Part shown: positions 1 through 64,000 of the stretch, piece after piece
Position numbering within the stretch: the first letter of the stretch is position 1
Layout of the letters: each line of letters starts with the position of its first letter
DNA from: Sphingorhabdus lacus
GTDB taxonomy: Bacteria > Pseudomonadota > Alphaproteobacteria > Sphingomonadales > Sphingomonadaceae
Length of the DNA stretch: 64,000 nucleotides
NCBI RefSeq assembly: GCF_009768975.1
Contig: NZ_CP035733.1
Coordinates: 1,178,001 to 1,242,000 of the forward strand
Direction: 5' to 3'
The notes under the pieces: generated by a model
What the model saw: the letters and a program-made list of their open reading frames with translations, nothing else
Database searches by the model: none
Told to the model about the DNA's origin: nothing
Translations under genes and position numbers: made by a program

Positions 1-1385
1 CCAAAAAGCTTGTCCTTGCCCGAACGATATTCGGCGACCTTGTCTTCGTTGGCAGCCATGATCTTGGCGATTTCGGCTTCGATGGCTCCGGTATCGTTGG
101 TCTGCTTCAACCCGCGCTCGTCCACAATGGCCGCAGCGCCCTGCCCGGTTTCGAGCATGATTTCAAAGACCTGCTTGGCGATGCTGCCACTGATTGTGCC
201 ATCCGCGACCAAGCCCAGCAATTCCGCAGCCTGCGCCGGATTTACCGGGCTTTCGTCCAGCGACTTGCCCAGTTTATTGAGCGCGCCGAACAGTTCGGAC
301 AGAAGCCAGTTCGATCCTTGCTTGGCGTCCACGCCGTGGCCCAGCAGATCTTCAAACCAGAACGCCGTCTCGGCTTCCGCAGTCAAAACCGCCGCATTAT
401 AAGCTGTGAGCCCCATACTTTCGTAACGCTTGCGCTTCGCGTCGGGCAGTTCAGGCAGGCTTGCCTTGCATTCTTCTAGAAATGCATCGTCCAATTCGAC
501 CGGCAACAGGTCCGGGTCCGGGAAATAGCGGTAATCATGCGCGTCTTCCTTGGAGCGCATGGACCGGGTTTCCATTTTATTGGGGTCAAACAGGCGCGTT
601 TCCTGGACGACAGCGCCGCCGCCTTCGATCAGATCGACTTGCCGCTGCGCCTCATATTCGATCGCCTGCATCATGAAACGGATCGAGTTCACATTCTTCG
701 TTTCGGTTCGCGTCCCGAGTTCACCACCCGGCTTGCGGACCGATACGTTGACGTCGGCGCGCATGGAGCCCTGCTCCATATTGCCGTCGCACGACCCGAC
801 ATAGCGCAGGATCGACCGCAGCTTTTTAAGGTAAGCCCCCGCCTCTTGCGGCGAACTCATGTCCGGCCGCGAGACAATTTCCATCAGCGCGACGCCCGAC
901 CGGTTGAGGTCGACAAAGGACATGGTCGGGTGCTGGTCGTGCATCAGCTTACCGGCATCCTGCTCGACATGGATCCGCTCGATACCGATCTTCTTGGTCG
1001 GGCTATCGGGATCCTTCTCGTTCAGCGTGACCTCGATTTCGCCTTCGCCGACAATCGGGTGGTAAAGCTGCGAAATCTGGTAGCCCTGCGGCAAGTCGGC
1101 GTAGAAATAGTTTTTGCGGTCAAAACGCGACCAGCGATTGATCTGCGCGTTAATCGCCATGCCGGTGCGAACAGCCTGCCGCAAGCATTCGCGGTTCGGC
1201 ACCGGCAACATACCAGGCATCGCCGCATCCACGAGCGACACATGACTGTTCGGTTCCCCGCCATAAGAGGCGGATGCGCCCGAAAAGAGCTTGGCGTTGG
1301 ACGTCACCTGCGCATGGACTTCAAGGCCGATCACGACCTCCCACTCGCCGGTGTTTCCTTGGATACGGTATGTTGATTCAGTCAT
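1..1385 (-). CDS. gatB: Asp-tRNA(Asn)/Glu-tRNA(Gln) amidotransferase subunit B (partial, 3' end off window)
   Basis: Reading back from an ATG at 1385 gives about 461 residues with no stop before the window edge, so the C-terminal tail domain is missing. The protein opens with [20 protein letters not shown] and then LEVHAQ, the GatB signature. Further typical GatB blocks are a [14 protein letters not shown] stretch, the motif [14 protein letters not shown] and the conserved KNVNS and [11 protein letters not shown] segments. In the GatCAB complex GatB phosphorylates and activates the mischarged Asp/Glu on the tRNA, receiving ammonia from GatA, in the cytoplasm. The start overlaps the preceding 77-residue ORF by 8 bases, suggesting coupled translation. 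Family assignment is very secure. Confidence 0.97.
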
Positions 1386-1611
1386 TTGCTTTCCGCCTAA
1401 AAACTAACCAGTTGCGAATTCTTACGATAACGTAGGCCCACGAACACAGGTTTACTATCGACTGTAGCGTCACCATCACGAAGCCCGCATCGATTGACGA
1501 CTTCAAAACTGCAATATCTAATGCTGCAAGCAGCAAAGCCAAAATAGTTGCTATCGCGAAGGGTTTCCGAAAGTACCATCGTTTTAATGGCGCTTTCTTG
1601 ATTACCACCAC
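1378..1611 (-). CDS. Small putative membrane protein nested between gatA and gatB
   Basis: A 77-residue frame with a basic N-terminus ([13 protein letters not shown]), two hydrophobic segments (about residues 18-36 and 43-62) and a basic tail ([11 protein letters not shown]). That is the layout of a small two-helix inner-membrane protein. The GTG start at 1611 lies inside the last codons of gatA, with an AAGGA-like sequence just upstream that is rather close; a second GTG follows immediately. Its TGA is inside the start of gatB (8-base overlap). The frame fills the gatA-gatB gap exactly, which argues it is translated. I do not recognise a family. It could also be a gap without a product, but the membrane-like composition is not expected by chance. 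Confidence 0.6.
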
Positions 1612-3086
1612 TCCTTAGCTTCCGCCCTAAATCCGGAACGTTCTTCGATTGCCAGACCGGCGTTCAACACGGCTTGCTCGTCGAGCGCCTTGCCGATGAT
1701 CTGCAGGCCTAATGGAAGGCCGTCTTTGCTAAGGCCGCCGGGAACCGACATGGCGGGAAGACCTGCCAGTGAAGCAGGCACGGCAAAAACGTCGTTCAGA
1801 TACATCGACAACGGATCGCTCGTCTTTTCACCGAGCCCGAACGCAGCGCTCGGCGCGGTCGGAGCCAAAATCAGGTCGCAGCTGGCCCATGCCTGTTCAA
1901 AGTCGCGGGCAATCAGAGCGCGGACCTTTTGGGCCTGTGTATAATAGGCGTCGTAGAACCCTGCAGACAGCACATAGGTACCGATCATGATACGGCGGCG
2001 GACTTCTTCGCCGAAACCTGCGGCTCGGGTGGCAGCGTACATGTCCTGAAGGCCCGAACCATCTGGCAAATCGCGCAGGCCGAAGCGGACGCCGTCATAG
2101 CGCGCGAGATTGGAAGATGCCTCTGCTGGAGCGATGATATAATAGGCCGGCAAAGCATATTTGGTGTGCGGCAGGCTGATATCGACGACTTCCGCGCCGG
2201 CGTCTTTTAGCCAGGCAATGCCATTGTCCCACATGGCGGCGATGTCTTCATCGATGCCGTCGAGGCGATATTCGCGGGGAATACCGATCCGTTTACCCTT
2301 CAAATCGCTGTTCAGGCCAGCTTCCCATGCGGGTACGGGCAAATCGAGCGAAGTTGAATCTTTGGGATCGAAGCCAGCCATCGCCTCTAGCATGATGGCG
2401 CAATCGCGCACATCGCGCGCCATCGGGCCAGCCTGGTCGAGCGAGCTTGCAAAGGCGACAATACCCCAGCGTGAGCAGCGGCCGTATGTTGGCTTTATAC
2501 CGCTGATGCCCGTGAACGCAGCAGGCTGGCGGATTGAGCCGCCGGTGTCGGTTCCGGTAGCTGCAGGGCACAAACGTGCCGCGATGGCCGAGGATGACCC
2601 CCCCGACGAACCGCCAGGCGCCAATGCCGCGTTGCCGCCATCGTTGCGCCGCCAGGGCGAAATGACGTTACCGAAATAGCTGGTCTCGTTGGACGACCCC
2701 ATGGCGAACTGGTCGAGATTGAGCTTACCCAGCATCCCGGCGCCCGCTTTCCACAAATTGGCGGACACGGTCGATTCATACGTCGGCACAAAGCCTTCGA
2801 GAATATGGCTGGCGGCTGTGGTCTGCACGCCTTCGGTGCAGAACAGGTCCTTCATTCCGATCGGCACACCCGCCATCTTGCCAAGCGCCTTGCCCGCGGC
2901 GCGGTCAGCATCAACGGCGGCCGCGGCTTCAAGCGCCTTTTCCGGCGTTTCGACAATGAAGGCGTTCAATGCTTTGGCATTGGCGACGCGTGTGTTGAGA
3001 GCTTCGGCGACCTCTACGGCTTTGAACTCGCCGTTAGCTACGCCATCGCGGATGGCGGCAACGCCCATTCTGGAAAAGTCGGTCAT
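1602..3086 (-). CDS. gatA: Asp-tRNA(Asn)/Glu-tRNA(Gln) amidotransferase subunit A
   Basis: A 494-residue amidase-signature protein of normal GatA length. It hydrolyses glutamine and channels ammonia to GatB for transamidation of Asp-tRNA(Asn)/Glu-tRNA(Gln). The Ser-cisSer-Lys triad is visible: Lys79 in GVPIGMKD, the serines of [11 protein letters not shown] around 160, and Ser184 in GTDTGGSIR. The motif [13 protein letters not shown] is typical of GatA. The ATG at 3086 overlaps the gatC stop by one base (TAATG), and the C-terminal codons overlap the next small ORF. The gene order is gatC-gatA-small ORF-gatB on the minus strand. Assignment is secure. Confidence 0.97.
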
Positions 3087-3373
3087 TATTCAATCACCTT
3101 CGGCACGCCAAAAAAGCTGCCTTCACGAGCGGGAGCGTTGGCAAGGACCTTTTCGCGCACATCGCCATCGGTGACGACGTCGTCGCGCAAGCGAAGCTTG
3201 TTGGGGATGACGGCGGTCATCGGCTCTACGCCGGTGACATCCACCTCACCCAATTGCTCCACCCAGGCCAGAATGCCATTGAGCTCGCCGACCATCTTGT
3301 CAGCCTCTGCATCGCTGATCGCGATGCGCGAAAGCCGTGCGATTTTATTCACGGTATCTTTATCTACAGACAT
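3086..3373 (-). CDS. gatC: Asp-tRNA(Asn)/Glu-tRNA(Gln) amidotransferase subunit C
   Basis: A 95-residue protein starting [20 protein letters not shown], the normal beginning of GatC, followed by the interface segment [19 protein letters not shown] and ending FFGVPKVIE. GatC wraps around GatA and holds the GatA-GatB complex together. A longer frame opens at 3409, but the ATG at 3373 gives the usual family length and start. It is the first gene of the gat group. A weak TTGAAG-N17-TAGCGG pair lies immediately upstream and would give an almost leaderless message; this promoter is only a guess. Confidence 0.95.
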
Positions 3374-3517
3374 AGCGCCGCCGCTAGCATTGCGTATGCC
3401 TCGCTTCAACGGAAAAGCGGCCCTTGTCAGGCCACATTCAATTTTGCGGTGCTATTTTTGCCAAATAGATTACATGCGCTGGCTGTTTCAGCCGCACGAT
3501 TATTGGGAATTACAACT

Positions 3518-4639
3518 TTGGCTCGCAAATTTCTTTATCTGTTCGCTAGCCTGATCGTATTGGTCATCGCCGGTGGTTTCGTTCTGCGTATCTACCAGGA
3601 CGAGCTGACCGACTTTGCGATTGGCCAGCTTGAACCTACCGTAAAGTTCGAAAAACAGGCAGCACTGGCCACCAATGTCTATGAAGACCCCGGCATGTGG
3701 TTCTCGCGGGGCGGTCAGAAGAACGATAACCCGACCTTGTGGGAACCGGTGGGCGCGCCAAAGACCGAAGTTCCGGGTTCGGCGGCCATCTTCTTTATTC
3801 ATCCTACGTCATTCATGGCGCGCACACATTGGAACGCGCCGCTAGACGATCAGGAATCGCAGGCGCGCGCGCGGCTTTTCCTGCGCGGGCTCGCAACACC
3901 CTTTGCCGCATCTGGCGAAATCTGGGCTCCACGCTACCGTCAGGCCGGGATTGGTGCGTTTTTGACGACCAAACCCGAAGGGGCGCAAGCGCTTAATGAT
4001 GCCTATCAGGATATCCTGCTTGCCTTCGACCATTTTGTGAAAACGGTGCAAAAGGACCGGCCCATCATCCTTGCCGGCCATAGTCAGGGCGCACTGCATC
4101 TGACCCATTTACTAAAGGATCGGATCGCGGGCAAACCCATCGCGAAGCGTATTGTCGCGGCCTATGTCGTTGGCTGGCCGGTGTCGATCACGTCCGACAT
4201 GCCGGAAATGGGCCTTCCCGTCTGCACATCGCCGGATCAGACGGGCTGTATCATGGGCTGGGAAAGCTACGCTGAACCGGCGAAATATGGCAAAATCCTC
4301 GAACTCTACAACGCCACTACGGGCTTTAACGGCGAATCTCGCAAGGACACGCCGATCCTGTGCACCAACCCGCTCAACGGCGGAGCGGAAGCGGATGCCT
4401 TGGCGCAGGCGAATCTCGGAACACTCAAGCCGTCAGGGGATATGAGCACGGGCGAATTAATCCCCACCACGGTCCCTGCCCGCTGCGATGAAAAGGGCTT
4501 TTTGCTCATAGGCGATCCGGTGGACATGGGGCCCTATGTGTTGCCTGGTAATAACTACCATGTGTACGACTACCCGCTCTTCTGGGCCAATGTCCGTGCC
4601 GACGCGCTGTGGCGGACGCAGAAGTTTCTCGCCAAATGA
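3518..4639 (+). CDS. DUF3089-type alpha/beta hydrolase with N-terminal membrane anchor
   Basis: About 373 residues from a TTG at 3518; the frame is open further upstream (to 3254), but that part overlaps gatC. The chosen start puts a hydrophobic segment ([19 protein letters not shown]) at the N-terminus, so the enzyme is probably anchored to, or exported across, the inner membrane. The body contains FFIHPTSF, a nucleophile elbow AGHSQGA, a late conserved N-Y-H-V-Y-D-Y block and several cysteines (CTSPDQTGC), consistent with the DUF3089 family of alpha/beta hydrolases. Substrate is unknown. The stop overlaps the ruvX ATG (ATGA), so the two are translationally coupled. An upstream TTG at 3458 is an alternative start. 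Confidence 0.8.
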
Positions 4640-5094
4640 TTTTTGAGCAGGTTTCGGATTTCCGGAATGCGCTTCCGGGTGGCGGCGTCCTGATCGGACT
4701 CGATGTGGGAAGCAAGACTATCGGCACAGCTTTCTGCGACGCGGGCTGGACCTTCGCTTCACCTGCCGACCTTATAAAGCGCAGTAAATTCTCCAAAGAT
4801 AAAGTCGCATTGCAAGCCGCCATGGCCACCCGCCCTACAAAGGGTATCGTCATCGGCTTGCCCCTGAACATGGACGGCAGCGAGAGCCCACGGAGCCAGT
4901 CAAGCCGAGCTTTTGCCCGCAACATCGCCGATCTCGGTTTGCCCATCCTGCTGCGGGACGAACGTTGGTCCACCCAAGCCGTCGAACGCGACATGATCGC
5001 CGCCGATATGAGCCGTGCCAAAAGAGCGGAAAAGATCGACAGCGGCGCTGCGGCTTTTATCCTTCAGGGGGCCATCGACGCATTGACTGCGTGA
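4636..5094 (+). CDS. ruvX: RuvX/YqgF family Holliday junction resolvase-like protein
   Basis: 152 residues with the RNase H-like YqgF fold: the first catalytic Asp in [12 protein letters not shown], the [14 protein letters not shown] block, the acidic LLRDERWST motif and a final [11 protein letters not shown] with the last catalytic Asp. YqgF proteins resolve branched DNA and/or process the 5' end of pre-16S rRNA. An ATG at 4636 overlaps the hydrolase stop by four bases and is preferred over the upstream start at 4609. pyrB follows 42 bases downstream on the same strand. Family is secure; the physiological substrate (DNA or rRNA) is not decided by sequence. Confidence 0.93.
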
Positions 5095-5136
5095 AGCTTG
5101 CTAAGCGACCGCTTTCCCTCTAAGGGCATCGCTTTA

Positions 5137-6132
5137 ATGACATGGACACAGAATATCGCCGCCGACCGCTTTCCAGCTGGTTCGGACGCTTTTCCGCACA
5201 GGCATTTGCTTGGCATTGCCGGACTTCAAAAATGGGAAATTCTCTACATTTTGAAAGAGGCTGAACATTGGGTCGCGCTGAACCGTTCGGGCCCTGCCAA
5301 GCATGATGACCGGCTGTCAGGCTTGACCATCATCAACGCTTTTTTCGAAAATTCGACCCGCACGCTTCTTTCATTCGAGATTGCGGGCAAAAGGCTGGGC
5401 GCGGATGTCGTCAATATGCACGCCGCACAGTCCAGCGTCAAAAAAGGCGAAACGCTAATCGACACGGCGATGACATTGAACGCCATGCGCGCGGATGCCA
5501 TTGTGATTCGTCACGCAAGTTCTGGAGCGGTGCAGCTTATTTCCAGCAAGGTCGACTGCCCCGTTTTGAACGCCGGAGACGGCAGCCATGAACACCCGAC
5601 ACAGGCGTTGCTCGATGCGCTGACCATCACACGCCGCAGGGGGTCTGTCGAAGGACAGACCGTGGTCATCTGCGGCGATCTGCTGCATAGCCGCGTGGCA
5701 CGCTCCAATATTTTCTGCCTGAAAAGCCTGGGTGCCGACGTACGTGTGGTCGCGCCGCCTGCCCTGATGCCGCACGGGATCGAAGCGTTCGGGGCCGAAT
5801 CTTACACCGATTTTGATTCCGCGCTGAACGGCGCAGACGTTGTCATGATGCTGCGGCTGCAAAATGAACGGATGCAGGGCGACTTCATCCCCTCCCCCCG
5901 CGAATTTTATCATCTTTACGGACTAGATGAACGCAGGCTCGCGATTGCAAAGCCCGACGCACTGGTCATGCACCCCGGCCCCATGAATCGCGGAGTGGAA
6001 ATCGCCAGCAATATTGCCGACCATGTCGAACGTTCGGCCATCACCGAGCAGGTGGAAATGGGCGTCGCTGTACGCATGGCCTGTCTGGATATCCTGACCC
6101 GAAAGGCACGCTGCGTGGAGGGTTGGGCATGA
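5137..6132 (+). CDS. pyrB: Aspartate carbamoyltransferase catalytic subunit
   Basis: 331 residues, normal for the catalytic chain. It makes carbamoyl aspartate, the committed step of pyrimidine synthesis. The carbamoyl phosphate loop FFENSTRT is present near residues 67-75, followed by the 80s-loop region SSVKKGET, the HPTQ motif near 153, [11 protein letters not shown], and the aspartate-binding [11 protein letters not shown] and [10 protein letters not shown]. The ATG at 5137 is chosen over an upstream TTG because ATCase length fits. The stop overlaps the ATG of the dihydroorotase-like gene (ATGA); no pyrI regulatory chain is present. This fits the bacterial class of ATCase that associates with a dihydroorotase-like subunit. 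Confidence 0.97.
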
Positions 6133-7352
6133 CCGGTATCAATATCCTGAATGGCCATGCGGTTCTTCCCGGAATCGCGAAGGCCGAGGCTGCACACATC
6201 CATATCGAAAATGGCGTCATTGCGTCCGTAGGCAAAGCCGCACCAATTGCCGAACAACTGGATGCATCGGGCCTTATTGTTGCACCCGGGATCATCGATC
6301 TGGGCGTCTTCAAAACCGATAAACCAGCCTTCCGTTTCGGCGGGATAACGCGGGCAGCGCTGATGCCGGACCAGTCACCTGTTCACGATGACCCCGCCAC
6401 GGTCCGTTATGCCGCGCTAAAAGGTAAACCCGATCTGTGGGTTCACCCGCTTGCGGCAGCTACGCAAGGGTTGGACGGGCTGCACATGGCGGAAATCGCC
6501 TTGATGAAAGAAGCCGGTGCCGTTGGTGTCGCCACCGGACGCAACTGGATTGCGGACAGCGGGATCATGCTACGCATCATGCGCTATTGTGCGGCGCTTG
6601 ACTTGCCCGTGTTCGTCCATAGCGAAGATGCCGGTCTTGCCGGCAAGGCGGTTGCGACCAATGGCGAAACAGCAACCTTGCTCGGCCTTTCGAGTGCGTC
6701 GCCCGCGACCGAGGCACTCGCCATCGCCCGCGATCTTATCCTTGCCGAAGAAAGTGGCGCCCATGTCCATTTCCGGCAGGTCACCACGGCGCGCGGTCTT
6801 GATATGATTCGGGATGGCAAGGCACGCGGTCTGCGGATCAGTTGCGGCATCACGCCCGGGCACCTTTTCCTGTCCGACAACGCCATATTCGACTTCCGAA
6901 CTTTTGCCCGACTTTCGCCGCCCTTGCGCGACGAAGATAATCGCCTGAGCTGCATCGCGGCGGTGGCTGACGGGACGATTGATGTGATCTCGTCAGGGCA
7001 TGACCCACGCGGGCCGGAGGACAAACGCCTTCCCTTTTCAGAGGCTGCACCAGGAATGGCGGGCGCTGAGACGTTGCTTGCGCTCTCGCTCAATCTGGTA
7101 CGTGAAGGCACCATTTCGACAGGTCGTCTTTTCGAACTGCTTGCAACCAATCCAGCGCAAATCCTCGGTTTAAATGCAGGGAAAATTGCAGAAGGATGTG
7201 AAGCCGACCTTATCCTGATCGATCCGGATGCGCCTTGGCAAGTTGATGGCGATAAAATGGCCGCGTTGGCAGGCAACACTCCTTTTGACCGCCTGCCGGT
7301 TCAAGGCCGCGTGCGGCATATGTTAAAGGGCGGCAAGGTCATACCGGCCTAA
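6129..7352 (+). CDS. Dihydroorotase-like protein lacking catalytic residues (PyrC'-type ATCase partner)
   Basis: 407 residues with the overall amidohydrolase/dihydroorotase layout, but the key residues are gone. Where active enzymes have PGxIDxHxH, this one reads PGIIDLGVF (residues 53-61), so both metal-binding histidines are missing. The late DHAPH motif with the catalytic Asp reads [11 protein letters not shown] (about 289-299). Two internal histidine regions remain ([15 protein letters not shown]). An inactive homologue, PyrC', is known in Pseudomonas, where it is needed to assemble ATCase; the four-base overlap with pyrB supports the same role here. A catalytic dihydroorotase must then be elsewhere. 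Automatic annotation as an active PyrC would be misleading. Confidence 0.85.
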
Positions 7353-7393
7353 GCCGAACCCGCCGCCCCTTAAGGACTTGTATATTCTACAGT

Positions 7394-8746
7394 TTAGCGC
7401 GCTGCGATCTTGCGACCCGTTGCACTTGCCATCCGCACAGGTTTATCGGCACCGATAGTCCGGACGAGGCAAACGCCACCTTGTGCCTTGATCTTACTGC
7501 ACGCAGCATTTGCAGATGCGCCGTTTGTGAAGCCCATCGCAGCCAGGCGGACAAATTTCTTGCCATTCACCGTAACGGTGGAACTTGCCGAATCCATTCC
7601 GCTCAGAACGCCGTAGCGCTTGCTATATTTGTTCCATGCTGCGGCTGCATTTGCTGCGTTCGAAAACGCACCAAGCTGGACCAGATGGGTCGAAGACTTC
7701 ATCGACGGCTTCGATGCCGGAACATCCGCCAGTGCAAGCTTAACCGGTGCGGACGGCGCGGCAGCTTTTGCAGGACCGGCTGATGCCTTAATCAGCGGAG
7801 CTTCTTCAACGGCAGCAACAGCAACCGGAGCGGGCTCAATCATGTTTACCGCGGCTTCGACCGCGGCAAAGCCAACGCTGTCGGAAACGGGCGCAGGGCC
7901 AAGCGCAGCAAGTTCGACGGGCTCAGGCTGAGGTGCGGAGGCCATTTCTACCGGTGCGGCCTGAACTTCGGCTTGCGCCAATCCAGCAGGTGCGGAGCTG
8001 TTTAGAGCCAACCGAACGGGCTGTCCGGTGTCGGCCATATTGGGGCGAACTTTCAAAAGTCCGGCAACGCGCAAAGTATAGGCTTCAGGGCGTGCGAACT
8101 GGGCCCATTCGGCAATCCGGTCGTTGACTTGCGACTGCGCCATATCCTGTGACGCCATGACGCGGGCATCGCGCCAGCGACCATCAAGGGCATAAGCAAG
8201 TGCAAGATTCTGACGAGTACGAACGGTCGCGCTGTCGGTGCGGATCGCATCGGTCAGTATATTGACGGCATCATCGGAACGCCCCGCAAGTGCGAGGGTC
8301 AGACCATAGTCGCTGACGGGGATGATCGAACGGTTTGCTTCCACCAGCATGACGGCCGAATCAACATTCCCTTGGGCGATACGTGCAAGCGCAAGGCTGA
8401 TCACGGTACGCGGGTCCACCTGGCCCAGTTCCATAACGTCCATCAAGGTGCGTTCTGCGGAAACGAAACGGCCTTGCGACATATAAATGCGGGCTAGAAG
8501 GCCACGATAATCGCGATTTTGCATATCGGCTTCAACGGCCAATTCAGCGAAGGTCAACGCTCGATCGGCTTTACCCTTTGCAAGAGCCTGCTCGGCTTTC
8601 TTCGCCCAGCCATAAGCCTTTTCAGGGCCTGCCTTTTTGGCCGACACCTTATCAGTGCTCCCGAAACCGGCAGTCGACGTTGTCATCGCGGGCACTGCCA
8701 CAAAAGCAGTCGATAATGCGAGCTTTACGACAAATTTGCTATTCAT
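7394..8746 (-). CDS. Secreted TPR-repeat protein with C-terminal SPOR domain
   Basis: 450 residues: an N-terminal signal peptide (to about residue 27), TPR-like helical repeats over roughly residues 45-220, a long Ala/Pro/Val-rich linker, and a C-terminal SPOR domain (HLVQLGAFSNAANAAAAW to about residue 430). The SPOR domain carries a closely spaced cysteine pair (AACSKIKAQGGVCLV) also found in the divergent protein ending at 11422. SPOR domains bind denuded septal peptidoglycan, so a periplasmic cell-division or envelope role is likely. It is the third gene of a minus-strand run after the ParA and RHH-like genes, with a 31-base gap. No enzymatic domain is visible. Confidence 0.85.
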   Translation of the reverse strand: MNSKFVVKLALSTAFVAVPAMTTSTAGFGSTDKVSAKKAGPEKAYGWAKKAEQALAKGKADRALTFAELAVEADMQNRDYRGLLARIYMSQGRFVSAERTLMDVMELGQVDPRTVISLALARIAQGNVDSAVMLVEANRSIIPVSDYGLTLALAGRSDDAVNILTDAIRTDSATVRTRQNLALAYALDGRWRDARVMASQDMAQSQVNDRIAEWAQFARPEAYTLRVAGLLKVRPNMADTGQPVRLALNSSAPAGLAQAEVQAAPVEMASAPQPEPVELAALGPAPVSDSVGFAAVEAAVNMIEPAPVAVAAVEEAPLIKASAGPAKAAAPSAPVKLALADVPASKPSMKSSTHLVQLGAFSNAANAAAAWNKYSKRYGVLSGMDSASSTVTVNGKKFVRLAAMGFTNGASANAACSKIKAQGGVCLVRTIGADKPVRMASATGRKIAAR

Positions 8747-8777
8747 GGTATCACCTCAAAAAAGCTCAAACTCGGGT

Positions 8778-9395
8778 TTAATGTTTTTTCGTCGGAACGT
8801 GGGACGCGAGGTGTCCAATTTCCGGCATGGAATCGAGAAATGCGTCCAACGCATCGGTCACAAGATTTTGTGCCGACTGATGGCGGACGGCGCAGGCAAG
8901 ACGAAGCTTCAAATGACGCTCGCCGTCGAGGCGCAACGTGAAGGCCGCTTTGTCTTTAAGCCCCGGTTTCGACCGAGCACGCGAACGTGGCGCATCGGTT
9001 TTTCCACGGCGCGCAATGGGCTGCACCGGTGGTTCAGGGATCATGCTGACGACCGTCAGTGTCGTTTCGACTTCAGTCTCGGCTCCGGACAAGCTTTCGA
9101 AACCGACATCAAGTTCGGAATCATATTCGTCAAAAATACGCTCCTGCTGGTTCTTGACCTCGGGAACGGCTCCCGCGAGCGGATTTTGCCCATGAAAGCT
9201 GTGGTCATAATCCATCGGCGTATTGGGATCGGGATCGACATCATATCCCATGTCGTTCCAACCTAGATCATCCTGCGACAGTGCGGCGTTACCGTTACTG
9301 CCCATCATCGATGGACGACGCATGGCGGGACGTGCCAGACCCTTACGAGCCAGCAATATGCCGGAAAGTGATGCTATTGGCTTAGGTTCGCTCAT
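8778..9395 (-). CDS. ParA-associated protein with disordered N-terminus and ribbon-helix-helix-like C-terminus
   Basis: 205 residues. The first 130 or so are low-complexity, acidic and Asn/Asp/Pro-rich after a short conserved-looking start (LSGILLARKGLARPAMRR). The last 60 residues (AAFTLRLDGERHLKLRLACA then SAQNLVTDALDAFLD) read like a strand followed by two helices, i.e. an RHH (CopG/ParG-like) or similar domain, flanked by a basic stretch (RRGKTDAPRSRARSKPGLKDK). It sits 23 bases after the ParA gene. By analogy with ParA-ParG pairs it may be the DNA- or cargo-binding partner of that ATPase; this is inference. No catalytic motif. Confidence 0.7.
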   Translation of the reverse strand: MSEPKPIASLSGILLARKGLARPAMRRPSMMGSNGNAALSQDDLGWNDMGYDVDPDPNTPMDYDHSFHGQNPLAGAVPEVKNQQERIFDEYDSELDVGFESLSGAETEVETTLTVVSMIPEPPVQPIARRGKTDAPRSRARSKPGLKDKAAFTLRLDGERHLKLRLACAVRHQSAQNLVTDALDAFLDSMPEIGHLASHVPTKKH

Positions 9396-9418
9396 CTTCG
9401 TTGCCCCCTTTTCTTCGC

Positions 9419-10138
9419 TTAACCAACAACGCGACGGCCAAAGCCGCCCATCGGTCGTGCGGTGGCAACTTGCGGGTTAGCCGCGGCGGCGGGAGCGCTG
9501 AAAACGGTCCGGCGGAAGTTCTTTTCCAGTCGGTCCGAAATATATGCCCAAAGCTGGATAACTTCTTGCGAAGACCGGCCGTTGGGGTCGATTTCCATAA
9601 CCGTGCGACCGTCGATCATCGATGCTGCGAAGTCGGTACGATGATGGAGTGTAATTGGTGCGACGGTGCCGTGCTGCGACAGTGCAACAGCTGCTTCCGA
9701 AGTGATTTTCGCTTTTGGCGTTGCCGCGTTGACCACGAAGATCAATGGCTTTCCGGCCCGCTCGCACAAATCGACAGTAGCACCTACGGCGCGCAGGTCA
9801 TGGGGACTCGGGCGGGTTGGAACGACGATCAGCTCGGCGACCGATATAACGCTCTGGATCGCCATGGTAATGGCGGGTGGCGTGTCGATGACCGCAAGCT
9901 TGAAACCCTGTTGCCGCAAAACAGCCAAATCCGCCGCAAGGCGGGCAACTGTTGTTTGGGCAAATGCGGGAAGGTCGGCTTCACGTTCATTCCACCAATC
10001 GGCCAGCGACCCTTGCGGATCGATATCAATCAAAACGACAGGCCCGGCTCCGGCGAGTTGTGCCTGAACCGCTAAGTGGCCAGAAAGGGTGGTTTTGCCC
10101 GACCCGCCCTTCTGTGATGCTAATGCGAGAACCCTCAC
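9419..10138 (-). CDS. Orphan ParA/MinD-family ATPase
   Basis: 239 residues with a deviant Walker A KGGSGKTT containing the signature lysine, Walker A' VLIDIDPQGS, and the switch DTPPA, all diagnostic for the ParA/MinD family. There is no amphipathic membrane-targeting helix typical of MinD, and the gene is not next to a parB. These ATPases position DNA, chemoreceptors, carboxysomes or division proteins through gradients on the nucleoid. The GTG start at 10138 is supported by an AAGGGG Shine-Dalgarno 7 bases upstream; the nearby ATG at 10140 is out of frame. It is first in a run with the RHH-like and TPR/SPOR genes, suggesting its cargo relates to the envelope or septum. Confidence 0.92.
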   Translation of the reverse strand: MRVLALASQKGGSGKTTLSGHLAVQAQLAGAGPVVLIDIDPQGSLADWWNEREADLPAFAQTTVARLAADLAVLRQQGFKLAVIDTPPAITMAIQSVISVAELIVVPTRPSPHDLRAVGATVDLCERAGKPLIFVVNAATPKAKITSEAAVALSQHGTVAPITLHHRTDFAASMIDGRTVMEIDPNGRSSQEVIQLWAYISDRLEKNFRRTVFSAPAAAANPQVATARPMGGFGRRVVG

Positions 10139-10186
10139 ATCATTCCCCTTTGTAAATGTTTCAAATGGGGATGTGACAGAACAGGG

Positions 10187-10202
10187 CTAAAAATCCGTTA
10201 AC
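10187..10202. promoter_or_regulatory. CtrA-box-like site upstream of the ParA gene
   Basis: CTAA-N7-TTAAC, one mismatch from the alphaproteobacterial CtrA consensus TTAA-N7-TTAA(C). It lies about 50-65 bases before the ParA start, inside the divergent control region. A second TTAAGAGATTAA at 10300-10311 has the wrong spacing. A chance match is quite possible in an AT-rich gap. Confidence 0.3.
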
Positions 10203-10320
10203 GCTGCACCCGATTTCACCGCACAAATATTGGCTGGCTTAGCCTAAACCTTAATCTATATAGCCGCATCTGACCTAATGATTTGGGGCATTGGGCTGGT
10301 TAAGAGATTAATCGGAAATG

Positions 10321-10359
10321 TTTACCATTTTTGAGTTTCTTGCATATTATAAGAAACTC
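10321..10359 (+). promoter_or_regulatory. Promoter overlapped by a perfect 9-bp dyad (operator-like)
   Basis: A perfect inverted repeat GAGTTTCTT-N9-AAGAAACTC occupies 10333-10359, just before the SPOR gene starting at 10382. A plausible promoter is TTTACC at 10321-10326 and TATTAT at 10345-10350, 18 bases apart, which puts the -10 in the centre of the dyad. The layout is that of a repressor operator; alternatively the RNA could fold into a hairpin in the leader. A strong GGAGGA ribosome-binding site follows at 10371-10376. Confidence 0.55.
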
Positions 10360-10381
10360 GCTTTTTGTTCGGAGGAATTAC

Positions 10382-11422
10382 ATGAAGTTAGGGTCGCACC
10401 TTTCGAAACTGGCAATGGCTGCCTTGGCGCTATCGCTGCAATCCGCCCCAGCTGCTGCTGACGTCAAGGCGGGCGTCGATGCCTGGAGCCGTGGCGACTA
10501 TGAAGCGGCCGTCAAAGAATGGCGCGAACCTGCACTTAAAGGTGATCCTGATGCCCAGTTCAACATGGGCCAGGCATATAAGACGGGGCGCGGTGTAAAA
10601 ACCGACCTGAATATTGCCCTGGACTGGTATAAAAAGGCTTCGGCTCAGGGCCATTTGAAGGCAATGGACAGCTACGGCCACCTTCTTCACTATCAGGGTC
10701 GCGTGGTAGAAGCGCTCCCCATATTGCAGGCGTCGGCGGATCGCGGAGACCCGCGCGCGCAGTATTTGCTTGCAACCGAACTGTTTAATGGCACCCATAT
10801 CGCAAAAGATTGGGTCCGTGCTTACGCCTTGATGTCACTTGCTTCCTCTGCAGGCATGGCACCTGCATCGCAAAGTCTGTCGCAAATGGATACATATGTT
10901 CCGCTGGAACAGCGTCAGGCAGCAACGGTGCTAGCAGGCGAACTGGAACAGCGCGCCAGCAGGAATGCTTCGGCGCAGGCCGCCGGATTCCCGATCAATA
11001 CAACCCCGCCATCCAAACCCACTAAACAGGTCGCGGTGCCACCGTCGTCGATTCCATCCGCAAATCCTCCCGGATTTCCGGCGAACATTCCGGCCGTAGG
11101 GGTTCCCGCCGGAAAGCCAAAAGTTGTGCAGCCGGCTGTGGCTAAACCTGCCTCAGCGCCGGTCGTCAAACCTGCAGCGCCTGCTGTAGCCAGTCCATGG
11201 CGTATCCAGTTGGGTGCATTCAGCGAGGATGCCAATGCCAAGAAGCTTTGGGCTTCGTTGAAGGGCAAAGTTGCGGGAATCGACTCCTTGCAACCAAGCT
11301 ACAAAAATAGCGGACAAATCACACGACTACAGGCTGGTCCATTTGCAAGCCGGGCGGCTGCCGATGCCATGTGCGGAAAACTCAAAGCTGTCGGACAAGC
11401 CTGTCTCGTCGTTCCGGGTTAA
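10382..11422 (+). CDS. Secreted Sel1-repeat protein with C-terminal SPOR domain
   Basis: 346 residues from the ATG at 10382, which has an excellent GGAGGAATTAC ribosome-binding site. The order is: signal peptide ending near AAA-D (residue 27), two to three Sel1/TPR-type repeats (for example DAQFNMGQAYKTGRGV), a Pro/Ala/Val-rich linker from about 205 to 275, and a SPOR domain (WRIQLGAFSEDANAK) ending at the C-terminus with the cysteine pair MCGKLKAVGQACLV. It is divergent from the ParA gene and shares domain design with the TPR/SPOR protein at 7394-8746. Periplasmic, septum-related function is likely. Its stop overlaps the convergent lipoprotein stop by four bases (TTAA). Confidence 0.87.
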   Translation: MKLGSHLSKLAMAALALSLQSAPAAADVKAGVDAWSRGDYEAAVKEWREPALKGDPDAQFNMGQAYKTGRGVKTDLNIALDWYKKASAQGHLKAMDSYGHLLHYQGRVVEALPILQASADRGDPRAQYLLATELFNGTHIAKDWVRAYALMSLASSAGMAPASQSLSQMDTYVPLEQRQAATVLAGELEQRASRNASAQAAGFPINTTPPSKPTKQVAVPPSSIPSANPPGFPANIPAVGVPAGKPKVVQPAVAKPASAPVVKPAAPAVASPWRIQLGAFSEDANAKKLWASLKGKVAGIDSLQPSYKNSGQITRLQAGPFASRAAADAMCGKLKAVGQACLVVPG

Positions 11423-11946
11423 CCGCACAACCTTTCGGTATCACGTCCCAGTGTTTGGCGTGCGGCTTCATCGCCAGGCTGCACCATGAAGTAATGGGTG
11501 CCCGACAGATTTGCATTGGCCGAACAGTAAGTCGAACAACCGCTCTCGACAGTGCCCGGGAAGCGTAGCTCAATGCCATCGTATCGGGCATCGAAGGAGC
11601 AGCTTCCCTGCCCTGTTAAAACCACGCGCACGGTCTGCCCCTTAATCGTGGCGGTTCCGGTTCCTTCGCACTTGCTTTCCGGACCATAGACCGCAAGAAA
11701 CCCGATATTAAACTGTTGTGTCCCGTTTGAAACGGCGCAGAATTTATCAGTGCCAAGATCGCTGCGGGTTTCAAAACGCCCAGCAAATTCGACATCATCC
11801 GGATCAGGCATTATGCCGACAGCTACCGCCTGATCGTCTAGTGCATCGCCCGAAGCCGTCTCTTGGGTCGATGGCGACAATGTGTTTTTCCCGCATGCAG
11901 CGAGCGCCAGCAGTAGGATAGCAGAACGGGCAATTCGGTAGTTCAC
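11419..11946 (-). CDS. Putative lipoprotein, function unknown
   Basis: 175 residues from a GTG at 11946 that overlaps the hisI stop (GTGA). The N-terminus [20 protein letters not shown] is a clear lipoprotein signal with lipobox LAAC. The mature part has several cysteines, including a C-S-T-Y-C-S cluster ([10 protein letters not shown]), and ends ERLCG, so disulfides in the periplasm are likely. A longer frame to 11988 exists but would hide the signal peptide. I do not recognise a family. Its end overlaps the end of the Sel1/SPOR gene on the other strand. Confidence 0.75.
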
Positions 11947-12302
11947 GCGCGCTCCAGCTTGCCATCCGTCAAGCGGCGGTAAAAACAACTACGTTCGCCG
12001 GTATGGCAGGTAGGGCCCTTTGGCTCTGCAATCACCAAGATGGCATCTTGGTCGCAGTCAACGCGCATTTCCTTGATAATCAAAAGGTTTCCGCTGCTTT
12101 CACCCTTTTGCCAAAGCCGCTGGCGGCTGCGTGAAAAGAAAACGGCCGTCCCCGTCTCCAGACTTTTCGCGAGCGCTTCCGCATTCATATGGCCGACCAT
12201 AAGGACAGCGCCGTCCGCTGCATCGGTCACGACAGCGGTCACTAGACCATTGGCGTCAAATTTAGGATTGAGCTCCAGCCCTGTTTCGCGGTCATCTGTC
12301 AT
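11943..12302 (-). CDS. hisI: Phosphoribosyl-AMP cyclohydrolase
   Basis: 119 residues, the single-domain HisI form without the HisE pyrophosphatase. It opens the purine ring of PR-AMP in histidine synthesis. Typical blocks are [10 protein letters not shown], the WQKGESSGN loop, the metal-binding DCDQDA and the cysteines in [13 protein letters not shown], which bind zinc. The gene stands apart from other his genes and is followed by a coupled lipoprotein gene. The upstream 130 bases separate it from the divergent purF. Confidence 0.95.
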
Positions 12303-12432
12303 GGAAAGGGACCTAAACCATGCGGAAAAGGCTCGCCAACATTTTCTTTATGACACTATCACGACAAGGGGGAGACAAGAGGGCGAAGCATGCCTATATG
12401 CCAGCCAGCGAAGCGCAGCGGGATTCGAATAA

Positions 12433-13890
12433 ATGCTGACCACCGACCCATTTGACGACGACAAACTTCGGGAGGAGTGTGGCATTTTTGGCGTGACTGA
12501 CGCCGAAGGTGCTTCTGCCATGGTTGCTCTTGGCTTGCACGCCTTGCAGCACCGCGGCCAGGAAGCGGCTGGCATTACTAGCTATGACGGACATGACTTC
12601 CACACCCATCGCGCAATGGGCCATGTTGCGGGTAATTTCGACCGTGAAGAAATCATCGGCGGTCTGATCGGACGCAGCGCCGCCGGGCATGTGCGTTATT
12701 CCACAACGGGCGAGACTTCGCTGCGCAACGTGCAGCCGCTCTATGCTGATCTGGCGACCGGCGGCTTTGCTATTGCGCATAACGGCAATATTTCGAACGC
12801 AATGACCTTGCGGCGCGACCTTGTTCGGCGCGGGTCTATATTTCAGTCGACATCGGATACCGAAGTCATCATCCACTTGGTGGCGACCTCGGGTTACCGG
12901 ACATTGCTCGACCGGCTAATCGACGCCTTGAAGCGAGTTGAAGGTGCTTATTCGCTCATCTGCCTGACGACCGAGGGCCTGATTGCGTGCCGCGATCCTC
13001 TGGGCATCCGTCCGCTGGTCATGGGCAAGCTAGGCGACTCGTTCATTTTTGCGTCCGAAACCGTGGCGTTGGATATTGTCGGCGCCGAATTTATCCGTGC
13101 GGTGGAGCCGGGCGAACTGATCGTCGTGCGCAATGGCGAGGTTCATTCCCACAAGCCTTTCATCCCCGTCGCGCAGCGTCCCTGCATCTTCGAACATGTC
13201 TATTTCTCTCGGCCCGACTCGATCGTTGAGGGAATCAGTGTCTATTCGGTTCGTAAGGCCATTGGCGCGGAACTGGCGCGTGAGAATGGGGTCGATGTCG
13301 ACTATGTCATTCCGGTTCCCGACAGCGGCACCCCGGCAGCCATCGGCTATGCCGAAGCGGCGGGTATCCCCTTTGAACTGGGCATCATCCGCTCACATTA
13401 TGTTGGACGTACCTTCATTCAACCCGGTGATGGCGTGCGCCATCTTGGCGTGAAGCTGAAACATAATGCCAATAAAAATCTGGTCGCTGGCAAGAAAATC
13501 GTCCTCATCGACGACTCCATTGTGCGCGGCACGACCTCGTTGAAAATCGTTCAGATGATGCGCGAAGCCGGCGCGGCCGAAGTTCATATGCGTATCGCCA
13601 GTCCGCCAACAATGAACAGTTGCTTCTATGGCGTTGACACGCCCGAGCGTTCGAAGCTGCTTGCCAGCCGGATGGATGTCGAAGAAATGCGCAAATTCAT
13701 CCAGGCAGACAGCTTGGCCTTCCTGTCCATCGATGGACTTTACCGAGCTTTGGGTGAAGATGCGCGCAACAACGGTAAGCCGCAATATTGCGACGCCTGT
13801 TTCACGGGCGATTATCCTACAAGCCTGACCGACCATGAAGAAGCCGAAGCCGGCGACCTCATCATGCTTGGCGAAAGAAAGCTTGCCTGA
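12433..13890 (+). CDS. purF: Amidophosphoribosyltransferase (Fe-S type)
   Basis: 485 residues. It transfers glutamine ammonia to PRPP, the first committed step of purine synthesis. The N-terminal Ntn nucleophile is Cys16 in EECGIFG, so a 15-residue propeptide must be removed. Conserved ALQHRGQEAAG and HNGNISN lie in the glutaminase domain; the PRPP loop is IVLIDDSIVRGTT. Cysteines in the positions of the Bacillus-type 4Fe-4S ligands are visible (PCIFEHVY, NSCFYG and QYCDACF), so this is the iron-sulfur form. It is followed by an SDR gene after 3 bases. No cvpA is adjacent, unlike in some proteobacteria. Confidence 0.96.
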   Translation: MLTTDPFDDDKLREECGIFGVTDAEGASAMVALGLHALQHRGQEAAGITSYDGHDFHTHRAMGHVAGNFDREEIIGGLIGRSAAGHVRYSTTGETSLRNVQPLYADLATGGFAIAHNGNISNAMTLRRDLVRRGSIFQSTSDTEVIIHLVATSGYRTLLDRLIDALKRVEGAYSLICLTTEGLIACRDPLGIRPLVMGKLGDSFIFASETVALDIVGAEFIRAVEPGELIVVRNGEVHSHKPFIPVAQRPCIFEHVYFSRPDSIVEGISVYSVRKAIGAELARENGVDVDYVIPVPDSGTPAAIGYAEAAGIPFELGIIRSHYVGRTFIQPGDGVRHLGVKLKHNANKNLVAGKKIVLIDDSIVRGTTSLKIVQMMREAGAAEVHMRIASPPTMNSCFYGVDTPERSKLLASRMDVEEMRKFIQADSLAFLSIDGLYRALGEDARNNGKPQYCDACFTGDYPTSLTDHEEAEAGDLIMLGERKLA

Positions 13891-13893
13891 TTC

Positions 13894-14604
13894 ATGACCG
13901 GTATTTTTGAAGCTAAGGTCGCACTGGTTACCGGTGCCAGCCGAGGGATTGGTGCCGCAACGGCAAAGGCACTGGCCGCTCAAGGTGCGCATGTAATCAT
14001 CACAGCGCGTACGGCAAAAGATCTGGAAGCGGTCGAGGACGAAATTTTCGAAGCTGGTGGCAGCGCCACGATCGCACCCCTCGACCTGACCGATGGCGAT
14101 AGCATTGCACGCCTTGCGACCGCGGTGACCGAACGCTGGGGTAAACTGGACCATCTGGTTCTGAACGCCGCGATGCTCGGAACGCTGGCCCCGGTGCCGG
14201 CAATCGATGGTGCAGAATTTGCGCGTCTGTTCACCCTGAATGTCACCGCGCAGCAAGTTCTGATCGCCTCCTTTGACGCTCTGCTTCGCAAGAGCGAAGC
14301 CGGGCGCTTGATCGCCCTCACCTCATCAGTCGGCGCCGCACCGCGCGCATTTTGGGGTGCCTATGGGGCATCCAAAGCCGCGCTGGAAACGCTGGTGCGC
14401 AGCTATGCCGAAGAAGTGAAGAACATCTCCGCAGTGCGTGCCGCCATTGTCGACCCCGGCAAAACCCGCACCAAAATGCGCGCTGCCGCCTATCCCGGTG
14501 AAGACCCCACCTCGGTTAAGGAACCGTCTGTTGTGGCCGATGCGATCGTAGCTTTGCTGCAGCGCGAGTTTGAAACAGGTAAGCGCATCGCCGTTGACGG
14601 CTAA
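13894..14604 (+). CDS. Short-chain dehydrogenase/reductase
   Basis: 236 residues of the classical SDR type: cofactor motif TGASRGIG near residue 13, the structural N-A-A in LVLNAAM, catalytic Ser in LTSSVG and the YGASK motif carrying Tyr and Lys. The end IAVDG is normal for SDRs. It follows purF with only three bases between, so it is probably co-transcribed, although a link with purine synthesis is not evident. Substrate unknown. The gene converges with the photolyase gene at 14613. Confidence 0.9.
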   Translation: MTGIFEAKVALVTGASRGIGAATAKALAAQGAHVIITARTAKDLEAVEDEIFEAGGSATIAPLDLTDGDSIARLATAVTERWGKLDHLVLNAAMLGTLAPVPAIDGAEFARLFTLNVTAQQVLIASFDALLRKSEAGRLIALTSSVGAAPRAFWGAYGASKAALETLVRSYAEEVKNISAVRAAIVDPGKTRTKMRAAAYPGEDPTSVKEPSVVADAIVALLQREFETGKRIAVDG

Positions 14605-14612
14605 TATACGTC

Positions 14613-16010
14613 CTAGTCTTTCGTTGTTGCATACGCCGCCAGCGCCCGTTCCCGCGCTTGCTTATGTCCAATCAATTTACGCGGATATGTTTTGGGCCGA
14701 GCACCATGCTCTTCGGGATCGTGGATATAGGGTTCGCGCAAATCGGATAACTCCGGCACCCATTGCCTTATATAGCCGGCTGCATCGAATTTCTCGGATT
14801 GCGACAGCGGCGCCATAATGCGGACGAACATGTTGCTGTCTACGCCGGATCCTGCAGTCCACTGCCAATTCACGGCGTTTGATCCATAATCGGCATCGAC
14901 AAGCGTATCCCAAAACCACTGCTCCCCGGCCCGCCAATCGATAAGCAAATGTTTGATGAGAAAAGATGCGGCTATCATACGCACACGGTTATGCATCCAG
15001 CCCGTGATCCAAAGCTGGCGCATACCGGCATCGACGATCGGATATCCGGTCTGCCCTTTTGTCCAGGCGGTAAAATCCGCTTTGACCGATGGGTCGTCGA
15101 GATCACGCCAGGGCATCATGTCAAAGGCGTCGCGTGCGTTCTTGCCGCCATATTCGGGGAACTGGCAAATGACATTCTGCGCATAGTCGCGCCACACAAG
15201 TTCCTTCAAAAACACATCGACCGACCCGCCCGCCGACATGGTCCTATGCCAGCACATCGCGGCTGATATTTCACCGAAGTGAAGGTGCGGTGATAGAAAA
15301 GATGACCCCGCGATGGAGGGCAGATTGCGTTTCTCGTCGTAATATTTTGCTTTATCGGCAAAGGCATCAAGCCGCGCCTTCGCCGCGGCTTCACCCGGGG
15401 TCCACATGTCCTTCATGCCGCCCGCCCAGTCGGGCCGCGTTGGAAGCAGATTCCAATCCGAAAGCGATTCGCTCTTCGGCCAGCACTCTGGCGCGTTCAA
15501 CTTCTGTGGCGCGGGCACCGGATCATGCGGCGGCATATGCTGCCACAAAGCGCGCATAAACGGTGTGTAGATTTTATACTGCCCACCGCTGCCAGTCGTT
15601 ACACTGCCAGGTGCCAATAGATAATTGCCATCGTGGCAATTAAACTGACAGCCTTCTGGCAAGGCTTTCGCCACCGCCTTTTCGGCATTGCGCCACCATG
15701 GTTCATAGTGACGTATGCAATGAATGGCTTTTGCGCCCGTTTGTTCAGCCAGGCGACCCAAAACCGCATCAGACTTGCCGCGCAGCAGAAGCAAGCGGGA
15801 TCCGATCGCTTGCAAATCGGCGTTGAGCGATGCGAGGCTATGGTGCAGCCACCATCGCGATGCGCCGCCCATCTTGCGATGCTTGGGGCTTTCATCGTCG
15901 AGTATATATACAGGTATAACCGGCGCGCCGCTCGCGACAGCAGCCGTCAGCGCCGGTTGATCCGCAAGACGCAAATCGCGGCGAAACCAGAGGATTACTG
16001 GCTGGGTCAT
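14613..16010 (-). CDS. phrB: Deoxyribodipyrimidine photolyase
   Basis: 465 residues, class I cryptochrome/photolyase. The N-terminal Rossmann domain (VILWFRRDLRL) binds the antenna chromophore. The C-terminal FAD domain shows the typical GYPIVDAGMRQLW, the WMHNRVRM helix, the DADYGSNAVNWQW stretch, and the final YPRKLIGHKQAR. It repairs UV-induced pyrimidine dimers with blue light. The ATG overlaps the preceding gene by four bases. The upstream partner encodes a YdjM-like membrane protein. Function is well supported; cryptochrome signalling activity cannot be excluded. Confidence 0.95.
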   Translation of the reverse strand: MTQPVILWFRRDLRLADQPALTAAVASGAPVIPVYILDDESPKHRKMGGASRWWLHHSLASLNADLQAIGSRLLLLRGKSDAVLGRLAEQTGAKAIHCIRHYEPWWRNAEKAVAKALPEGCQFNCHDGNYLLAPGSVTTGSGGQYKIYTPFMRALWQHMPPHDPVPAPQKLNAPECWPKSESLSDWNLLPTRPDWAGGMKDMWTPGEAAAKARLDAFADKAKYYDEKRNLPSIAGSSFLSPHLHFGEISAAMCWHRTMSAGGSVDVFLKELVWRDYAQNVICQFPEYGGKNARDAFDMMPWRDLDDPSVKADFTAWTKGQTGYPIVDAGMRQLWITGWMHNRVRMIAASFLIKHLLIDWRAGEQWFWDTLVDADYGSNAVNWQWTAGSGVDSNMFVRIMAPLSQSEKFDAAGYIRQWVPELSDLREPYIHDPEEHGARPKTYPRKLIGHKQARERALAAYATTKD

Positions 16011-16969
16011 TTTGCGTCCTGTTCGGTGGGAACAACGACCCTGAAACGGTCCTGCACCAAAGGATTACCAAAGCGTTGGTCGGACAGAATTCGCACCTTG
16101 GACTCCTCGCGCAGTTCTTCGCGCAGAACGGGCATCCTCGACCAGAACAAAAAGGCCTTCGCATTCTTATCCTTGGATAGTTCGGCTAAAGCAAATGTGT
16201 TTGACATTTCATGCTGACCGATTTTGGGATCGAGAACGACCTGATCAGGGGCCGAAAAAACGCCTTGTCCATAGTGGTTTGAATCGCGCCACAGCATTTC
16301 ACGTTTCCAGAACTGCACAGGCACCGGATTGGCCACCACCATTGCCGGGACGATACCAAATTGGCTCTGTACAGCCCTTCCGGTCAGTTGCTCCGCTCGC
16401 CCCGTGATGAGGCCATTAGCAAAGATATAGAGAATGATGGCGGCCATGCTTGTGATGGCAGGTACTCGCCAACTCGGCTGTCCTCGCCGTTCACCTCGCA
16501 GCGATAGCCAAACGCCCGCGATCAGTGCGCACCAGAGCCAGATATCAATGATAAAAATGGTGTCGCCGTAGAACCACTGGCTCGAAAAGGGTTCCAGTAA
16601 CCGGATTCCATAGCTGTTGAACCAGTCAAACAGCGGATGGCTGAGACAGCCGATATAGGCCAACATCAACAACCACTTTGCATCAACGGGCAGCCGCTTT
16701 TCGGGGCGCGCACCCCGTTTGGTCTGCCATCGGTCATACCACAGCATGATACCCCAAAGCAGCAGCGGGAGCAGCACCATAGCGATCGGCCCGTGTGTAA
16801 TCCCTCGACGAAGCGCCAAATGCTCGTCGCCACCCAGCAAGACGGCGATAGCGTCGATGTCGGGAATGTTGGCGGCGATGATTAACGTCGGCATTGCCAG
16901 ACCGGTTTTACGTTTTAAACCAGCCTGCCCAAGCAACGCCCCAACCAGGCTGTGCGTAAGATTGTCCAT
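16007..16969 (-). CDS. YdjM-like membrane-bound putative metal-dependent hydrolase (DUF457)
   Basis: 320 residues. It starts MDNLTHSLVGALLGQAGL, the hallmark of the LexA-binding, inner-membrane-associated putative hydrolase family (PF04307-type), with further conserved DIDAIAVLLGG, RRGITHGPI and SHPLFDWFNSYG histidine/aspartate motifs that could bind metal. Several hydrophobic segments occur in the first 200 residues, and a soluble domain follows. It is coupled to the photolyase gene (ATGA). I see no LexA box in the 59 bases upstream; instead a nested stem-loop lies there. The biochemical role of the family is not established. Confidence 0.85.
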   Translation of the reverse strand: MDNLTHSLVGALLGQAGLKRKTGLAMPTLIIAANIPDIDAIAVLLGGDEHLALRRGITHGPIAMVLLPLLLWGIMLWYDRWQTKRGARPEKRLPVDAKWLLMLAYIGCLSHPLFDWFNSYGIRLLEPFSSQWFYGDTIFIIDIWLWCALIAGVWLSLRGERRGQPSWRVPAITSMAAIILYIFANGLITGRAEQLTGRAVQSQFGIVPAMVVANPVPVQFWKREMLWRDSNHYGQGVFSAPDQVVLDPKIGQHEMSNTFALAELSKDKNAKAFLFWSRMPVLREELREESKVRILSDQRFGNPLVQDRFRVVVPTEQDAK

Positions 16970-16970
16970 G

Positions 16971-17012
16971 ACGCTGTGCTGGCGGACTAAGCCGCCGATT
17001 GCAATACAGCGT
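16971..17012 (-). other. Nested stem-loop just before the YdjM-like gene
   Basis: On the minus strand an outer pair ACGCTGT/ACAGCGT (17012-17006 and 16977-16971, 7 bp) encloses an inner GGCGG/CCGCC stem (16996-16992 and 16985-16981). It fills most of the gap after korB and ends one base before the ATG at 16969. There is no U-tract, so a simple terminator is unlikely. No Shine-Dalgarno is visible outside the structure. Confidence 0.45.
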
Positions 17013-17028
17013 TATGTCGGCACCGACC

Positions 17029-18063
17029 TTAAACTTCGGGATGTCCGTCTTCGACTGTCCAGGTCTGCCCCTTGGCTAGAAGCTTCCCGAGGTCGGCTGT
17101 CTTGCCGGCGCTGGCCGAGACATTTTGCGCGATGACGGCATCGTTGAAGGTCGGACGCGGATCGTCGTAAAGCACGCCCAAAGCCATCGGGAATTCGCCA
17201 AAGCGCATTTCTACCAGCATATGCGCTACCGAGCGGTTAGTCACATCATGGACAATAACGCCCGCTGATTTCCAGTCGTCCTCAACTACATCAACAACCT
17301 TTAGCGTCAGGGCATCCACATCCAGCGCAATACCCTTGGTTCCTTTGGCAAAAAGCATCGGTTCGCCATGGCGCAGCCAAAGCTGATGGTCCTCTGCACC
17401 CTTGGGGGCGGCAAAATCTTCGAACACATCCTTGTTATAAACAATGCAGTTCTGGAAAATCTCGATGAATGCAGCACCGCGATGGGCGTGGGCGGCTTTC
17501 AGCACTTCAGGCAAATTCTTGGAGACATCAAACCCACGGGCAACAAAACGCGCGCCAGAGCCCAACGCAAAGGCGCAAGGTGTCGCCGGACGGTCAACCG
17601 AACCATAGGGTGTCGACGGACTAGTGGTGCCGACGCGGCTCGTGGGTGAATATTGCCCCTTGGTCAGACCGTAAATCTCGTTGTTGAACAGCATGATCTG
17701 GCAGTCCAGATTGCGGCGCAGCAAATGCATTGTGTGGTTGCCGCCGATCGATAAAGCGTCCCCGTCGCCGGTGATAATCCAGACGTCGAGGTCGGGATTG
17801 GCAAGCTTAACACCCGTGGCAACTGCCGGTGCGCGACCATGGATTGTGTGGAATCCATAGGTTTCCATATAATAGGGAAAGCGCGACGAGCAGCCGATAC
17901 CGCTGATGAAAACCGTATTTTCGGGTGTGCTGCCCAATTCGGGCATCGTGCGCTGAACGGCTTTCAATATGGCATAGTCGCCGCAGCCGGGGCACCAGCG
18001 GACTTCCTGATCGGTTTCCCAATCTTTGGGGCTTGTCGCTTTTACGGGGGTCATGTCGTTCAT
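17029..18063 (-). CDS. korB: 2-oxoacid:ferredoxin oxidoreductase beta subunit (KorB-like)
   Basis: 344 residues. The beta subunit binds thiamine diphosphate: the CPGCGDY cysteines near the N-terminus, the HTIHGRAPAVATGVKL block, and the ThDP/Mg motif GDGDALSIGGNH ending in LFNNEIYGLTKGQ. It oxidatively decarboxylates a 2-oxoacid (most likely 2-oxoglutarate) with CoA and transfers electrons to ferredoxin. Only a single 4Fe-4S cluster is expected (there is no delta ferredoxin-domain subunit). It overlaps korA by four bases. Substrate choice (2-oxoglutarate or pyruvate) cannot be fixed from sequence alone. Confidence 0.92.
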   Translation of the reverse strand: MNDMTPVKATSPKDWETDQEVRWCPGCGDYAILKAVQRTMPELGSTPENTVFISGIGCSSRFPYYMETYGFHTIHGRAPAVATGVKLANPDLDVWIITGDGDALSIGGNHTMHLLRRNLDCQIMLFNNEIYGLTKGQYSPTSRVGTTSPSTPYGSVDRPATPCAFALGSGARFVARGFDVSKNLPEVLKAAHAHRGAAFIEIFQNCIVYNKDVFEDFAAPKGAEDHQLWLRHGEPMLFAKGTKGIALDVDALTLKVVDVVEDDWKSAGVIVHDVTNRSVAHMLVEMRFGEFPMALGVLYDDPRPTFNDAVIAQNVSASAGKTADLGKLLAKGQTWTVEDGHPEV

Positions 18064-19931
18064 GATAATGCACTCTCAATCGCGGCTTCGATTTCGGCGA
18101 TGGTAAAGGGTTGTCCGGAGACCTTGTTCACCGGCTTGGCGTCGACAAGAAACTGGTCACGCAGCACCGTTTTCAATTGACCGGTGTTCATTTCGGGAAC
18201 GATGATGTGATCGAAGCTTTTGAGCAATTCGCCCAGATTCTTCGGCATTGGCCAGATATGTCGGATGTGCACATGCGCAACATCCACACCTTCTGCCCGT
18301 TTGCGGCGAACCGCTTGCGCAATCGGGCCATAAGTTGATCCCCAGCCCACAACTGCGACCTTGGCACCGGTAGCACCCTGCTCGACAATCTGGTCGGGAA
18401 TACTGTTAGCCACGCCATTGACCTTGGCCGAACGGATGTCGGTCATGGCCTGATGGTTTGCCGGCGCATAGTTGATATGGCCAGTATCGACTTCCTTTTC
18501 GATACCACCAATGCGGTGGAGCAAACCGGGCGTGCCGGGCTTGACCCAAGGACGCTTCAGCTTGTGATCGCGCGCATAGGGTTTGAAGCCCCCTTCAGGC
18601 ACCGATTCCAGAAACTCGACCGGGAACGGCTTGTAGCTTTCTAGGTCCGGTACCTTCCATGGCTCTGCGGCGTTGGCGATATAACCGTCGGTCAGCAGCA
18701 TGACGGGGGTCATATATTCGACCGCAATCCGCACCGCTTCTACAGCGCAATCAAAAGCATCCACTGGCGAACGCGCGGCAATGACCGGCATTGGTGCGTC
18801 GCCATTGCGGCCATAGACGGCCTGATAGAGGTCGGACTGTTCAGTTTTTGTGGGAAGTCCAGTGGAAGGCCCGCCCCGCTGGCTGTTCACGATGACCAGG
18901 GGCAATTCGGTCATAATCGCGAGGCCCATAGCCTCGCCCTTCAGTGCGATACCGGGGCCGGATGAGCTGGTAACGCCCAATTGCCCAGCATAGCTGGCGC
19001 CGATTGCCGAGCAAATCGCCGCAATTTCGTCTTCGGCTTGGAATGTTGTTATTCCATATTCCTTGAGGCGCGACAGATGATGCAAGATCGCAGAAGCAGG
19101 CGTGATCGGATAACCGCCGAAGAACATCTTCAGTCCCGCCAACTGCGCGCCCGCAACCAAGCCATAAGAAATCGACTCGGCACCGGTGACTGTGCGGTAC
19201 ACACCTGCAGGTGCCGGGGCGGCATCCACATGATATTGCTTCAGCGGTCCGGAAAGCTCGGCGGTCTCGCCATAAGCATGGCCTGCATTAAGGGCGGCGA
19301 TATTGGCATCAGCCAAAACCTGGTTCTTCGCAAATTTGGCATTGAGCCAATCGATAATTGGCTGCCGGTCGCGGTCGAACATCCAGAGCGCTAGGCCCAG
19401 CGTCCACATATTCTTGCACCGAAGCGCCTCTTTGTTGCCAAGCCCGTAAGGCTTCACCGATTCCATTGTCAGCGCGCTGATATCAAACGCAAGCACCTGC
19501 CACTTGGCCAAGCTGCCATCTTCGAACGGGTTGGTGGTGTATTTCGCCTTGTCGAGGTTACGTGGTGTAAACTCACCTGTATCCGCGATAATCAATCCGC
19601 CTTCGCGTAACGATCCGACATTGGTCTTGAGCGCGGCGGGATTCATCGCCACTAGCACATCGGGTTGGTCACCAGCAGTATCAATTGCCTGCGATCCGAA
19701 ATTGATCTGAAAAGCCGAAACGCCGAACAGTGTCCCTTGTGGCGCCCGGATTTCCGCAGGAAAATCGGGGAATGTCGCAAAATCATTGCCCGCCAGTGCC
19801 GAAGACAGTGTGAACTGCCCTCCGGTCAACTGCATGCCGTCGCCACTGTCGCCCGCAAAGCGAACGACAACCGCGTCGCTATGAACAGGCGTGTGCGCGC
19901 CTGTGTGATCGTCTTTGAATGCCGTAGCCAT
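18060..19931 (-). CDS. korA: 2-oxoacid:ferredoxin oxidoreductase, fused gamma-alpha subunit (KorA-like)
   Basis: 623 residues, the fused form: an N-terminal gamma-like domain (VVRFAGDSGDGMQLTGGQ) of about 200 residues followed by the alpha/pyrimidine-binding domain with GYPITPASAILHHLSRL, AICSAIGASYAG and SSGPGIALKGEAMGLA. Together with korB it forms a two-subunit enzyme. The ATG at 19931 starts a gene pair with no other electron-transfer protein nearby. Such two-subunit enzymes occur in aerobes such as mycobacteria as oxygen-tolerant KorAB, which fits an aerobic sphingomonad. The gap to the divergent esterase gene is 147 bases with no clear operator. Confidence 0.92.
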   Translation of the reverse strand: MATAFKDDHTGAHTPVHSDAVVVRFAGDSGDGMQLTGGQFTLSSALAGNDFATFPDFPAEIRAPQGTLFGVSAFQINFGSQAIDTAGDQPDVLVAMNPAALKTNVGSLREGGLIIADTGEFTPRNLDKAKYTTNPFEDGSLAKWQVLAFDISALTMESVKPYGLGNKEALRCKNMWTLGLALWMFDRDRQPIIDWLNAKFAKNQVLADANIAALNAGHAYGETAELSGPLKQYHVDAAPAPAGVYRTVTGAESISYGLVAGAQLAGLKMFFGGYPITPASAILHHLSRLKEYGITTFQAEDEIAAICSAIGASYAGQLGVTSSSGPGIALKGEAMGLAIMTELPLVIVNSQRGGPSTGLPTKTEQSDLYQAVYGRNGDAPMPVIAARSPVDAFDCAVEAVRIAVEYMTPVMLLTDGYIANAAEPWKVPDLESYKPFPVEFLESVPEGGFKPYARDHKLKRPWVKPGTPGLLHRIGGIEKEVDTGHINYAPANHQAMTDIRSAKVNGVANSIPDQIVEQGATGAKVAVVGWGSTYGPIAQAVRRKRAEGVDVAHVHIRHIWPMPKNLGELLKSFDHIIVPEMNTGQLKTVLRDQFLVDAKPVNKVSGQPFTIAEIEAAIESALS

Positions 19932-20078
19932 TCGTTCCAGCCCGTCTTAAGTTTGCTTGTCTATTACAGATTCGCCTAATCCCATTCCGACCGCACTGCA
20001 ATGTTAGAAAAACTATGTGCGGATATGCTAGACCTGTCCGGTAAGGCGCCGTATCACGTGTGACAGAGGGAGAATAAG

Positions 20079-21038
20079 ATGAGCGATACTAAACCCTATG
20101 TGCGGCCCGATGTCGCCCTGTTCCTGCAATTTTTGAATGCAGTCCCCGGCCCGAAATTTTGGGAAGTGCCAGCGGACGATGCGCGGGCAATGACAGCGGC
20201 GATGCGCGATGTTGCCGATGCGCCTGTCGGGAAATTGGCCATTATTCGTGATATCTCCATTCCCGGACCGACCGGACCAATCTCTGCGCGTGTATATGAT
20301 AAGCGGGCAGACCGCGGCGCGGGGCCAGTCATGGTCTTTTACCATGGTGGCGGCTTTGTCATCGGTAGTCTCTACACCTATGAACCCTATTGCGCCGAAG
20401 TAGCGCGCTTGCTCGACCTGCCAGTGATTTCTATTGATTATCGTCTTTCGCCAGAACACCCCTTTCCCGCCCCGGCTGAAGATTGTGAAGCGGCGACTCG
20501 CTGGATCGCTTCAAGTCCTGCGGAACTCGGGTTAGAAGTAACAGGTCTAATAACCTCGGGAGATAGTGCTGGCGGTAATTTGACGATTGTGACGACGATG
20601 GCGTTGCGTGACAATCCGGCTGCAGTTCCCGTTTTGGTACAGCACCCGATCTATCCTGTCGTCACCCTTGATGCCGACTGGCCGAGCATGCGCGAATTCG
20701 CCACGGGTTATTTGCTGACAGACGAAGCGATGGCATATTTTGGGGACGGTCACGCGGCTACACCCGGTGATTATCGCGCAGAGCCGTTAAACTTTGACCA
20801 GAGTGGAATGCCACCCAGCCTCGTGACAACCGCCAGCCTCGACCCCTTGCGAGACCAAGGGATCGCCTATGTTGAAAAGCTAAAACAGGCCGGTATCCGC
20901 GTCGTACACCGCAGTGCGGACGGCACAATCCACGGCCACATCAACATCCGGCAGGCAATTCCATCGACCCAGCAGGATGTTGAAGGCAATATTGAAGCCT
21001 TGAAATCAATGCTCGCAGAGGTCATGGCTGACGCATGA
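20079..21038 (+). CDS. Alpha/beta hydrolase, hormone-sensitive-lipase family esterase
   Basis: 319 residues. The oxyanion-hole motif YHGGGFVIGS and the nucleophile motif SGDSAGGN are those of the HSL (family IV) esterases. The catalytic Asp lies in a SLDPLRDQG block and the His in DGTIHGHIN. There is no signal peptide, so it is probably cytoplasmic. A good GAGGGAGAA ribosome-binding site precedes the ATG. The stop overlaps the rppH start by four bases. The substrate is unknown; small acyl esters are usual for the family. Confidence 0.92.
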   Translation: MSDTKPYVRPDVALFLQFLNAVPGPKFWEVPADDARAMTAAMRDVADAPVGKLAIIRDISIPGPTGPISARVYDKRADRGAGPVMVFYHGGGFVIGSLYTYEPYCAEVARLLDLPVISIDYRLSPEHPFPAPAEDCEAATRWIASSPAELGLEVTGLITSGDSAGGNLTIVTTMALRDNPAAVPVLVQHPIYPVVTLDADWPSMREFATGYLLTDEAMAYFGDGHAATPGDYRAEPLNFDQSGMPPSLVTTASLDPLRDQGIAYVEKLKQAGIRVVHRSADGTIHGHINIRQAIPSTQQDVEGNIEALKSMLAEVMADA

Positions 21039-21520
21039 ACCCGAAATTTGAAGAATTACCGTACCGCCCCTGCGCGGGAATCATGCTTGCCAACACAGAA
21101 GGAAAGGTTTTTGTCGGACAACGCATCGACAAAGCGCCCGAAGGCGATGCTTGGCAGATGCCTCAAGGTGGCATTGATGACGGGGAAGAGGCCGAACAAG
21201 CTGCCTTGCGCGAGTTAGTTGAAGAAACAGGCATTTCACCGGGACTCGTCGATGTGATCGCGCGCAGCCGCAACGAACATTTCTATGATTTACCCGAAGA
21301 ACTTCTCGGTAAAATCTGGAAAGGTAAGTATCGCGGACAGCGTCAGTGGTGGTTTTTGATGCGCTTCAAGGGCGTCGACGGCGACATTAATATCGATACC
21401 GACCACCCCGAGTTTTCCCGATGGCAGTGGGTTAGCCCCGACAGACTACCCCAACTCATCGTACCGTTCAAAAAGCGCCTCTACGAAAGCCTTGTCTCAG
21501 AGTTTGGCGAGCTAATCTGA
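21035..21520 (+). CDS. rppH: RNA 5' pyrophosphohydrolase (Nudix)
   Basis: 161 residues with the Nudix box GGIDDGEEAEQAALRELVEE beginning near residue 45. The N-terminal YRPCAGIMLAN, the QMPQGG motif before the box, and the YRGQRQWWFLMRF block are specific for RppH/YgdP. It removes pyrophosphate from the 5' end of triphosphorylated transcripts, starting their decay. It is coupled to the esterase gene (ATGA), which is probably an arrangement of convenience. Convergent with the TPR gene ending at 21537. Confidence 0.94.
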   Translation: MNPKFEELPYRPCAGIMLANTEGKVFVGQRIDKAPEGDAWQMPQGGIDDGEEAEQAALRELVEETGISPGLVDVIARSRNEHFYDLPEELLGKIWKGKYRGQRQWWFLMRFKGVDGDINIDTDHPEFSRWQWVSPDRLPQLIVPFKKRLYESLVSEFGELI

Positions 21521-21536
21521 CGCCAAATCGACGGTT

Positions 21537-22064
21537 TTAATTAGGTTGGGATTTTGGAGTTTCCCCAACAGTCGGCTTAATTTCAAGAGCGCTTGCTTGA
21601 AGCTGCGGCTTTTCGCTGGCCTTCGTAGCAGCTAGAGCCAATTTGTCGACAGCTCCACAATCGCTGCGGCACAGCATTTTCAACCGGGCGATGTTCTTGC
21701 GGGCGGGTTCAATGGCACCCTTGGCAATCATTGCTTCAGCTTGGCCGCCCAGCGCAACTTGATCATTGGGATCAATTTCGAGTGCCTCTTTATAAAAGCG
21801 GATGGCTTTACCGTTCAAACCCTGTTTCTGAACCGCTTCAGCCATAGAAATATACGCAGCACGGTTCCGCGGATCGACCGCGAGAGCAGTTTCGTACCAG
21901 CCAATTGCGTCTTCAACTTTTCCGGCCTTCATCGCTTCCTGACCGGATTGGAGCAGCGCCGTGGATTGCGGATCAATATCATCATCGGCACGCCCGCCGA
22001 TTCCTGCACTGGAAATCATGGCGAAACTAAGTGAAAGCGCAATGGCAGCCGGAGAAAAACGCAT
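21537..22064 (-). CDS. Exported TPR-repeat protein
   Basis: About 175 residues from the ATG at 22064, chosen because it gives a normal signal peptide (MRFSPAAIALSLSFAMISSA). GTG at 22103 (GTGA overlap with the upstream methyltransferase stop) and ATG at 22094 are alternatives. The mature part holds two to three TPR units (for example AIGWYETALAVDPRNRAAY and AIRFYKEALEIDPNDQ), a cysteine pair near the C-terminus (MLCRSDCGA) and a polar tail. A periplasmic protein-interaction role is likely. No specific partner is evident. Confidence 0.78.
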   Translation of the reverse strand: MRFSPAAIALSLSFAMISSAGIGGRADDDIDPQSTALLQSGQEAMKAGKVEDAIGWYETALAVDPRNRAAYISMAEAVQKQGLNGKAIRFYKEALEIDPNDQVALGGQAEAMIAKGAIEPARKNIARLKMLCRSDCGAVDKLALAATKASEKPQLQASALEIKPTVGETPKSQPN

Positions 22065-22099
22065 AATCAATATCCAAATCTGTTTAAGTTGCATCACTA

Positions 22100-23281
22100 T
22101 CACAACTTCATAAGTCTGGCGAAGAAAAATCCGTCGGACCCGTCATGGTTCGGTGTCAACAGAACGCCCACCCCATCCGCACTTCCGGCACCAATACTGG
22201 GATAAACGGCACGCCATTTGGGATGCGTGTCTAGAAAATTGGCCACCTGTTCCCTGCCCTCGTCCGCGATGATTGAGCATACAGCATATACCAAATGACC
22301 ACCAGGCGCGACCATTTCTGCGCCGATGTTCAATAACTTCTCCTGCTCTGCACGCACTCGATCCAAACGTTTCGAATTAAGGCGCCAACGGGTTTCGGGG
22401 TTCCGCCGCCATGTCCCACTGCCGGAACAGGGGGCATCAATCAGCACAAGATCGCACGCTCCCGACAATTCAGATAGCATGACAATTTCGTGTCCCGGAT
22501 CCAGTAATTTGGTCTGGATACAGGATGCACCGGCGCGAATTTGACGTGGCTGAAGCTTCTGAAGGCGGTTCCGGTTGGTGTCGCTGGCGATCAGTTTGCC
22601 CGTATTTTGCATCGCGGCCGCTAATCCCAGGGTCTTGCCGCCTGCACCGGCGCATAAATCCAATACAGTCATACCGGCCGCTACGGCACAGGCATCGACA
22701 ATGAGCTGACTGCCCAAATCCTGAACTTCGACCAGACCAGCGCCAAATAGCGGGTGGTTGTCGGCGGGAAATCCGGCGGGAAGACGCAGTGCAAAAGGCG
22801 ACTGCTCCAACATCTCCGCCTCGGGCAATTGCCGTGCGACCTCTTCGCGTGTTCCCTTCAGTGCGTTGACCCGAATATCAAACGGCGCGCGATCAAGAAG
22901 TGACAGTCGTTCGGATTCATCGATCAGCGAACTGAAATGCGGCAAAATCCATGCCGGCAATGGCCCGCCCTGTGCACGCAATTCGTCCGGGGCAATCGCA
23001 GCAGGGCCATAGTCGCTGCCGTCAAACAGAAGGGCAATCTCTTCATCTTCATCCGCCAAAGCGACGAAAGCCGAACGCGCGGTTGCCGGAGCCTCTCCGA
23101 ATCGCCGGATCGCCTTCCATGCCAACTCTCGCACCGCTCTGCGGTCTTTCGATCCGGCATAACGCCGCTCGGCAAAAAAGGTTTTGGCTAGCTGATCCGC
23201 AGACGCCCCACCCTCTTTCGCCGCGACCAGTATCGCGTCAAGCAACTCGATTGCCGATTGCAGGCGCGCTGCCGGCCTCAT
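22100..23281 (-). CDS. RsmB/NOP2-family rRNA (cytosine-C5) methyltransferase
   Basis: 393 residues: an N-terminal NusB-like helical part and a C-terminal SAM-dependent methyltransferase. Visible are the SAM motif VLDLCAGAGGKTL, the catalytic PCSGSGTWRR motif and the second cysteine in VYAVCSI. These two cysteines are the release/nucleophile pair of m5C RNA methyltransferases. Most likely it modifies 16S rRNA, like RsmB (C967), but the exact site is not decided. It follows guaB with three bases between, and the TPR gene overlaps its stop. Confidence 0.9.
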   Translation of the reverse strand: MRPAARLQSAIELLDAILVAAKEGGASADQLAKTFFAERRYAGSKDRRAVRELAWKAIRRFGEAPATARSAFVALADEDEEIALLFDGSDYGPAAIAPDELRAQGGPLPAWILPHFSSLIDESERLSLLDRAPFDIRVNALKGTREEVARQLPEAEMLEQSPFALRLPAGFPADNHPLFGAGLVEVQDLGSQLIVDACAVAAGMTVLDLCAGAGGKTLGLAAAMQNTGKLIASDTNRNRLQKLQPRQIRAGASCIQTKLLDPGHEIVMLSELSGACDLVLIDAPCSGSGTWRRNPETRWRLNSKRLDRVRAEQEKLLNIGAEMVAPGGHLVYAVCSIIADEGREQVANFLDTHPKWRAVYPSIGAGSADGVGVLLTPNHDGSDGFFFARLMKL

Positions 23282-23284
23282 GGA

Positions 23285-24769
<1,485 letters not shown>

Positions 24770-24811
24770 TTATCGTTCGATTCGTGGCGGCCCATGTAAA
24801 CAGTAAGCCTT

Positions 24812-26296
24812 TTATTCGCCAGCCTTCGTGACTTTATATTTTCGCGTATCCGCAAAATAGTTCCCTAGCGCGATATGCAGGTCCGCATCCTCGGCCGCGC
24901 CGCCCAATTCGGTCTGGTCCGTCAACTCGTCGTTGGGACCGTGGTAATCGCTGCCCAGAAATTTCTGCATCAGGTCAAGATCGGCAAAAGAGCCACCTAC
25001 CATCAACGCCGGCACACCTTTTTGCGCCAGCGCCCAACCGTCCTGCCGCTGGATAAAATCATTCGCGTCAGTAGAGCTTTCGATGGCTCTCCCCGTCTTT
25101 CGGGCCACCGCCTCAACGGTCGCATCCAACGAAGTCGTACCTCGACCGATAATCGCCACCTTCGAATTACGACCTGCGATGGCAATCGTGTCGACGTTAA
25201 GCGAAATCACAATATCTTCGAGCGGAAAGACAGGCTTGTCCGCATATGCATAAGCCCCCAAAAGACCGCTTTCCTCTGCCGTGGTGGCAATGAAATAAAT
25301 ATCGCGGTCATGTCGTTTCTTCGCGAGCCGCTGGGCCACTTCGGTCAACACGGCAATACCGCTCGCATTATCGACGGCACCGTTGCAAATCTTGTCTGTC
25401 GCATCGTCGGGCGCACAAATGCCAAGATGGTCCCAATGCCCCATATAGAGCACAGCACCGCTGCCTTTCTTCTTTCCGCTAAGCTTGCCTATCACATTGG
25501 AGCTGTTGAACCGGTAGATATCGGTCATGACATTAAAGTCGGCATCAATGCCCAAGGCTTCACCTGTATAGTCGGCCCCCTTGGCGTGCGCCCGCAATTT
25601 ATCCCAATCACGTCCGGCTGCAGTCACCAGAGCAACCGCAAATTCGGTGCTTATGGCGCCTTCAAGCTTCGCTCGCTTTTCACGGCTTTCCAGCCCGATA
25701 GGGCGCGACAACAGCTGCCGCCGCAGAATCGGCCAATTGCCTTGGCTATCACCTACAAAAATGACTCCCTCTGCACCGGCCGCAATCAGCGCCTCCCGCC
25801 GTGCGCGAGGTGATTTCATTTTCGCAGGCGCATTGTCTGCCTCAAAAAGCACTAATGCCAGTTTGCCCGAGACGTCGGCGCCAACGCTGCCGTCCGATTT
25901 CACGCCAATACCGGTAAAGACGACCGGCAAATCCTTTTTGGCATATTCGGCTTCCTTGCCGATCAAAACGATTTCATCGGAAACAATCCGCAGCTTCCGT
26001 CCTTTGGCATTGAAAGAATAGGTCGCCTCGCCACGTCCACGCTGGATCAAAGGAACGGGCTCAAACCAACTGCCATCGCCCGCTGCGGGCTTAAGTCCTG
26101 CCTTGGCCCATTGCTCAGCAATATATTTGACGGTTTTCGCTTCACCTTCAGTGCCCGGTTTGCGTCCTTCAAATTCATCGCTGGCCAACACAGCAATATG
26201 TTCACGCAGGTCGGTTTCGCTCACGCCTTTGGCGAGTGAGGGAACGGAAATACCAAGGACAAGTACTGCAAAAACCGCTCTCAAAAACAGGCGCAT
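24812..26296 (-). CDS. Exported M28-family zinc aminopeptidase with PA domain
   Basis: 494 residues with a signal peptide (MRLFLRAVFAVLVLGISVPSLA). The protease-associated region comes first, then the M28 catalytic core: GHWDHLGI (His and Asp zinc ligands), DNASGIAVL (bridging Asp), EESGLLGAYAY (catalytic and ligand Glu), and a later VDTI Asp and SDYHGPNDE His. It probably trims peptides in the periplasm or outside the cell. It is the second gene of a minus-strand run after the CitE-like lyase. Specificity is not predictable. Confidence 0.92.
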   Translation of the reverse strand: MRLFLRAVFAVLVLGISVPSLAKGVSETDLREHIAVLASDEFEGRKPGTEGEAKTVKYIAEQWAKAGLKPAAGDGSWFEPVPLIQRGRGEATYSFNAKGRKLRIVSDEIVLIGKEAEYAKKDLPVVFTGIGVKSDGSVGADVSGKLALVLFEADNAPAKMKSPRARREALIAAGAEGVIFVGDSQGNWPILRRQLLSRPIGLESREKRAKLEGAISTEFAVALVTAAGRDWDKLRAHAKGADYTGEALGIDADFNVMTDIYRFNSSNVIGKLSGKKKGSGAVLYMGHWDHLGICAPDDATDKICNGAVDNASGIAVLTEVAQRLAKKRHDRDIYFIATTAEESGLLGAYAYADKPVFPLEDIVISLNVDTIAIAGRNSKVAIIGRGTTSLDATVEAVARKTGRAIESSTDANDFIQRQDGWALAQKGVPALMVGGSFADLDLMQKFLGSDYHGPNDELTDQTELGGAAEDADLHIALGNYFADTRKYKVTKAGE

Positions 26297-26312
26297 CTAA
26301 TTCCGCTCCAGG

Positions 26313-27140
26313 CTAACCGATGACGTCACCCATCGCATGTCGGGAACGCTCTATCGTCAATTTAGCCTCCTCTACATGCATCGATTCAATCATGCGACCC
26401 TTAAATCGTTGTGCTCCACCTCGGCTCGCCGCAATCAGTTCTTCTGCCTCGGCAATCGCAGCCGCACTTGGCCCAAATGCTGCATTCGCAGACGCGATCT
26501 GGTTGGGATGAATAAGGGTCTTGCCCGTAAACCCGAAGGTTGCACCCTGACGGCATTCGGCATCATATCCGTCCAGATCATCCAGCCGGTTGCAGACCCC
26601 GTCAAAACGCGGTTTCCCAAATTCGGAGGCGGCCAGCACGATCATCTGCAGCGATAGCTCCAACCCCTCCCGCTTTGGCCCGGGTCGTATCCCCGTTTGC
26701 GCCGCGATATCGTTGATACCGGCAATAAGACCGGCAACACGTGGATGTCCCGCAATCGACCGGGCATTGAAAAGACCTGCCGGGGTTTCAACCATAGCCA
26801 GAACCGGCACGCCAAAGTCCGAGATTTCAGAAATATCTTCAACTTTCGGCAGCACCACGAAGTCCGCAGCACAATCTTTCAACGCCGCCACATCGTCCGC
26901 GTGGTGAGGGCTGTCATAGACATTGGCGCGAATGGCCAGTAAACGGTTCCCAACACCCGATTTCGCATAAGCCAAAGCAGCGCCCCTTGCTTGCGCCTTT
27001 GCATCTTCGGGAACCGCATCTTCCAGATCGACGATAATCATATCGGCGGCCAAGCCCAACGCCTTTTCAAGCGCACGTCCATTGGAAGCCGGCACATAAA
27101 GCGCCGAACGTACGAATTTCAATCGGTCGACGGTTTCCAT
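26313..27140 (-). CDS. HpcH/HpaI-CitE family CoA-ester lyase
   Basis: 275 residues from the ATG at 27140; a TTG at 27152 would add four residues. The CitE-like barrel shows RSALYVPASN, the Mg-binding MIIVDLEDAVP, VLPKVED, MVETPAGLFN with the catalytic Glu, and GINDIAAQTG. Members cleave citryl-, malyl- or methylmalyl-CoA. There is no citD/citF nearby, so a stand-alone CoA-ester lyase is more likely than a citrate lyase subunit. The C-terminus carries a helix-rich tail (MIESMHVEEAKLTIERSR) typical of malyl-CoA lyase-like proteins. Confidence 0.88.
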   Translation of the reverse strand: METVDRLKFVRSALYVPASNGRALEKALGLAADMIIVDLEDAVPEDAKAQARGAALAYAKSGVGNRLLAIRANVYDSPHHADDVAALKDCAADFVVLPKVEDISEISDFGVPVLAMVETPAGLFNARSIAGHPRVAGLIAGINDIAAQTGIRPGPKREGLELSLQMIVLAASEFGKPRFDGVCNRLDDLDGYDAECRQGATFGFTGKTLIHPNQIASANAAFGPSAAAIAEAEELIAASRGGAQRFKGRMIESMHVEEAKLTIERSRHAMGDVIG

Positions 27141-27191
27141 AAAGCTGTTCAAAACCCCTTCGTCATTCAGATACGGAAGCCCCGCCTGTCT

Positions 27192-27207
27192 TGACGATTA
27201 TTCGTCA
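27192..27207. promoter_or_regulatory. Perfect dyad TGACGA-N4-TCGTCA in divergent control region
   Basis: A 6-bp inverted repeat with 4-base spacer between the CitE-like lyase and the SPFH gene. It lies 18 bases before the predicted SPFH -35. Could be an operator for either gene or just a chance palindrome. The overlapping TTGACG at 27191 is also a possible -35. Confidence 0.35.
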
Positions 27208-27224
27208 GGGCAGTCCGATTTTCC

Positions 27225-27253
27225 TTGGCAAGCGATGTCATATTTACGACAAT
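27225..27253 (+). promoter_or_regulatory. Predicted sigma70-type promoter of the SPFH-nfeD pair
   Basis: TTGGCA (27225-27230, five of six matches to the -35 consensus), 17 bases, then GACAAT (27248-27253, four of six). It is followed by a GGAGGGAATTTC ribosome-binding site before the ATG at 27282. Positions fit a 20-base leader. Computed by eye only. Confidence 0.45.
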
Positions 27254-27281
27254 CCGCCTCAGGTCAAACGGAGGGAATTTC

Positions 27282-28196
27282 ATGGAATATTTTTTCGGCT
27301 TTCTGGTCCTGATCGTCATCATATTTGTGATGATGGGGGTTACCGTCGTGCAGCAGGGGTTTGTGTATACGATTGAGCGCTTCGGGCGCTTTACCCATGC
27401 CGCCCAGCCCGGCTTGACCATCATCATCCCCTTCTTTGATCGCGTCGGGCGTAAAGTGAACATGATGGAACAGGTGCTGGATATTCCGGGGCAGGAAATC
27501 ATCACGAAAGACAATGCCATGGTTGGCGTCGATGCTGTCGTGTTCTTTCAGGTATTGGATGCCGCCAAGGCCGCTTATGAAGTCAGCGACCTTTATGTTG
27601 CCATCATGCAGATTACGACGACAAATCTGCGCACTGTTATGGGCAGCATGGACCTCGACGAAACCCTATCGAAGCGCGACGATATCAATGGTCGCCTTCT
27701 CTCCGTCGTTGATCATGCCACCAGTCCTTGGGGTGTGAAGATCACACGCGTCGAGGTCAAAGACATTCGCCCGCCGGCCGACATCAGCAATGCGATGGCT
27801 CGGCAAATGAAAGCTGAGCGCGAGAAGCGCGCGCAAATTCTCGAAGCTGAAGGCATGCGTGCCGCCGAAATTTTGCGTGCAGAAGGCGAAAAACAGGGCG
27901 CGATTCTGCAAGCCGAAGGGCGCAAGGAAGCCGCATTCCGCGACGCCGAAGCCCGCGAACGCGAAGCCGAGGCCGAAGCGAAGGCTACCGTCATGGTGTC
28001 GGAATCCATTGCATCATCGGGTACCCAGGCGCTCAACTACTTTATCGCCCAGAAATATACCGAAGCTATCAGCCAATTTGCGACATCGCCTAATGCCAAG
28101 ACAATCTTGTTCCCGGTTGAAGCTACGCAGTTGATCGGGACCCTCGGCGGCATCGGCGAATTGGCAAAAGATGCATGGGCACCAAAAGATAAATAA
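27282..28196 (+). CDS. SPFH/band 7 membrane scaffold protein (stomatin-like, QmcA type)
   Basis: 304 residues from the ATG at 27282, well placed after GGAGGG. One N-terminal transmembrane helix (FFGFLVLIVIIFVMMGVTVV) is followed by the SPFH domain (QGFVYTIERFGRF, VNMMEQVLDIPGQEIITKDN, VDAVVFFQV) and then a long charged coiled coil rich in Ala/Glu/Arg (AEREKRAQILEAEGMRAAE...). Such proteins assemble into large membrane-associated rings and organise membrane microdomains or proteases. The next gene encodes NfeD, the classic partner. No start signal exists for the longer frame beginning at 27225. Confidence 0.93.
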   Translation: MEYFFGFLVLIVIIFVMMGVTVVQQGFVYTIERFGRFTHAAQPGLTIIIPFFDRVGRKVNMMEQVLDIPGQEIITKDNAMVGVDAVVFFQVLDAAKAAYEVSDLYVAIMQITTTNLRTVMGSMDLDETLSKRDDINGRLLSVVDHATSPWGVKITRVEVKDIRPPADISNAMARQMKAEREKRAQILEAEGMRAAEILRAEGEKQGAILQAEGRKEAAFRDAEAREREAEAEAKATVMVSESIASSGTQALNYFIAQKYTEAISQFATSPNAKTILFPVEATQLIGTLGGIGELAKDAWAPKDK

Positions 28197-28234
28197 CATC
28201 AACGCGCCAGATAAAATGGCAGGGGAGTCTTGAT

Positions 28235-28687
28235 ATGGCCGAATGGCTAGATAGCATTTCGACACATTGGTTCTGGCTTTCGCTCGGCCTGATCCTGGGC
28301 GCAGCCGAAATGGTTGCGCCGGGTTTTTTCCTGATGTGGCTGGGTCTTGCCGCCATTATCGTCGGGATTCTGGATTATTTCTTGCCGATCACCGTCGCTT
28401 ATCAGGTTGCGATGTTTGCAATATTGTCCGTGCTGACCGTCTTTGCGGGCAAAAAGTTTCTCGCAGACAATCCGATTGAAACCGACGACCCGAAACTCAA
28501 CGACCGAGGCGCGCGTTTGACCGGAGAAATTGTGACAGTGGTCGAGGCGATTACCGACGGCCAAGGGCGCGTCAAGGTTGGTGATACTGTCTGGGCCGCG
28601 CGCGGTACAGATGCAGCGACCGGCGCGCGGGTGCGCGTTACGGGTGCGGACGGGGCGGTTTTGCTGGTGGAATCTGTAACACCCTAA
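28235..28687 (+). CDS. NfeD-family membrane protein
   Basis: 150 residues: three or so transmembrane helices in the first 75 residues (WFWLSLGLILGAAEM, FFLMWLGLAAIIVGIL, QVAMFAILSVLTVFAGKKFL), then a small soluble OB-fold domain (LTGEIVTVVEAITDGQGRVKVGDTVWAA). The short form is typically paired with an SPFH protein, as here, 38 bases upstream. The pair likely acts at the inner membrane in protein quality control or microdomain organisation. The gene converges with the cupin gene, and an imperfect 9-bp hairpin (28692-28716) sits between the two ends. Confidence 0.92.
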   Translation: MAEWLDSISTHWFWLSLGLILGAAEMVAPGFFLMWLGLAAIIVGILDYFLPITVAYQVAMFAILSVLTVFAGKKFLADNPIETDDPKLNDRGARLTGEIVTVVEAITDGQGRVKVGDTVWAARGTDAATGARVRVTGADGAVLLVESVTP

Positions 28688-28710
28688 GGTTGAGCGAGGA
28701 CCCCTCCTCC

Positions 28711-29046
28711 TCACTCCCCGCCTTCAGGTCCCCAGAAGATAACCCAGGTTTTGAAATCGTCGGAAAAGTTGGCGAAGCGGTGGGTCGCACCTGCTTTCAC
28801 AAACAGGACCTCGCCCGACGTAAAGGGAATGGATGATCCCTCCTGCTCAAACACGCCGGTGCCAGAAAGGATGATATAGAGCTCATCCTGCTCGTGCGGA
28901 GTTTGGTCGTCTTCTCCAACCGGAGCATAGATACCAACCTTCATTGACCCGTGATGGAGCGGATAATGGAACCGGCTCTGCTCGGGTAGCAAGCTTATGT
29001 GAGCTACCAGATCATTTTGGTTGAAGCTCATTATTGCATCGCTCAT
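28711..29046 (-). CDS. Single-domain cupin protein
   Basis: 111 residues with the cupin fold: HEQDELYIILSGTGVF supplies the metal-binding His and Glu of motif 1, and FVKAGATHRFANFSDDF is motif 2. No transporter or DNA-binding part. The ATG at 29046 overlaps the stop of the WYL regulator gene (ATGA), so regulator and cupin are made together. An internal ATG at 29031 is an alternative start. A small-molecule binding or dioxygenase-like role is possible; substrate unknown. Confidence 0.85.
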   Translation of the reverse strand: MSDAIMSFNQNDLVAHISLLPEQSRFHYPLHHGSMKVGIYAPVGEDDQTPHEQDELYIILSGTGVFEQEGSSIPFTSGEVLFVKAGATHRFANFSDDFKTWVIFWGPEGGE

Positions 29047-30011
29047 TCGACATCCTCCAAATTTTCGAGCGCCGCCTGCGCCATATCTCGCACCGCGTCG
29101 CGAAGCTTTGGTGGTCCCTGTACCCTAATCTCGGGCCCAAGAGAGAGCAGCAGACGGGCGCCCTGCTCCATATTTTCGAACGGCAGATGTATTTTGCGCC
29201 AGCCGCGGGCATCCGTGGCACTGCCTTCCGCAACTGCACGCGCTGCATAAGCGCCAAGCTCAGCCAAACGACGACAGCCTTCTGTCGACGCGGAAACGTG
29301 GGCCACTTCCGGGCGCAATTCCTGTTCGAACCGTTGCAGTTGTTGCGTCCAATGGGTGGCAAGATCGAAATCCGCGGGACGTTGAAATTGCTGCTCCAAA
29401 ACGTTCATCCTTTGGATCGCACCGACACGATAGGTGCGCATGCCGCCTTGCGCCCGGCCGACCAGATACCAATTCGCTCCCTTTTGAACCAAGCCTATTG
29501 GATCGACGGTGCGCTCCTTCACGCCCTTCCAACTTTCGTAGATCATGGAAATGGAATGATTGTCGATTACGGCCCGCGCGAGCGAAGGGAGGCACGCAAT
29601 CGGTTCGGCAGCTTGGTACCAGTCGACGGGGTCCAAATGAAAACGCCCTGTTATGCGATCCGCAACCGCATTGCCCTCGGGCGTCAGTGCCGCGAGCAAC
29701 TTGCCTTTGGCGCGCTCGGCTGCCGCCCCAAGGCCCAATTCTGCCGCCTGTCCCGGAAGCCCAATCATCAGCATTGCTTCGGCCTCTGAAGTATTCAGTC
29801 CGGTCAATCGCGTCTTGTATCCGCCCAACAGGGCAAATCCGCCCCCGGGACCACGATCGCCATAAACCGGAACACCGGCCGCGCTCAGGGCATCGATATC
29901 GCGGTAGATCGTGCGGACCGACACTTCAAATTCCTCTGCTAAATACTCAGCGGTCAATCGGGTCCGCAATTGCAGGAGGATTAGGATCGATAGAAGGCGG
30001 CTTGCACGCAT
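29043..30011 (-). CDS. YafY/DeoR-type transcriptional regulator with WYL domain
   Basis: 322 residues. The N-terminal winged helix (LLQLRTRLTAEYLAEEFEVSVRTIYRDIDAL) is the HTH of the YafY group. The middle and C-terminal parts (ISMIYESWKGVKERTVDPIGLVQKGANWYLVG, then TYRVGAI) carry the WYL ligand-sensing domain. Such regulators sense nucleic acid fragments or small ligands. It is coupled to the cupin gene and diverges from the gene at 30107; a dyad lies in the shared gap and may be its operator. Target genes are inferred, not shown. Confidence 0.92.
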   Translation of the reverse strand: MRASRLLSILILLQLRTRLTAEYLAEEFEVSVRTIYRDIDALSAAGVPVYGDRGPGGGFALLGGYKTRLTGLNTSEAEAMLMIGLPGQAAELGLGAAAERAKGKLLAALTPEGNAVADRITGRFHLDPVDWYQAAEPIACLPSLARAVIDNHSISMIYESWKGVKERTVDPIGLVQKGANWYLVGRAQGGMRTYRVGAIQRMNVLEQQFQRPADFDLATHWTQQLQRFEQELRPEVAHVSASTEGCRRLAELGAYAARAVAEGSATDARGWRKIHLPFENMEQGARLLLSLGPEIRVQGPPKLRDAVRDMAQAALENLEDVE

Positions 30012-30033
30012 AATTTCGTATAGCAGGAAATAG

Positions 30034-30050
30034 CTGACATATCTTGTCAG
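30034..30050. promoter_or_regulatory. Dyad CTGACA-N5-TGTCAG between the WYL regulator and its divergent gene
   Basis: A perfect 6-bp inverted repeat with 5-base spacer, 23 bases from the regulator start and about 57 from the divergent ATG at 30107. The position suits autoregulation by the WYL protein plus control of the divergent gene. No known consensus is claimed. Confidence 0.45.
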
Positions 30051-30106
30051 TTATAGCTGGTTAAGTTGGTGAAAACCCGGTCGCGGTTGCACAGGAAGAA
30101 TTGAAA

Positions 30107-30688
30107 ATGACCTTTCCCATCTATCGACGCGACCTTTTGAGAGGAACCGCAGGCTTGTTCTTCATATCCACGGGAGCATTAGCAATGAATGACGCCAACT
30201 ATTCAACCACAGGAAAGCCCGGCAAAGTAACCGGTAAAGGTATAGGCGATTTTGATTTTCTGGCCGGTGAGTGGACGATTGCACATCGACGTCTGAAGGA
30301 TGGCACGACGGATGTCTGGGAGGAATCGCAAAGCGGCGCGACTGTTCACCGGGTGCTCGACGGGATGGGCAGTATCGAGGAACTGCGCAAACCCGATGGC
30401 AGTTTTATGGGCATGGGCATTCGCGTCTGGCTTCCTCAGGAAAAGAAATGGGCAGACCATTGGACCGGCACATATAATGGTATCGTTAATCCGGCGCAAA
30501 AGGGCGAATTCATCGATGGCGAAGGTGTCTTCATCAGCGAGGAGGTCGTGGACGGTGTGACATGGCTTTACCGCGGCATTTGGGACCGGATCACAGCGAC
30601 CAGTTGCCGCTGGCACCAATCATCGTCCAGCGATGGTGGGAAAAGCTGGGCATGGAATTGGTGGATGGATTGGACGCGTGTTTCCTGA
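30107..30688 (+). CDS. Exported protein of a DUF1579-like family, Tat-type signal
   Basis: 193 residues from the ATG at 30107, with AGGAAGAA at a good distance; a TTG lies at 30101. The N-terminus reads FPIYRRDLLRGTAGLFFIST, a twin-arginine-like signal. The mature domain starts GIGDFDFLAGEWTIAHRR and has many Trp and Gly residues (WADHWTGTYNG, ending WNWWMDWTR), matching the beta-barrel-like DUF1579 group of hypothetical proteins. It may bind a small hydrophobic ligand, but this is speculative. It is divergent from the WYL regulator, so co-regulation is likely. Function unknown. Confidence 0.75.
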   Translation: MTFPIYRRDLLRGTAGLFFISTGALAMNDANYSTTGKPGKVTGKGIGDFDFLAGEWTIAHRRLKDGTTDVWEESQSGATVHRVLDGMGSIEELRKPDGSFMGMGIRVWLPQEKKWADHWTGTYNGIVNPAQKGEFIDGEGVFISEEVVDGVTWLYRGIWDRITATSCRWHQSSSSDGGKSWAWNWWMDWTRVS

Positions 30689-30708
30689 TCCAAGCATCCG
30701 CGCCGAGA

Positions 30709-31161
30709 CTAAATATACTCCAATTCCAGCAGATCCGGTTCGATAAAATTGCGCCTTGCCGCGACAGAGAACAGGCGCTCTTTCGAATAGAATTTCAGCG
30801 GCAGGTCCCGCCCTCCCCGTTCCGAAAGCAGCAGGGTGTTTACCGACTGCCAGAGCGGCGTATCGGATTTGATTTCCGACAAATGGGCCTTTACCGCCGC
30901 GATATAAATCTGTGTGATGGTCTCATGATAGCCTTGGCTGTCATCGTTCACGCCGCCCACCGCCACATTATAGGTGGAGATGATCGCAGCCATATCGTCT
31001 TCGGGGGCAATGTCCGGGCGATCCCGCACGATCCATGTGCACGCAGCAAGATGCGCCTCATGCGTCCACGCGTCGCGGGGCAGCGTGCGCGCAAGCAAGC
31101 CCTCGCCAATCGCGACGATTGCGGCATCTTCTTGAAACAGGCGGACTTCATATTCGGACAT
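30709..31161 (-). CDS. Conserved hypothetical protein with HEAH and YHET motifs
   Basis: 150 residues, soluble, no signal peptide. The most striking segments are WTHEAHLAAC (His34, His37) and GYHETIT (His79, Glu80), with YNVAVGGVNDDS between them. Three histidines and acidic residues in conserved-looking blocks suggest a metal or ligand site, but I do not recognise an assigned function. The start codon lies inside a strong 15-bp hairpin that also follows the pckA stop 38 bases upstream. It may be read from the pckA message. Ends LLELEYI. Confidence 0.8.
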   Translation of the reverse strand: MSEYEVRLFQEDAAIVAIGEGLLARTLPRDAWTHEAHLAACTWIVRDRPDIAPEDDMAAIISTYNVAVGGVNDDSQGYHETITQIYIAAVKAHLSEIKSDTPLWQSVNTLLLSERGGRDLPLKFYSKERLFSVAARRNFIEPDLLELEYI

Positions 31162-31194
31162 TTCCGGGCTTTCTATTGGGCCCGGAAATGTCCG
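31155..31194 (-). other. 15-bp hairpin after pckA that buries the next start codon
   Basis: Arms CGGACATTTCCGGGC (minus strand 31194-31180) and GCCCGGAAATGTCCG (31169-31155) pair perfectly over 15 bases around a 10-base loop. It starts 6 bases past the pckA stop, and the ATG at 31161 of the 150-residue protein is in the 3' arm. No run of U follows, so it is not an ordinary terminator. It could terminate weakly, protect the pckA 3' end, or block translation of the downstream gene. Confidence 0.7.
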
Positions 31195-31199
31195 GGCGA

Positions 31200-32801
31200 T
31201 TACGCTGCTTTTGGTGCGGACTGCCTTACACCCTCATCGACATGATCGGCAAATTGCGCGAAATTATCAATGAATTGCTGGACCAGATTGCGGGCCGTCA
31301 CATCATATTCCGCTTTGTCAGCCCAGGCTTCGCGCGGATTGAGGATGGAGCTGTCGACGCCGGGGACCGCTACGGGGAATTCGAAACCGAAATTCGGATC
31401 CTTCTGGAATTCCGCATTGTTCAGGCTTCCATCAAGCGCAGCGTTCAGCAGAGCGCGCGTTGCTTTGATGGGCATACGGTTGATGCCGGGCATCGTCGCT
31501 TTGCCGCCGGTCCAGCCGGTGTTGACCAGCCAGCACTGCACGGCGCCCTTGGCAATCCGCTCTTTCAGGAGATTACCATAGACGCTGGGGTGACGCGGCA
31601 TGAAGGGTGCGCCAAAGCAGGTCGAAAAGGTAGCTTCTGGCTCGGTCACGCCGATTTCCGTACCAGCGACGCGTGCGGTGTAGCCGGACAGAAAGTGGTA
31701 CATGGCCTGCTCCGGCGTGAGCTTCGCGATGGGAGGCAGGACACCATAAGCATCGGCGGTCAGCATGATGATATTTTTGGGCACAGGGCCCATATTCTTT
31801 TCCGACGCGTTCGGGATGAACTCGATCGGGTAGGAACCACGGCTGTTTTCGGCGAGGGTCGCATCGTCAAAGTCGAGTTCCCGCGTTTTGGGATCCATGA
31901 CGACATTTTCAAGCACTGTGCCGAAACGCTTCGTTGTTGCGAAGATTTCAGGTTCGGCTTCTTCCGAAAGGCGGATCATCTTGGCGTAGCAGCCGCCTTC
32001 GAAATTGAACACTGCGGTGTCCGACCAGCCATGCTCGTCATCCCCGATCAGTGTGCGGCTCGCATCGGCTGAAAGCGTGGTCTTGCCGGTGCCAGAAAGC
32101 CCGAAAAACACAGCGGTATCGCCATTCGCGCCGATATTGGCCGAACAATGCATCGGCATCACGCCCTTCACCGGCAGCAGATAGTTCAGGATGCCAAAGA
32201 CCGACTTCTTCATTTCGCCGGCATAAGCCGTGCCGCCGATCAGGATCAACTTCTCGGTGAAGTTGACCGCAATAACGGTCTCGCTGCGGCAACCATGGCG
32301 CGCGGGATCGGCGCGGAAGCTCGGAAGATCAATGATGGTATATTCAGGTTCGAACCCAGCCAACTCGTCGTTGGTCGGCCGTACCAGCAGCGTGCGAATA
32401 AACAGATTGTGCCACGCCAATTCGTTGATGACTCGTACGTTGACGCGATGCTCCGGCTGTGATCCGCCGAAGAGATCAGCAACATACAGCTTTTCCCTGC
32501 CGCCTAGCGCGGCGAGGAAATCTTCCTTCAGCGCCGCAAAATGTGCAGGGTCCATGGGAACGTTGGTTTTTCCCCACCAGATGCTGTTTTCCGTTTCTGA
32601 ATCGCGGACGATGAACTTGTCCTTCGCCGAGCGGCCGGTATGCGCGCCGGTCTTCACCACCAATGGACCATTTTTGGCCAATGTACCTTCGCCATTTGCC
32701 AAAGCCGCTTCGACAAGGGGAGCGGTGCCGAGATTGGCAAAAACGCGCGCGGACGTTGAAATACCTTGCTCTTCAAGCGGAATATTAAGGGCCACAGACA
32801 T
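31200..32801 (-). CDS. pckA: Phosphoenolpyruvate carboxykinase (ATP)
   Basis: 533 residues from the ATG at 32801, preceded by GGAGAAAG; a GTG-type start at 32816 is less likely. It converts oxaloacetate to PEP in gluconeogenesis. Motifs include [14 protein letters not shown], the kinase-1a loop [13 protein letters not shown], the metal/substrate block GDDEHGWSD, and the adenine-binding stretch [10 protein letters not shown]. It is divergent from chvI; in rhizobia ChvI/HprK-linked control and LacI-type control of pckA are known. A near-perfect 20-base palindrome sits in the shared gap. Confidence 0.97.
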
Positions 32802-32843
32802 TACAACTTTCTCCAATCGGCGAAATGAGCATTAAAACGAATC

Positions 32844-32863
32844 TAGGGCATACGTATGCACTA
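32844..32863. promoter_or_regulatory. 20-base palindrome between pckA and chvI
   Basis: TAGgGCATACGTATGCaCTA: a 12-base perfect core (32848-32859) with 3-bp flanking pairs and one mismatch per side. It lies 43 bases before the pckA start and 86 before chvI. The size and symmetry match operators of LacI or GntR family repressors. The binding protein is not encoded here. Confidence 0.55.
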
Positions 32864-32913
32864 AAGCTTTTGCGCCGGTAGCCGAGACAAAAGACAACGT
32901 CAAATGCTATGGA

Positions 32914-32942
32914 TTGAACCTGCGCAATGTCATCCCTATAGG
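32914..32942 (+). promoter_or_regulatory. Predicted chvI promoter, leaderless
   Basis: TTGAAC (32914-32919), 17 bases, TATAGG (32937-32942). The ATG begins 7 bases after the -10, so transcription should start at or next to the A of the ATG. No Shine-Dalgarno is possible on such a transcript. Each hexamer matches consensus at four of six positions. Confidence 0.45.
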
Positions 32943-32948
32943 CAGGGC

Positions 32949-33656
32949 ATGAGTGCAACAATCGCCCTTGTGGATGATGACCGAAATATCCTGACATCCG
33001 TGTCTATCGCGATGCAGGCCGAAGGTTATGTGACCCGCCTATACCCCGATGGGGAAAGTGCATTGAAGGCGATTTTGGAAAATCCAGCCGACTTGGGTAT
33101 TTTTGATATAAAGATGCCCCGAATGGATGGTCTCGAGCTTTTGCGCCGCCTGCGCGAGAAAAGCGACATGCCTGTTATCTTCCTGACATCGAAAGATGAA
33201 GAGCTTGATGAAGCACTCGGGCTCGCCATGGGTGCCGATGATTATATCACCAAACCTTTTTCACAGCGCCTTCTGATTGCCCGGGTAAAAGCTATCCTGC
33301 GGCGGGCGACCTATGATCGTCCGCTCGCTAACGGGGAGCCGACGGAGGAACCCGAGCCTATGGTTCGCGGCCGGCTGGAGATGGATCCCGCCCGCCACCA
33401 TGTGAAATGGGATGGCAAGTCGGTCACGTTGACTGTTACTGAGTTCATGATTTTGGAGGCTTTGGCAAACCGGCCCGGCGTTGTTCGAACCCGCGACCAG
33501 TTGATGGATGCGGCCTATCAGGACGATGTCTATGTCGATGACCGGACCATCGACAGCCATATCAAACGCTTGCGGCGCAAGTTCCGCGAGGCAGATCCCG
33601 ACTTTTCCGCTATCGACACGCTTTATGGGGCCGGATATCGTTTCGCAGACAGCTGA
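32949..33656 (+). CDS. chvI: Response regulator ChvI (OmpR/PhoB family)
   Basis: 235 residues from the ATG at 32949. The receiver domain has Asp10/Asp11, the phosphoacceptor Asp53 in [10 protein letters not shown], and the Lys of YITKPFS. The winged-helix output domain contains [17 protein letters not shown] and ends YGAGYRF. With ChvG it forms the alphaproteobacterial envelope/acid-stress two-component system, which controls exopolysaccharide and central carbon genes. The chvG frame begins within its last 32 bases. A leaderless promoter is predicted immediately upstream. Confidence 0.95.
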
Positions 33657-35205
33657 ACCCGCTGACTTGCAGCTGGGTTGGAGCCGGGGGTTATCGCTAA
33701 CCGCCCGTATCTTGGCAGTTAATCTCTTTGTGCTCGCCCTCTTGGGTGCCGGTCTGTTTTTTCTCGATAGCTATCGCGTACGGTTGATTGCCGAACGGGA
33801 AACCGCAGCGCGAACGCAGGCGGAGTTTCTGGTCGAGAGCCTCGCATTGGTCAGTCCCGAAAAAAAGGGCGCGTATATTTCGGCTTTTGGGGCGCGGAAC
33901 TCGTCCCGTATCCGTCTCTATGATCAGGATGGCGCCAAACTGTTCGACAGTTTCGAGCTGGGGCAGCCCGCTTATGAATTTCGCGATCCGACCAAGGAAC
34001 CATGGCGCAAGGTTGCCGCGCGGGGAATAGATAAGGTCGTCGATTTTCTCGTGGGCGCGCCGGAATTGCAACCTTTTGTCGAACCCAAGAACGACACCGG
34101 AGGCGAATGGAGCGAACTTGCCCGCGCCAAGCCGGGCAAAGCGTCTTCGGTCGCCCGCTTTGCGCCTGATTTGACACATATGATCAGCGCAGGCGCTGTC
34201 GCACCTTCCGGCTCCTATTCAGTCCTCACCACCGCCAATGAACGCGATATCAGGCTTTTTGTCCGGGCAGAGCGTTTTAAGATCGGCATGTTTTTCCTGC
34301 TCGCTTTGGGAATTGGCGTCCTGCTTTCGATATTTCTTGCCCGTACCATCGTCCGTCCCTTGCGCCATTTGGCACGCGCCGCGGTCAAGGTGCGGTTGGG
34401 ACGCGCGCAGGAAGTGACTGTACCGCGCCTACCATCGCGTCGAGACGAGATCGGAATGTTGGCGCGCGCGCTATCCGACATGAGCATTGCCTTGCGTCAA
34501 CGTATCGATGCCACCGAAGCATTTGCTGCCGATGTCGCACATGAAATCAAAAATCCGCTCGCATCGTTACGCTCTGCGCTTGATGGGGCGGAGCGGATCG
34601 AGGACCCCGGCTTGCGCAAACAGTTGATGGACGTTGCCAAGGCTGACGTGCAACGCATGGATCGCCTGATCAGCGATATCTCGGACGCAAGCCGTGTTGA
34701 TTCACAACTCGCTAAAGCAAAGTTTGAACCCATTGATTTGGGCGATATGATCGAACAGCTGCTTCAAGCACGTGAAGATCGCGCCAGCGACGGCGATGTG
34801 CACATTGCCTTTGCCCGTCCGCGCCGGACGATTGCGACCGTGATGGGCGAGGATGTCCGGCTGGAGCGGATGCTAACAAATTTGATCGACAACGCCGTTT
34901 CTTTTTCACCTCCCGGATCGGTGGTGGAAATTTCTGCCACTTTGGCCGATGACGAGGTCGTTATTCGGATTAGCGATGAAGGACCGGGCGTCCCTGCGCA
35001 GGATCGTGAAGCGATTTTCCGTCGGTTCCATAGCGAGCGTCCGGTATCGGAAAATTTCGGCAAACATAGTGGGCTAGGTCTGGCAATCGCCCGAACGATT
35101 ATCGAAGGGCATCATGGCCGCATCTCGGTCCGCGACCGTGTCGATGGTAAAGGTGGCGCTTGCTTCGAAATCGCCCTGCCCTGCGCCGCATCTTCAAGCC
35201 AATGA
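33625..35205 (+). CDS. chvG: Sensor histidine kinase ChvG
   Basis: 526 residues from the ATG at 33625 inside chvI. One transmembrane helix ([21 protein letters not shown]) is followed by a periplasmic sensor region (to about residue 210), a second helix ([20 protein letters not shown]), a HAMP linker and a HisKA domain with [13 protein letters not shown] carrying the phosphoacceptor His. The ATPase part shows [20 protein letters not shown] and [10 protein letters not shown]. ChvG phosphorylates ChvI. Its stop overlaps hprK (ATGA), the start of a chain of coupled genes to trmH. Confidence 0.95.
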
Positions 35206-35678
35206 GCGACGCACTACTCCATGCGACTGCTGTTTCGATCAACGGGTACGGTGTATTGCTTCTTGGCCCATCTGCAGCGGGAAAGTCGGACCTCGCCCTT
35301 CGCCTGATTGACCGAGGTGCGATGTTAATCAGCGATGATGCTGTGCCCGTTGTCATCGGCGCTTCAGGTCCGGAGCTTCATTCAGCACGGAACATTGAGG
35401 GCCGCCTGGAAGTCCGCGGAATCGGTATCGTCTCGGTACCGCTTGTTGCGTGTGCTCCGCTCCGTCTCGTCATCGAACTGGCCGAGTCGGTGGAACGCTT
35501 GCCCGCCGAGGGGCGGTGCACGAACATTTGCGGCTTTTCGGTCTCGACTACAAAGATACTTCCATTCGAGGCCAGTGCGCCGTTAAAGGTCGAATATGCC
35601 TTGCGCATGGTCATTGACGCTGGCACCCAGCCAATGGCATCACATGCCGACTTGACCCAGGAAAGCCGGAACGATTGA
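35202..35678 (+). CDS. hprK: HPr kinase/phosphorylase, short alphaproteobacterial form
   Basis: 158 residues from the ATG at 35202. It lacks the N-terminal domain of Firmicutes HprK. The Walker A is LGPSAAGKSDL (residues 21-31), followed by the acidic SDDAVP motif and the HprK signature around NIEGRLEVRGIGI. It phosphorylates HPr on serine and removes it, coupling PTS state to metabolism. It lies between chvG and rapZ, with four-base overlaps at both ends. The ortholog arrangement in Rhizobiales and Sphingomonadales is the same. Confidence 0.94.
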   Translation: MSDALLHATAVSINGYGVLLLGPSAAGKSDLALRLIDRGAMLISDDAVPVVIGASGPELHSARNIEGRLEVRGIGIVSVPLVACAPLRLVIELAESVERLPAEGRCTNICGFSVSTTKILPFEASAPLKVEYALRMVIDAGTQPMASHADLTQESRND

Positions 35679-36640
35679 CCCGCAAATCCACGCCCAAAGT
35701 TCAGACAATTCTGCTCGTCACCGGTTTGTCGGGTGCCGGAAAGACAACAGTACTCAAGACTTTGGAAGATTTGGGATGGGAAGCGGTGGACAATTTCCCC
35801 ATCCGCCTCGCCGGTCCTTTGCTGGATATTCCAGCATCGGGCGGGCGATCCGACCCGTTTATTCCTCTCGCATTAGGATTTGATAGCCGCACCCGAGGTT
35901 TCAAGGCAGACAAGCTTATCCGCCAGATAAAGCAGATGCAGAAGAATCCGGACCTGAACGTGATGACGCTTTTTCTGGATTGCGCTGGAACTGAAATCGA
36001 GCGCCGCTATTCGGAGACACGACGACGCCATCCGATGGCACAAGACCGTCCCGCCATGGACGGGATTGCGCAAGAACGCATGATGATGGAGCCACTTCGT
36101 CGCTGGGCCGAGACGGTCATTGATACGAGCAAGATGTCGGCCCATGATCTGCAGAACGACATTCGTGTCCGCTTTAACAGCGAAGTTACGCCGCATTCCA
36201 TCATTACGATCACAAGCTTTGGCTTTTCACGCGGCGTTCCGCACAATGTAGACCTTGTGTTCGATTTGCGATTTCTGCGGAATCCCCACTGGGATAACGA
36301 GCTGCGGCCCCTGACGGGACTGGACGCTGCTGTCTCGGAATATGTGGAGGCAGACCCTACTTACGAAGAGGCAATGCTCAAAATTCGCGATCTGTTGTCC
36401 TATCTTCTTCCGCTCTACGATGCGCAAGGCAAGGCATATGTCAATATTGCTTTTGGCTGCACTGGCGGGCGTCACAGGTCGGTACATGTTGCCGAACAGT
36501 TCGGCAAATGGTTGCGCGAGGAAGGATTTTCGCCCACGGTGGTGCATCGTAATCTGACGTCAAGAGTAATTGACGCGCTGGAAGGGCCTGCTAACGGCGC
36601 CAAAACGAAAAAGACTAAACGGGGTAGCGAACGCAAATGA
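35675..36640 (+). CDS. rapZ: RNase adapter protein RapZ (P-loop, YvcJ/YhbJ family)
   Basis: 321 residues. The start appears to be TTG at 35675, four bases over the hprK stop (TTGA). The Walker A is VTGLSGAGKTTVLKTLEDLGW; further blocks include VDNFPI, DCAGTEIERRYSETRRRHP, the SFGFSRG segment and the C-terminal GCTGGRHRSVHVAE. In enterobacteria RapZ binds small RNAs and glucosamine-6-phosphate; in alphas its partner is unclear. Being between hprK and EIIA suggests a role in the same PTS output. The tail is Lys-rich (KTKKTKRGSERK). Confidence 0.93.
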   Translation: MTRKSTPKVQTILLVTGLSGAGKTTVLKTLEDLGWEAVDNFPIRLAGPLLDIPASGGRSDPFIPLALGFDSRTRGFKADKLIRQIKQMQKNPDLNVMTLFLDCAGTEIERRYSETRRRHPMAQDRPAMDGIAQERMMMEPLRRWAETVIDTSKMSAHDLQNDIRVRFNSEVTPHSIITITSFGFSRGVPHNVDLVFDLRFLRNPHWDNELRPLTGLDAAVSEYVEADPTYEEAMLKIRDLLSYLLPLYDAQGKAYVNIAFGCTGGRHRSVHVAEQFGKWLREEGFSPTVVHRNLTSRVIDALEGPANGAKTKKTKRGSERK

Positions 36641-37050
36641 TCGGGTTGATTTTGGTCACACACGGCAGGCTGGCTGAGGAATTTCTCGTCGCGCTAGAGC
36701 ATGTTGTCGGGCCGCAGAAAAACATTGCGACTGTATGCATCGGTCCACGAGACGATATGGAAGGCCGTCGCAAGGAAATCGCAACCGCGATCAAGCAGGT
36801 TGACGATGGGAAAGGTGTCATCATCCTGACCGACCTTTTCGGTGGAACACCGTCCAATCTTTCAATCTCTCTGCTGGATGCCGGAAGTGTGGAAGTCATT
36901 GCGGGCGTGAACCTGCCAATGCTTATCCGTCTCGACAGCGCACGAAAAAATATGGACGTGCGGGAAGCCGTCGCCGCTGCACGCGAAGCTGGCCGGAAAT
37001 ATATCAGCGTCGCGTCCGAGGTTTTGGAGGCATCGCGTGAGCAGGCTTAG
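36637..37050 (+). CDS. PTS mannose-type EIIA component
   Basis: 137 residues, EIIA(Man) fold with His9 in VTHGRLAEE as the phosphoacceptor and the LTDLFGGTPSN block. There is no IIB/IIC/IID permease in the window, so it is a regulatory rather than a sugar-transport subunit. It overlaps rapZ by four bases and ptsH by 14. In alphas this protein (often called ManX) accepts phosphate from HPr and is linked to ChvG/ChvI and HprK output. Confidence 0.93.
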   Translation: MIGLILVTHGRLAEEFLVALEHVVGPQKNIATVCIGPRDDMEGRRKEIATAIKQVDDGKGVIILTDLFGGTPSNLSISLLDAGSVEVIAGVNLPMLIRLDSARKNMDVREAVAAAREAGRKYISVASEVLEASREQA

Positions 37051-37315
37051 CCGTCAAGTCACGATCGTCAACCAGAAGGGCCTGCACGCGCGGGCCAGCG
37101 CAAAATTCGTCACCTTCGTCAGCCGTCTTCCTGAAGGTTTGAAGGTGGAGGTCGAAAAGGACGGTCAATGTGTGACTGGCACATCGATCATGGGTCTGAT
37201 GATGTTGGGCGCCGCCAAGGGTAGCGAGATTACGGTTCATGTCGAAGGCGAGCAGGCCGAAATGGCTTTGGGTAAGCTGGTTGGACTGGTGGTAGACGGT
37301 TTCGGCGAAGACTGA
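37037..37315 (+). CDS. ptsH: Phosphocarrier protein HPr
   Basis: 92 residues from a GTG at 37037. The active His17 is in QKGLHARASA, and the HprK-target serine is Ser50 in GTSIMGLMML, so both phosphorylation sites are kept. It carries phosphate from EI (not in this window) to EIIA(Man) and possibly to EIIA(Ntr). Its TGA overlaps the methyltransferase ATG by one base (TGATG). The complete set hprK-rapZ-EIIA-HPr behind chvIG is a regulatory PTS without transport. Confidence 0.95.
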   Translation: MSRLSRQVTIVNQKGLHARASAKFVTFVSRLPEGLKVEVEKDGQCVTGTSIMGLMMLGAAKGSEITVHVEGEQAEMALGKLVGLVVDGFGED

Positions 37316-38118
37316 TGCGCCGTGAAATTACAGGCTTCTCCAATCCCCTCTTGAAAGAAGTTCGGGGATTACGGGAAAAGAAACTACGCAAACGTGCCGG
37401 GCTTTTCCTCGCCGAAGGTTTGCGGATTATGACCGAAGCGCGCGACGCCGGCTTCCTTCCCGAAATGCTGTTCCGCGTGAAGGACCGCGAGGTGCATGCA
37501 CTGGAGATTGCGCTCGAAGCCGCTGTCCTCGTTGCCGGTGGCGATGTCATCGAAACAAGCGCCGAAATCATGGCGAAGCTCTCGGGCAAAGATAATACGC
37601 AGGCCCTAGTCGGCGTTTACCGGGACCATGCGACGGCGTTGGAGGATATTGACCGGAGCCAGGCGCCTATCTGGCTGGTGGCACAGGCCATGCGCGATCC
37701 TGGCAATCTAGGCACTATGCTGCGGACCGGCGACGCGGTCGGTGCGGGCGGCTTGATCCTGATCGATGATTGCACCGACCCTTTCTCCGTCGAAGCCGTG
37801 CGCGCCAGTATGGGGGCAATATTCACCCAGAAAGTGGTTCAATGCCGGTGGGACGATTTCTTAACCTGGCTGCGCAAAGGCGAAGGGCAATTGGTCGGTA
37901 CCAGTCTGCGCACCGACATCGACTATCAATCCGCCACATATGCAGCACCATGTTTCATTCTGACAGGAAACGAAGCCCAGGGATTGCCAGCGGACTATGA
38001 AGACGAATGCGACCTGCGCGTCAAAATGCCTATGCGGGGCAAGGCGGACAGCTTGAACGCGGCAATTGCCAGCGCTGTCATGGCTTACGAAGTGTTGAAC
38101 CAGTTTCGCCGGAAATAG
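37315..38118 (+). CDS. TrmH/SpoU-family RNA 2'-O-methyltransferase
   Basis: 267 residues. The N-terminal substrate-binding part opens ITGFSNPLLKEVRGLREKKLRKRAGLFLAEG, and the C-terminal trefoil-knot SPOUT domain has AQAMRDPGNLGTMLRT, GGLILIDDCTDPF, and the end motif PMRGKADSLNAAIASAV. It transfers methyl to a ribose 2'-OH in rRNA or tRNA; the site is unknown. Translation is coupled to HPr (one-base overlap), though the function seems unrelated. The gene converges with rmuC, six bases away. Confidence 0.93.
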   Translation: MRREITGFSNPLLKEVRGLREKKLRKRAGLFLAEGLRIMTEARDAGFLPEMLFRVKDREVHALEIALEAAVLVAGGDVIETSAEIMAKLSGKDNTQALVGVYRDHATALEDIDRSQAPIWLVAQAMRDPGNLGTMLRTGDAVGAGGLILIDDCTDPFSVEAVRASMGAIFTQKVVQCRWDDFLTWLRKGEGQLVGTSLRTDIDYQSATYAAPCFILTGNEAQGLPADYEDECDLRVKMPMRGKADSLNAAIASAVMAYEVLNQFRRK

Positions 38119-38124
38119 GCCAGC

Positions 38125-39483
38125 CTAAGCGGCATCTTCATCCTGCGATGGAGCCTCGACCAGTTTTACCAACGGCCGGGTCGTTTGATCGACGACGGGC
38201 AACAATTCTATCGCCTTTCCGCCAGTATCAATGCTCAAATCCTCAAACCGTTTTGCCTGCGTCAACACTTGCGACTCAAGGCTTCCGACCAAAGCATTAT
38301 ACGCCGATACAGCGGTATCGAGATTTTTACCCATGCGGCCTACATGTGCGCCCATGGTAGTAAGACGGGCGTAAAGCTCCTTGCCAAGCTCGGCGATCTC
38401 GCGCGCCTGACCGGCCATTTTTTCCTGCTTCCAGACCGCGGCAACTGTGCGGGCGATGGCGATCAAATTGGTCGGCGTTGCCAGCAACACCCGCTTGCTA
38501 AAGGCAAAATCCCAGAGGTCTGGGTCCTTTTCCAAGGCCGCCGCCAGAAAATGTTCGCCGGGAACGAACATGATGACATAGTCGGGCGTGTCTTCGAACT
38601 GGTCCTGATAGGCTTTTTGACCAAGCGAATTGACGTGGTTTTTCATGGAGGCGGCATGGGCAGCCAATGAATTCTCGCGTCCGTGCTCATCCCCTGCCTC
38701 AAAGGCATCCTGATAAGCGTTCAACGACACCTTCGCGTCAATGACCAAATTGCGGCCGCCCGGTACGCGCAAAATCACGTCCGGACGCAAACGCCCCTCG
38801 CTTCCCTCCATTGACACCTCGGTCTGGAAGTCGGCATGTTCTGACAGGCCGCAGCTTTCAAGCACGTTGCGCAACTGCTGCTCGCCCCAACGCCCGCGCG
38901 CCTTGGGCGCATTGCGAAGCGAGTTACCGAGACGCTGGGCTTCGGTCTTGACCGCCTCAGTGCTAATACGCATCGATTCCATTAGGCCGTGCAAATTGCC
39001 AAAGGCTTCGCGTCGTTCGGCCTCTACCTTTCCTACGGCGGTCTCATATTTCTCAAGCCGTTCGTGCACCGGCTGTAACAAGGCGCTTAACCTCTGCCCC
39101 GCAACCGTTTCGGATTCCTTAAACCGTTCATCGGCCCGTTGCAAAAATCGGGACTGCGCCTCATGCAGCAATTTCTGGCTTATTTCGGAGAATTGCCCTG
39201 CAAGCGCATCTTTCGCATCCATCATTGCTGCCAATTGATCTTCAAATGCGCGTTCCCTTTCGGTCAGGGCCGTTTCTACCTGTGCTAGCTTGATGCGTGC
39301 CTCGTCCCGCTCGGATACGACACTATCGAGGCTCAGGCGCATGGACGCGACGGTGTCGGCACCTCCGCTAACGCTTCGTCCACCGGCAAACCAGCCAAGT
39401 GCCAGACCCAGCAACAGGGCACAAATTCCAACAACGGCGATTAACAAGGGCTCCAACGCACTTCCCCAATACAGAACGAACAA
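38125..39483 (-). CDS. rmuC: DNA recombination protein RmuC homologue
   Basis: 452 residues from a TTG at 39483. The N-terminus has one transmembrane helix (LLIAVVGICALLLGLALGWFA), followed by a long coiled coil (residues 45-180, rich in Glu/Arg/Leu) and the RmuC domain: RGRWGEQQLRNVLE, DVILRVPGGRNLVIDAKVSL, YVIMFVPGEHFLAAAL and LLATPTNLIAIARTVA. The core resembles restriction endonuclease folds (the DAK motif) and limits DNA inversions in E. coli. A more downstream start is possible, as no Shine-Dalgarno is clear at the TTG. Confidence 0.9.
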   Translation of the reverse strand: MFVLYWGSALEPLLIAVVGICALLLGLALGWFAGGRSVSGGADTVASMRLSLDSVVSERDEARIKLAQVETALTERERAFEDQLAAMMDAKDALAGQFSEISQKLLHEAQSRFLQRADERFKESETVAGQRLSALLQPVHERLEKYETAVGKVEAERREAFGNLHGLMESMRISTEAVKTEAQRLGNSLRNAPKARGRWGEQQLRNVLESCGLSEHADFQTEVSMEGSEGRLRPDVILRVPGGRNLVIDAKVSLNAYQDAFEAGDEHGRENSLAAHAASMKNHVNSLGQKAYQDQFEDTPDYVIMFVPGEHFLAAALEKDPDLWDFAFSKRVLLATPTNLIAIARTVAAVWKQEKMAGQAREIAELGKELYARLTTMGAHVGRMGKNLDTAVSAYNALVGSLESQVLTQAKRFEDLSIDTGGKAIELLPVVDQTTRPLVKLVEAPSQDEDAA

Positions 39484-39509
39484 GGAACATAGCCCGAAGG
39501 CGTATCAGG

Positions 39510-40277
39510 TCAAGCCGCGATTGCAGCTGCCTTGCGTGCGCGCTTCACTTTGGAGTAGCTGATCATACTGAGCGGGATCAACAGCGCGTAGACCACGCTT
39601 GCGGCAATAAGTGCGACCCAGGGCGCCGCGACGAGAGTTGCGCCAAAAAGTCCGACTGCAGCGATTGCCATGAAACGGAAACTCGGGCGGACCTTCAGCG
39701 AAGACCAGCTGTAGGTTGCGACATTTGATATCATGAGTACTGCAACAATGAGCAGCCAAGGCGCAATAAACCGATAATCCCGCACCCATTCGGCTCCGGT
39801 TTCAAACCAGATAATCATAGGCAAAAGCGCTAGGCCCGCACCGGGAGGCGATGGGACCCCTGTATTGAATCCAGCCGATTTATGGGGCTGGTGCTCTGTG
39901 TCGATTCGCGCATTGAACCGTGCAAGCCGGAGCGCAGCGCAGAGCACGAAAAAGACAGAGATTGTCCATCCGAAACGGGGCATGTCCTGCATGACCCACA
40001 TATAGATGATCAGAGCGGGCGTCGCGCCAAATGCAATGACGTCTGAAAGGGAATCGAGCTCAGCGCCGAAACGGCTTTCGCCCTTCAGCATGCGGGCAAT
40101 CCGCCCATCCATGGCGTCCAGAACACCAGCTACCACAATTGCGGCAACAGCATTTTCCCAGCGCCCCTGAAGCGCAAACCAGGCCCCCGAAAGGCCGGTG
40201 CACAAAGCAACGGCGGTGACTGCATTGGGCGCGAGTGCCCGCAGCGAGATGCCAGGCCGGGTACTGCCAGGTTCCAT
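39510..40277 (-). CDS. pssA: CDP-diacylglycerol-serine O-phosphatidyltransferase
   Basis: 255 residues from the ATG at 40277, which overlaps the psd stop by one base (TGATG). The CDP-alcohol motif DG-x2-AR-x8-G-x3-D-x3-D is complete in DAMDGRIARMLKGESRFGAE and the following LDSLSD. Eight or so hydrophobic segments show an integral membrane enzyme. It makes phosphatidylserine, which Psd converts to phosphatidylethanolamine. The two genes form the usual psd-pssA operon. Confidence 0.95.
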   Translation of the reverse strand: MEPGSTRPGISLRALAPNAVTAVALCTGLSGAWFALQGRWENAVAAIVVAGVLDAMDGRIARMLKGESRFGAELDSLSDVIAFGATPALIIYMWVMQDMPRFGWTISVFFVLCAALRLARFNARIDTEHQPHKSAGFNTGVPSPPGAGLALLPMIIWFETGAEWVRDYRFIAPWLLIVAVLMISNVATYSWSSLKVRPSFRFMAIAAVGLFGATLVAAPWVALIAASVVYALLIPLSMISYSKVKRARKAAAIAA

Positions 40278-41017
40278 CAATGCGCGACCGCGATAAGGTC
40301 TTGGTCCACGCCTAGTTCAGCGATCACCGTTTCACCCGCGACACACCGCTGCCCCTTGATAACGCGCGAAGCTGTGCCGTTCGGTAGATAGACATCGACG
40401 CGGCTGCCAAAGCGGATAAGGCCGACGCGTTGTCCGTTCGCAACGCTGTCGCCTTCTTTAACAAAGGCAACGATTCGGCGCGCAACAAGCCCGGCGATCT
40501 GCGTAAAGCCGATGCGAACGCCGTCGCTGCGTTCCACGAGGAAATGCTGACGCTCGTTTTCCTCACTGGCTTTGTCGAGGTCGGCATTCAGGAACTTGCC
40601 AGCGATATATACGACACGCTTAATCGTCCCGCGGATCGGCGTCCGGTTGATGTGGACGTCAAAGACACTCATGAAAATGGACACGCGAGTCATTGGCTGA
40701 TCGCCAAGACCGTCAGGACCGCTCAATTCAGGCGGCGGCAGGACGCGTTCGATGAGTGTCACCAATCCGTCTGCGGGAGAAACCACAAAGCGGTCATCGG
40801 TGGGTGTTGCGCGTGCTGGATCACGGAAAAAGGCCAAGGTCCAAAGCGTTACACCCGCCATCGGCCATGCGAGTGTTTCCCACGCCATAAGGGCGAAGAA
40901 TAACGTGATTCCGCCCGCGATCAGGCCAAATTTGCGGCCCTCTGGATGAACGGGAGGAAACGACCATTTTGCGACCCCGGTGCCCCGGTTTGTCAGTTCT
41001 TGTCTGCTCATCCCCAT
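40277..41017 (-). CDS. psd: Phosphatidylserine decarboxylase
   Basis: 246 residues, short (type II-like) proenzyme. Two hydrophobic segments near residues 32-62 anchor it. The [14 protein letters not shown] stretch is characteristic, and self-cleavage to create the pyruvoyl serine occurs at the GS of [12 protein letters not shown] near the C-terminus. It converts PS to PE. The ATG at 41017 and another at 41011 are close alternatives. It is divergent from icd, with 146 bases between. Confidence 0.94.
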
Positions 41018-41163
41018 TAGCTAGGGCAATGAACGCCATGTTACAACCGTTAGGTTGGTTTACGTCGCCCTACCTGCTTGGCAAAGCGCAGTTGAACATA
41101 TGGCAGACTTTGCTATGGCACCGCTCGAACAACCAACCTTCCCAATGGAAAGCGCTTCCTGAC

Positions 41164-42384
41164 ATGGCAAAAATCAAGGTGAAAAATCCGGTCGTCGAAC
41201 TTGATGGCGACGAAATGACCCGCATCATCTGGGAATGGATACGTGAACGGCTTATCCTGCCTTACCTTGATATCGACCTGAAATATTATGACCTCGGCGT
41301 CGAGAAGCGGGATGAGACCGATGACCGTATCACCGTCGATTCGGCCAACGCGATCCGCGAATATGGCGTTGGCGTGAAATGCGCTACTATCACTCCCGAT
41401 GAAGCACGCGTCGAAGAGTTTCACCTCAAGAAAATGTGGAAGTCGCCAAACGGTACGATCCGCAACATTCTGGGCGGCGTTGTTTTTCGTGAACCGATCG
41501 TCATTCAGAACGTCCCACGCCTCATTCCGGGTTGGACCGACCCGATCGTCGTTGGCCGCCATGCCTTTGGCGACCAGTATCGGGCAACAGACTATCTCGT
41601 TCCCGGCCCAGGCACATTGCGGCTTGTATGGGACGGTGATGATGGCCGCACGATCGATGAAGAAGTGTTCCGCTTCCCATCGGCGGGCGTCGCCATGGCG
41701 ATGTACAATCTCGACGACTCCATCCGTGACTTTGCGCGTGCGTCACTGAACTATGGTATTGGCCGCCAATGGCCGGTCTATCTGTCGACCAAGAATACCA
41801 TTCTCAAGGCCTATGATGGCCGCTTCAAGGATATCTTCCAGGAAGTCTATGAAAGCGAATTCGAGGCCAAGTTCAAGGAATTGGGCATCGTCTACGAACA
41901 TCGCTTGATCGACGACATGGTTGCGTCGGCTCTGAAATGGTCCGGTAAGTTCATCTGGGCGTGCAAAAACTATGATGGTGACGTGCAGTCCGACCAAGTT
42001 GCACAGGGCTTTGGTTCGCTCGGCCTGATGACGTCGATCCTGATGACCCCAGATGGCAAAACGGTGGAAGCCGAAGCCGCTCATGGCACCGTAACCCGCC
42101 ATTTTCGCCAGCATCAGCAAGGAAAGGCGACCTCAACCAACCCGATTGCTTCCATTTTTGCATGGACAGGCGGTTTAAAATTCCGCGGTAAGTTCGACGA
42201 AACTCCAGACGTGACGCGTTTTGCAGAAACGCTGGAAGAAGTCTGCATCCAGACAGTTGAAGACGGTCATATGACCAAAGACCTCGCCATTTTGATTGGT
42301 CCCGATCAGGCATGGATGACCACCGAACAATTCTTCGAGCAAGTGCGTCTCAATCTGGAAAACAAGATGGGCAGCTGGCAATAA
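41164..42384 (+). CDS. icd: NADP-dependent isocitrate dehydrogenase (homodimeric type II)
   Basis: 406 residues from the ATG at 41164; the frame open upstream to 40969 overlaps psd and is not used. It produces 2-oxoglutarate and NADPH in the TCA cycle. Motifs are [31 protein letters not shown], and the substrate/NADP loops [18 protein letters not shown] and [11 protein letters not shown]. This is the eukaryote-like subfamily common in alphas. A weak promoter TTGAAC-N16-TATGGC is at 41092-41119. A strong terminator follows. Confidence 0.96.
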
Positions 42385-42407
42385 GCCAACCGCCAGCATC
42401 AGGCATC

Positions 42408-42440
42408 AAAAGGCGCGAGACCAAAGTCTCGCGCCTTTTT
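42408..42440 (+). terminator. Rho-independent terminator of icd
   Basis: AAAAGGCGCGAGAC, a CAAA loop and GTCTCGCGCCTTTT form a 14-bp stem running into a T-run, 23 bases after the icd stop. It is the clearest intrinsic terminator in the window. Confidence 0.92.
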
Positions 42441-42485
42441 GTTTGTGAGCGCCCCTTCCCTTTGCGGACTGCATGTGCGTAATAG

Positions 42486-44255
42486 ATGGCCATGGCAGGC
42501 GAACTCCAAACCGAAGGTCTCAGCAACGCTCTGGTCATACTGGGCGCCGCCGGTGTCGTGATTCCTGCTTTTGCCCGCGTCCGCATAAATCCGATCGTCG
42601 GATTCCTGCTCGTCGGTGTCTTGGTCGGCCCATTTGGGCTCGGGTCGCTCGCCGCGCAATTCCACTGGCTTCGATGGATCACGATATCGGACATCGAAGA
42701 AATAAGCCCGTTGGGGGATTACGGCATTATCCTGTTGCTGTTCACAATCGGTCTCGAACTGTCGTTCCGGCGGCTTTGGAAGATGCGGCGCATGGTCTTT
42801 GTCCTCGGACCGGCAGAGCTGTTTACAAGCAGCCTGCTCATTGCACTTGGGCTTTCATTTCTTGATTATAGCTGGGGAAGCTCGGTAGGCCTCGGCCTAG
42901 CCTTGGCATTATCGTCAACGGCACTTGTCGTCCCGATTGCAGGCACGCAATCCGCCGTTGGACGGCGTGCGCTCGGCATGTTGTTGTTCGAAGATCTGGC
43001 AATTGTTCCCATCATATTCATTTTGGGCGCTTTGGCACCCCAAGCAACCGGTGGATCATGGAGCGGATTGCTGACGGTTCTATCAGAGGGCGCGCTTGTC
43101 GTGGGTCTGATGCTGATATTGGGTCGGTTCCTGTTACCCTATCTTTTTGGTCAAGCGGCGCGAACAAAAAGCCCCGAACTGTTTTTGGCGGCAAGCTTGC
43201 TGGTCGTAATCATAGCCAGCCTTGCCACAAGCGCAGTGGGTCTTTCCCCGATTTTTGGGGCCCTCATCGCCGGATTGTTAATTGCCGAAACCGATTATCG
43301 GCACGAAGTGGAGGTCATCACCGCCCCATTCAAAGGGCTCGCGCTAGGCGTGTTCCTGATTACGATCGGGATGCAGATTGACCTCAATTTCATTCGTGAA
43401 AACTGGTCCATGCTTGCGGCAGCTGTTTCTGGGATAATTCTTGTAAAAGCCTTTGTTACGGGCGGCCTCTTGAAAATCGCGGGCGCGCGTACTGGTACTG
43501 CGACGGAAACAGGCCTTCTGATGTCCAGCCCATCAGAAACGACGCTGATCGTATTGGCCGCCGCCAGCGCCGCACAATTGATCAGCGCAGAAACTGCCAC
43601 ATTTTGGCAGGCAGCAACAGCGATTGGCCTTACCATCACGCCAATTCTCGCCCGGATTGGTCACGACATGGCCAAGCGCATCGAGTTGCGTGAAAGCGAA
43701 CCTCCACCTGCGGCCGCACCTACTCAGGTTGAACGGGCAATCATTGTCGGATTTGGCCGTGTCGGCGTCCTGATAGCCGACATGCTGGGTAAACATGACC
43801 TGCCTTATGTTGCTGTTGAAGCCAATATCGACGCGGTGACGTCGGCGCGGCGACGGGGTTATGATGTGATGTTTGGTGATGTTTCCCGACCCGAAGTTCT
43901 GGAAAAGCTGGATATCGCCAATGCAAAAGCACTGATCATTACAATGGATGAACCGGTTCTGGCGGCGCGCATTGTCAAGCGTGTGCGGACTGATTTCCCG
44001 GATTTGACCATCATATCCCGTGCCCGCGATGCCGATCATGCCGCCGAGCTTTATCGTGCTGGTGTCTCGGACGCCGTTCCTGAAACACTGGAAAGCTCGC
44101 TCCAGTTATCGGAGGCGGTTCTTGTGGACCTCGGCATACCGATGGGCTTTGTCATCGCGTCCATCCATGAAAAACGCGACGAATTCCGCCGTATCATCAT
44201 GGAGCAAGGAGGCTTGGACGAGGCCCCCAAGCTGAAGCTGCAAGCGCCCTCGTAA
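42486..44255 (+). CDS. CPA2-family cation:proton antiporter with RCK/TrkA-N domain
   Basis: 589 residues: about 12 hydrophobic membrane segments over the first 380 residues (for example IILLLFTIGLELSFRRLW, ALALSSTALV, GMLLFEDLAIVPI), then a cytosolic TrkA-N/RCK domain from about 415 with a nucleotide-binding IIVGFGRVGVLIADML and the D-V-S-R-P motif. It resembles KefB/KefC/YbaL potassium or sodium/proton antiporters. The two ATGs at 42486 and 42492 are equivalent starts. It is tail-to-tail with alaS, separated by three bases. Confidence 0.92.
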   Translation: MAMAGELQTEGLSNALVILGAAGVVIPAFARVRINPIVGFLLVGVLVGPFGLGSLAAQFHWLRWITISDIEEISPLGDYGIILLLFTIGLELSFRRLWKMRRMVFVLGPAELFTSSLLIALGLSFLDYSWGSSVGLGLALALSSTALVVPIAGTQSAVGRRALGMLLFEDLAIVPIIFILGALAPQATGGSWSGLLTVLSEGALVVGLMLILGRFLLPYLFGQAARTKSPELFLAASLLVVIIASLATSAVGLSPIFGALIAGLLIAETDYRHEVEVITAPFKGLALGVFLITIGMQIDLNFIRENWSMLAAAVSGIILVKAFVTGGLLKIAGARTGTATETGLLMSSPSETTLIVLAAASAAQLISAETATFWQAATAIGLTITPILARIGHDMAKRIELRESEPPPAAAPTQVERAIIVGFGRVGVLIADMLGKHDLPYVAVEANIDAVTSARRRGYDVMFGDVSRPEVLEKLDIANAKALIITMDEPVLAARIVKRVRTDFPDLTIISRARDADHAAELYRAGVSDAVPETLESSLQLSEAVLVDLGIPMGFVIASIHEKRDEFRRIIMEQGGLDEAPKLKLQAPS

Positions 44256-44258
44256 AAG

Positions 44259-46901
44259 TCAGGCGCTCAACGCTGCCTTTATCGCGTCGAGCGCGGCTGA
44301 AGCCTGATCTGCACCTGCTGGGCCGCCGCCTTGAGCCATGTCTGGGCGACCGCCACCACCCTGCCCGCCCATCGCTGCAGTCGCAGCGCGGACGAGATCA
44401 GGGGCCGTGATTTTCCCATGCAGTGCTTCAGAGACCGCCACCACAACGGTGTTGCTTGTTTCGTTTGCCGCCACAATAGCTACAATACCGGTTCCAATAG
44501 CTTTCATCTGGTCATCGGCCAATCCGCGCAGCGCCTTGGGTTCGATTCCTGTAATGACCTGACCCATGAACGAAACGCCGTTTACGTCCTCTGCTTCCGC
44601 TTTGGGTCCAGATCCGCCCGAAAGCGCGAGCGCAGTTTTCGCTTCGCTCAGTTCTTTTTCAAGCCGCTTGCGTTCGGCAAGCAGGGTTTCGACACGCGCC
44701 GCTACTTCATCCGGTGCGGTTTTCAAAAGCGCTGCCACATCTTTCAACTGAACCTCGCGGCCAGCCAAATGTTGCCGTGCCGCTTCGCCCGTCAGTGCTT
44801 CGATCCGGCGAATACCACTAGCGACGGCACCTTCGGAGAGGACCGTGAATAAGGCAATGTCGCCTAATGCATTGACGTGCGTACCGCCGCACAATTCGAC
44901 AGAGTAATTTGTACCTTCTGCGTCGCCCATGCTGAGCACGCGGACCTCGTCGCCATATTTCTCGCCGAACAGGGCAAGCGCACCGGCGGCCACAGCATCG
45001 TCGGGGGTCATCAGGCGCGTTGTGACCGCGCGATTGCCGCGAATCTGCGCGTTCACGTCGGCCTCGATCTGCGCAATCTCTGCCGCGCTGACCGCCTGAT
45101 TGTGCGAGAAGTCAAAGCGCAAGCGATCCGGTGCAACAAGACTACCCTTCTGCGTCACATGGCCGCCCAAGCTATTCCGCAACGCCGCGTGCAACAAATG
45201 AGTCGCACTGTGGTTTGCACGCAAGGCATCGCGGCGCTTAGTATCGATTTTTAGCGTGACGACATCGCCGACCTTGATCTCCCCAGACGACAAGGTCACT
45301 TGATGCGCGTTCAGACGGCCCAAAGGCTTGGCGGTATCTGTCACCTCGCCTTTCATATTCGCGCCGGAAATCGTGCCGGCGTCGCCCATCTGCCCACCAC
45401 TTTCCCCATAAAAAGGAGTCTGGTTGGTGATCACTGTTACCGTGTCGTTCGCAACAGCTGATTGCACTTCGATGCCATCATTGACGAGGGCAAGCACCTG
45501 ACCTTCACCTTCGCTGGCGGAGTAACCGGTGAATTCTGTCGAACCGACTCGTTCGGCAATATCGAACCACACATCGTCGGATGCTTTGGCGCCCGATCCC
45601 TTCCATGCAGCCCGCGCGCGTTCTTTTTGCGCCGTCATGGCAGCATCGAAGCCTTCGGCATCGATACCGAAACCTTGGGCGCGAAGTGCGTCTTCGGTTA
45701 AGTCGTAGGGGAAGCCGTATGTATCGTAGAGCTTGAACGCGGTTTCGCCGGCGAGCGTGTCGCCCGGCTGCATGCCCATTGTCGCCTCATCCAGCAGCTT
45801 CAAACCCTTGTCGAGCGTGCGGCGGAATTGGGTTTCTTCTTGGTTGAGAGTGGCCTCAATCAGCTGCTGTGCGCGGATCAGTTCGGGGTAAGCAGCGCCC
45901 ATTTCGGACACGAGATTGCCCACGAGCCGGTGCATCAAGGGTTCTTTCGCCCCCAAGATATGGGCATGGCGCATTGCGCGGCGCATGATGCGGCGCAGGA
46001 CATAGCCGCGGCCTTCATTGGACGGCATGACCCCGTCCGCCAACAGGAAGCTGGTCGACCGAAGATGGTCGGCAATGACCCGGTGGCTGGCCATCTGTTC
46101 GCCTTCGGCCTTGGTTCCTGTCAGTTCTTGCGATGCTGCAATCAGCGCCTTGAACGTATCGGTATCATAATTGTCGTGGACACCCTGCAACACCGCTGCG
46201 ATGCGCTCCAGACCCATGCCGGTGTCGATAGACGGTTTGGGCAGTTCGGTCTGGCTGCCATCGTCATGCCGTTCAAACTGCATGAACACAAGGTTCCAGA
46301 TTTCGACAAAGCGGTCGCCATCTTCATCCGGACTTCCCGGAGGGCCACCAAAAATATGGTCGCCATGATCGTAGAAAATCTCACTGCATGGTCCGCACGG
46401 CCCGGTATCGCCCATCGACCAGAAATTGTCGTTGGTTGCGATGCGGATGATACGTTCTTCAGGAAGGCCTGCAATCTTGCGCCACAGGTCAAATGCCTCG
46501 TCATCGGTGTGATAAACGGTGGTCGTCAACCGGTTGGGATCAAGCCCCCAGACTTTCGTCAGCAACGTCCAGGCATGAACAATCGCATCTTCCTTGAAAT
46601 AATCGCCGAAGGAGAAATTCCCCAGCATTTCAAAGAAAGTATGGTGTCGCGCCGTATAGCCGACATTGTCGAGGTCATTATGCTTGCCACCGGCGCGCAC
46701 GCATTTCTGGCTCGACGTCGCCCGGGGAATCTCCCGGCTTTCAAGGCCGGTGAAGACATTTTTAAACGGCACCATCCCGGCGTTGACGAACATCAACGTA
46801 GGGTCATTGTAGGGCACGAGCGGTGCAGACTGCACTACGTCATGCTGGGCGTTGCCAAAATAGTCGAGAAAACCGCGGCGGATGTCATTTGTTGAGGTCA
46901 T
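44259..46901 (-). CDS. alaS: Alanyl-tRNA synthetase
   Basis: 880 residues, full length. The class II core begins with [10 protein letters not shown] and [21 protein letters not shown]. The editing domain has the zinc-binding [12 protein letters not shown] and [11 protein letters not shown], and the C-terminal part ends with a Gly-rich [16 protein letters not shown] segment of the C-Ala domain. It charges tRNA(Ala) and hydrolyses mischarged Ser/Gly. In many alphas alaS follows recA directly; here a GST and an arginase-family gene intervene. Confidence 0.97.
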
Positions 46902-46989
46902 AGCGTGAGCGACTTAGATGGATTTCCAGATAGATGGAACATGTAACAAGCAAGAAATCACCGTCTTTTGACGATAATCGACGATATTG

Positions 46990-47616
46990 TCAGGCATAGG
47001 CATAGGGCCCGCCTTTTTCGAGTGCTTTCTGATAGGCTGGGCGGGCGTGGATTGCGGCCACATAGGCTGTGAGTTTCGGCTTGTCGGCGGCATATCCCAT
47101 TTTGACAGCAGCTTCTGCCGGGAAGCTGAGCATGATGTCCGCACCGGTCAGTGCGTCGCCGACGAACCAGCCTGATGGCAGAATTTGGTCTTCCATATAT
47201 TGGAAGTGGCTTTGCAGTTGCTGGTCGATCCGGGGGCGCAGCGGTGCGGCGGCTTCGCCGAGGCGTGCGGTGTAGAGGTTCAACAGGATCGGCGTCATGG
47301 CCGACCCTTCGGCAAAGTGGAGATATTCGACGTAGCGGATATGGTCGTCGGTGCCGCGTGCCGGAACTAGATGCGCGCCGCCGTGGCGTTCGCAGATATA
47401 TTCGACGATGGCTGCGGATTCGTAGATCACCTTGCCGCCGTCCTCGATCACCGGTGATTTACCGAGCGGATGGACAGCCAATAATTCGGGGGGTGCGAGA
47501 TTGGTGACGGCGTCGCGTTGGTGGTGGCGGATTTCGTAATTCAGGTTCAGTTCCTCCAGCAGCCAGAGGATACGCTGGGACCTGGAATTGTTGAGATGGT
47601 GGACGATCAGTGACAT
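46990..47616 (-). CDS. Glutathione S-transferase family protein
   Basis: 208 residues. The N-terminal thioredoxin-like domain has the Ser-containing active site HHLNNSRSQRILWLLEEL, the cis-Pro region LGKSPVIEDGG, and the ESAAIVEYI glutathione-binding block. The helical C-terminal domain follows (for example GWFVGDALTGADIMLSFP). It may detoxify electrophiles or reduce disulfides. It is downstream of the arginase-like gene by nine bases; an imperfect dyad overlaps its stop (46969-46992). Confidence 0.92.
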   Translation of the reverse strand: MSLIVHHLNNSRSQRILWLLEELNLNYEIRHHQRDAVTNLAPPELLAVHPLGKSPVIEDGGKVIYESAAIVEYICERHGGAHLVPARGTDDHIRYVEYLHFAEGSAMTPILLNLYTARLGEAAAPLRPRIDQQLQSHFQYMEDQILPSGWFVGDALTGADIMLSFPAEAAVKMGYAADKPKLTAYVAAIHARPAYQKALEKGGPYAYA

Positions 47617-47625
47617 TTTGCTCTC

Positions 47626-48444
47626 CTAAAAATCAGGTTTGTTAACTTGGCTGAAGCTTGCGAGCTCTTTGAGGAGCTTGGCCGCGAGGGTGGCGGTGAC
47701 GGCGTTGCGGTCGTTTTTCGGGTTCAGTTCGACGATGTCGGCGCCCACAATCCGGCCTTTTTGGCGGGCTAGGACGGCCAGGACTTCGCGGACGGTGAGG
47801 CCGCCGGGTTCGGGATGGGCGACGCCGGGGGCTTCGGAGGGGTCGATGCCGTCGAGGTCGATGCTGATATAGAGCGGACCGTCCAGCACCGGCACCTGGG
47901 AGGGGGCGAAGTTGGCCATGGGGATGATTTCAACGCCGAAACGGTCGGCCTGCGCGCGGCAGTGGCGGTTGAGCGTGCGGATGCCCAGTTGCACCAGCCG
48001 CCTGGCATGGCCGCCCTCCAATATGCGGGCGAAGGGCGAGGCATGGCTGCGCGGATTGCCTTCAAAATCGTCATAAAGGTCGGGATGGGCATCGAAATGC
48101 AGGATGTTCAGCGGGCCATGATGCGCCGCCACCGCCGCGACGAGCGGATAGGTCACAGCATGGTCACCGCCCAGCGCAAGGGGGATGCCGCCCCGGGCGA
48201 GAATGCCGGCCACCGCATTGGCGATCATCGCATCGTCGGCGGCGCAGTCGCTATCGGTCAGCGGCAGGTCGCCATGGTCGACAAGCTCGATATCGCTACC
48301 GATTTCCAGCCCCGATTCGGACGAAAGGTTGCCCCGGTCGCTCCACAAGGCCGCGCGGATTGCGGCGGGCCCCTGCGCCGCGCCGCGTTCGAACGAGCTG
48401 TTCTGGTCCGTGGGAAGCCCGAGAAGGTGGATAGCGGGATGCAT
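47626..48444 (-). CDS. Arginase/agmatinase-family ureohydrolase
   Basis: 272 residues with the binuclear manganese motifs: GGDHAVTYP, DAHPDLYDD, and SIDLDGIDPSEAPGVAHPEPGG, ending with a GADIVELNPKNDRNAVTATLAAKLL block. The sequence contains the arginase-like tail (NPKND), so arginase is likely, but agmatinase or formimidoylglutamase cannot be excluded. It lies between recA and the GST gene. Arginine use is its probable role. Confidence 0.92.
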   Translation of the reverse strand: MHPAIHLLGLPTDQNSSFERGAAQGPAAIRAALWSDRGNLSSESGLEIGSDIELVDHGDLPLTDSDCAADDAMIANAVAGILARGGIPLALGGDHAVTYPLVAAVAAHHGPLNILHFDAHPDLYDDFEGNPRSHASPFARILEGGHARRLVQLGIRTLNRHCRAQADRFGVEIIPMANFAPSQVPVLDGPLYISIDLDGIDPSEAPGVAHPEPGGLTVREVLAVLARQKGRIVGADIVELNPKNDRNAVTATLAAKLLKELASFSQVNKPDF

Positions 48445-48511
48445 GGCAGCAGATGGGCTTTTGCCTTCGCCCCTGTCAAGGACGGTAAAATGCTAAAGGC
48501 TCCAACGAAAT

Positions 48512-48593
48512 GACCCGCCCCGGGGTGGACCAGGGCGGGTCTAAAGCAGCGGTCTCAGGCAAGACCGCGCTTAATCCTCTTCAGGGGGAGAGG
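48512..48593 (-). terminator. Cluster of three hairpins downstream of recA
   Basis: Three stems follow the recA stop in order: CCTCT/AGAGG (48576-48580 with 48589-48593), GCGGTCT/AGACCGC (48549-48555 with 48562-48568) and GACCCGCCC/GGGCGGGTC (48512-48520 with 48533-48541). The last is followed on the minus strand by ATTTCGTT, a weak U-tract, and could act as the recA terminator. Confidence 0.45.
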
Positions 48594-48597
48594 AAAC

Positions 48598-49683
48598 TTA
48601 TTCGACGATATCGTCTTCCGCGTCGGAACCGGTCATCATCACCTCGGCCACTTCCTCGGTCTTGCCGCGGATCGCAGCTTCGAGTTTTGCGGCCACTTCG
48701 GGATTTTCGGTCAGATAGGTTTTGGAGTTTTCACGCCCCTGCCCGATGCGGATCGAATCGTAGCTGAACCAGCTACCCGACTTTTCGACGATACCGGCCT
48801 TCACACCCAGATCGAGCAACTCGCCGGTCTTGGAAATGCCCTGCCCGTACATGATGTCGAATTCGACCTGCTTGAAGGGCGGCGCCACCTTGTTCTTCAC
48901 AACCTTCACGCGGGTGGTGTTGCCGACAATATCCTCACCCTGCTTGATCTGGCCGGTGCGGCGGATGTCGAGACGGACCGATGCGTAGAATTTGAGCGCG
49001 TTACCGCCGGTCGTGGTTTCAGGCGAACCGTACATCACGCCGATCTTCATACGGATCTGGTTGATGAAGATGACCATGCAGTTCGACCGGCTGATCGAAC
49101 CTGTAATCTTGCGGAGCGCCTGGCTCATCAAACGGGCCTGCAGACCGACATGGCTGTCGCCCATTTCGCCCTCGATTTCAGCGCGCGGCACCAGTGCGGC
49201 AACCGAGTCGATGACCAAAATATCGACGGCGTTGGACCGGACGAGCGTATCGGCGATTTCCAGCGCCTGTTCGCCCGTGTCCGGCTGCGACACGATCAGA
49301 TTGTCGATATCGACGCCCAGTTTCTTGGCATAAGCGGGGTCGAGCGCATGTTCCGCGTCGATAAAGGCCGCCGTGCCCCCTGCCTTTTGCGCTTCCGCAA
49401 TGGCGTGCAGGGTCAGGGTCGTCTTGCCCGAGCTTTCCGGACCGTAAATTTCAATCACACGCCCCTTTGGCAAACCGCCAATTCCAAGCGCGATGTCGAG
49501 GCCCAAGGATCCGGTCGAAACCGCATCAATGGCAATCGCCTCCCGGCTGCCCAGCTTCATGGCGGAACCCTTGCCAAAGGCACGGTCAATCTGCGCCAAT
49601 GCGGCTTCGAGTGCTTTATCACGTTCTGCGCTGTTCATATTCTTTGCCTGAACTCCATCGATAACTTTAAGACTTGCTGCCAT
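48598..49683 (-). CDS. recA: Recombinase A
   Basis: 361 residues from the ATG at 49683, 7 bases after AAGGAG; a GTG-type start at 49704 is not needed. The Walker A is [11 protein letters not shown]; other RecA hallmarks are [50 protein letters not shown] and the L2 loop [14 protein letters not shown]. It pairs homologous DNA and triggers LexA self-cleavage. Two LexA boxes are located upstream, so it is SOS-controlled. The flanking order is cckA-recA-arginase. Confidence 0.98.
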
Positions 49684-49715
49684 TTTTCCACTCCTTAGCG
49701 TCATGCCTGCATCCG

Positions 49716-49730
49716 GAACATTACCGGAAC
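49716..49730 (-). promoter_or_regulatory. LexA (SOS) box 1 of recA
   Basis: GAAC-N7-GAAC on the plus strand, i.e. GTTC-CGGTAAT-GTTC reading towards recA. This is the alphaproteobacterial LexA consensus GTTC-N7-GTTC. It lies 33-47 bases before the recA ATG, probably within or after the promoter. Confidence 0.75.
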
Positions 49731-49760
49731 GAAGGATGATGTACGTTATTTGTTCTCAAA

Positions 49761-49775
49761 GAACAAGAGCGGAAC
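49761..49775 (-). promoter_or_regulatory. LexA (SOS) box 2 of recA
   Basis: GAAC-AAGAGCG-GAAC on the plus strand, i.e. GTTC-CGCTCTT-GTTC towards recA. It is spaced 45 bases from box 1, about four helical turns. The 49752-49764 stretch GTTC-TCAAA-GAAC overlaps as a palindrome. A -35-like TTGTTC (49766-49761) lies inside it. Confidence 0.82.
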
Positions 49776-49864
49776 ATAATTTTTATTAATGTTGTTTTTT
49801 AGATATTTAAACTGTTTTTTTTGCGAAACCTCTGTTGTTGGGGACAGCCCTAACACCCCAACGC

Positions 49865-52270
49865 CTACTCCATCGCCATGGCATCATGCACCGCTTCGGC
49901 AATTTGCTGTACCGAAAAGGGCTTGGGCAGGAACGATACATTGTCGAGGCTGATGGTCTCGCGCAATTGTTCCTCGGCATAGCCTGACATGAAGAGCAAC
50001 CTTATGTCGCCAAATTGCCCGCGCAGGTTCCGCGCCATGGTCGGCCCGTCCATATTGGGCATGACCACGTCGGATACGACCAGATCATAGCGCTTGCCCT
50101 CGGCAAAGAGCGCCAGCGCCTCTTCACCATCGCTCGCGGTTTCGACGACATAGCCCTGCCGCACCAGTGCGCGTTCGGCGACGGCGCGGACCATGTCTTC
50201 GTCCTCGACGATCAGGATCCGCCCGCTGCCCCACAAATCCTTGGGCCGGTAAAATTCGCGTTTGCCGGTATCTGCCGAAGGCACTTCGCCGACATGCACC
50301 GGCAGATAGATGTCAAAGCGCGTGCCCTGCCCCACTTCCGATTCGGCAAAGATGAACCCGCCCGACTGTTTGACGATGCCATAGACCGTCGACAGGCCCA
50401 GCCCCGTTCCCTTGCCCACTTCCTTGGTGGTGAAGAACGGTTCGAAAATCTTGGCCAGATTTTCCTTGGCTATCCCGGAGCCGCTATCTTCCACCGACAA
50501 CAGCGCATAATCGCCGATGGGCAAAATCTCGCTACCCATTGCCCGCACATCGTCCTGCGATACGGCCTTGGTGCTGATATGCACGACACCGCCCTTTTCC
50601 ATCGCGTCGCGGGCGTTGAGGCCAAGATTGACAATGACCTGTTCCAATTGGCCCGGGTCGGCACGCACGGGGCCCAGCGCGCGGCCATGATGCACCTCCA
50701 GCCGCACTGTTTCGCCCAGCAGGCGTTTCAACAGGCTGGACACATCGGCCACCACATCGGGCAATTGCAAAATCTGCGGACGCAAGGTCTGTTGCCGCGA
50801 AAAGGCGAGCAATTGCCGCGTCAGGCTGGCCGCACGGTTGGAGTTGTTCTTGATCTGCTGGATATCGTCATAATCGCCGTCGCCCGGCTGGTGCCGCATC
50901 AACATCAGGTCGCAATAGCCTATGATAGCGGTCAGGATATTGTTGAAATCATGCGCCACGCCGCCCGCCAACTGACCGATGGATTCCATCTTGGTCTGCT
51001 GCGCCACCTGACGTTTCAGCTTCGTTTCCTCGCTATTGTCCTTGAGGCCCAGCAAGACAGCCGCCTCACCCAGCCCGCGAATACCCGCGATGGACAGCGC
51101 GATGACCTCGTCCGGCCGCTCTTTCAACCGTACCGCAATATCGCCCGAGGTCATCGCCCCGCTGCCGAATCGGCGGATGCTGTCGAGTACGGCGGCCTTG
51201 TCTTCGTTAATCACCAGATCTGCGGGATAGGACGGCAGCGCCTCGACACTGATGTCCAGAACCCGCGCAAAGGCGTCATTGGCAAACAGGAAACGTCCGT
51301 CCCGGTCGACCAGCGCCAACCCCAGTGGAAGCGTTGAAAGCAATTGTTCGACATGGGCAAGCGCCATGCCCCGTTCGACCTTGGGCCCTTCTTCATCCAC
51401 GGCCAAAAGCAAGGCCGCACCGTCGGATTTGTCCTCGGTCAGGGGAACATTGAGCAAGCGGATCGGCAGGCCGCGACGTCCTTCGCGTTCGAAGAAGATA
51501 CTGCCCTTCTCGTCCATCCGCATATAATTTGCGAAAGGCCGGCCGGTAATGGGTTCCTGATCGCTGCCGACGGCGCGCAGGGCAAATGCCGCATTGGCCG
51601 CACGAATACGGCCATCATTGGCAAGCGAGACCGCCATGATACCGCTTTGCGCCATAGCCCGGCCGATCCGGCCAGAGATGAGCTCGATTGCACGGCTTTC
51701 AATGTCCAGCCGCTCAATGGGGGCCAGCCGCCACAGCAGATATTCGTCCGCAGTCCCGGCACGCGCGACTTTGACGCTGAATTGCCGGTCATCCTTGGTA
51801 ATCGAATCAATCTGCGCGTTGCCATCGCGCCATGCGGCGCGTCCTGCGGCCACCAGCAAATCGCGACTCGCATCATCAACGATGAGGTCGGGCGGTGCTT
51901 TCAGGCCGGCAAAGGCTTTCGTGAAATGGTCGTTGGCGCACACCAGACGGCCTGCGCGGTCGCTGACGGCAATTGCCGCATTGCTCAATTGCGCGGTGGC
52001 GTGGGTAATTGACCAGTCGGGCGGCGAAAGTTCGACATCATCCGCCTTGGGGCGTGTCCGCCGGACATAGTCGACCAGCCCCCAGGCTGCGACCATTGTA
52101 GCGGCGCAGGTTCCCAGAAGCAGGACATTTTTGGACACGAACCACAAAATGGCCAGCGACAGCAGGGTTGCCGCCACCAGCCATAATGCCTGTTGCCATT
52201 GCTGGCGGGCGTCTTCGTCCCCCGTGCCCCCCAAAAGCTCAAATTGTGCAGGCGGGATCGGGGTTGTCAA
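49865..52270 (-). CDS. cckA: Hybrid histidine kinase CckA
   Basis: 801 residues. Two transmembrane helices at about residues 28-69, then PAS-like domains (about 90-400), the HisKA phosphoacceptor His440 in [17 protein letters not shown], the ATPase motifs [19 protein letters not shown] and [14 protein letters not shown], and a C-terminal receiver domain with [11 protein letters not shown]. The combination of short membrane anchor, AHDFNN H-box and receiver is that of CckA, which phosphorylates ChpT and then CtrA/CpdR. Controls the cell cycle and, in sphingomonads, motility and gene transfer. It precedes recA. Confidence 0.92.
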
Positions 52271-52279
52271 AGCGGCTCC

Positions 52280-54334
52280 TTACCAGATACGGACGCGTTC
52301 CTCGGGCTTGAGGTATAATTTTCCATCCGCTTTCGGCTGGAACGCATCGTACCATTTGTCAAGATTGCGTACCACCCAAGCGCGCTGTGCCGAAGGACTA
52401 TGCGGGTCGGTAATCAGGCGCTGGCGCAAATTCGCCTCGCGATAATTACGCCGCCACACCTGTGCCCAACCCAGGAAAAAGCGCTGGTCGCCGGTCATAC
52501 CGTCGATAACCGGCGGTTCCTTGCCATTCAGCGACGTCCGGTAGGCGTCATAGGCGATGGTCAGACCGGCAAGGTCACCAATATTTTCGCCCAGCGTAAA
52601 TTCGCCCTTCACCGAAGCGTCAGGGAAAATCTTGTAGGCGTCATATTGGGCGATCAATTTCTTGCCGGCGGCTTCAAACGCCTTGACGTCACTTTCGGTC
52701 CACCAGTCGGAAAGCTTGCCATTTTCGTCATATTTCGCGCCTTGGTCGTCGAAATGATGGCTGATTTCATGGCCGATGACTGCGCCGATGCCACCATAGT
52801 TGATGGCCGGGTCCGCCTTGGGATCAAAGAAGGGCGGCTGCAGAATCGCGGCAGGGAAGACGATCTCGTTCATGCCGAAATTGGCATAGGCGTTCACGGT
52901 CTGCGGCAACATGCCCCATTCCCAGCGGCGGATCGGACCGCCCAGTTTGGAGATATTGTCATCAAAGCCCCATTGGTTGGCGCGCAGATCGTTGCCGTAC
53001 AGGTCGCCCCGAACGATTTTCAGCTTCGAATAATCCTTCCACCGGTCGGGATAGCCGATCTTGGTGGTGAAATTGGCAAGCTTGGCCTGCGCCTTCACCT
53101 TGGTTTGCGGCTGCATCCAAGAAAGATTGTCGATCCGGCGGCCGAGTGCGGCGAGCACATTCTTGACCAGAACATTCATCGCCGCCTTGGTTTCCGGCGG
53201 GAAATATTTGGCGGCATAGGCTTTGCCGACTTCGTCACCGACGGTTCCTTCGGTCAAGGAAACGCCGCGTTTCCAACGGGGTTCGCGCTGCGGCGTGCCC
53301 TGAAGGGTGGTGCCGTAAAAGGCGAAGGTCGTGTCGGACACCGAATCGGGAAGCACATTAGAGAAGGTGGCGAGGCTGTTGACCACCATCTGGTCCTTCA
53401 GCACCGCGAGGTCGGTATCGGCAAAAATCTTGGCGATGCCGGTAATGGCGCTGGGTTGCCCCACTACCACTTCGGTGATTTTCGGGCTGACACCGGTCAG
53501 GACCGACGACAGCTTCAACCCGGGCGTCAGTGCATCCAGCTCAGCCAAGGTCATCTTGTTATAGGTTTTGGTGGCGTCTGAAGAATCTTCGCGAGTCCAT
53601 TGAACTTCGGCGATTTTCTTTTCCATTGCGAAGATGGCATCGGCGCGTGCAACGGCATTTTTCTCACCGGCAAGGGTCAGCATCTTGGCCAGATATTCCT
53701 TATAGGCCTTGCGGATCGCTTCAAATTTGTCGTTTTCGACCAGATACATGTCGCGGTCGGGCAAGCCGGTGCCGCCCTGATAAATCTGGAAGATGTAGAC
53801 ATCGGGGTTTTTGTCATCCTGACCCACAAAGCCACCGAACAACGCGCCTACACCATTACGTGCGGCGGTCGGCAGCATCTTTTCAAAAGCAGCCTTGTTC
53901 TTGATTCCGCGCACCTGCTTCAGCCAGGGCTGGATGGGCTTCAGGCCCTTCTTTTCGACGGTCGCGGTGTCGAGGTAGCTCGCATAGACATCGCCAGCCT
54001 TGCTGCCCTTAACGTCCTTTTCGGCCTCCAGAACCAGTTTCACCCGATCCTTGGACAGATCGTCGAGTGCGGTGAACATGCCATAGTTGGACTTGTCGGC
54101 CGGAATCTGGGTTTTCTCGGCCCATTTGCCATTGGCGTAGAGATAGAAATCATCGGCGGGCGATACGCTGGTATCCATGCCTTCACTATCAAAGCCATAG
54201 GTGCCGAGTTGCGGGCCGCTTTTGGCTGCTGTTTCTGCTTCCTGCGGTGGTGCTACATTTTCCGCCATTGCAGGCGTGCTCAGCGCGAGCATCGATACGG
54301 ACAGGCCCAAAGCCCAGCTTTTGGTAATCTTCAT
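52280..54334 (-). CDS. Exported M13-family zinc metallopeptidase (neprilysin-like)
   Basis: 684 residues with a signal peptide (MKITKSWALGLSVSMLALSTPAMA). The zinc motif HEISHHFDDQGAKYD and the third ligand in ENIGDLAGLTIAYDAY are intact, as is NAYANFGMNEIVFPAAILQPPF upstream. It starts with the long helical substrate-gate domain (about 40-440). It degrades small peptides in the periplasm. It is located ten bases upstream of the cckA start, on the same strand, but is unlikely to be functionally linked. Confidence 0.94.
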   Translation of the reverse strand: MKITKSWALGLSVSMLALSTPAMAENVAPPQEAETAAKSGPQLGTYGFDSEGMDTSVSPADDFYLYANGKWAEKTQIPADKSNYGMFTALDDLSKDRVKLVLEAEKDVKGSKAGDVYASYLDTATVEKKGLKPIQPWLKQVRGIKNKAAFEKMLPTAARNGVGALFGGFVGQDDKNPDVYIFQIYQGGTGLPDRDMYLVENDKFEAIRKAYKEYLAKMLTLAGEKNAVARADAIFAMEKKIAEVQWTREDSSDATKTYNKMTLAELDALTPGLKLSSVLTGVSPKITEVVVGQPSAITGIAKIFADTDLAVLKDQMVVNSLATFSNVLPDSVSDTTFAFYGTTLQGTPQREPRWKRGVSLTEGTVGDEVGKAYAAKYFPPETKAAMNVLVKNVLAALGRRIDNLSWMQPQTKVKAQAKLANFTTKIGYPDRWKDYSKLKIVRGDLYGNDLRANQWGFDDNISKLGGPIRRWEWGMLPQTVNAYANFGMNEIVFPAAILQPPFFDPKADPAINYGGIGAVIGHEISHHFDDQGAKYDENGKLSDWWTESDVKAFEAAGKKLIAQYDAYKIFPDASVKGEFTLGENIGDLAGLTIAYDAYRTSLNGKEPPVIDGMTGDQRFFLGWAQVWRRNYREANLRQRLITDPHSPSAQRAWVVRNLDKWYDAFQPKADGKLYLKPEERVRIW

Positions 54335-54396
54335 GGTGTACTCCCCTTAACTACAGGGGAGTATTGGCTATCTGAGCGGCAATGCCAAGCTACAGA

Positions 54397-54963
54397 TTAT
54401 CCACCAGCCGCAAGTGCTTTCGACCGGCGTCGCCATTTGGAACTGATCCACCAGCGCCAGAACCATGCAGCCAGCACATAGCCCAGTGCTGCGGCCACCA
54501 CCGAGATGATGGCGAGTCCCGCGACGCCCTGTACCAGCGCCATGGGTGCCTCGGTCCACACGAAGTCCATCCACGCCGACAAGGGCGCGCTGGTTTCGAT
54601 CAATTCGTAAAAACGCCCCGACCCGCCGCTCAGCCGCAGTACCGATTCGCCGACATAGACCGATGCGAACAGGATGAAGGGAGTCGTGGCGGGCATGCTT
54701 AGGAAAGTCATGGCCGCGCCGATGGGAATATTGGCGCGCACGGGCAAAGCCAGCAAGGCAACGCCTGCGATCTGGACGCCGGGAATCAGCAGGAAAATAC
54801 CGACAAGCAGGCCCAGCGCAACGCCGCGCGGCACCGAACGGCGCGTGAAACGCCACAGCGCGGGATGGAAGACACGCTGCGCAAAGGGGCGCAGGAAACG
54901 GCTGCGCTCGAAGCTGTCACGCGTCGGGGCTTGCCGCTGTATCCAGGCGCCAAATTTGCTCAT
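54397..54963 (-). CDS. DUF2062 membrane protein
   Basis: 188 residues from the ATG at 54963, which overlaps the smpB stop (ATGA). The motif [45 protein letters not shown] and the PATTPFILF block are typical of DUF2062, and there are two to three transmembrane helices plus a C-terminal Arg/Lys-rich tail ([17 protein letters not shown]). The family is uncharacterised but common in alphas. A longer frame to 55002 is possible but unnecessary. Confidence 0.87.
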
Positions 54964-55442
54964 CCGCGATCCCGCATGATACGTCCCTGCTCGCGCTTCC
55001 AATCGCGTTCCTTCTCGGTCGCGCGCTTGTCGGGGGCCTTCTTACCCTTGGCGAGCGCAAGTTCTACCTTTGCCCGCCCCTTGCCGTTGAAATAGATCGA
55101 CAGCGGGACAAGCGTCATACCCTGGCGCATCACGGCGCCGTGCAGCTTGTTTATCTCGCGAAGATTAAGGAGCAATTTACGGGGCCGCTTGGGTTCATGG
55201 TTGTAGCGGTTGCCGTGGCTGAACTCCGGGATATTTGCGTTGATCAGCCAAATCTGGTCGTCCTTGACCTCGGCATAGCTCTCCGCAATCGATCCTTCGC
55301 CAAAGCGCAGCGATTTGACTTCTGTCCCGGTCAGCACGATCCCGGCCTCATATTTATCGTCGATATGGTAATCATACCGCGCGCGCCGGTTTTCGGCGAC
55401 GGTTTTGACCTTGTTGAACTCTTCGGTTTTGGGACGCGACAT
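54960..55442 (-). CDS. smpB: SsrA-binding protein SmpB
   Basis: 160 residues. The beta-barrel part includes [29 protein letters not shown], the SYAEV block and the [14 protein letters not shown] segment. The basic C-terminal tail ([23 protein letters not shown]) enters the ribosome during trans-translation. It rescues stalled ribosomes with tmRNA; no ssrA gene is seen here. It overlaps dapA by one base at its start (TGATG). Confidence 0.96.
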
Positions 55443-56317
55443 CAGATGAGACCTGCATTCTCCAAAGCGGCGTCGACCTGACGGCGGCTGGCCTCGCTCG
55501 GCGGGGTCATCGGCAGGCGGAGTTCGGTGGGGAAGCCTTCGATAACGCGCGACAGGGCGTATTTGATCGGCCCGGGCGATGCATCGGAAAATAGCGCAAG
55601 ATGAAGCGGATAGAGCTTGTCATTCAGATTACGTGCCAACTCATAGTCGCCCGTTGCGCAGGCCGCCTGAAACTCCGCGCACAGCTTGGGCGCGACATTG
55701 GCGGTCACCGAGATGCAGCCCACCCCGCCTGCAGCGTTAAAGGCCAATGACTGTTCATCCACGCCGGACAATAAGCAGAAGTCCGGGCCACAGGCCAACC
55801 GATGATCGGTAACCCGTGGCATATCCCCGCTCGCATCCTTTATCCCGATAACCGTCGGCAGCTTCGCCAGCCGCGCCACAGTCTCCGGCTTGATATCCGT
55901 CACCGTCCGCGCCGGGACGTTATACAGCACGATCGGCAGGTCATTCTTCTTCGTCATCGCCTCAAAATGGGCATAGATGCCCTCCTGATTGGGCCGGTTA
56001 TAATAAGGCGCAACCACAAGCCCAGCCGCCGCACCGCTTTTCTTGGAGAAATTGAGGTGCAGGATCGCGTTATTGGTGTCGTTCGAGCCGCAGCCCGCAA
56101 TGACCGGCACGCGCCCGGCGGCCTGTTCGATGCACACCTCGATCACGCGATGATGCTCCGCATTGGACAGAGTCGATGATTCCCCCGTCGTCCCGGCAGG
56201 CACCAAAGCGCTCGATCCATTGTCGATTTGCCAGTCGATCAGCGCGCGAAAATGCTTCTCGCTAAACGCCCCGTCGCAAAAAGGAGTCACTAGGGCCGGT
56301 ATTGATCCGGAAAACAT
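55442..56317 (-). CDS. dapA: 4-hydroxy-tetrahydrodipicolinate synthase
   Basis: 291 residues. It condenses pyruvate with aspartate semialdehyde for lysine/meso-DAP synthesis. Motifs: [11 protein letters not shown], the [13 protein letters not shown] block, YNVPARTV with the catalytic Tyr, and the Schiff-base Lys in IGIKDASGD. It is upstream of smpB and divergent from the transglycosylase gene. A CCATAG-N7-CTATGG dyad (56340-56358) lies in the 88-base gap between these, near a TAAAAT-like -10 for dapA. Confidence 0.95.
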
Positions 56318-56405
56318 GGCATATATCTTTCATTTTAGACCATAGATGGCGGCTATGGGGAATATAGTCGTTCGTTCAGCACCTGATAAGGATGGGGCAC
56401 ATAAT

Positions 56406-58445
56406 ATGTCCAGCATGGTAAAGCATCTCATTTCAGCATCACTGCTGATTCTTCCTGCTACTGCGATGGCAGCGGCACAACAGCAACCTGAAATTATCTG
56501 GCAGCCCGGGACCGGCACGGCGGCAACCACCCCTGCCCCGACGGCCGGACAGCCTGCACCTGTCGCTCCCGTCGTCCAATATGACCCCAGCGAAGGCAAA
56601 ATCCCCGCCGCGCTGCAACGCTGGAAGATGTTGAGCGCGTCAGCAAGCTACAGCTTCAGCGATTATGCGTCGTTCCTGATGGACTATCCCGACTGGCCCA
56701 ATGCCGACGATATGCGCAAAAATGCCGAGCAAGCGATCAACCCGCTCAGTTTTTCGCCGTCGCAGGTCGTTGCCTATTTCGACCGCCTACCCCCGCTGAC
56801 CAACGGCGGACGGGCCAAATTCGCGATGGCGCTTGATGCCAGCGGCGACAAGGCGCGTGCCGCAAAGTTCGCCCGTGAAGCGTGGCGTGGCGGCCCCTTG
56901 TCCGATGATGACGAGGCCCGCCTGTTCCGCATCGCAGGGTCCAGCCTGACTGCGACAGACCATGACGCCCGCGTTGACCGCCTTCTCTGGTCAAGTTCAA
57001 CCCGCGCGGCAGAAAGATGGATCGGATATACGTCCCCGCAACGCCGACCAGCCTTCGCTGCGACACTGGCGACACGCCAGAACAGCCCTGACGCTGCCCT
57101 GAAAGTCCAGGAAGCCGGCAACAGTGCCAATAACGAAGCAAGCCTGCTCGCCGCGCGCGTCGATGCCTTGCGCGTTTCCGGCAACACTTATGCGGCACGC
57201 GAACTTCTTGCGAATCGTGGCCGCCTCGTCGCACCTGCCCCTGTGTTGAAAGACTGGTACAAGCTACTTCTGACCCACGCCCAAGCAGCCGCAAAAGACG
57301 GACAATATGACGTAGCCTACCGCATCGCCTCACGGGTCGATGACGCGCCAACACCGGGGCTGGTCATGGTCGACCAAGACCTGACAACACGCGACCATTA
57401 TACAAGCCTCACCTGGCTCGCTGGCACATTGGCGATGGATCGCCTGAACCGACCCGGCGATGCCGCGGCGATGTTCGTGAGCTATGCAAACGCCGCTAAA
57501 TCGCCGCAAACCCGTTCAAAGGGTTGGCATTGGGCAGGCAAAGCCGCCGCCCAGAATAGAGATGTTGCCGGTGCGACCAAATATTATGAGCAGGCTGCCA
57601 TTTATTACGACAGCTTTTTTGGGCAATTGTCGCTTGAGCAGTTGAAACGCCCTCTTCCGCCTGTACCGAAGATCGCCGTTACGCCACCCCAGCTTACCGA
57701 CACAAACACGCCTCCCGTTTATCTGGCGGCTGCACTCGCATCGAAATATGGCACCTGGAGGGACCAGAGCAACTTCCTCCGCGCGATTTCACAGAATGCG
57801 AAAACCCGGGCCGAATTTGCCAGTGCGATCGGTCTGTCCAAAAAGATAAACCGCCCGGATCTGGCGGTCATGGCGGGTCGTACCGCCCGCTATTATGGCT
57901 ATGCCGATCTTTTGGGCAATGGTTACCCCACCGTTGACGTCCCGGCCTCGCAAAATCACAACTGGACGCTGGCGCACGCCATCATGCGTCAGGAAAGCCA
58001 GTTCGACAAAGCCGCAGTCAGCCACGCCGGCGCGCGCGGCCTCATGCAGTTGATGCCCGGAACCGCCCGCGAGACATCGGGCAAGATATCGATGGCCTAT
58101 CGCCCCGATGCGCTGACCGTCGATACCGACTACAACATTTCGCTCGGCTCGACTTATATTCAACGGATGCTCGATTATTACGGCGGCAGCTACCCGCTGG
58201 CGATTGCGGCCTATAATGGTGGTCCGGGCAATGTGAACAAATGGCTTAAAGCTTATGGCGACCCGCGTACCGGCGAGATCGGCATGATGGAATGGATCGA
58301 GAAAATCCCGCTGAGCGAGACACGCGATTATGTGTACCGCGTTCTGGAAAATGCCGTGATGTATGACCATCTGCATCCGGAAAAGGCGCGGATCCGCTCG
58401 GCAACGCCGCTCAGTACCTATCTGGGCAAATCCACGCCGGGGTGA
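56406..58445 (+). CDS. Soluble lytic murein transglycosylase
   Basis: 679 residues from the ATG at 56406, which is chosen because it starts a signal peptide (MVKHLISASLLILPATAMAAA); the frame opens at 56346. The superhelical U-domain (about 60-480) is followed by the SLT catalytic domain: AIMRQESQFDKAAVSHAGARGLMQLMP carries the catalytic Glu, and AYNGGPGNV the late motif. It cleaves peptidoglycan between MurNAc and GlcNAc with 1,6-anhydro formation. greB follows after 14 bases. Confidence 0.93.
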   Translation: MSSMVKHLISASLLILPATAMAAAQQQPEIIWQPGTGTAATTPAPTAGQPAPVAPVVQYDPSEGKIPAALQRWKMLSASASYSFSDYASFLMDYPDWPNADDMRKNAEQAINPLSFSPSQVVAYFDRLPPLTNGGRAKFAMALDASGDKARAAKFAREAWRGGPLSDDDEARLFRIAGSSLTATDHDARVDRLLWSSSTRAAERWIGYTSPQRRPAFAATLATRQNSPDAALKVQEAGNSANNEASLLAARVDALRVSGNTYAARELLANRGRLVAPAPVLKDWYKLLLTHAQAAAKDGQYDVAYRIASRVDDAPTPGLVMVDQDLTTRDHYTSLTWLAGTLAMDRLNRPGDAAAMFVSYANAAKSPQTRSKGWHWAGKAAAQNRDVAGATKYYEQAAIYYDSFFGQLSLEQLKRPLPPVPKIAVTPPQLTDTNTPPVYLAAALASKYGTWRDQSNFLRAISQNAKTRAEFASAIGLSKKINRPDLAVMAGRTARYYGYADLLGNGYPTVDVPASQNHNWTLAHAIMRQESQFDKAAVSHAGARGLMQLMPGTARETSGKISMAYRPDALTVDTDYNISLGSTYIQRMLDYYGGSYPLAIAAYNGGPGNVNKWLKAYGDPRTGEIGMMEWIEKIPLSETRDYVYRVLENAVMYDHLHPEKARIRSATPLSTYLGKSTPG

Positions 58446-58459
58446 CATAGGTCACCCCC

Positions 58460-58948
58460 ATGGAACGTACCAACCCGATTACCCCCGCCGGATTCGCAGC
58501 CTTGCGCGCGCGATACCAGCAACTCTTTGCCGTGGAACGCCCCGCTGTAGTCGAAACGGTCAGCTGGGCCGCAGGCAATGGCGACCGCAGTGAAAATGGC
58601 GACTATATCTACGGCAAGCAAAAGCTGCGCGCGATAGACCGCGAACTTGGCCAATTGTCCAAGAAAATGAAGTTTGCAAATGTCCTCGATCCAGCAAAAC
58701 AACCCGACCGCAGCCGCGTGTTTTTCGGCGCAACAATCCTGCTCGCCGACATTGACGACACCCACCGCACCGTCACCATCGTCGGCGACGACGAAGCCGA
58801 AGCGTCCGACGGCCGCATAGGCTGGAACTCCCCCCTCGCCCGCGCGCTGCGCGGGGCCAAGGTCGGCGATGTCAAAACCGTCACTCTGCCGTCAGGTCCC
58901 AAGGAATGGGAAGTGATGGAGATCAGCTATCCGGATGGGGTGGAGTAG
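58460..58948 (+). CDS. greB: Transcription elongation factor GreB
   Basis: 162 residues. The N-terminal coiled coil contains the GreB signature NGDRSENGDYIYGKQKLRAID with the tip acidic residues (D/E) that stimulate RNA polymerase cleavage. The C-terminal FKBP-like domain ends WEVMEISYPDG. It rescues backtracked RNA polymerase. GreB rather than GreA is preferred because of the YIYGKQKLR motif. An intergenic REP-like repeat follows immediately. Confidence 0.93.
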   Translation: MERTNPITPAGFAALRARYQQLFAVERPAVVETVSWAAGNGDRSENGDYIYGKQKLRAIDRELGQLSKKMKFANVLDPAKQPDRSRVFFGATILLADIDDTHRTVTIVGDDEAEASDGRIGWNSPLARALRGAKVGDVKTVTLPSGPKEWEVMEISYPDGVE

Positions 58949-58968
58949 GGTTTAGCGGACGAACTCCC

Positions 58969-59117
58969 CCTCTCCACTTCGTCTAACGGCTAAAGCCGTA
59001 AGACTGCGTACCTCTCCCCTGAAGGGGAGAGGGAATAGTGCCTGGCTTCTCCCCTTTAGGGGAGAGGATACGGAGCCTTGGCCGCAAGGCCTAGGCGGAG
59101 TTGGTGAGGGGCGCGAC
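58969..59117. repeat. REP-like intergenic repeat with multiple hairpins
   Basis: The 207-base greB-ppk2 gap holds an array of inverted repeats: CCTCTCCCCT-GA-AGGGGAGAGG (59011-59032), a second near-copy CTTCTCCCCT-TT-AGGGGAGAGG (59046-59067), and GCCTTGGCC-GCAA-GGCCTAGGC (about 59075-59096), plus ACGGC-TAAA-GCCGT near 58986. It is flanked by CCCCCTCTCC on the left and GGTGAGGGG on the right. It looks like a mobile, non-coding repeat family of sphingomonads; convergent genes border it, so it may also terminate transcription. Confidence 0.7.
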
Positions 59118-59155
59118 AGTGAGGCTTAGAGCAACCGTCGCGAGCAATTACGCAA

Positions 59156-59935
59156 TCAATCCGACTTATACCCCAACGCATCCTTGGCCAGCGCCAGGAT
59201 CGCTTCGTCGGCATCGGGGAAATGCTGCGGGACGCTATTTTCCAGTTCCTTGACCACATACGCGAGGACGGCGATGCGGGCGGCTTTCTGGTTGTTGCTG
59301 TCGATGACAGTCCAGGGTGCCCAATGGGTGTGGGTGCGTTTGAACATGTCTTTCATCGCGTCGAGATATTCTTCGCGCTTATCGCGGTTGCGGAAATCTT
59401 CCGTGGTTACTTTCCACCGTTTTGCGGGGTCATCCAGGCGTTCGGTCAGGACCTTGTCCTGTGTTTCCTGCGTCACGTGCAGGAACAGCTTGATGATCTT
59501 GGTACCAATCTCGCCCTGACGCGATTCAAATTCGTTGATCTCGTCAAAGCCGCGCCGCCATTCGGCCTCGCTGCAAAATCCCTCGACCCGTTCGACCAGC
59601 ACGCGGCCATAATGGCTGCGGTCCCAGATGCTCATTTCGCATTTTCCGGGCAGCTTGTTCCAGAAACGCCAGAGGAAGTGCTTGTCCTTCTCTTCGCGCG
59701 TGGGCGCCGATATGGGGAAAACCTGATAATAGCGCGGATCCAGCGTGGCGGTCAGGCGCTTGATCGCCCCGCCCTTTCCGGCCGCATCCCAGCCTTCGAC
59801 GATAATCAGCGTACGCGCGCCATGCAGGATATGAAGCGATTGCAGTTCCGCCATGCGGTCCTGCAGCGCCTTCAGATCCGCATCATAATCGCCATCATAT
59901 TTGGCGCCGGATTCAAAGTCGGAAAGGTCTATCAT
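59156..59935 (-). CDS. Polyphosphate kinase 2 family protein
   Basis: 259 residues from the ATG at 59935 (MIDLSDFESG); a start at 59980 would add 15 residues. The PPK2 P-loop EGWDAAGKGGAIKRLT, the DRSHYGRVLVERVEGF lid block and the late WKVTTEDFRNRDKREEY are present. It moves phosphate between polyphosphate and nucleotides; whether it prefers ADP, GDP or AMP is not clear. It lies between the repeat region and aspS on the same strand. Confidence 0.92.
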   Translation of the reverse strand: MIDLSDFESGAKYDGDYDADLKALQDRMAELQSLHILHGARTLIIVEGWDAAGKGGAIKRLTATLDPRYYQVFPISAPTREEKDKHFLWRFWNKLPGKCEMSIWDRSHYGRVLVERVEGFCSEAEWRRGFDEINEFESRQGEIGTKIIKLFLHVTQETQDKVLTERLDDPAKRWKVTTEDFRNRDKREEYLDAMKDMFKRTHTHWAPWTVIDSNNQKAARIAVLAYVVKELENSVPQHFPDADEAILALAKDALGYKSD

Positions 59936-60027
59936 GAAGCCGTTATGCAATGCAGTTGCCGCCGCAAACAAGCCCCCCATTCAGCAGCGTACTAAAGGGG
60001 GACAGGTTTGGGCTGTACGTTAGACGC

Positions 60028-61812
60028 TTATGCCTTGGGTGGCTGTTCCACCACGCGGATATGCAGTTCGCGCAATTGCTTCGCCATGGCGGGCGACGGA
60101 GCGCCCATCAACAGATCTTCGGCGCGCTGGTTCATCGGGAATAGCGTGATTTCGCGCAGGTTTTGCACGCCGCACAGCAACATTACCATACGGTCCACAC
60201 CTGCCGCCATGCCGCCATGCGGGGGCGCGCCATATTGGAAAGCACGATACATGCCGCCAAAGCGTTCCTCGACATCGGCCTGCGTCAGGCCGGTCAGTTC
60301 GAACGCCTTGACCATCAGGTCGGGATGCTGGTTCCGGATCGAGCCAGAGGCAAGTTCATAGCCGTTGCAGACCATGTCATATTGGAATGCCTTTATGGTC
60401 AACGGGTCCTGCGTTTCCAACGCTTCGAGGCCACCTTGCGGCATCGAGAATGGGTTGTGCGCAAAATCGACCTTCTTTTCCTCTTCGTCCCATTCGTAGA
60501 AGGGGAAGTCGATAATCCAGCAGAAACGGAACGCGTCCTTTTCAATCACGTCAAGTTGCTCGCCGGTGCGGGTGCGTGCGGCACCAGCCAGCTTCGCCGC
60601 CTGATCTTCCTTGCCAGCGGCAAAGAAGCAGCCGTCATCGGGGCCAAGGCCGATGGCCTCATACAGCGCCTTCATGCCCTCTTCGCCATGGTTCTTCGCG
60701 ATAGGTCCACCAAATTCGCCGCCCTTGCGCGTGACATAGCCAAGGCCTGCATGGCCTTCGCTGCGGGCCCAGTCGTTCATGTCGTCGAAGAATTTGCGGC
60801 TCTTTTCCGCCGTGCCTGGCGCAGGGATAGCGCGCACAACGCCGCCGCCTTCAACGATGCGCTCGAACAGGCCAAAGCCGCTCTTGCGGAAATGCTCGGT
60901 CACATCATGGATGATGATGGGGTTGCGCAGGTCGGGCTTGTCGGTGCCATAGTCGAGCATCGCCTTGGAATAGGGGATGCGCGGGAATTCGCCTGCGGGG
61001 GTGACCTTGCGGCCTTCGGCAAAGCTTTCGAACACGCCCGCCATGACGGGTTCCATCGTGTCCCACACTTCTTCCTGTGTGACGAAGCTCATTTCGAGGT
61101 CGAGCTGGTAAAATTCACCGGGCAGACGGTCGGCGCGCGGGTCTTCGTCGCGGAAGCATGGCGCAATCTGGAAATAGCGGTCGAAACCGGCGACCATCAG
61201 CAATTGCTTATATTGCTGCGGCGCCTGCGGCAGCGCGAAGAATTTGCCGGGATGGATACGGCTGGGCACGAGGAAGTCGCGCGCGCCTTCGGGGCTGGAT
61301 GCGGTCAGGATCGGCGTCGAATATTCGGTGAAGCCGATATCTTCCATCCGGCGGCGGGTTTCGCGAATGATCTGCGTACGCTTCACGATATTGGCGTGCA
61401 GCGTTTCGCGGCGCAGGTCGAGGAAGCGGTATTTCAGGCGCGTTTCTTCGGGATATTCCTGCTCCCCTGCGACGGGCAGCGGCAATTCTTCGGATTTGCT
61501 GAGGATCGTCACGCTGCGCGCGAACAGTTCGATCTCGCCGGTGGGTAGGTTCGGGTTGACGGTCGCTTCGCTGCGCGCCTTTACGTCGCCATCGATGGTG
61601 ACGACGCTTTCAAGGCGAAGACCTTCCAGAATCGGCAAAGCGGGGCTGTCGCTGTCCGCGACAATCTGCGTCATGCCATAATGGTCGCGCAAGTCGACGA
61701 AGAGAACACCGCCATGATCGCGCTTACGATGGATCCAGCCCGACAGACGGACAGTGTCTCCAACATTGGAAGCGCGAAGTTCCGCGCATTTGTGCGTGCG
61801 ATAAGCGTGCAT
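60028..61812 (-). CDS. aspS: Aspartyl-tRNA synthetase
   Basis: 594 residues, bacterial type: N-terminal OB-fold ([26 protein letters not shown]), class II motifs ([51 protein letters not shown]) and the GAD insertion. Motif 3 is [13 protein letters not shown]. As GatCAB is in this window, this AspRS may be non-discriminating and also charge tRNA(Asn), as in other bacteria with indirect Asn synthesis; the sequence does not decide. Its promoter faces the rnd promoter. Confidence 0.96.
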
Positions 61813-61848
61813 TGTTTACTCAATTCAAAAAAGCTGTGGAAAGCGCGC

Positions 61849-61898
61849 CTAACAACCTTGCAGCAACACTTTGTCAAGTCGTGAATGCCTGTTATGGC
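61849..61898. promoter_or_regulatory. Back-to-back aspS and rnd promoters sharing the -35 region
   Basis: Minus strand: a perfect -35 TTGACA (61877-61872), 17 bases, TGTTAG (61854-61849) before aspS. Plus strand: TTGTCA (61871-61876), 16 bases, TATGGC (61893-61898), 9 bases before the rnd ATG at 61908. The two -35 hexamers overlap by five bases, so polymerases would exclude each other. Confidence 0.45.
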
Positions 61899-61907
61899 CC
61901 ATGCCAC

Positions 61908-63092
61908 ATGCAGATTCATCCACTCATCACCGACAGCAAACGCCTCGCCGAATTATGCGCGCGCCTTGCGCAATCGCCATTTGTTGCGGTTGATACAGAA
62001 TTTATGCGGGAAAACACTTATTATCCCGACCTTTGCCTGATCCAGTTGGCCGACGCCAACGAAGCGGCGGCCATCGATCCCAAGGCCGACGGGCTCGATA
62101 TGACCCCGATGCTCGAACTTTTGTGCAATAATGAAGATGTGCTGAAGGTTTTCCATGCCGGTGGGCAGGATATCGAAATCTTCTTCAACCTGACGGGCAA
62201 GACACCGCACCCGATGTTTGACACGCAGATTGCGGCGATGGCGCTGGGCCAAGGCGAGCAGATTGGCTATTCCAATCTGGTTGATCTGTGGATGGGTATC
62301 CAGCTCGACAAGGGTGCGCGCTTTACCGACTGGTCGCGTCGTCCGCTCGACAAAAGGCAGATTGACTATGCCATTGCCGATGTGACGCATTTGTCGGTGA
62401 TTTTCCCGATGATGCTCGAAAAGCTAAAAAGCACGGGCCGCGGTCTATGGCTGAATGACGAGATGGAGCGGATTTCGGACGCGGAAAACTACCGCAATGA
62501 TCCTGAAAAGGCGTGGATGCGCATCAAGGTGCAGTCGCGTAAACCCGATGTGCTCGGCCGTCTGAAGGCCATGGCCGCCTGGCGCGAGCGAGAGGCGCAG
62601 CGCAAGAATATCCCGCGCGGGCGGATCATGAAGGACGAAACCCTCGCCGACATCGCCGCGCATCCGCCCAAAACGCAGGCCGACCTGCCCAAGGTGCGCG
62701 GTCTTTCGCCAGCCTGGCGCGACAATGAAATCGGCGCGCGCTTGATTGGCGTTATCGAGGGGGCCAAGCCGCTTTCCAAGGATGATCTGCCCGAACGCCA
62801 CCGCAATGGTGCGGGCGGCGGCAAGGAAGGGTCTCTGGTCGCCGATCTGCTGAAGCTGTTGCTGAAAATCCGGTCGCGGGAAATCAATGTTGCGCCGCGC
62901 CTGATCGTGCGGACCGAAGAGCTGGAACGGCTGGCGGCAGGCGAGCGGGAGGGGTTGGAGCTTCTGACCGGCTGGCGTTACGAACAATTTGGCCATGATG
63001 CGTTGGATCTGGTGGAAGGCCGTTTGGCCTTTGCTGTCGTCAATGGTAAGCTGAAGATGACGCGCACCCATGAAGAGGATCTGGCCCCATGA
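61908..63092 (+). CDS. rnd: Ribonuclease D
   Basis: 394 residues from the ATG at 61908; the frame opens earlier at 61812, overlapping aspS. The 3'-5' exonuclease DEDD residues are in FVAVDTEFMRE, HAGGQDIEIF, and the late YAIADVTHL. HRDC-like helices follow (from about 210), including KDETLADIAAHPPKTQADLPKVRGL. It trims tRNA 3' ends. Translation may be nearly leaderless if the promoter is correct. It overlaps the I78-like gene by four bases. Confidence 0.95.
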   Translation: MQIHPLITDSKRLAELCARLAQSPFVAVDTEFMRENTYYPDLCLIQLADANEAAAIDPKADGLDMTPMLELLCNNEDVLKVFHAGGQDIEIFFNLTGKTPHPMFDTQIAAMALGQGEQIGYSNLVDLWMGIQLDKGARFTDWSRRPLDKRQIDYAIADVTHLSVIFPMMLEKLKSTGRGLWLNDEMERISDAENYRNDPEKAWMRIKVQSRKPDVLGRLKAMAAWREREAQRKNIPRGRIMKDETLADIAAHPPKTQADLPKVRGLSPAWRDNEIGARLIGVIEGAKPLSKDDLPERHRNGAGGGKEGSLVADLLKLLLKIRSREINVAPRLIVRTEELERLAAGEREGLELLTGWRYEQFGHDALDLVEGRLAFAVVNGKLKMTRTHEEDLAP

Positions 63093-63400
63093 GAATGATT
63101 GCATTGCTTGCCTGTATGGCGGCCACCGCCTGCGCCAAACCGCAGCAGGACGCGCCTGCCGCCGCTGAACCGCTTCCGGCGGTACCAGCGGCCGGCCTCG
63201 CCTGTGCGGCCGAATCGGTACAATATGCCATCGGCCAGAAAAGCAGCCCCGAATTGGGAAGCAAGCTGGTGAAGGAAAGTGGTTCCGCCTCGCTCCGCTG
63301 GATGCCGCCACGCTCCGCCGCGACCATGGACTATCGCGCCGACCGGCTGAACGTGCATTATAATGACGACATGATCATCACCCGCATCAACTGCGGCTAG
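63089..63400 (+). CDS. Lipoprotein, I78-type peptidase inhibitor family
   Basis: 103 residues: a lipoprotein signal (MRMIALLACMAATACAK, lipobox ATAC) and an Ala/Pro-rich linker, then the I78-like inhibitor core AIGQKSSPEL, LRWMPPRSAATMDYRADRLNVHYNDDMIITRINCG. I78 proteins resemble the Aspergillus elastase inhibitor AFUEI. It is coupled to rnd (ATGA). A protective role in the periplasm is likely but the target peptidase is unknown. Its stop overlaps the hdaA stop in CTAG. Confidence 0.85.
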   Translation: MRMIALLACMAATACAKPQQDAPAAAEPLPAVPAAGLACAAESVQYAIGQKSSPELGSKLVKESGSASLRWMPPRSAATMDYRADRLNVHYNDDMIITRINCG

Positions 63401-63981
63401 GCGTCCAGTACCTTTTTCACCAATGTCAGGTTGACCGGCGCATTTTCCGCGAGCGCCATCGCGTTGGCGGCGCGGGCGAAGCTTTCGATCCCGGCGTAGC
63501 TGCGTTCGATGCGCCTTTTGACATAGCTGAGCGCGTCCATGGTGATGGCGGCGCCCCGGTCGGCGAGCTGCTTTTGCAGCAACTGTTCGACCATCTCGTC
63601 ATCGGGCGCCCCGATTTCCAGCAGCATAGCCGACCCCAGCCGTGACTTCAGATCGGGCAAGGCGATGTTCCAATCGGCGGGCAACCAGCGCGAGATGAGC
63701 AGAAGCGGGACCACGCTTTCCTGCGCCCTGTTCCACGCGTTGAACAGATTTTCGGCGGAATTTGCCTCCGCATTGTCGATGACGGTCCCGCCCTGCCCGC
63801 TGAAATAGCGCGCCATCAGGCTTTTGCCCGACCGTGCGGGCCCGACAAGGATCGCGCAATGCCGGGGCCAGTTTGCCGCGCTGCCGAGGCCGGCAAAGGC
63901 GGTGGCGTTGGATGGCGTGATAATCAGGCTGGACGACGCGCCACCGCGCAATTCGTCCAAGGGTAAGGCAATCTGGCGCAT
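63397..63981 (-). CDS. hdaA: HdaA/Hda-like DnaA regulatory protein
   Basis: 194 residues, a DnaA-related AAA+ protein without DnaA domains I-II and IV. It starts MRQIALPLDEL, resembling the clamp-binding N-terminus of Hda (QIALPL), has a P-loop LVGPARSGKSLMARYF and sensor-like LPDLKSRLGSAMLLEIGAPDD. In alphas HdaA with the beta clamp turns off DnaA after initiation. The remaining 19 bases of the window contain no recognisable gene start. Hda assignment is likely. Confidence 0.88.
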   Translation of the reverse strand: MRQIALPLDELRGGASSSLIITPSNATAFAGLGSAANWPRHCAILVGPARSGKSLMARYFSGQGGTVIDNAEANSAENLFNAWNRAQESVVPLLLISRWLPADWNIALPDLKSRLGSAMLLEIGAPDDEMVEQLLQKQLADRGAAITMDALSYVKRRIERSYAGIESFARAANAMALAENAPVNLTLVKKVLDA

Positions 63982-64000
63982 TTTACCGGCGATGGTCGCT

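Follow-up and report, generated by a model that had tools for sequence, protein, structure and literature searches.

A conserved ParA and ribbon-helix-helix gene pair with SPOR-domain neighbours in Sphingorhabdus lacus

Four genes of Sphingorhabdus lacus, encoding a ParA ATPase, a ribbon-helix-helix (RHH) adaptor, a TPR/SPOR protein and a divergent Sel1/SPOR protein, constitute one conserved block in the window, i.e. the stretch of 64,000 nucleotides analysed here, which lies on a single contig of 3.46 Mb. As the full explanation we favour, with moderate confidence, that the window carries a ParA positioning system in its RHH form, from a family with a modular adaptor whose cargo can be exchanged. 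Read from sequence, the evidence comprises the gene order, a conserved adaptor peptide, the RHH domain, a fusion of the peptide to a transmembrane (TM) segment and a SPOR domain in relatives, and versions of the peptide encoded on plasmids. Binding of the ATPase to the nucleoid, ATP hydrolysis triggered by the peptide and DNA binding by the RHH domain would be expected by analogy with known systems.

Organization of the locus

The ParA gene (9419-10138, minus strand, 239 aa, GTG start) is followed on the same strand by the genes for the RHH adaptor (8778-9395, minus strand, 205 aa) and the TPR/SPOR protein (7394-8746, minus strand, 450 aa). These three genes apparently form an operon with TPR/SPOR as the third gene. 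The Sel1/SPOR gene (10382-11422, plus strand, 346 aa from the ATG at 10382) is transcribed divergently. The four-gene module with a divergent Sel1/SPOR gene described in the first-pass annotation was thus found complete and in place.

In the divergent intergenic region upstream of ParA (10139-10381) no direct or inverted repeats were found, and a search of 10130-10390, which short degenerate sites would escape, yielded no repeats of at least 10 nt. TTAA-N7-TTAA, which we take to be the CtrA consensus, occurred upstream of ParA in 5 of the 97 loci (out of 121) for which the upstream region was obtained. Control spacings of 6 and 8 gave 0 and 3 loci, so that CtrA-type sites are not supported.

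The ParA ATPase and its probable partner

The closest relatives of the window ParA among solved structures, judged by sequence matches, are the ParA 5u1g, presumably that of TP228, and ParF (4dzz). As in ParF/ParG (type Ib) pairs, the ATPase is small, exhibits a deviant Walker A motif (KGGSGKTT) and has no N-terminal DNA-binding domain, and the downstream gene encodes an RHH protein, even though this protein scores below the Pfam RHH_10 cut-off. The best named model was NCBIfam NF041546 ('ParA family partition ATPase') with 159.8 bits, below its cut-off of 180; six relatives reached 156.4-176.3 bits against the same cut-off.

This ParA had been described as lacking parB, which is literally true at the locus. 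The genome contains parB matches at 2682602, 1981279 and 1338015, with the window ParA at 1187422. None lies beside the latter, and the best one adjoins another ParA-type match elsewhere. The locus thus departs from a canonical chromosomal ParABS system, in which ParB is encoded beside ParA. The label "orphan" has to be given up nevertheless, because an adaptor with a conserved peptide adjoins ParA in most loci. The RHH protein next door is likely its partner.

Pfam MipZ matched the window ParA with 31.7 (cut-off 20.7) in two stretches, the best of which covers profile positions 2-53 of 262. Pfam VirC1 gave 28.9, above its cut-off of 24, and the VirC1-VirC2 pair likewise consists of a ParA and an RHH protein. 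The pair might accordingly be regarded as the decaying remnant of a plasmid or conjugative element, e.g. a VirC1/VirC2-like pair, with no present function. We consider this very improbable, since the VirC1 equivalog model NCBIfam NF010423 gives 28.9 against a cut-off of 313 and clear ParA orthologues with 58-95% identity are present in 130 of the 147 genomes of the order, unlike what decay would leave.

The adaptor: proposed docking peptide, linker and RHH domain

The N-terminus of the adaptor contains a basic peptide, ASLxxxLLARKGxAxPA, conserved in 49 sequences and modelled with low pLDDT. In the window it comprises residues 8-26, ASLSGILLARKGLARPAMR (9318-9374, minus strand). The strict form directly follows ParA in 131 of 161 loci, which are not independent: at least three records are apparently common to both underlying samples, many rows come from one order, and one of the samples consists of the best 80 of 288 relatives. 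It is absent in the other 30 loci, many of them carrying a looser form and some lying at contig ends. Away from the position next to ParA, this pattern, which was composed after the sequences had been inspected, matched once in 2.26 million residues, and this match is an adaptor, too. The genome of the window gave five matches (two forward, three reverse), compared to 0 and 3 for a control pattern. Further peptide-bearing proteins were rejected there by eye, the only plausible N-terminus being the one adjacent to ParA. From its conservation, the peptide is probably a docking peptide for ParA.

The peptide is followed by a linker of low model confidence, which contains a second conserved motif, DLGWNDMG (residues 43-50; 9246-9269, minus strand), and after it a predicted helix at residues 79-96. 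The tail, previously noted as RHH-like, proved to be a confident domain in the AlphaFold2 model (pLDDT block means 90-96, residues 151-200). The RHH domain itself was assigned to residues 148-190 (8826-8954, minus strand) from this model, Foldseek and VIA. The structure searches matched chains of Arc, CopG, PutA, AtaR, CdbA and MatP, and nearly all matches were to RHH proteins. VIA Z values reached 6.0, a level that could mean merely a common arrangement; there was no Foldseek match at E 0.001, and Pfam RHH_10 scored 15.9 (cut-off 27).

Plasmid relatives

In all seven plasmid relatives examined, ParA is followed by the gene of a small protein that carries some version of the peptide. For this reason the chromosomal pair, as far as sequence can tell, resembles a domesticated ParF/ParG-type cassette. 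A tree including the plasmid ParAs gives no direction, neither from plasmid to chromosome nor the reverse; a plasmid origin of the chromosomal pair is the likelier one. Plasmids of other classes carry relatives as well.

SPOR neighbours in the window

Both flanking proteins pass the Pfam SPOR model PF05036 (cut-off 21), the TPR/SPOR protein with 47.4 bits (residues 351-429; 7460-7696, minus strand) and the Sel1/SPOR protein with 64.8 bits (11192-11413, plus strand). Other SPOR domains are established to bind septal peptidoglycan. With the NCBIfam FtsN model NF050813, whose cut-off is 300, both proteins and the TM-SPOR adaptor of locus L066 reached only 37-39 bits. On inspection both proteins begin with a signal-like segment and appear exported, so that they could not directly contact a cytosolic ATPase. 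In the window, the link between the ParA pair and the SPOR proteins is one of neighbourhood only. The arrangement exceeds chance, because it is found repeatedly within the order and ParA is flanked by two of the four SPOR matches that the genome yielded.

Conservation of the neighbourhood

ParA matches of at least 56% identity occur in 35 of 241 genomes of a class draw, with a gap before the next matches; 31 of these 35 are labelled 'same class' only. Among 299 genomes of the phylum no match at 1e-35 was detected outside the class, all 22 genomes with such a match belonging to the same class.

Neighbourhoods were compared in a hand-picked sample of 80 loci, i.e. 40 of the 130 order orthologues, spread across families, and 40 class matches, including one of 50% (L077) and one of 42% identity (L078). 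L056, L112 and L115 are missing from the neighbour table, as no place could be assigned to them. TPR/SPOR lies downstream of ParA in 39 of the 40 order loci, and Sel1/SPOR is found nearby on the opposite strand in 33 and was not found beside ParA in seven. The first-pass annotation had named non-conserved neighbours as the result that would speak against it; inside the order the neighbours are conserved. In the 40 class loci outside the order, neither SPOR gene lies beside ParA. One locus of this group, L053, has a Sel1/SPOR-like match 5.6 kb from ParA.

These distributions bear on a rival explanation, which we regard as possible, though doubtful: ParA and the RHH protein could be merely a plasmid-derived chromosomal cassette for DNA segregation or self-regulation that moves or marks a DNA site, the SPOR genes being old neighbours with a separate role in the envelope. 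Both genes have plasmid relatives, and five of the seven plasmid records carry an annotated replication gene close by. The absence of such SPOR neighbours in the 40 loci outside the order points in the same direction. So do two findings on genomes without ParA, of which the co-loss test took in 11 of the 17 in the order: one genome of the same family (G110) has the two SPOR genes next to each other, with neither ParA nor the RHH gene in between, and Sel1/SPOR is retained in all five same-family genomes of the 147-genome set that lack ParA. In contrast, a full TPR/SPOR match is missing in four of these five and present in all nine ParA-bearing genomes of the family that were searched, and TPR/SPOR remains downstream of ParA in nearly every order locus. 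Furthermore, the same ParA clade includes adaptors that are themselves fused to SPOR.

TM-SPOR adaptors in other Alphaproteobacteria

At 11 loci in other Alphaproteobacteria, the peptide continues into a fused TM (hydrophobic) segment and a SPOR domain, and all eight of these 11 adaptors that were scanned pass Pfam SPOR. To judge from the sequences, the fusion, which is new here, is a direct link between ParA and SPOR in relatives. Of seven class-draw genomes with a SPOR-type locus, five also contain a second ParA of the clade elsewhere, together with an RHH-cluster adaptor. In a first tree, built without L072, L075 and L077, in which no Walker motif was found in frame, the SPOR-type ParAs cluster together. 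In a second tree, in which the SPOR label was counted against plasmid rows only and L077 was left out, L045, which is not of the SPOR type, falls inside this group.

The earlier proposal of a cargo-positioning ParA with a link to SPOR proteins is strengthened by these relatives, in which SPOR is fused to the same peptide, but has to be revised in that the likely partner is the adjoining RHH protein, the pair being closest to ParF/ParG. Alternatively, the ParA might position proteins, for instance a cluster of chemoreceptors or some other assembly in the cytoplasm, with the RHH domain serving only oligomerisation or autoregulation. A ParA pair broadly of this type is known in PpfA/TlpT, as mentioned in the part of PMC7993993 used here. 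We find this improbable, since the C-terminal part of the adaptors is an RHH domain or TM-SPOR and not a receptor. Among the few neighbours scanned there was no chemotaxis protein, either, an argument which is weak because most neighbours were clustered without scanning.

Comparison with known systems

Among known systems, the plasmid-borne ParF/ParG (type Ib) pairs come closest, e.g. that of TP228, with its small ParA without N-terminal DNA-binding domain and its RHH partner. In ParG-type partners a disordered N-terminus binds ParA and the C-terminus is an RHH domain (PMC5393062, in excerpt). Unlike ParF/ParG, the pair described here is chromosomal and conserved through an order; its adaptor comprises 205 aa instead of 76 and contains an additional conserved linker motif; no upstream repeats of the length searched were found; and in relatives TM-SPOR replaces the RHH domain.

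More generally, activators of ParA have been portrayed as modular, with a basic peptide at the N-terminus and domains of various kinds behind it, as far as the excerpts of PMC7993993, PMC12204374 and PMC5393062 go. In PomX/PomZ and McdB/McdA the ATPase is the target of this short adaptor peptide, and the remainder of PomX or McdB sets the cargo (PMC7993993 and PMC12204374, same excerpts). What is positioned there is a division-site cluster or carboxysomes, whereas here the adaptors end in RHH or TM-SPOR and, unlike with PomX and McdB, one peptide is common to both adaptor kinds within one ParA clade.

The SPOR proteins share their C-terminal SPOR domain with FtsN and other members. FtsN consists of a cytosolic N-terminus, a TM segment, a linker and SPOR. 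The TM-SPOR adaptors have this FtsN-like layout, but unlike FtsN they begin with the conserved peptide. HubP, a polar landmark protein like FimV, binds ParA-type ATPases. HubP/FimV is membrane-bound and combines a LysM-like domain in the periplasm with a portion in the cytoplasm (PMC12918733, in excerpt); it differs in having LysM instead of SPOR and a large cytoplasmic domain, and it is analogous only to the TM-SPOR adaptors of the relatives, not to the proteins of the window.

Proposed mechanism

By analogy with these systems, the small, ParF-like ParA would occupy the nucleoid as a dimer with ATP, and the adjoining RHH protein would be both its activator and its cargo adaptor. The LLARKG peptide of the adaptor may dock at the ParA dimer and thereby cause ATP hydrolysis and release, as for ParG, Spo0J, PomX and McdB, and the RHH domain would tie ParA to specific DNA. 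In the relatives with the peptide on TM and SPOR, the load would be an inner-membrane protein able to hold peptidoglycan. In the Sphingomonadales, the SPOR function might come from two distinct proteins, apparently exported, whose genes have stayed next to the pair. The weakest step is that the ParA pair and its SPOR neighbours act jointly at the division site; that the module relays nucleoid position to this site is put forward as a hypothesis.

A wider generalisation is tentative. This alphaproteobacterial ParA clade could be an all-purpose positioning machine, derived from plasmid partition, to which cargo is plugged in through the docking peptide and in which the DNA cargo was exchanged for the envelope by grafting the peptide onto TM-SPOR. 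The relatives would then connect the nucleoid-bound ParA via the inner membrane to septal peptidoglycan, and in the Sphingomonadales an adaptor bound to DNA would, together with two SPOR proteins, act in trans to the same end and couple the position of the chromosome to septation.

Among the matches listed from the open-licence literature, we found no description of this ParA system, and in the portions of main text considered here the Sphingomonas or Novosphingobium screens consulted do not mention these genes. The modularity of ParA activators has been proposed in PMC7993993 (in the part used here), and a single clade appears to exhibit this exchange in nature, one peptide being attached to an RHH tail as well as to a TM-SPOR protein, and five genomes carrying both kinds at separate loci. 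If the SPOR adaptors act as they look, a nucleoid-bound ATPase would be connected straight to septal peptidoglycan. If this is true, a relay of chromosome position to the division site would become testable in Sphingomonadales and their relatives.

A ParF-like ATPase with a probable adaptor of its own

The four genes named by the first-pass annotation are all present. The minus strand carries ParA (9419-10138), a ribbon-helix-helix (RHH) protein (8778-9395) and, at 7394-8746, a TPR/SPOR protein; a divergent Sel1/SPOR protein, whose ATG is preceded by GGAGG, lies on the plus strand (10382-11422). The whole window lies within one 3.46 Mb contig. Since the minus-strand gaps are just 23 nt (ParA/RHH) and 31 nt (RHH/TPR-SPOR), the three genes appear to be spaced as in an operon. 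In both SPOR proteins, which look exported, the SPOR domain scored above the Pfam cut-off. ParA passed Pfam AAA_31 and CbiA and, at lower scores, MipZ, VirC1, NUBPL-type ParA and ArsA; its best named model was NCBIfam NF041546 (partition ATPase) with 159.8 bits, below the cut-off of 180. The first 60-70 nt 5' of ParA (10139-10200, GTTAAC..TTTTTAGCCCTGTTCTGTCACATCCCC) are well kept among close relatives and may contain the promoter or an RHH operator. Judged from the adaptor alignment, the closest relative with a name is Sphingorhabdus contaminans (locus L175, 94% adaptor identity), whose intergenic region is nearly identical to that of the window.

ParA had been described as lacking parB. The best parB match indeed lies elsewhere in the genome, adjoining another ParA-type match, but the ParA of the window is ParF-like and has a probable dedicated adaptor, the RHH protein. 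The gene directly 3' of ParA mostly begins with one peptide (ASLSGILLARKGLARPAMR in the window), the proposed ParA docking site. Of 161 loci (80 fetched ones, the best 80 of 288 relatives, and the window), 131 have its strict form, L.{1,4}[LIVM][LIVM].[RK]KG.A.P, on the ParA strand and no more than 450 nt downstream of ParA. This pattern was composed after the sequences had been seen, and the control is the rate elsewhere rather than the match rate: a single match in 2.26 million residues of six-frame translation, at L207, itself an adaptor adjoining its ParA. The strict peptide is missing at 30 loci, many of which carry a looser one (e.g. L045, L057, L063, L092, L144, L194); at some the contig ends.

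The peptide occupies residues 8-26 of the window adaptor, and L10, K18, G19, A21 and P23 are invariant in an alignment of 49 adaptors. A DLGWNDMG motif (residues 43-50; window 9246-9269, minus strand), followed by a helix (residues 79-96) close to a P.V..QQ..L pattern, is kept in most of them and is possibly a second partner site. Alignment and AlphaFold2 place the C-terminal RHH domain at residues ~148-190; the model is confident for this domain (block means 90-96, residues 151-200) and for the linker helix only. No Foldseek match of the RHH domain reached E 0.001, in keeping with its short length; the 38 weak matches are nearly all chains of RHH proteins, among them CopG, Arc, PutA, AtaR, CdbA, MatP and ParB of pCXC100. 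VIA-align gave Z up to 6.0 across about 50 residues, where the tool warns of chance likeness.

Plasmid relatives

A tblastn search of ParA against plasmid records yielded 90 records at 1e-30, with 57-65% identity among the 25 matches listed. Each of the seven records opened has, directly after ParA, a gene for a small protein (about 80-115 aa) starting with a version of the peptide (e.g. MAKTASLTSGLVAKKGQAMPA; looser in L128-L130). By eye these proteins have an RHH-like tail, and one of the two scanned passed Pfam RHH_10. In five of the seven (L124, L125, L126, L128, L129) the stretch shown includes an annotated replication gene; L127 is without annotation and L130 ends at the record edge. Among solved structures, the best matches to the ParA clade are ParA 5u1g (9e-21) and ParF 4dzz (1.1e-20). 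In TP228 the disordered N-terminus of the partner binds the ParA dimer interface in helical form, and Arg19 of this partner may serve as an arginine finger (PMC5393062). The sequences would most simply be read as a ParF/ParG-type plasmid partition pair turned chromosomal system; a tree including the plasmid ParAs did not prove the plasmid-to-chromosome direction.

Distribution of ParA and of the gene block

Searches with ParA gave a match at E 1e-3 in all 147 genomes of the order (Sphingomonadales); in 130 of them the best E fell below 1e-60, counted as a clear orthologue, which the other 17 lack. Of 241 genomes drawn from across the class, 35 had matches of at least 56% identity, and 31 of these genomes are labelled 'same class' only; the next matches reached 50% and 42%, followed by a large group, most of it at 30-40%. 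Among 299 genomes drawn from the phylum, the 22 with a match at 1e-35 all belong to the same class.

The first-pass annotation had proposed to survey the neighbours of this ParA clade. Sequence searches of 80 hand-picked loci located TPR/SPOR downstream of ParA in 39 and Sel1/SPOR nearby on the opposite strand in 33 of the 40 order loci, whereas neither lay beside ParA in the 40 class loci outside the order (0/40 each; L053 has a Sel1/SPOR-like match 5.6 kb from ParA). The neighbours are therefore kept within the order and not in the loci sampled beyond it: the block of four genes is a feature of the order, and ParA has the wider distribution. A DUF2336 protein is encoded upstream of ParA at L042:8136-9293, with similar genes upstream in other class loci; this cluster occurs in 8 of the 80 fetched loci, immediately before ParA in three. 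In other families of the order, Hsp20-type and UPF0047 genes follow the block (L085:4552-4938, L096:11355-11774); in the window it is followed instead by pyrC-like and pyrB-like genes, named by eye.

Co-occurrence was analysed by searching for the other three proteins in 22 order genomes: 11 that have ParA and 11 of the 17 that lack it. No ParA-less genome gave a match to the RHH adaptor, and nine of those with ParA did. The remaining two genomes with ParA are G004, which carries a divergent adaptor (L103), and G103, where only 149 nt separates ParA from TPR/SPOR and the RHH gene is apparently absent (L095, G103:C7:20140-34841). The L095 ParA is more divergent (69% identity). Within the family, TPR/SPOR tends to accompany ParA (9/9 genomes with ParA, full-length in 1/5 without), whereas Sel1/SPOR does not need it, being kept in 5/5 genomes without ParA. 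These counts from ParA-less genomes are evidence against a septal reading of the block. In G110, the one ParA-less genome of the family with full-length TPR/SPOR, the SPOR genes lie side by side (L250, G110:C21:35000-48000, about 6246-6613) and neither ParA nor RHH gave a match there; this natural absence of both genes could serve as a deletion for comparison.

Apparent exchange of the adaptor cargo end

At eleven loci the adaptor peptide starts a different, SPOR-ended protein: seven in 'same class' genomes (L044, L058, L060, L066, L067, L068, L074) and four on MAG contigs (L135, L144, L166, L194), one titled Kiloniellales and three only Alphaproteobacteria. In these TM-SPOR adaptors the peptide is followed by a long linker, one strongly hydrophobic segment preceded by basic residues, a proline-rich stretch and a C-terminal SPOR domain. 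By inspection, this layout would leave the peptide cytosolic and the SPOR domain periplasmic. Pfam SPOR passed in all eight scanned; the calls for L060, L067 and L135 rest on likeness and a custom SPOR profile. The strict peptide is kept in nine of the eleven, with looser versions in L144 and L194. Between TM segment and SPOR, these two (L144:4223-5782, L194:4223-5491) have an additional region in common (around DPDGSAVIAGRAAP in L144), which has no Pfam name and by eye resembles an Ig-like domain.

Besides the ParA with a SPOR adaptor, five class-draw genomes (G154, G268, G250, G335, G320) carry a second clade ParA elsewhere with an RHH-cluster adaptor, whose peptide is degenerate in G154 and G268. 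Many branches are weak in both ParA trees: in the first, seven SPOR-type ParAs need two changes (0/500 shuffles as good); in the second, where the non-SPOR row L045 falls among them, nine need one change against the seven plasmid rows only. A tail with an FGRR-like motif at the ParA C-terminus (window 9422-9442, minus strand) was seen in 29/41 order ParAs (window counted), 18/33 other class ParAs and 0/7 with SPOR adaptors, and could thus be a feature of the DNA or RHH mode. Judged from sequence, the new element is an adaptor whose cargo end is exchanged, RHH domain versus TM-SPOR, within one ParA clade. This exchange was not described among the matches listed for ParA with SPOR in open-licence papers.

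In the window, the pair appears linked to the two SPOR proteins by neighbourhood only; because both look exported, a go-between or shared regulation would be needed. The positioning system proposed in the first-pass annotation is right in direction and stands as a candidate. By analogy with ParF/ParG, PomX and McdB (PMC5393062, PMC7993993, PMC12204374), ParA would sit on the nucleoid as an ATP-bound dimer until the adaptor peptide triggers ATP hydrolysis and release. Thereby the carrier of the adaptor would be moved or positioned along the nucleoid, the load being DNA in the case of the RHH tail and, for TM-SPOR, an inner-membrane protein that may hold peptidoglycan.
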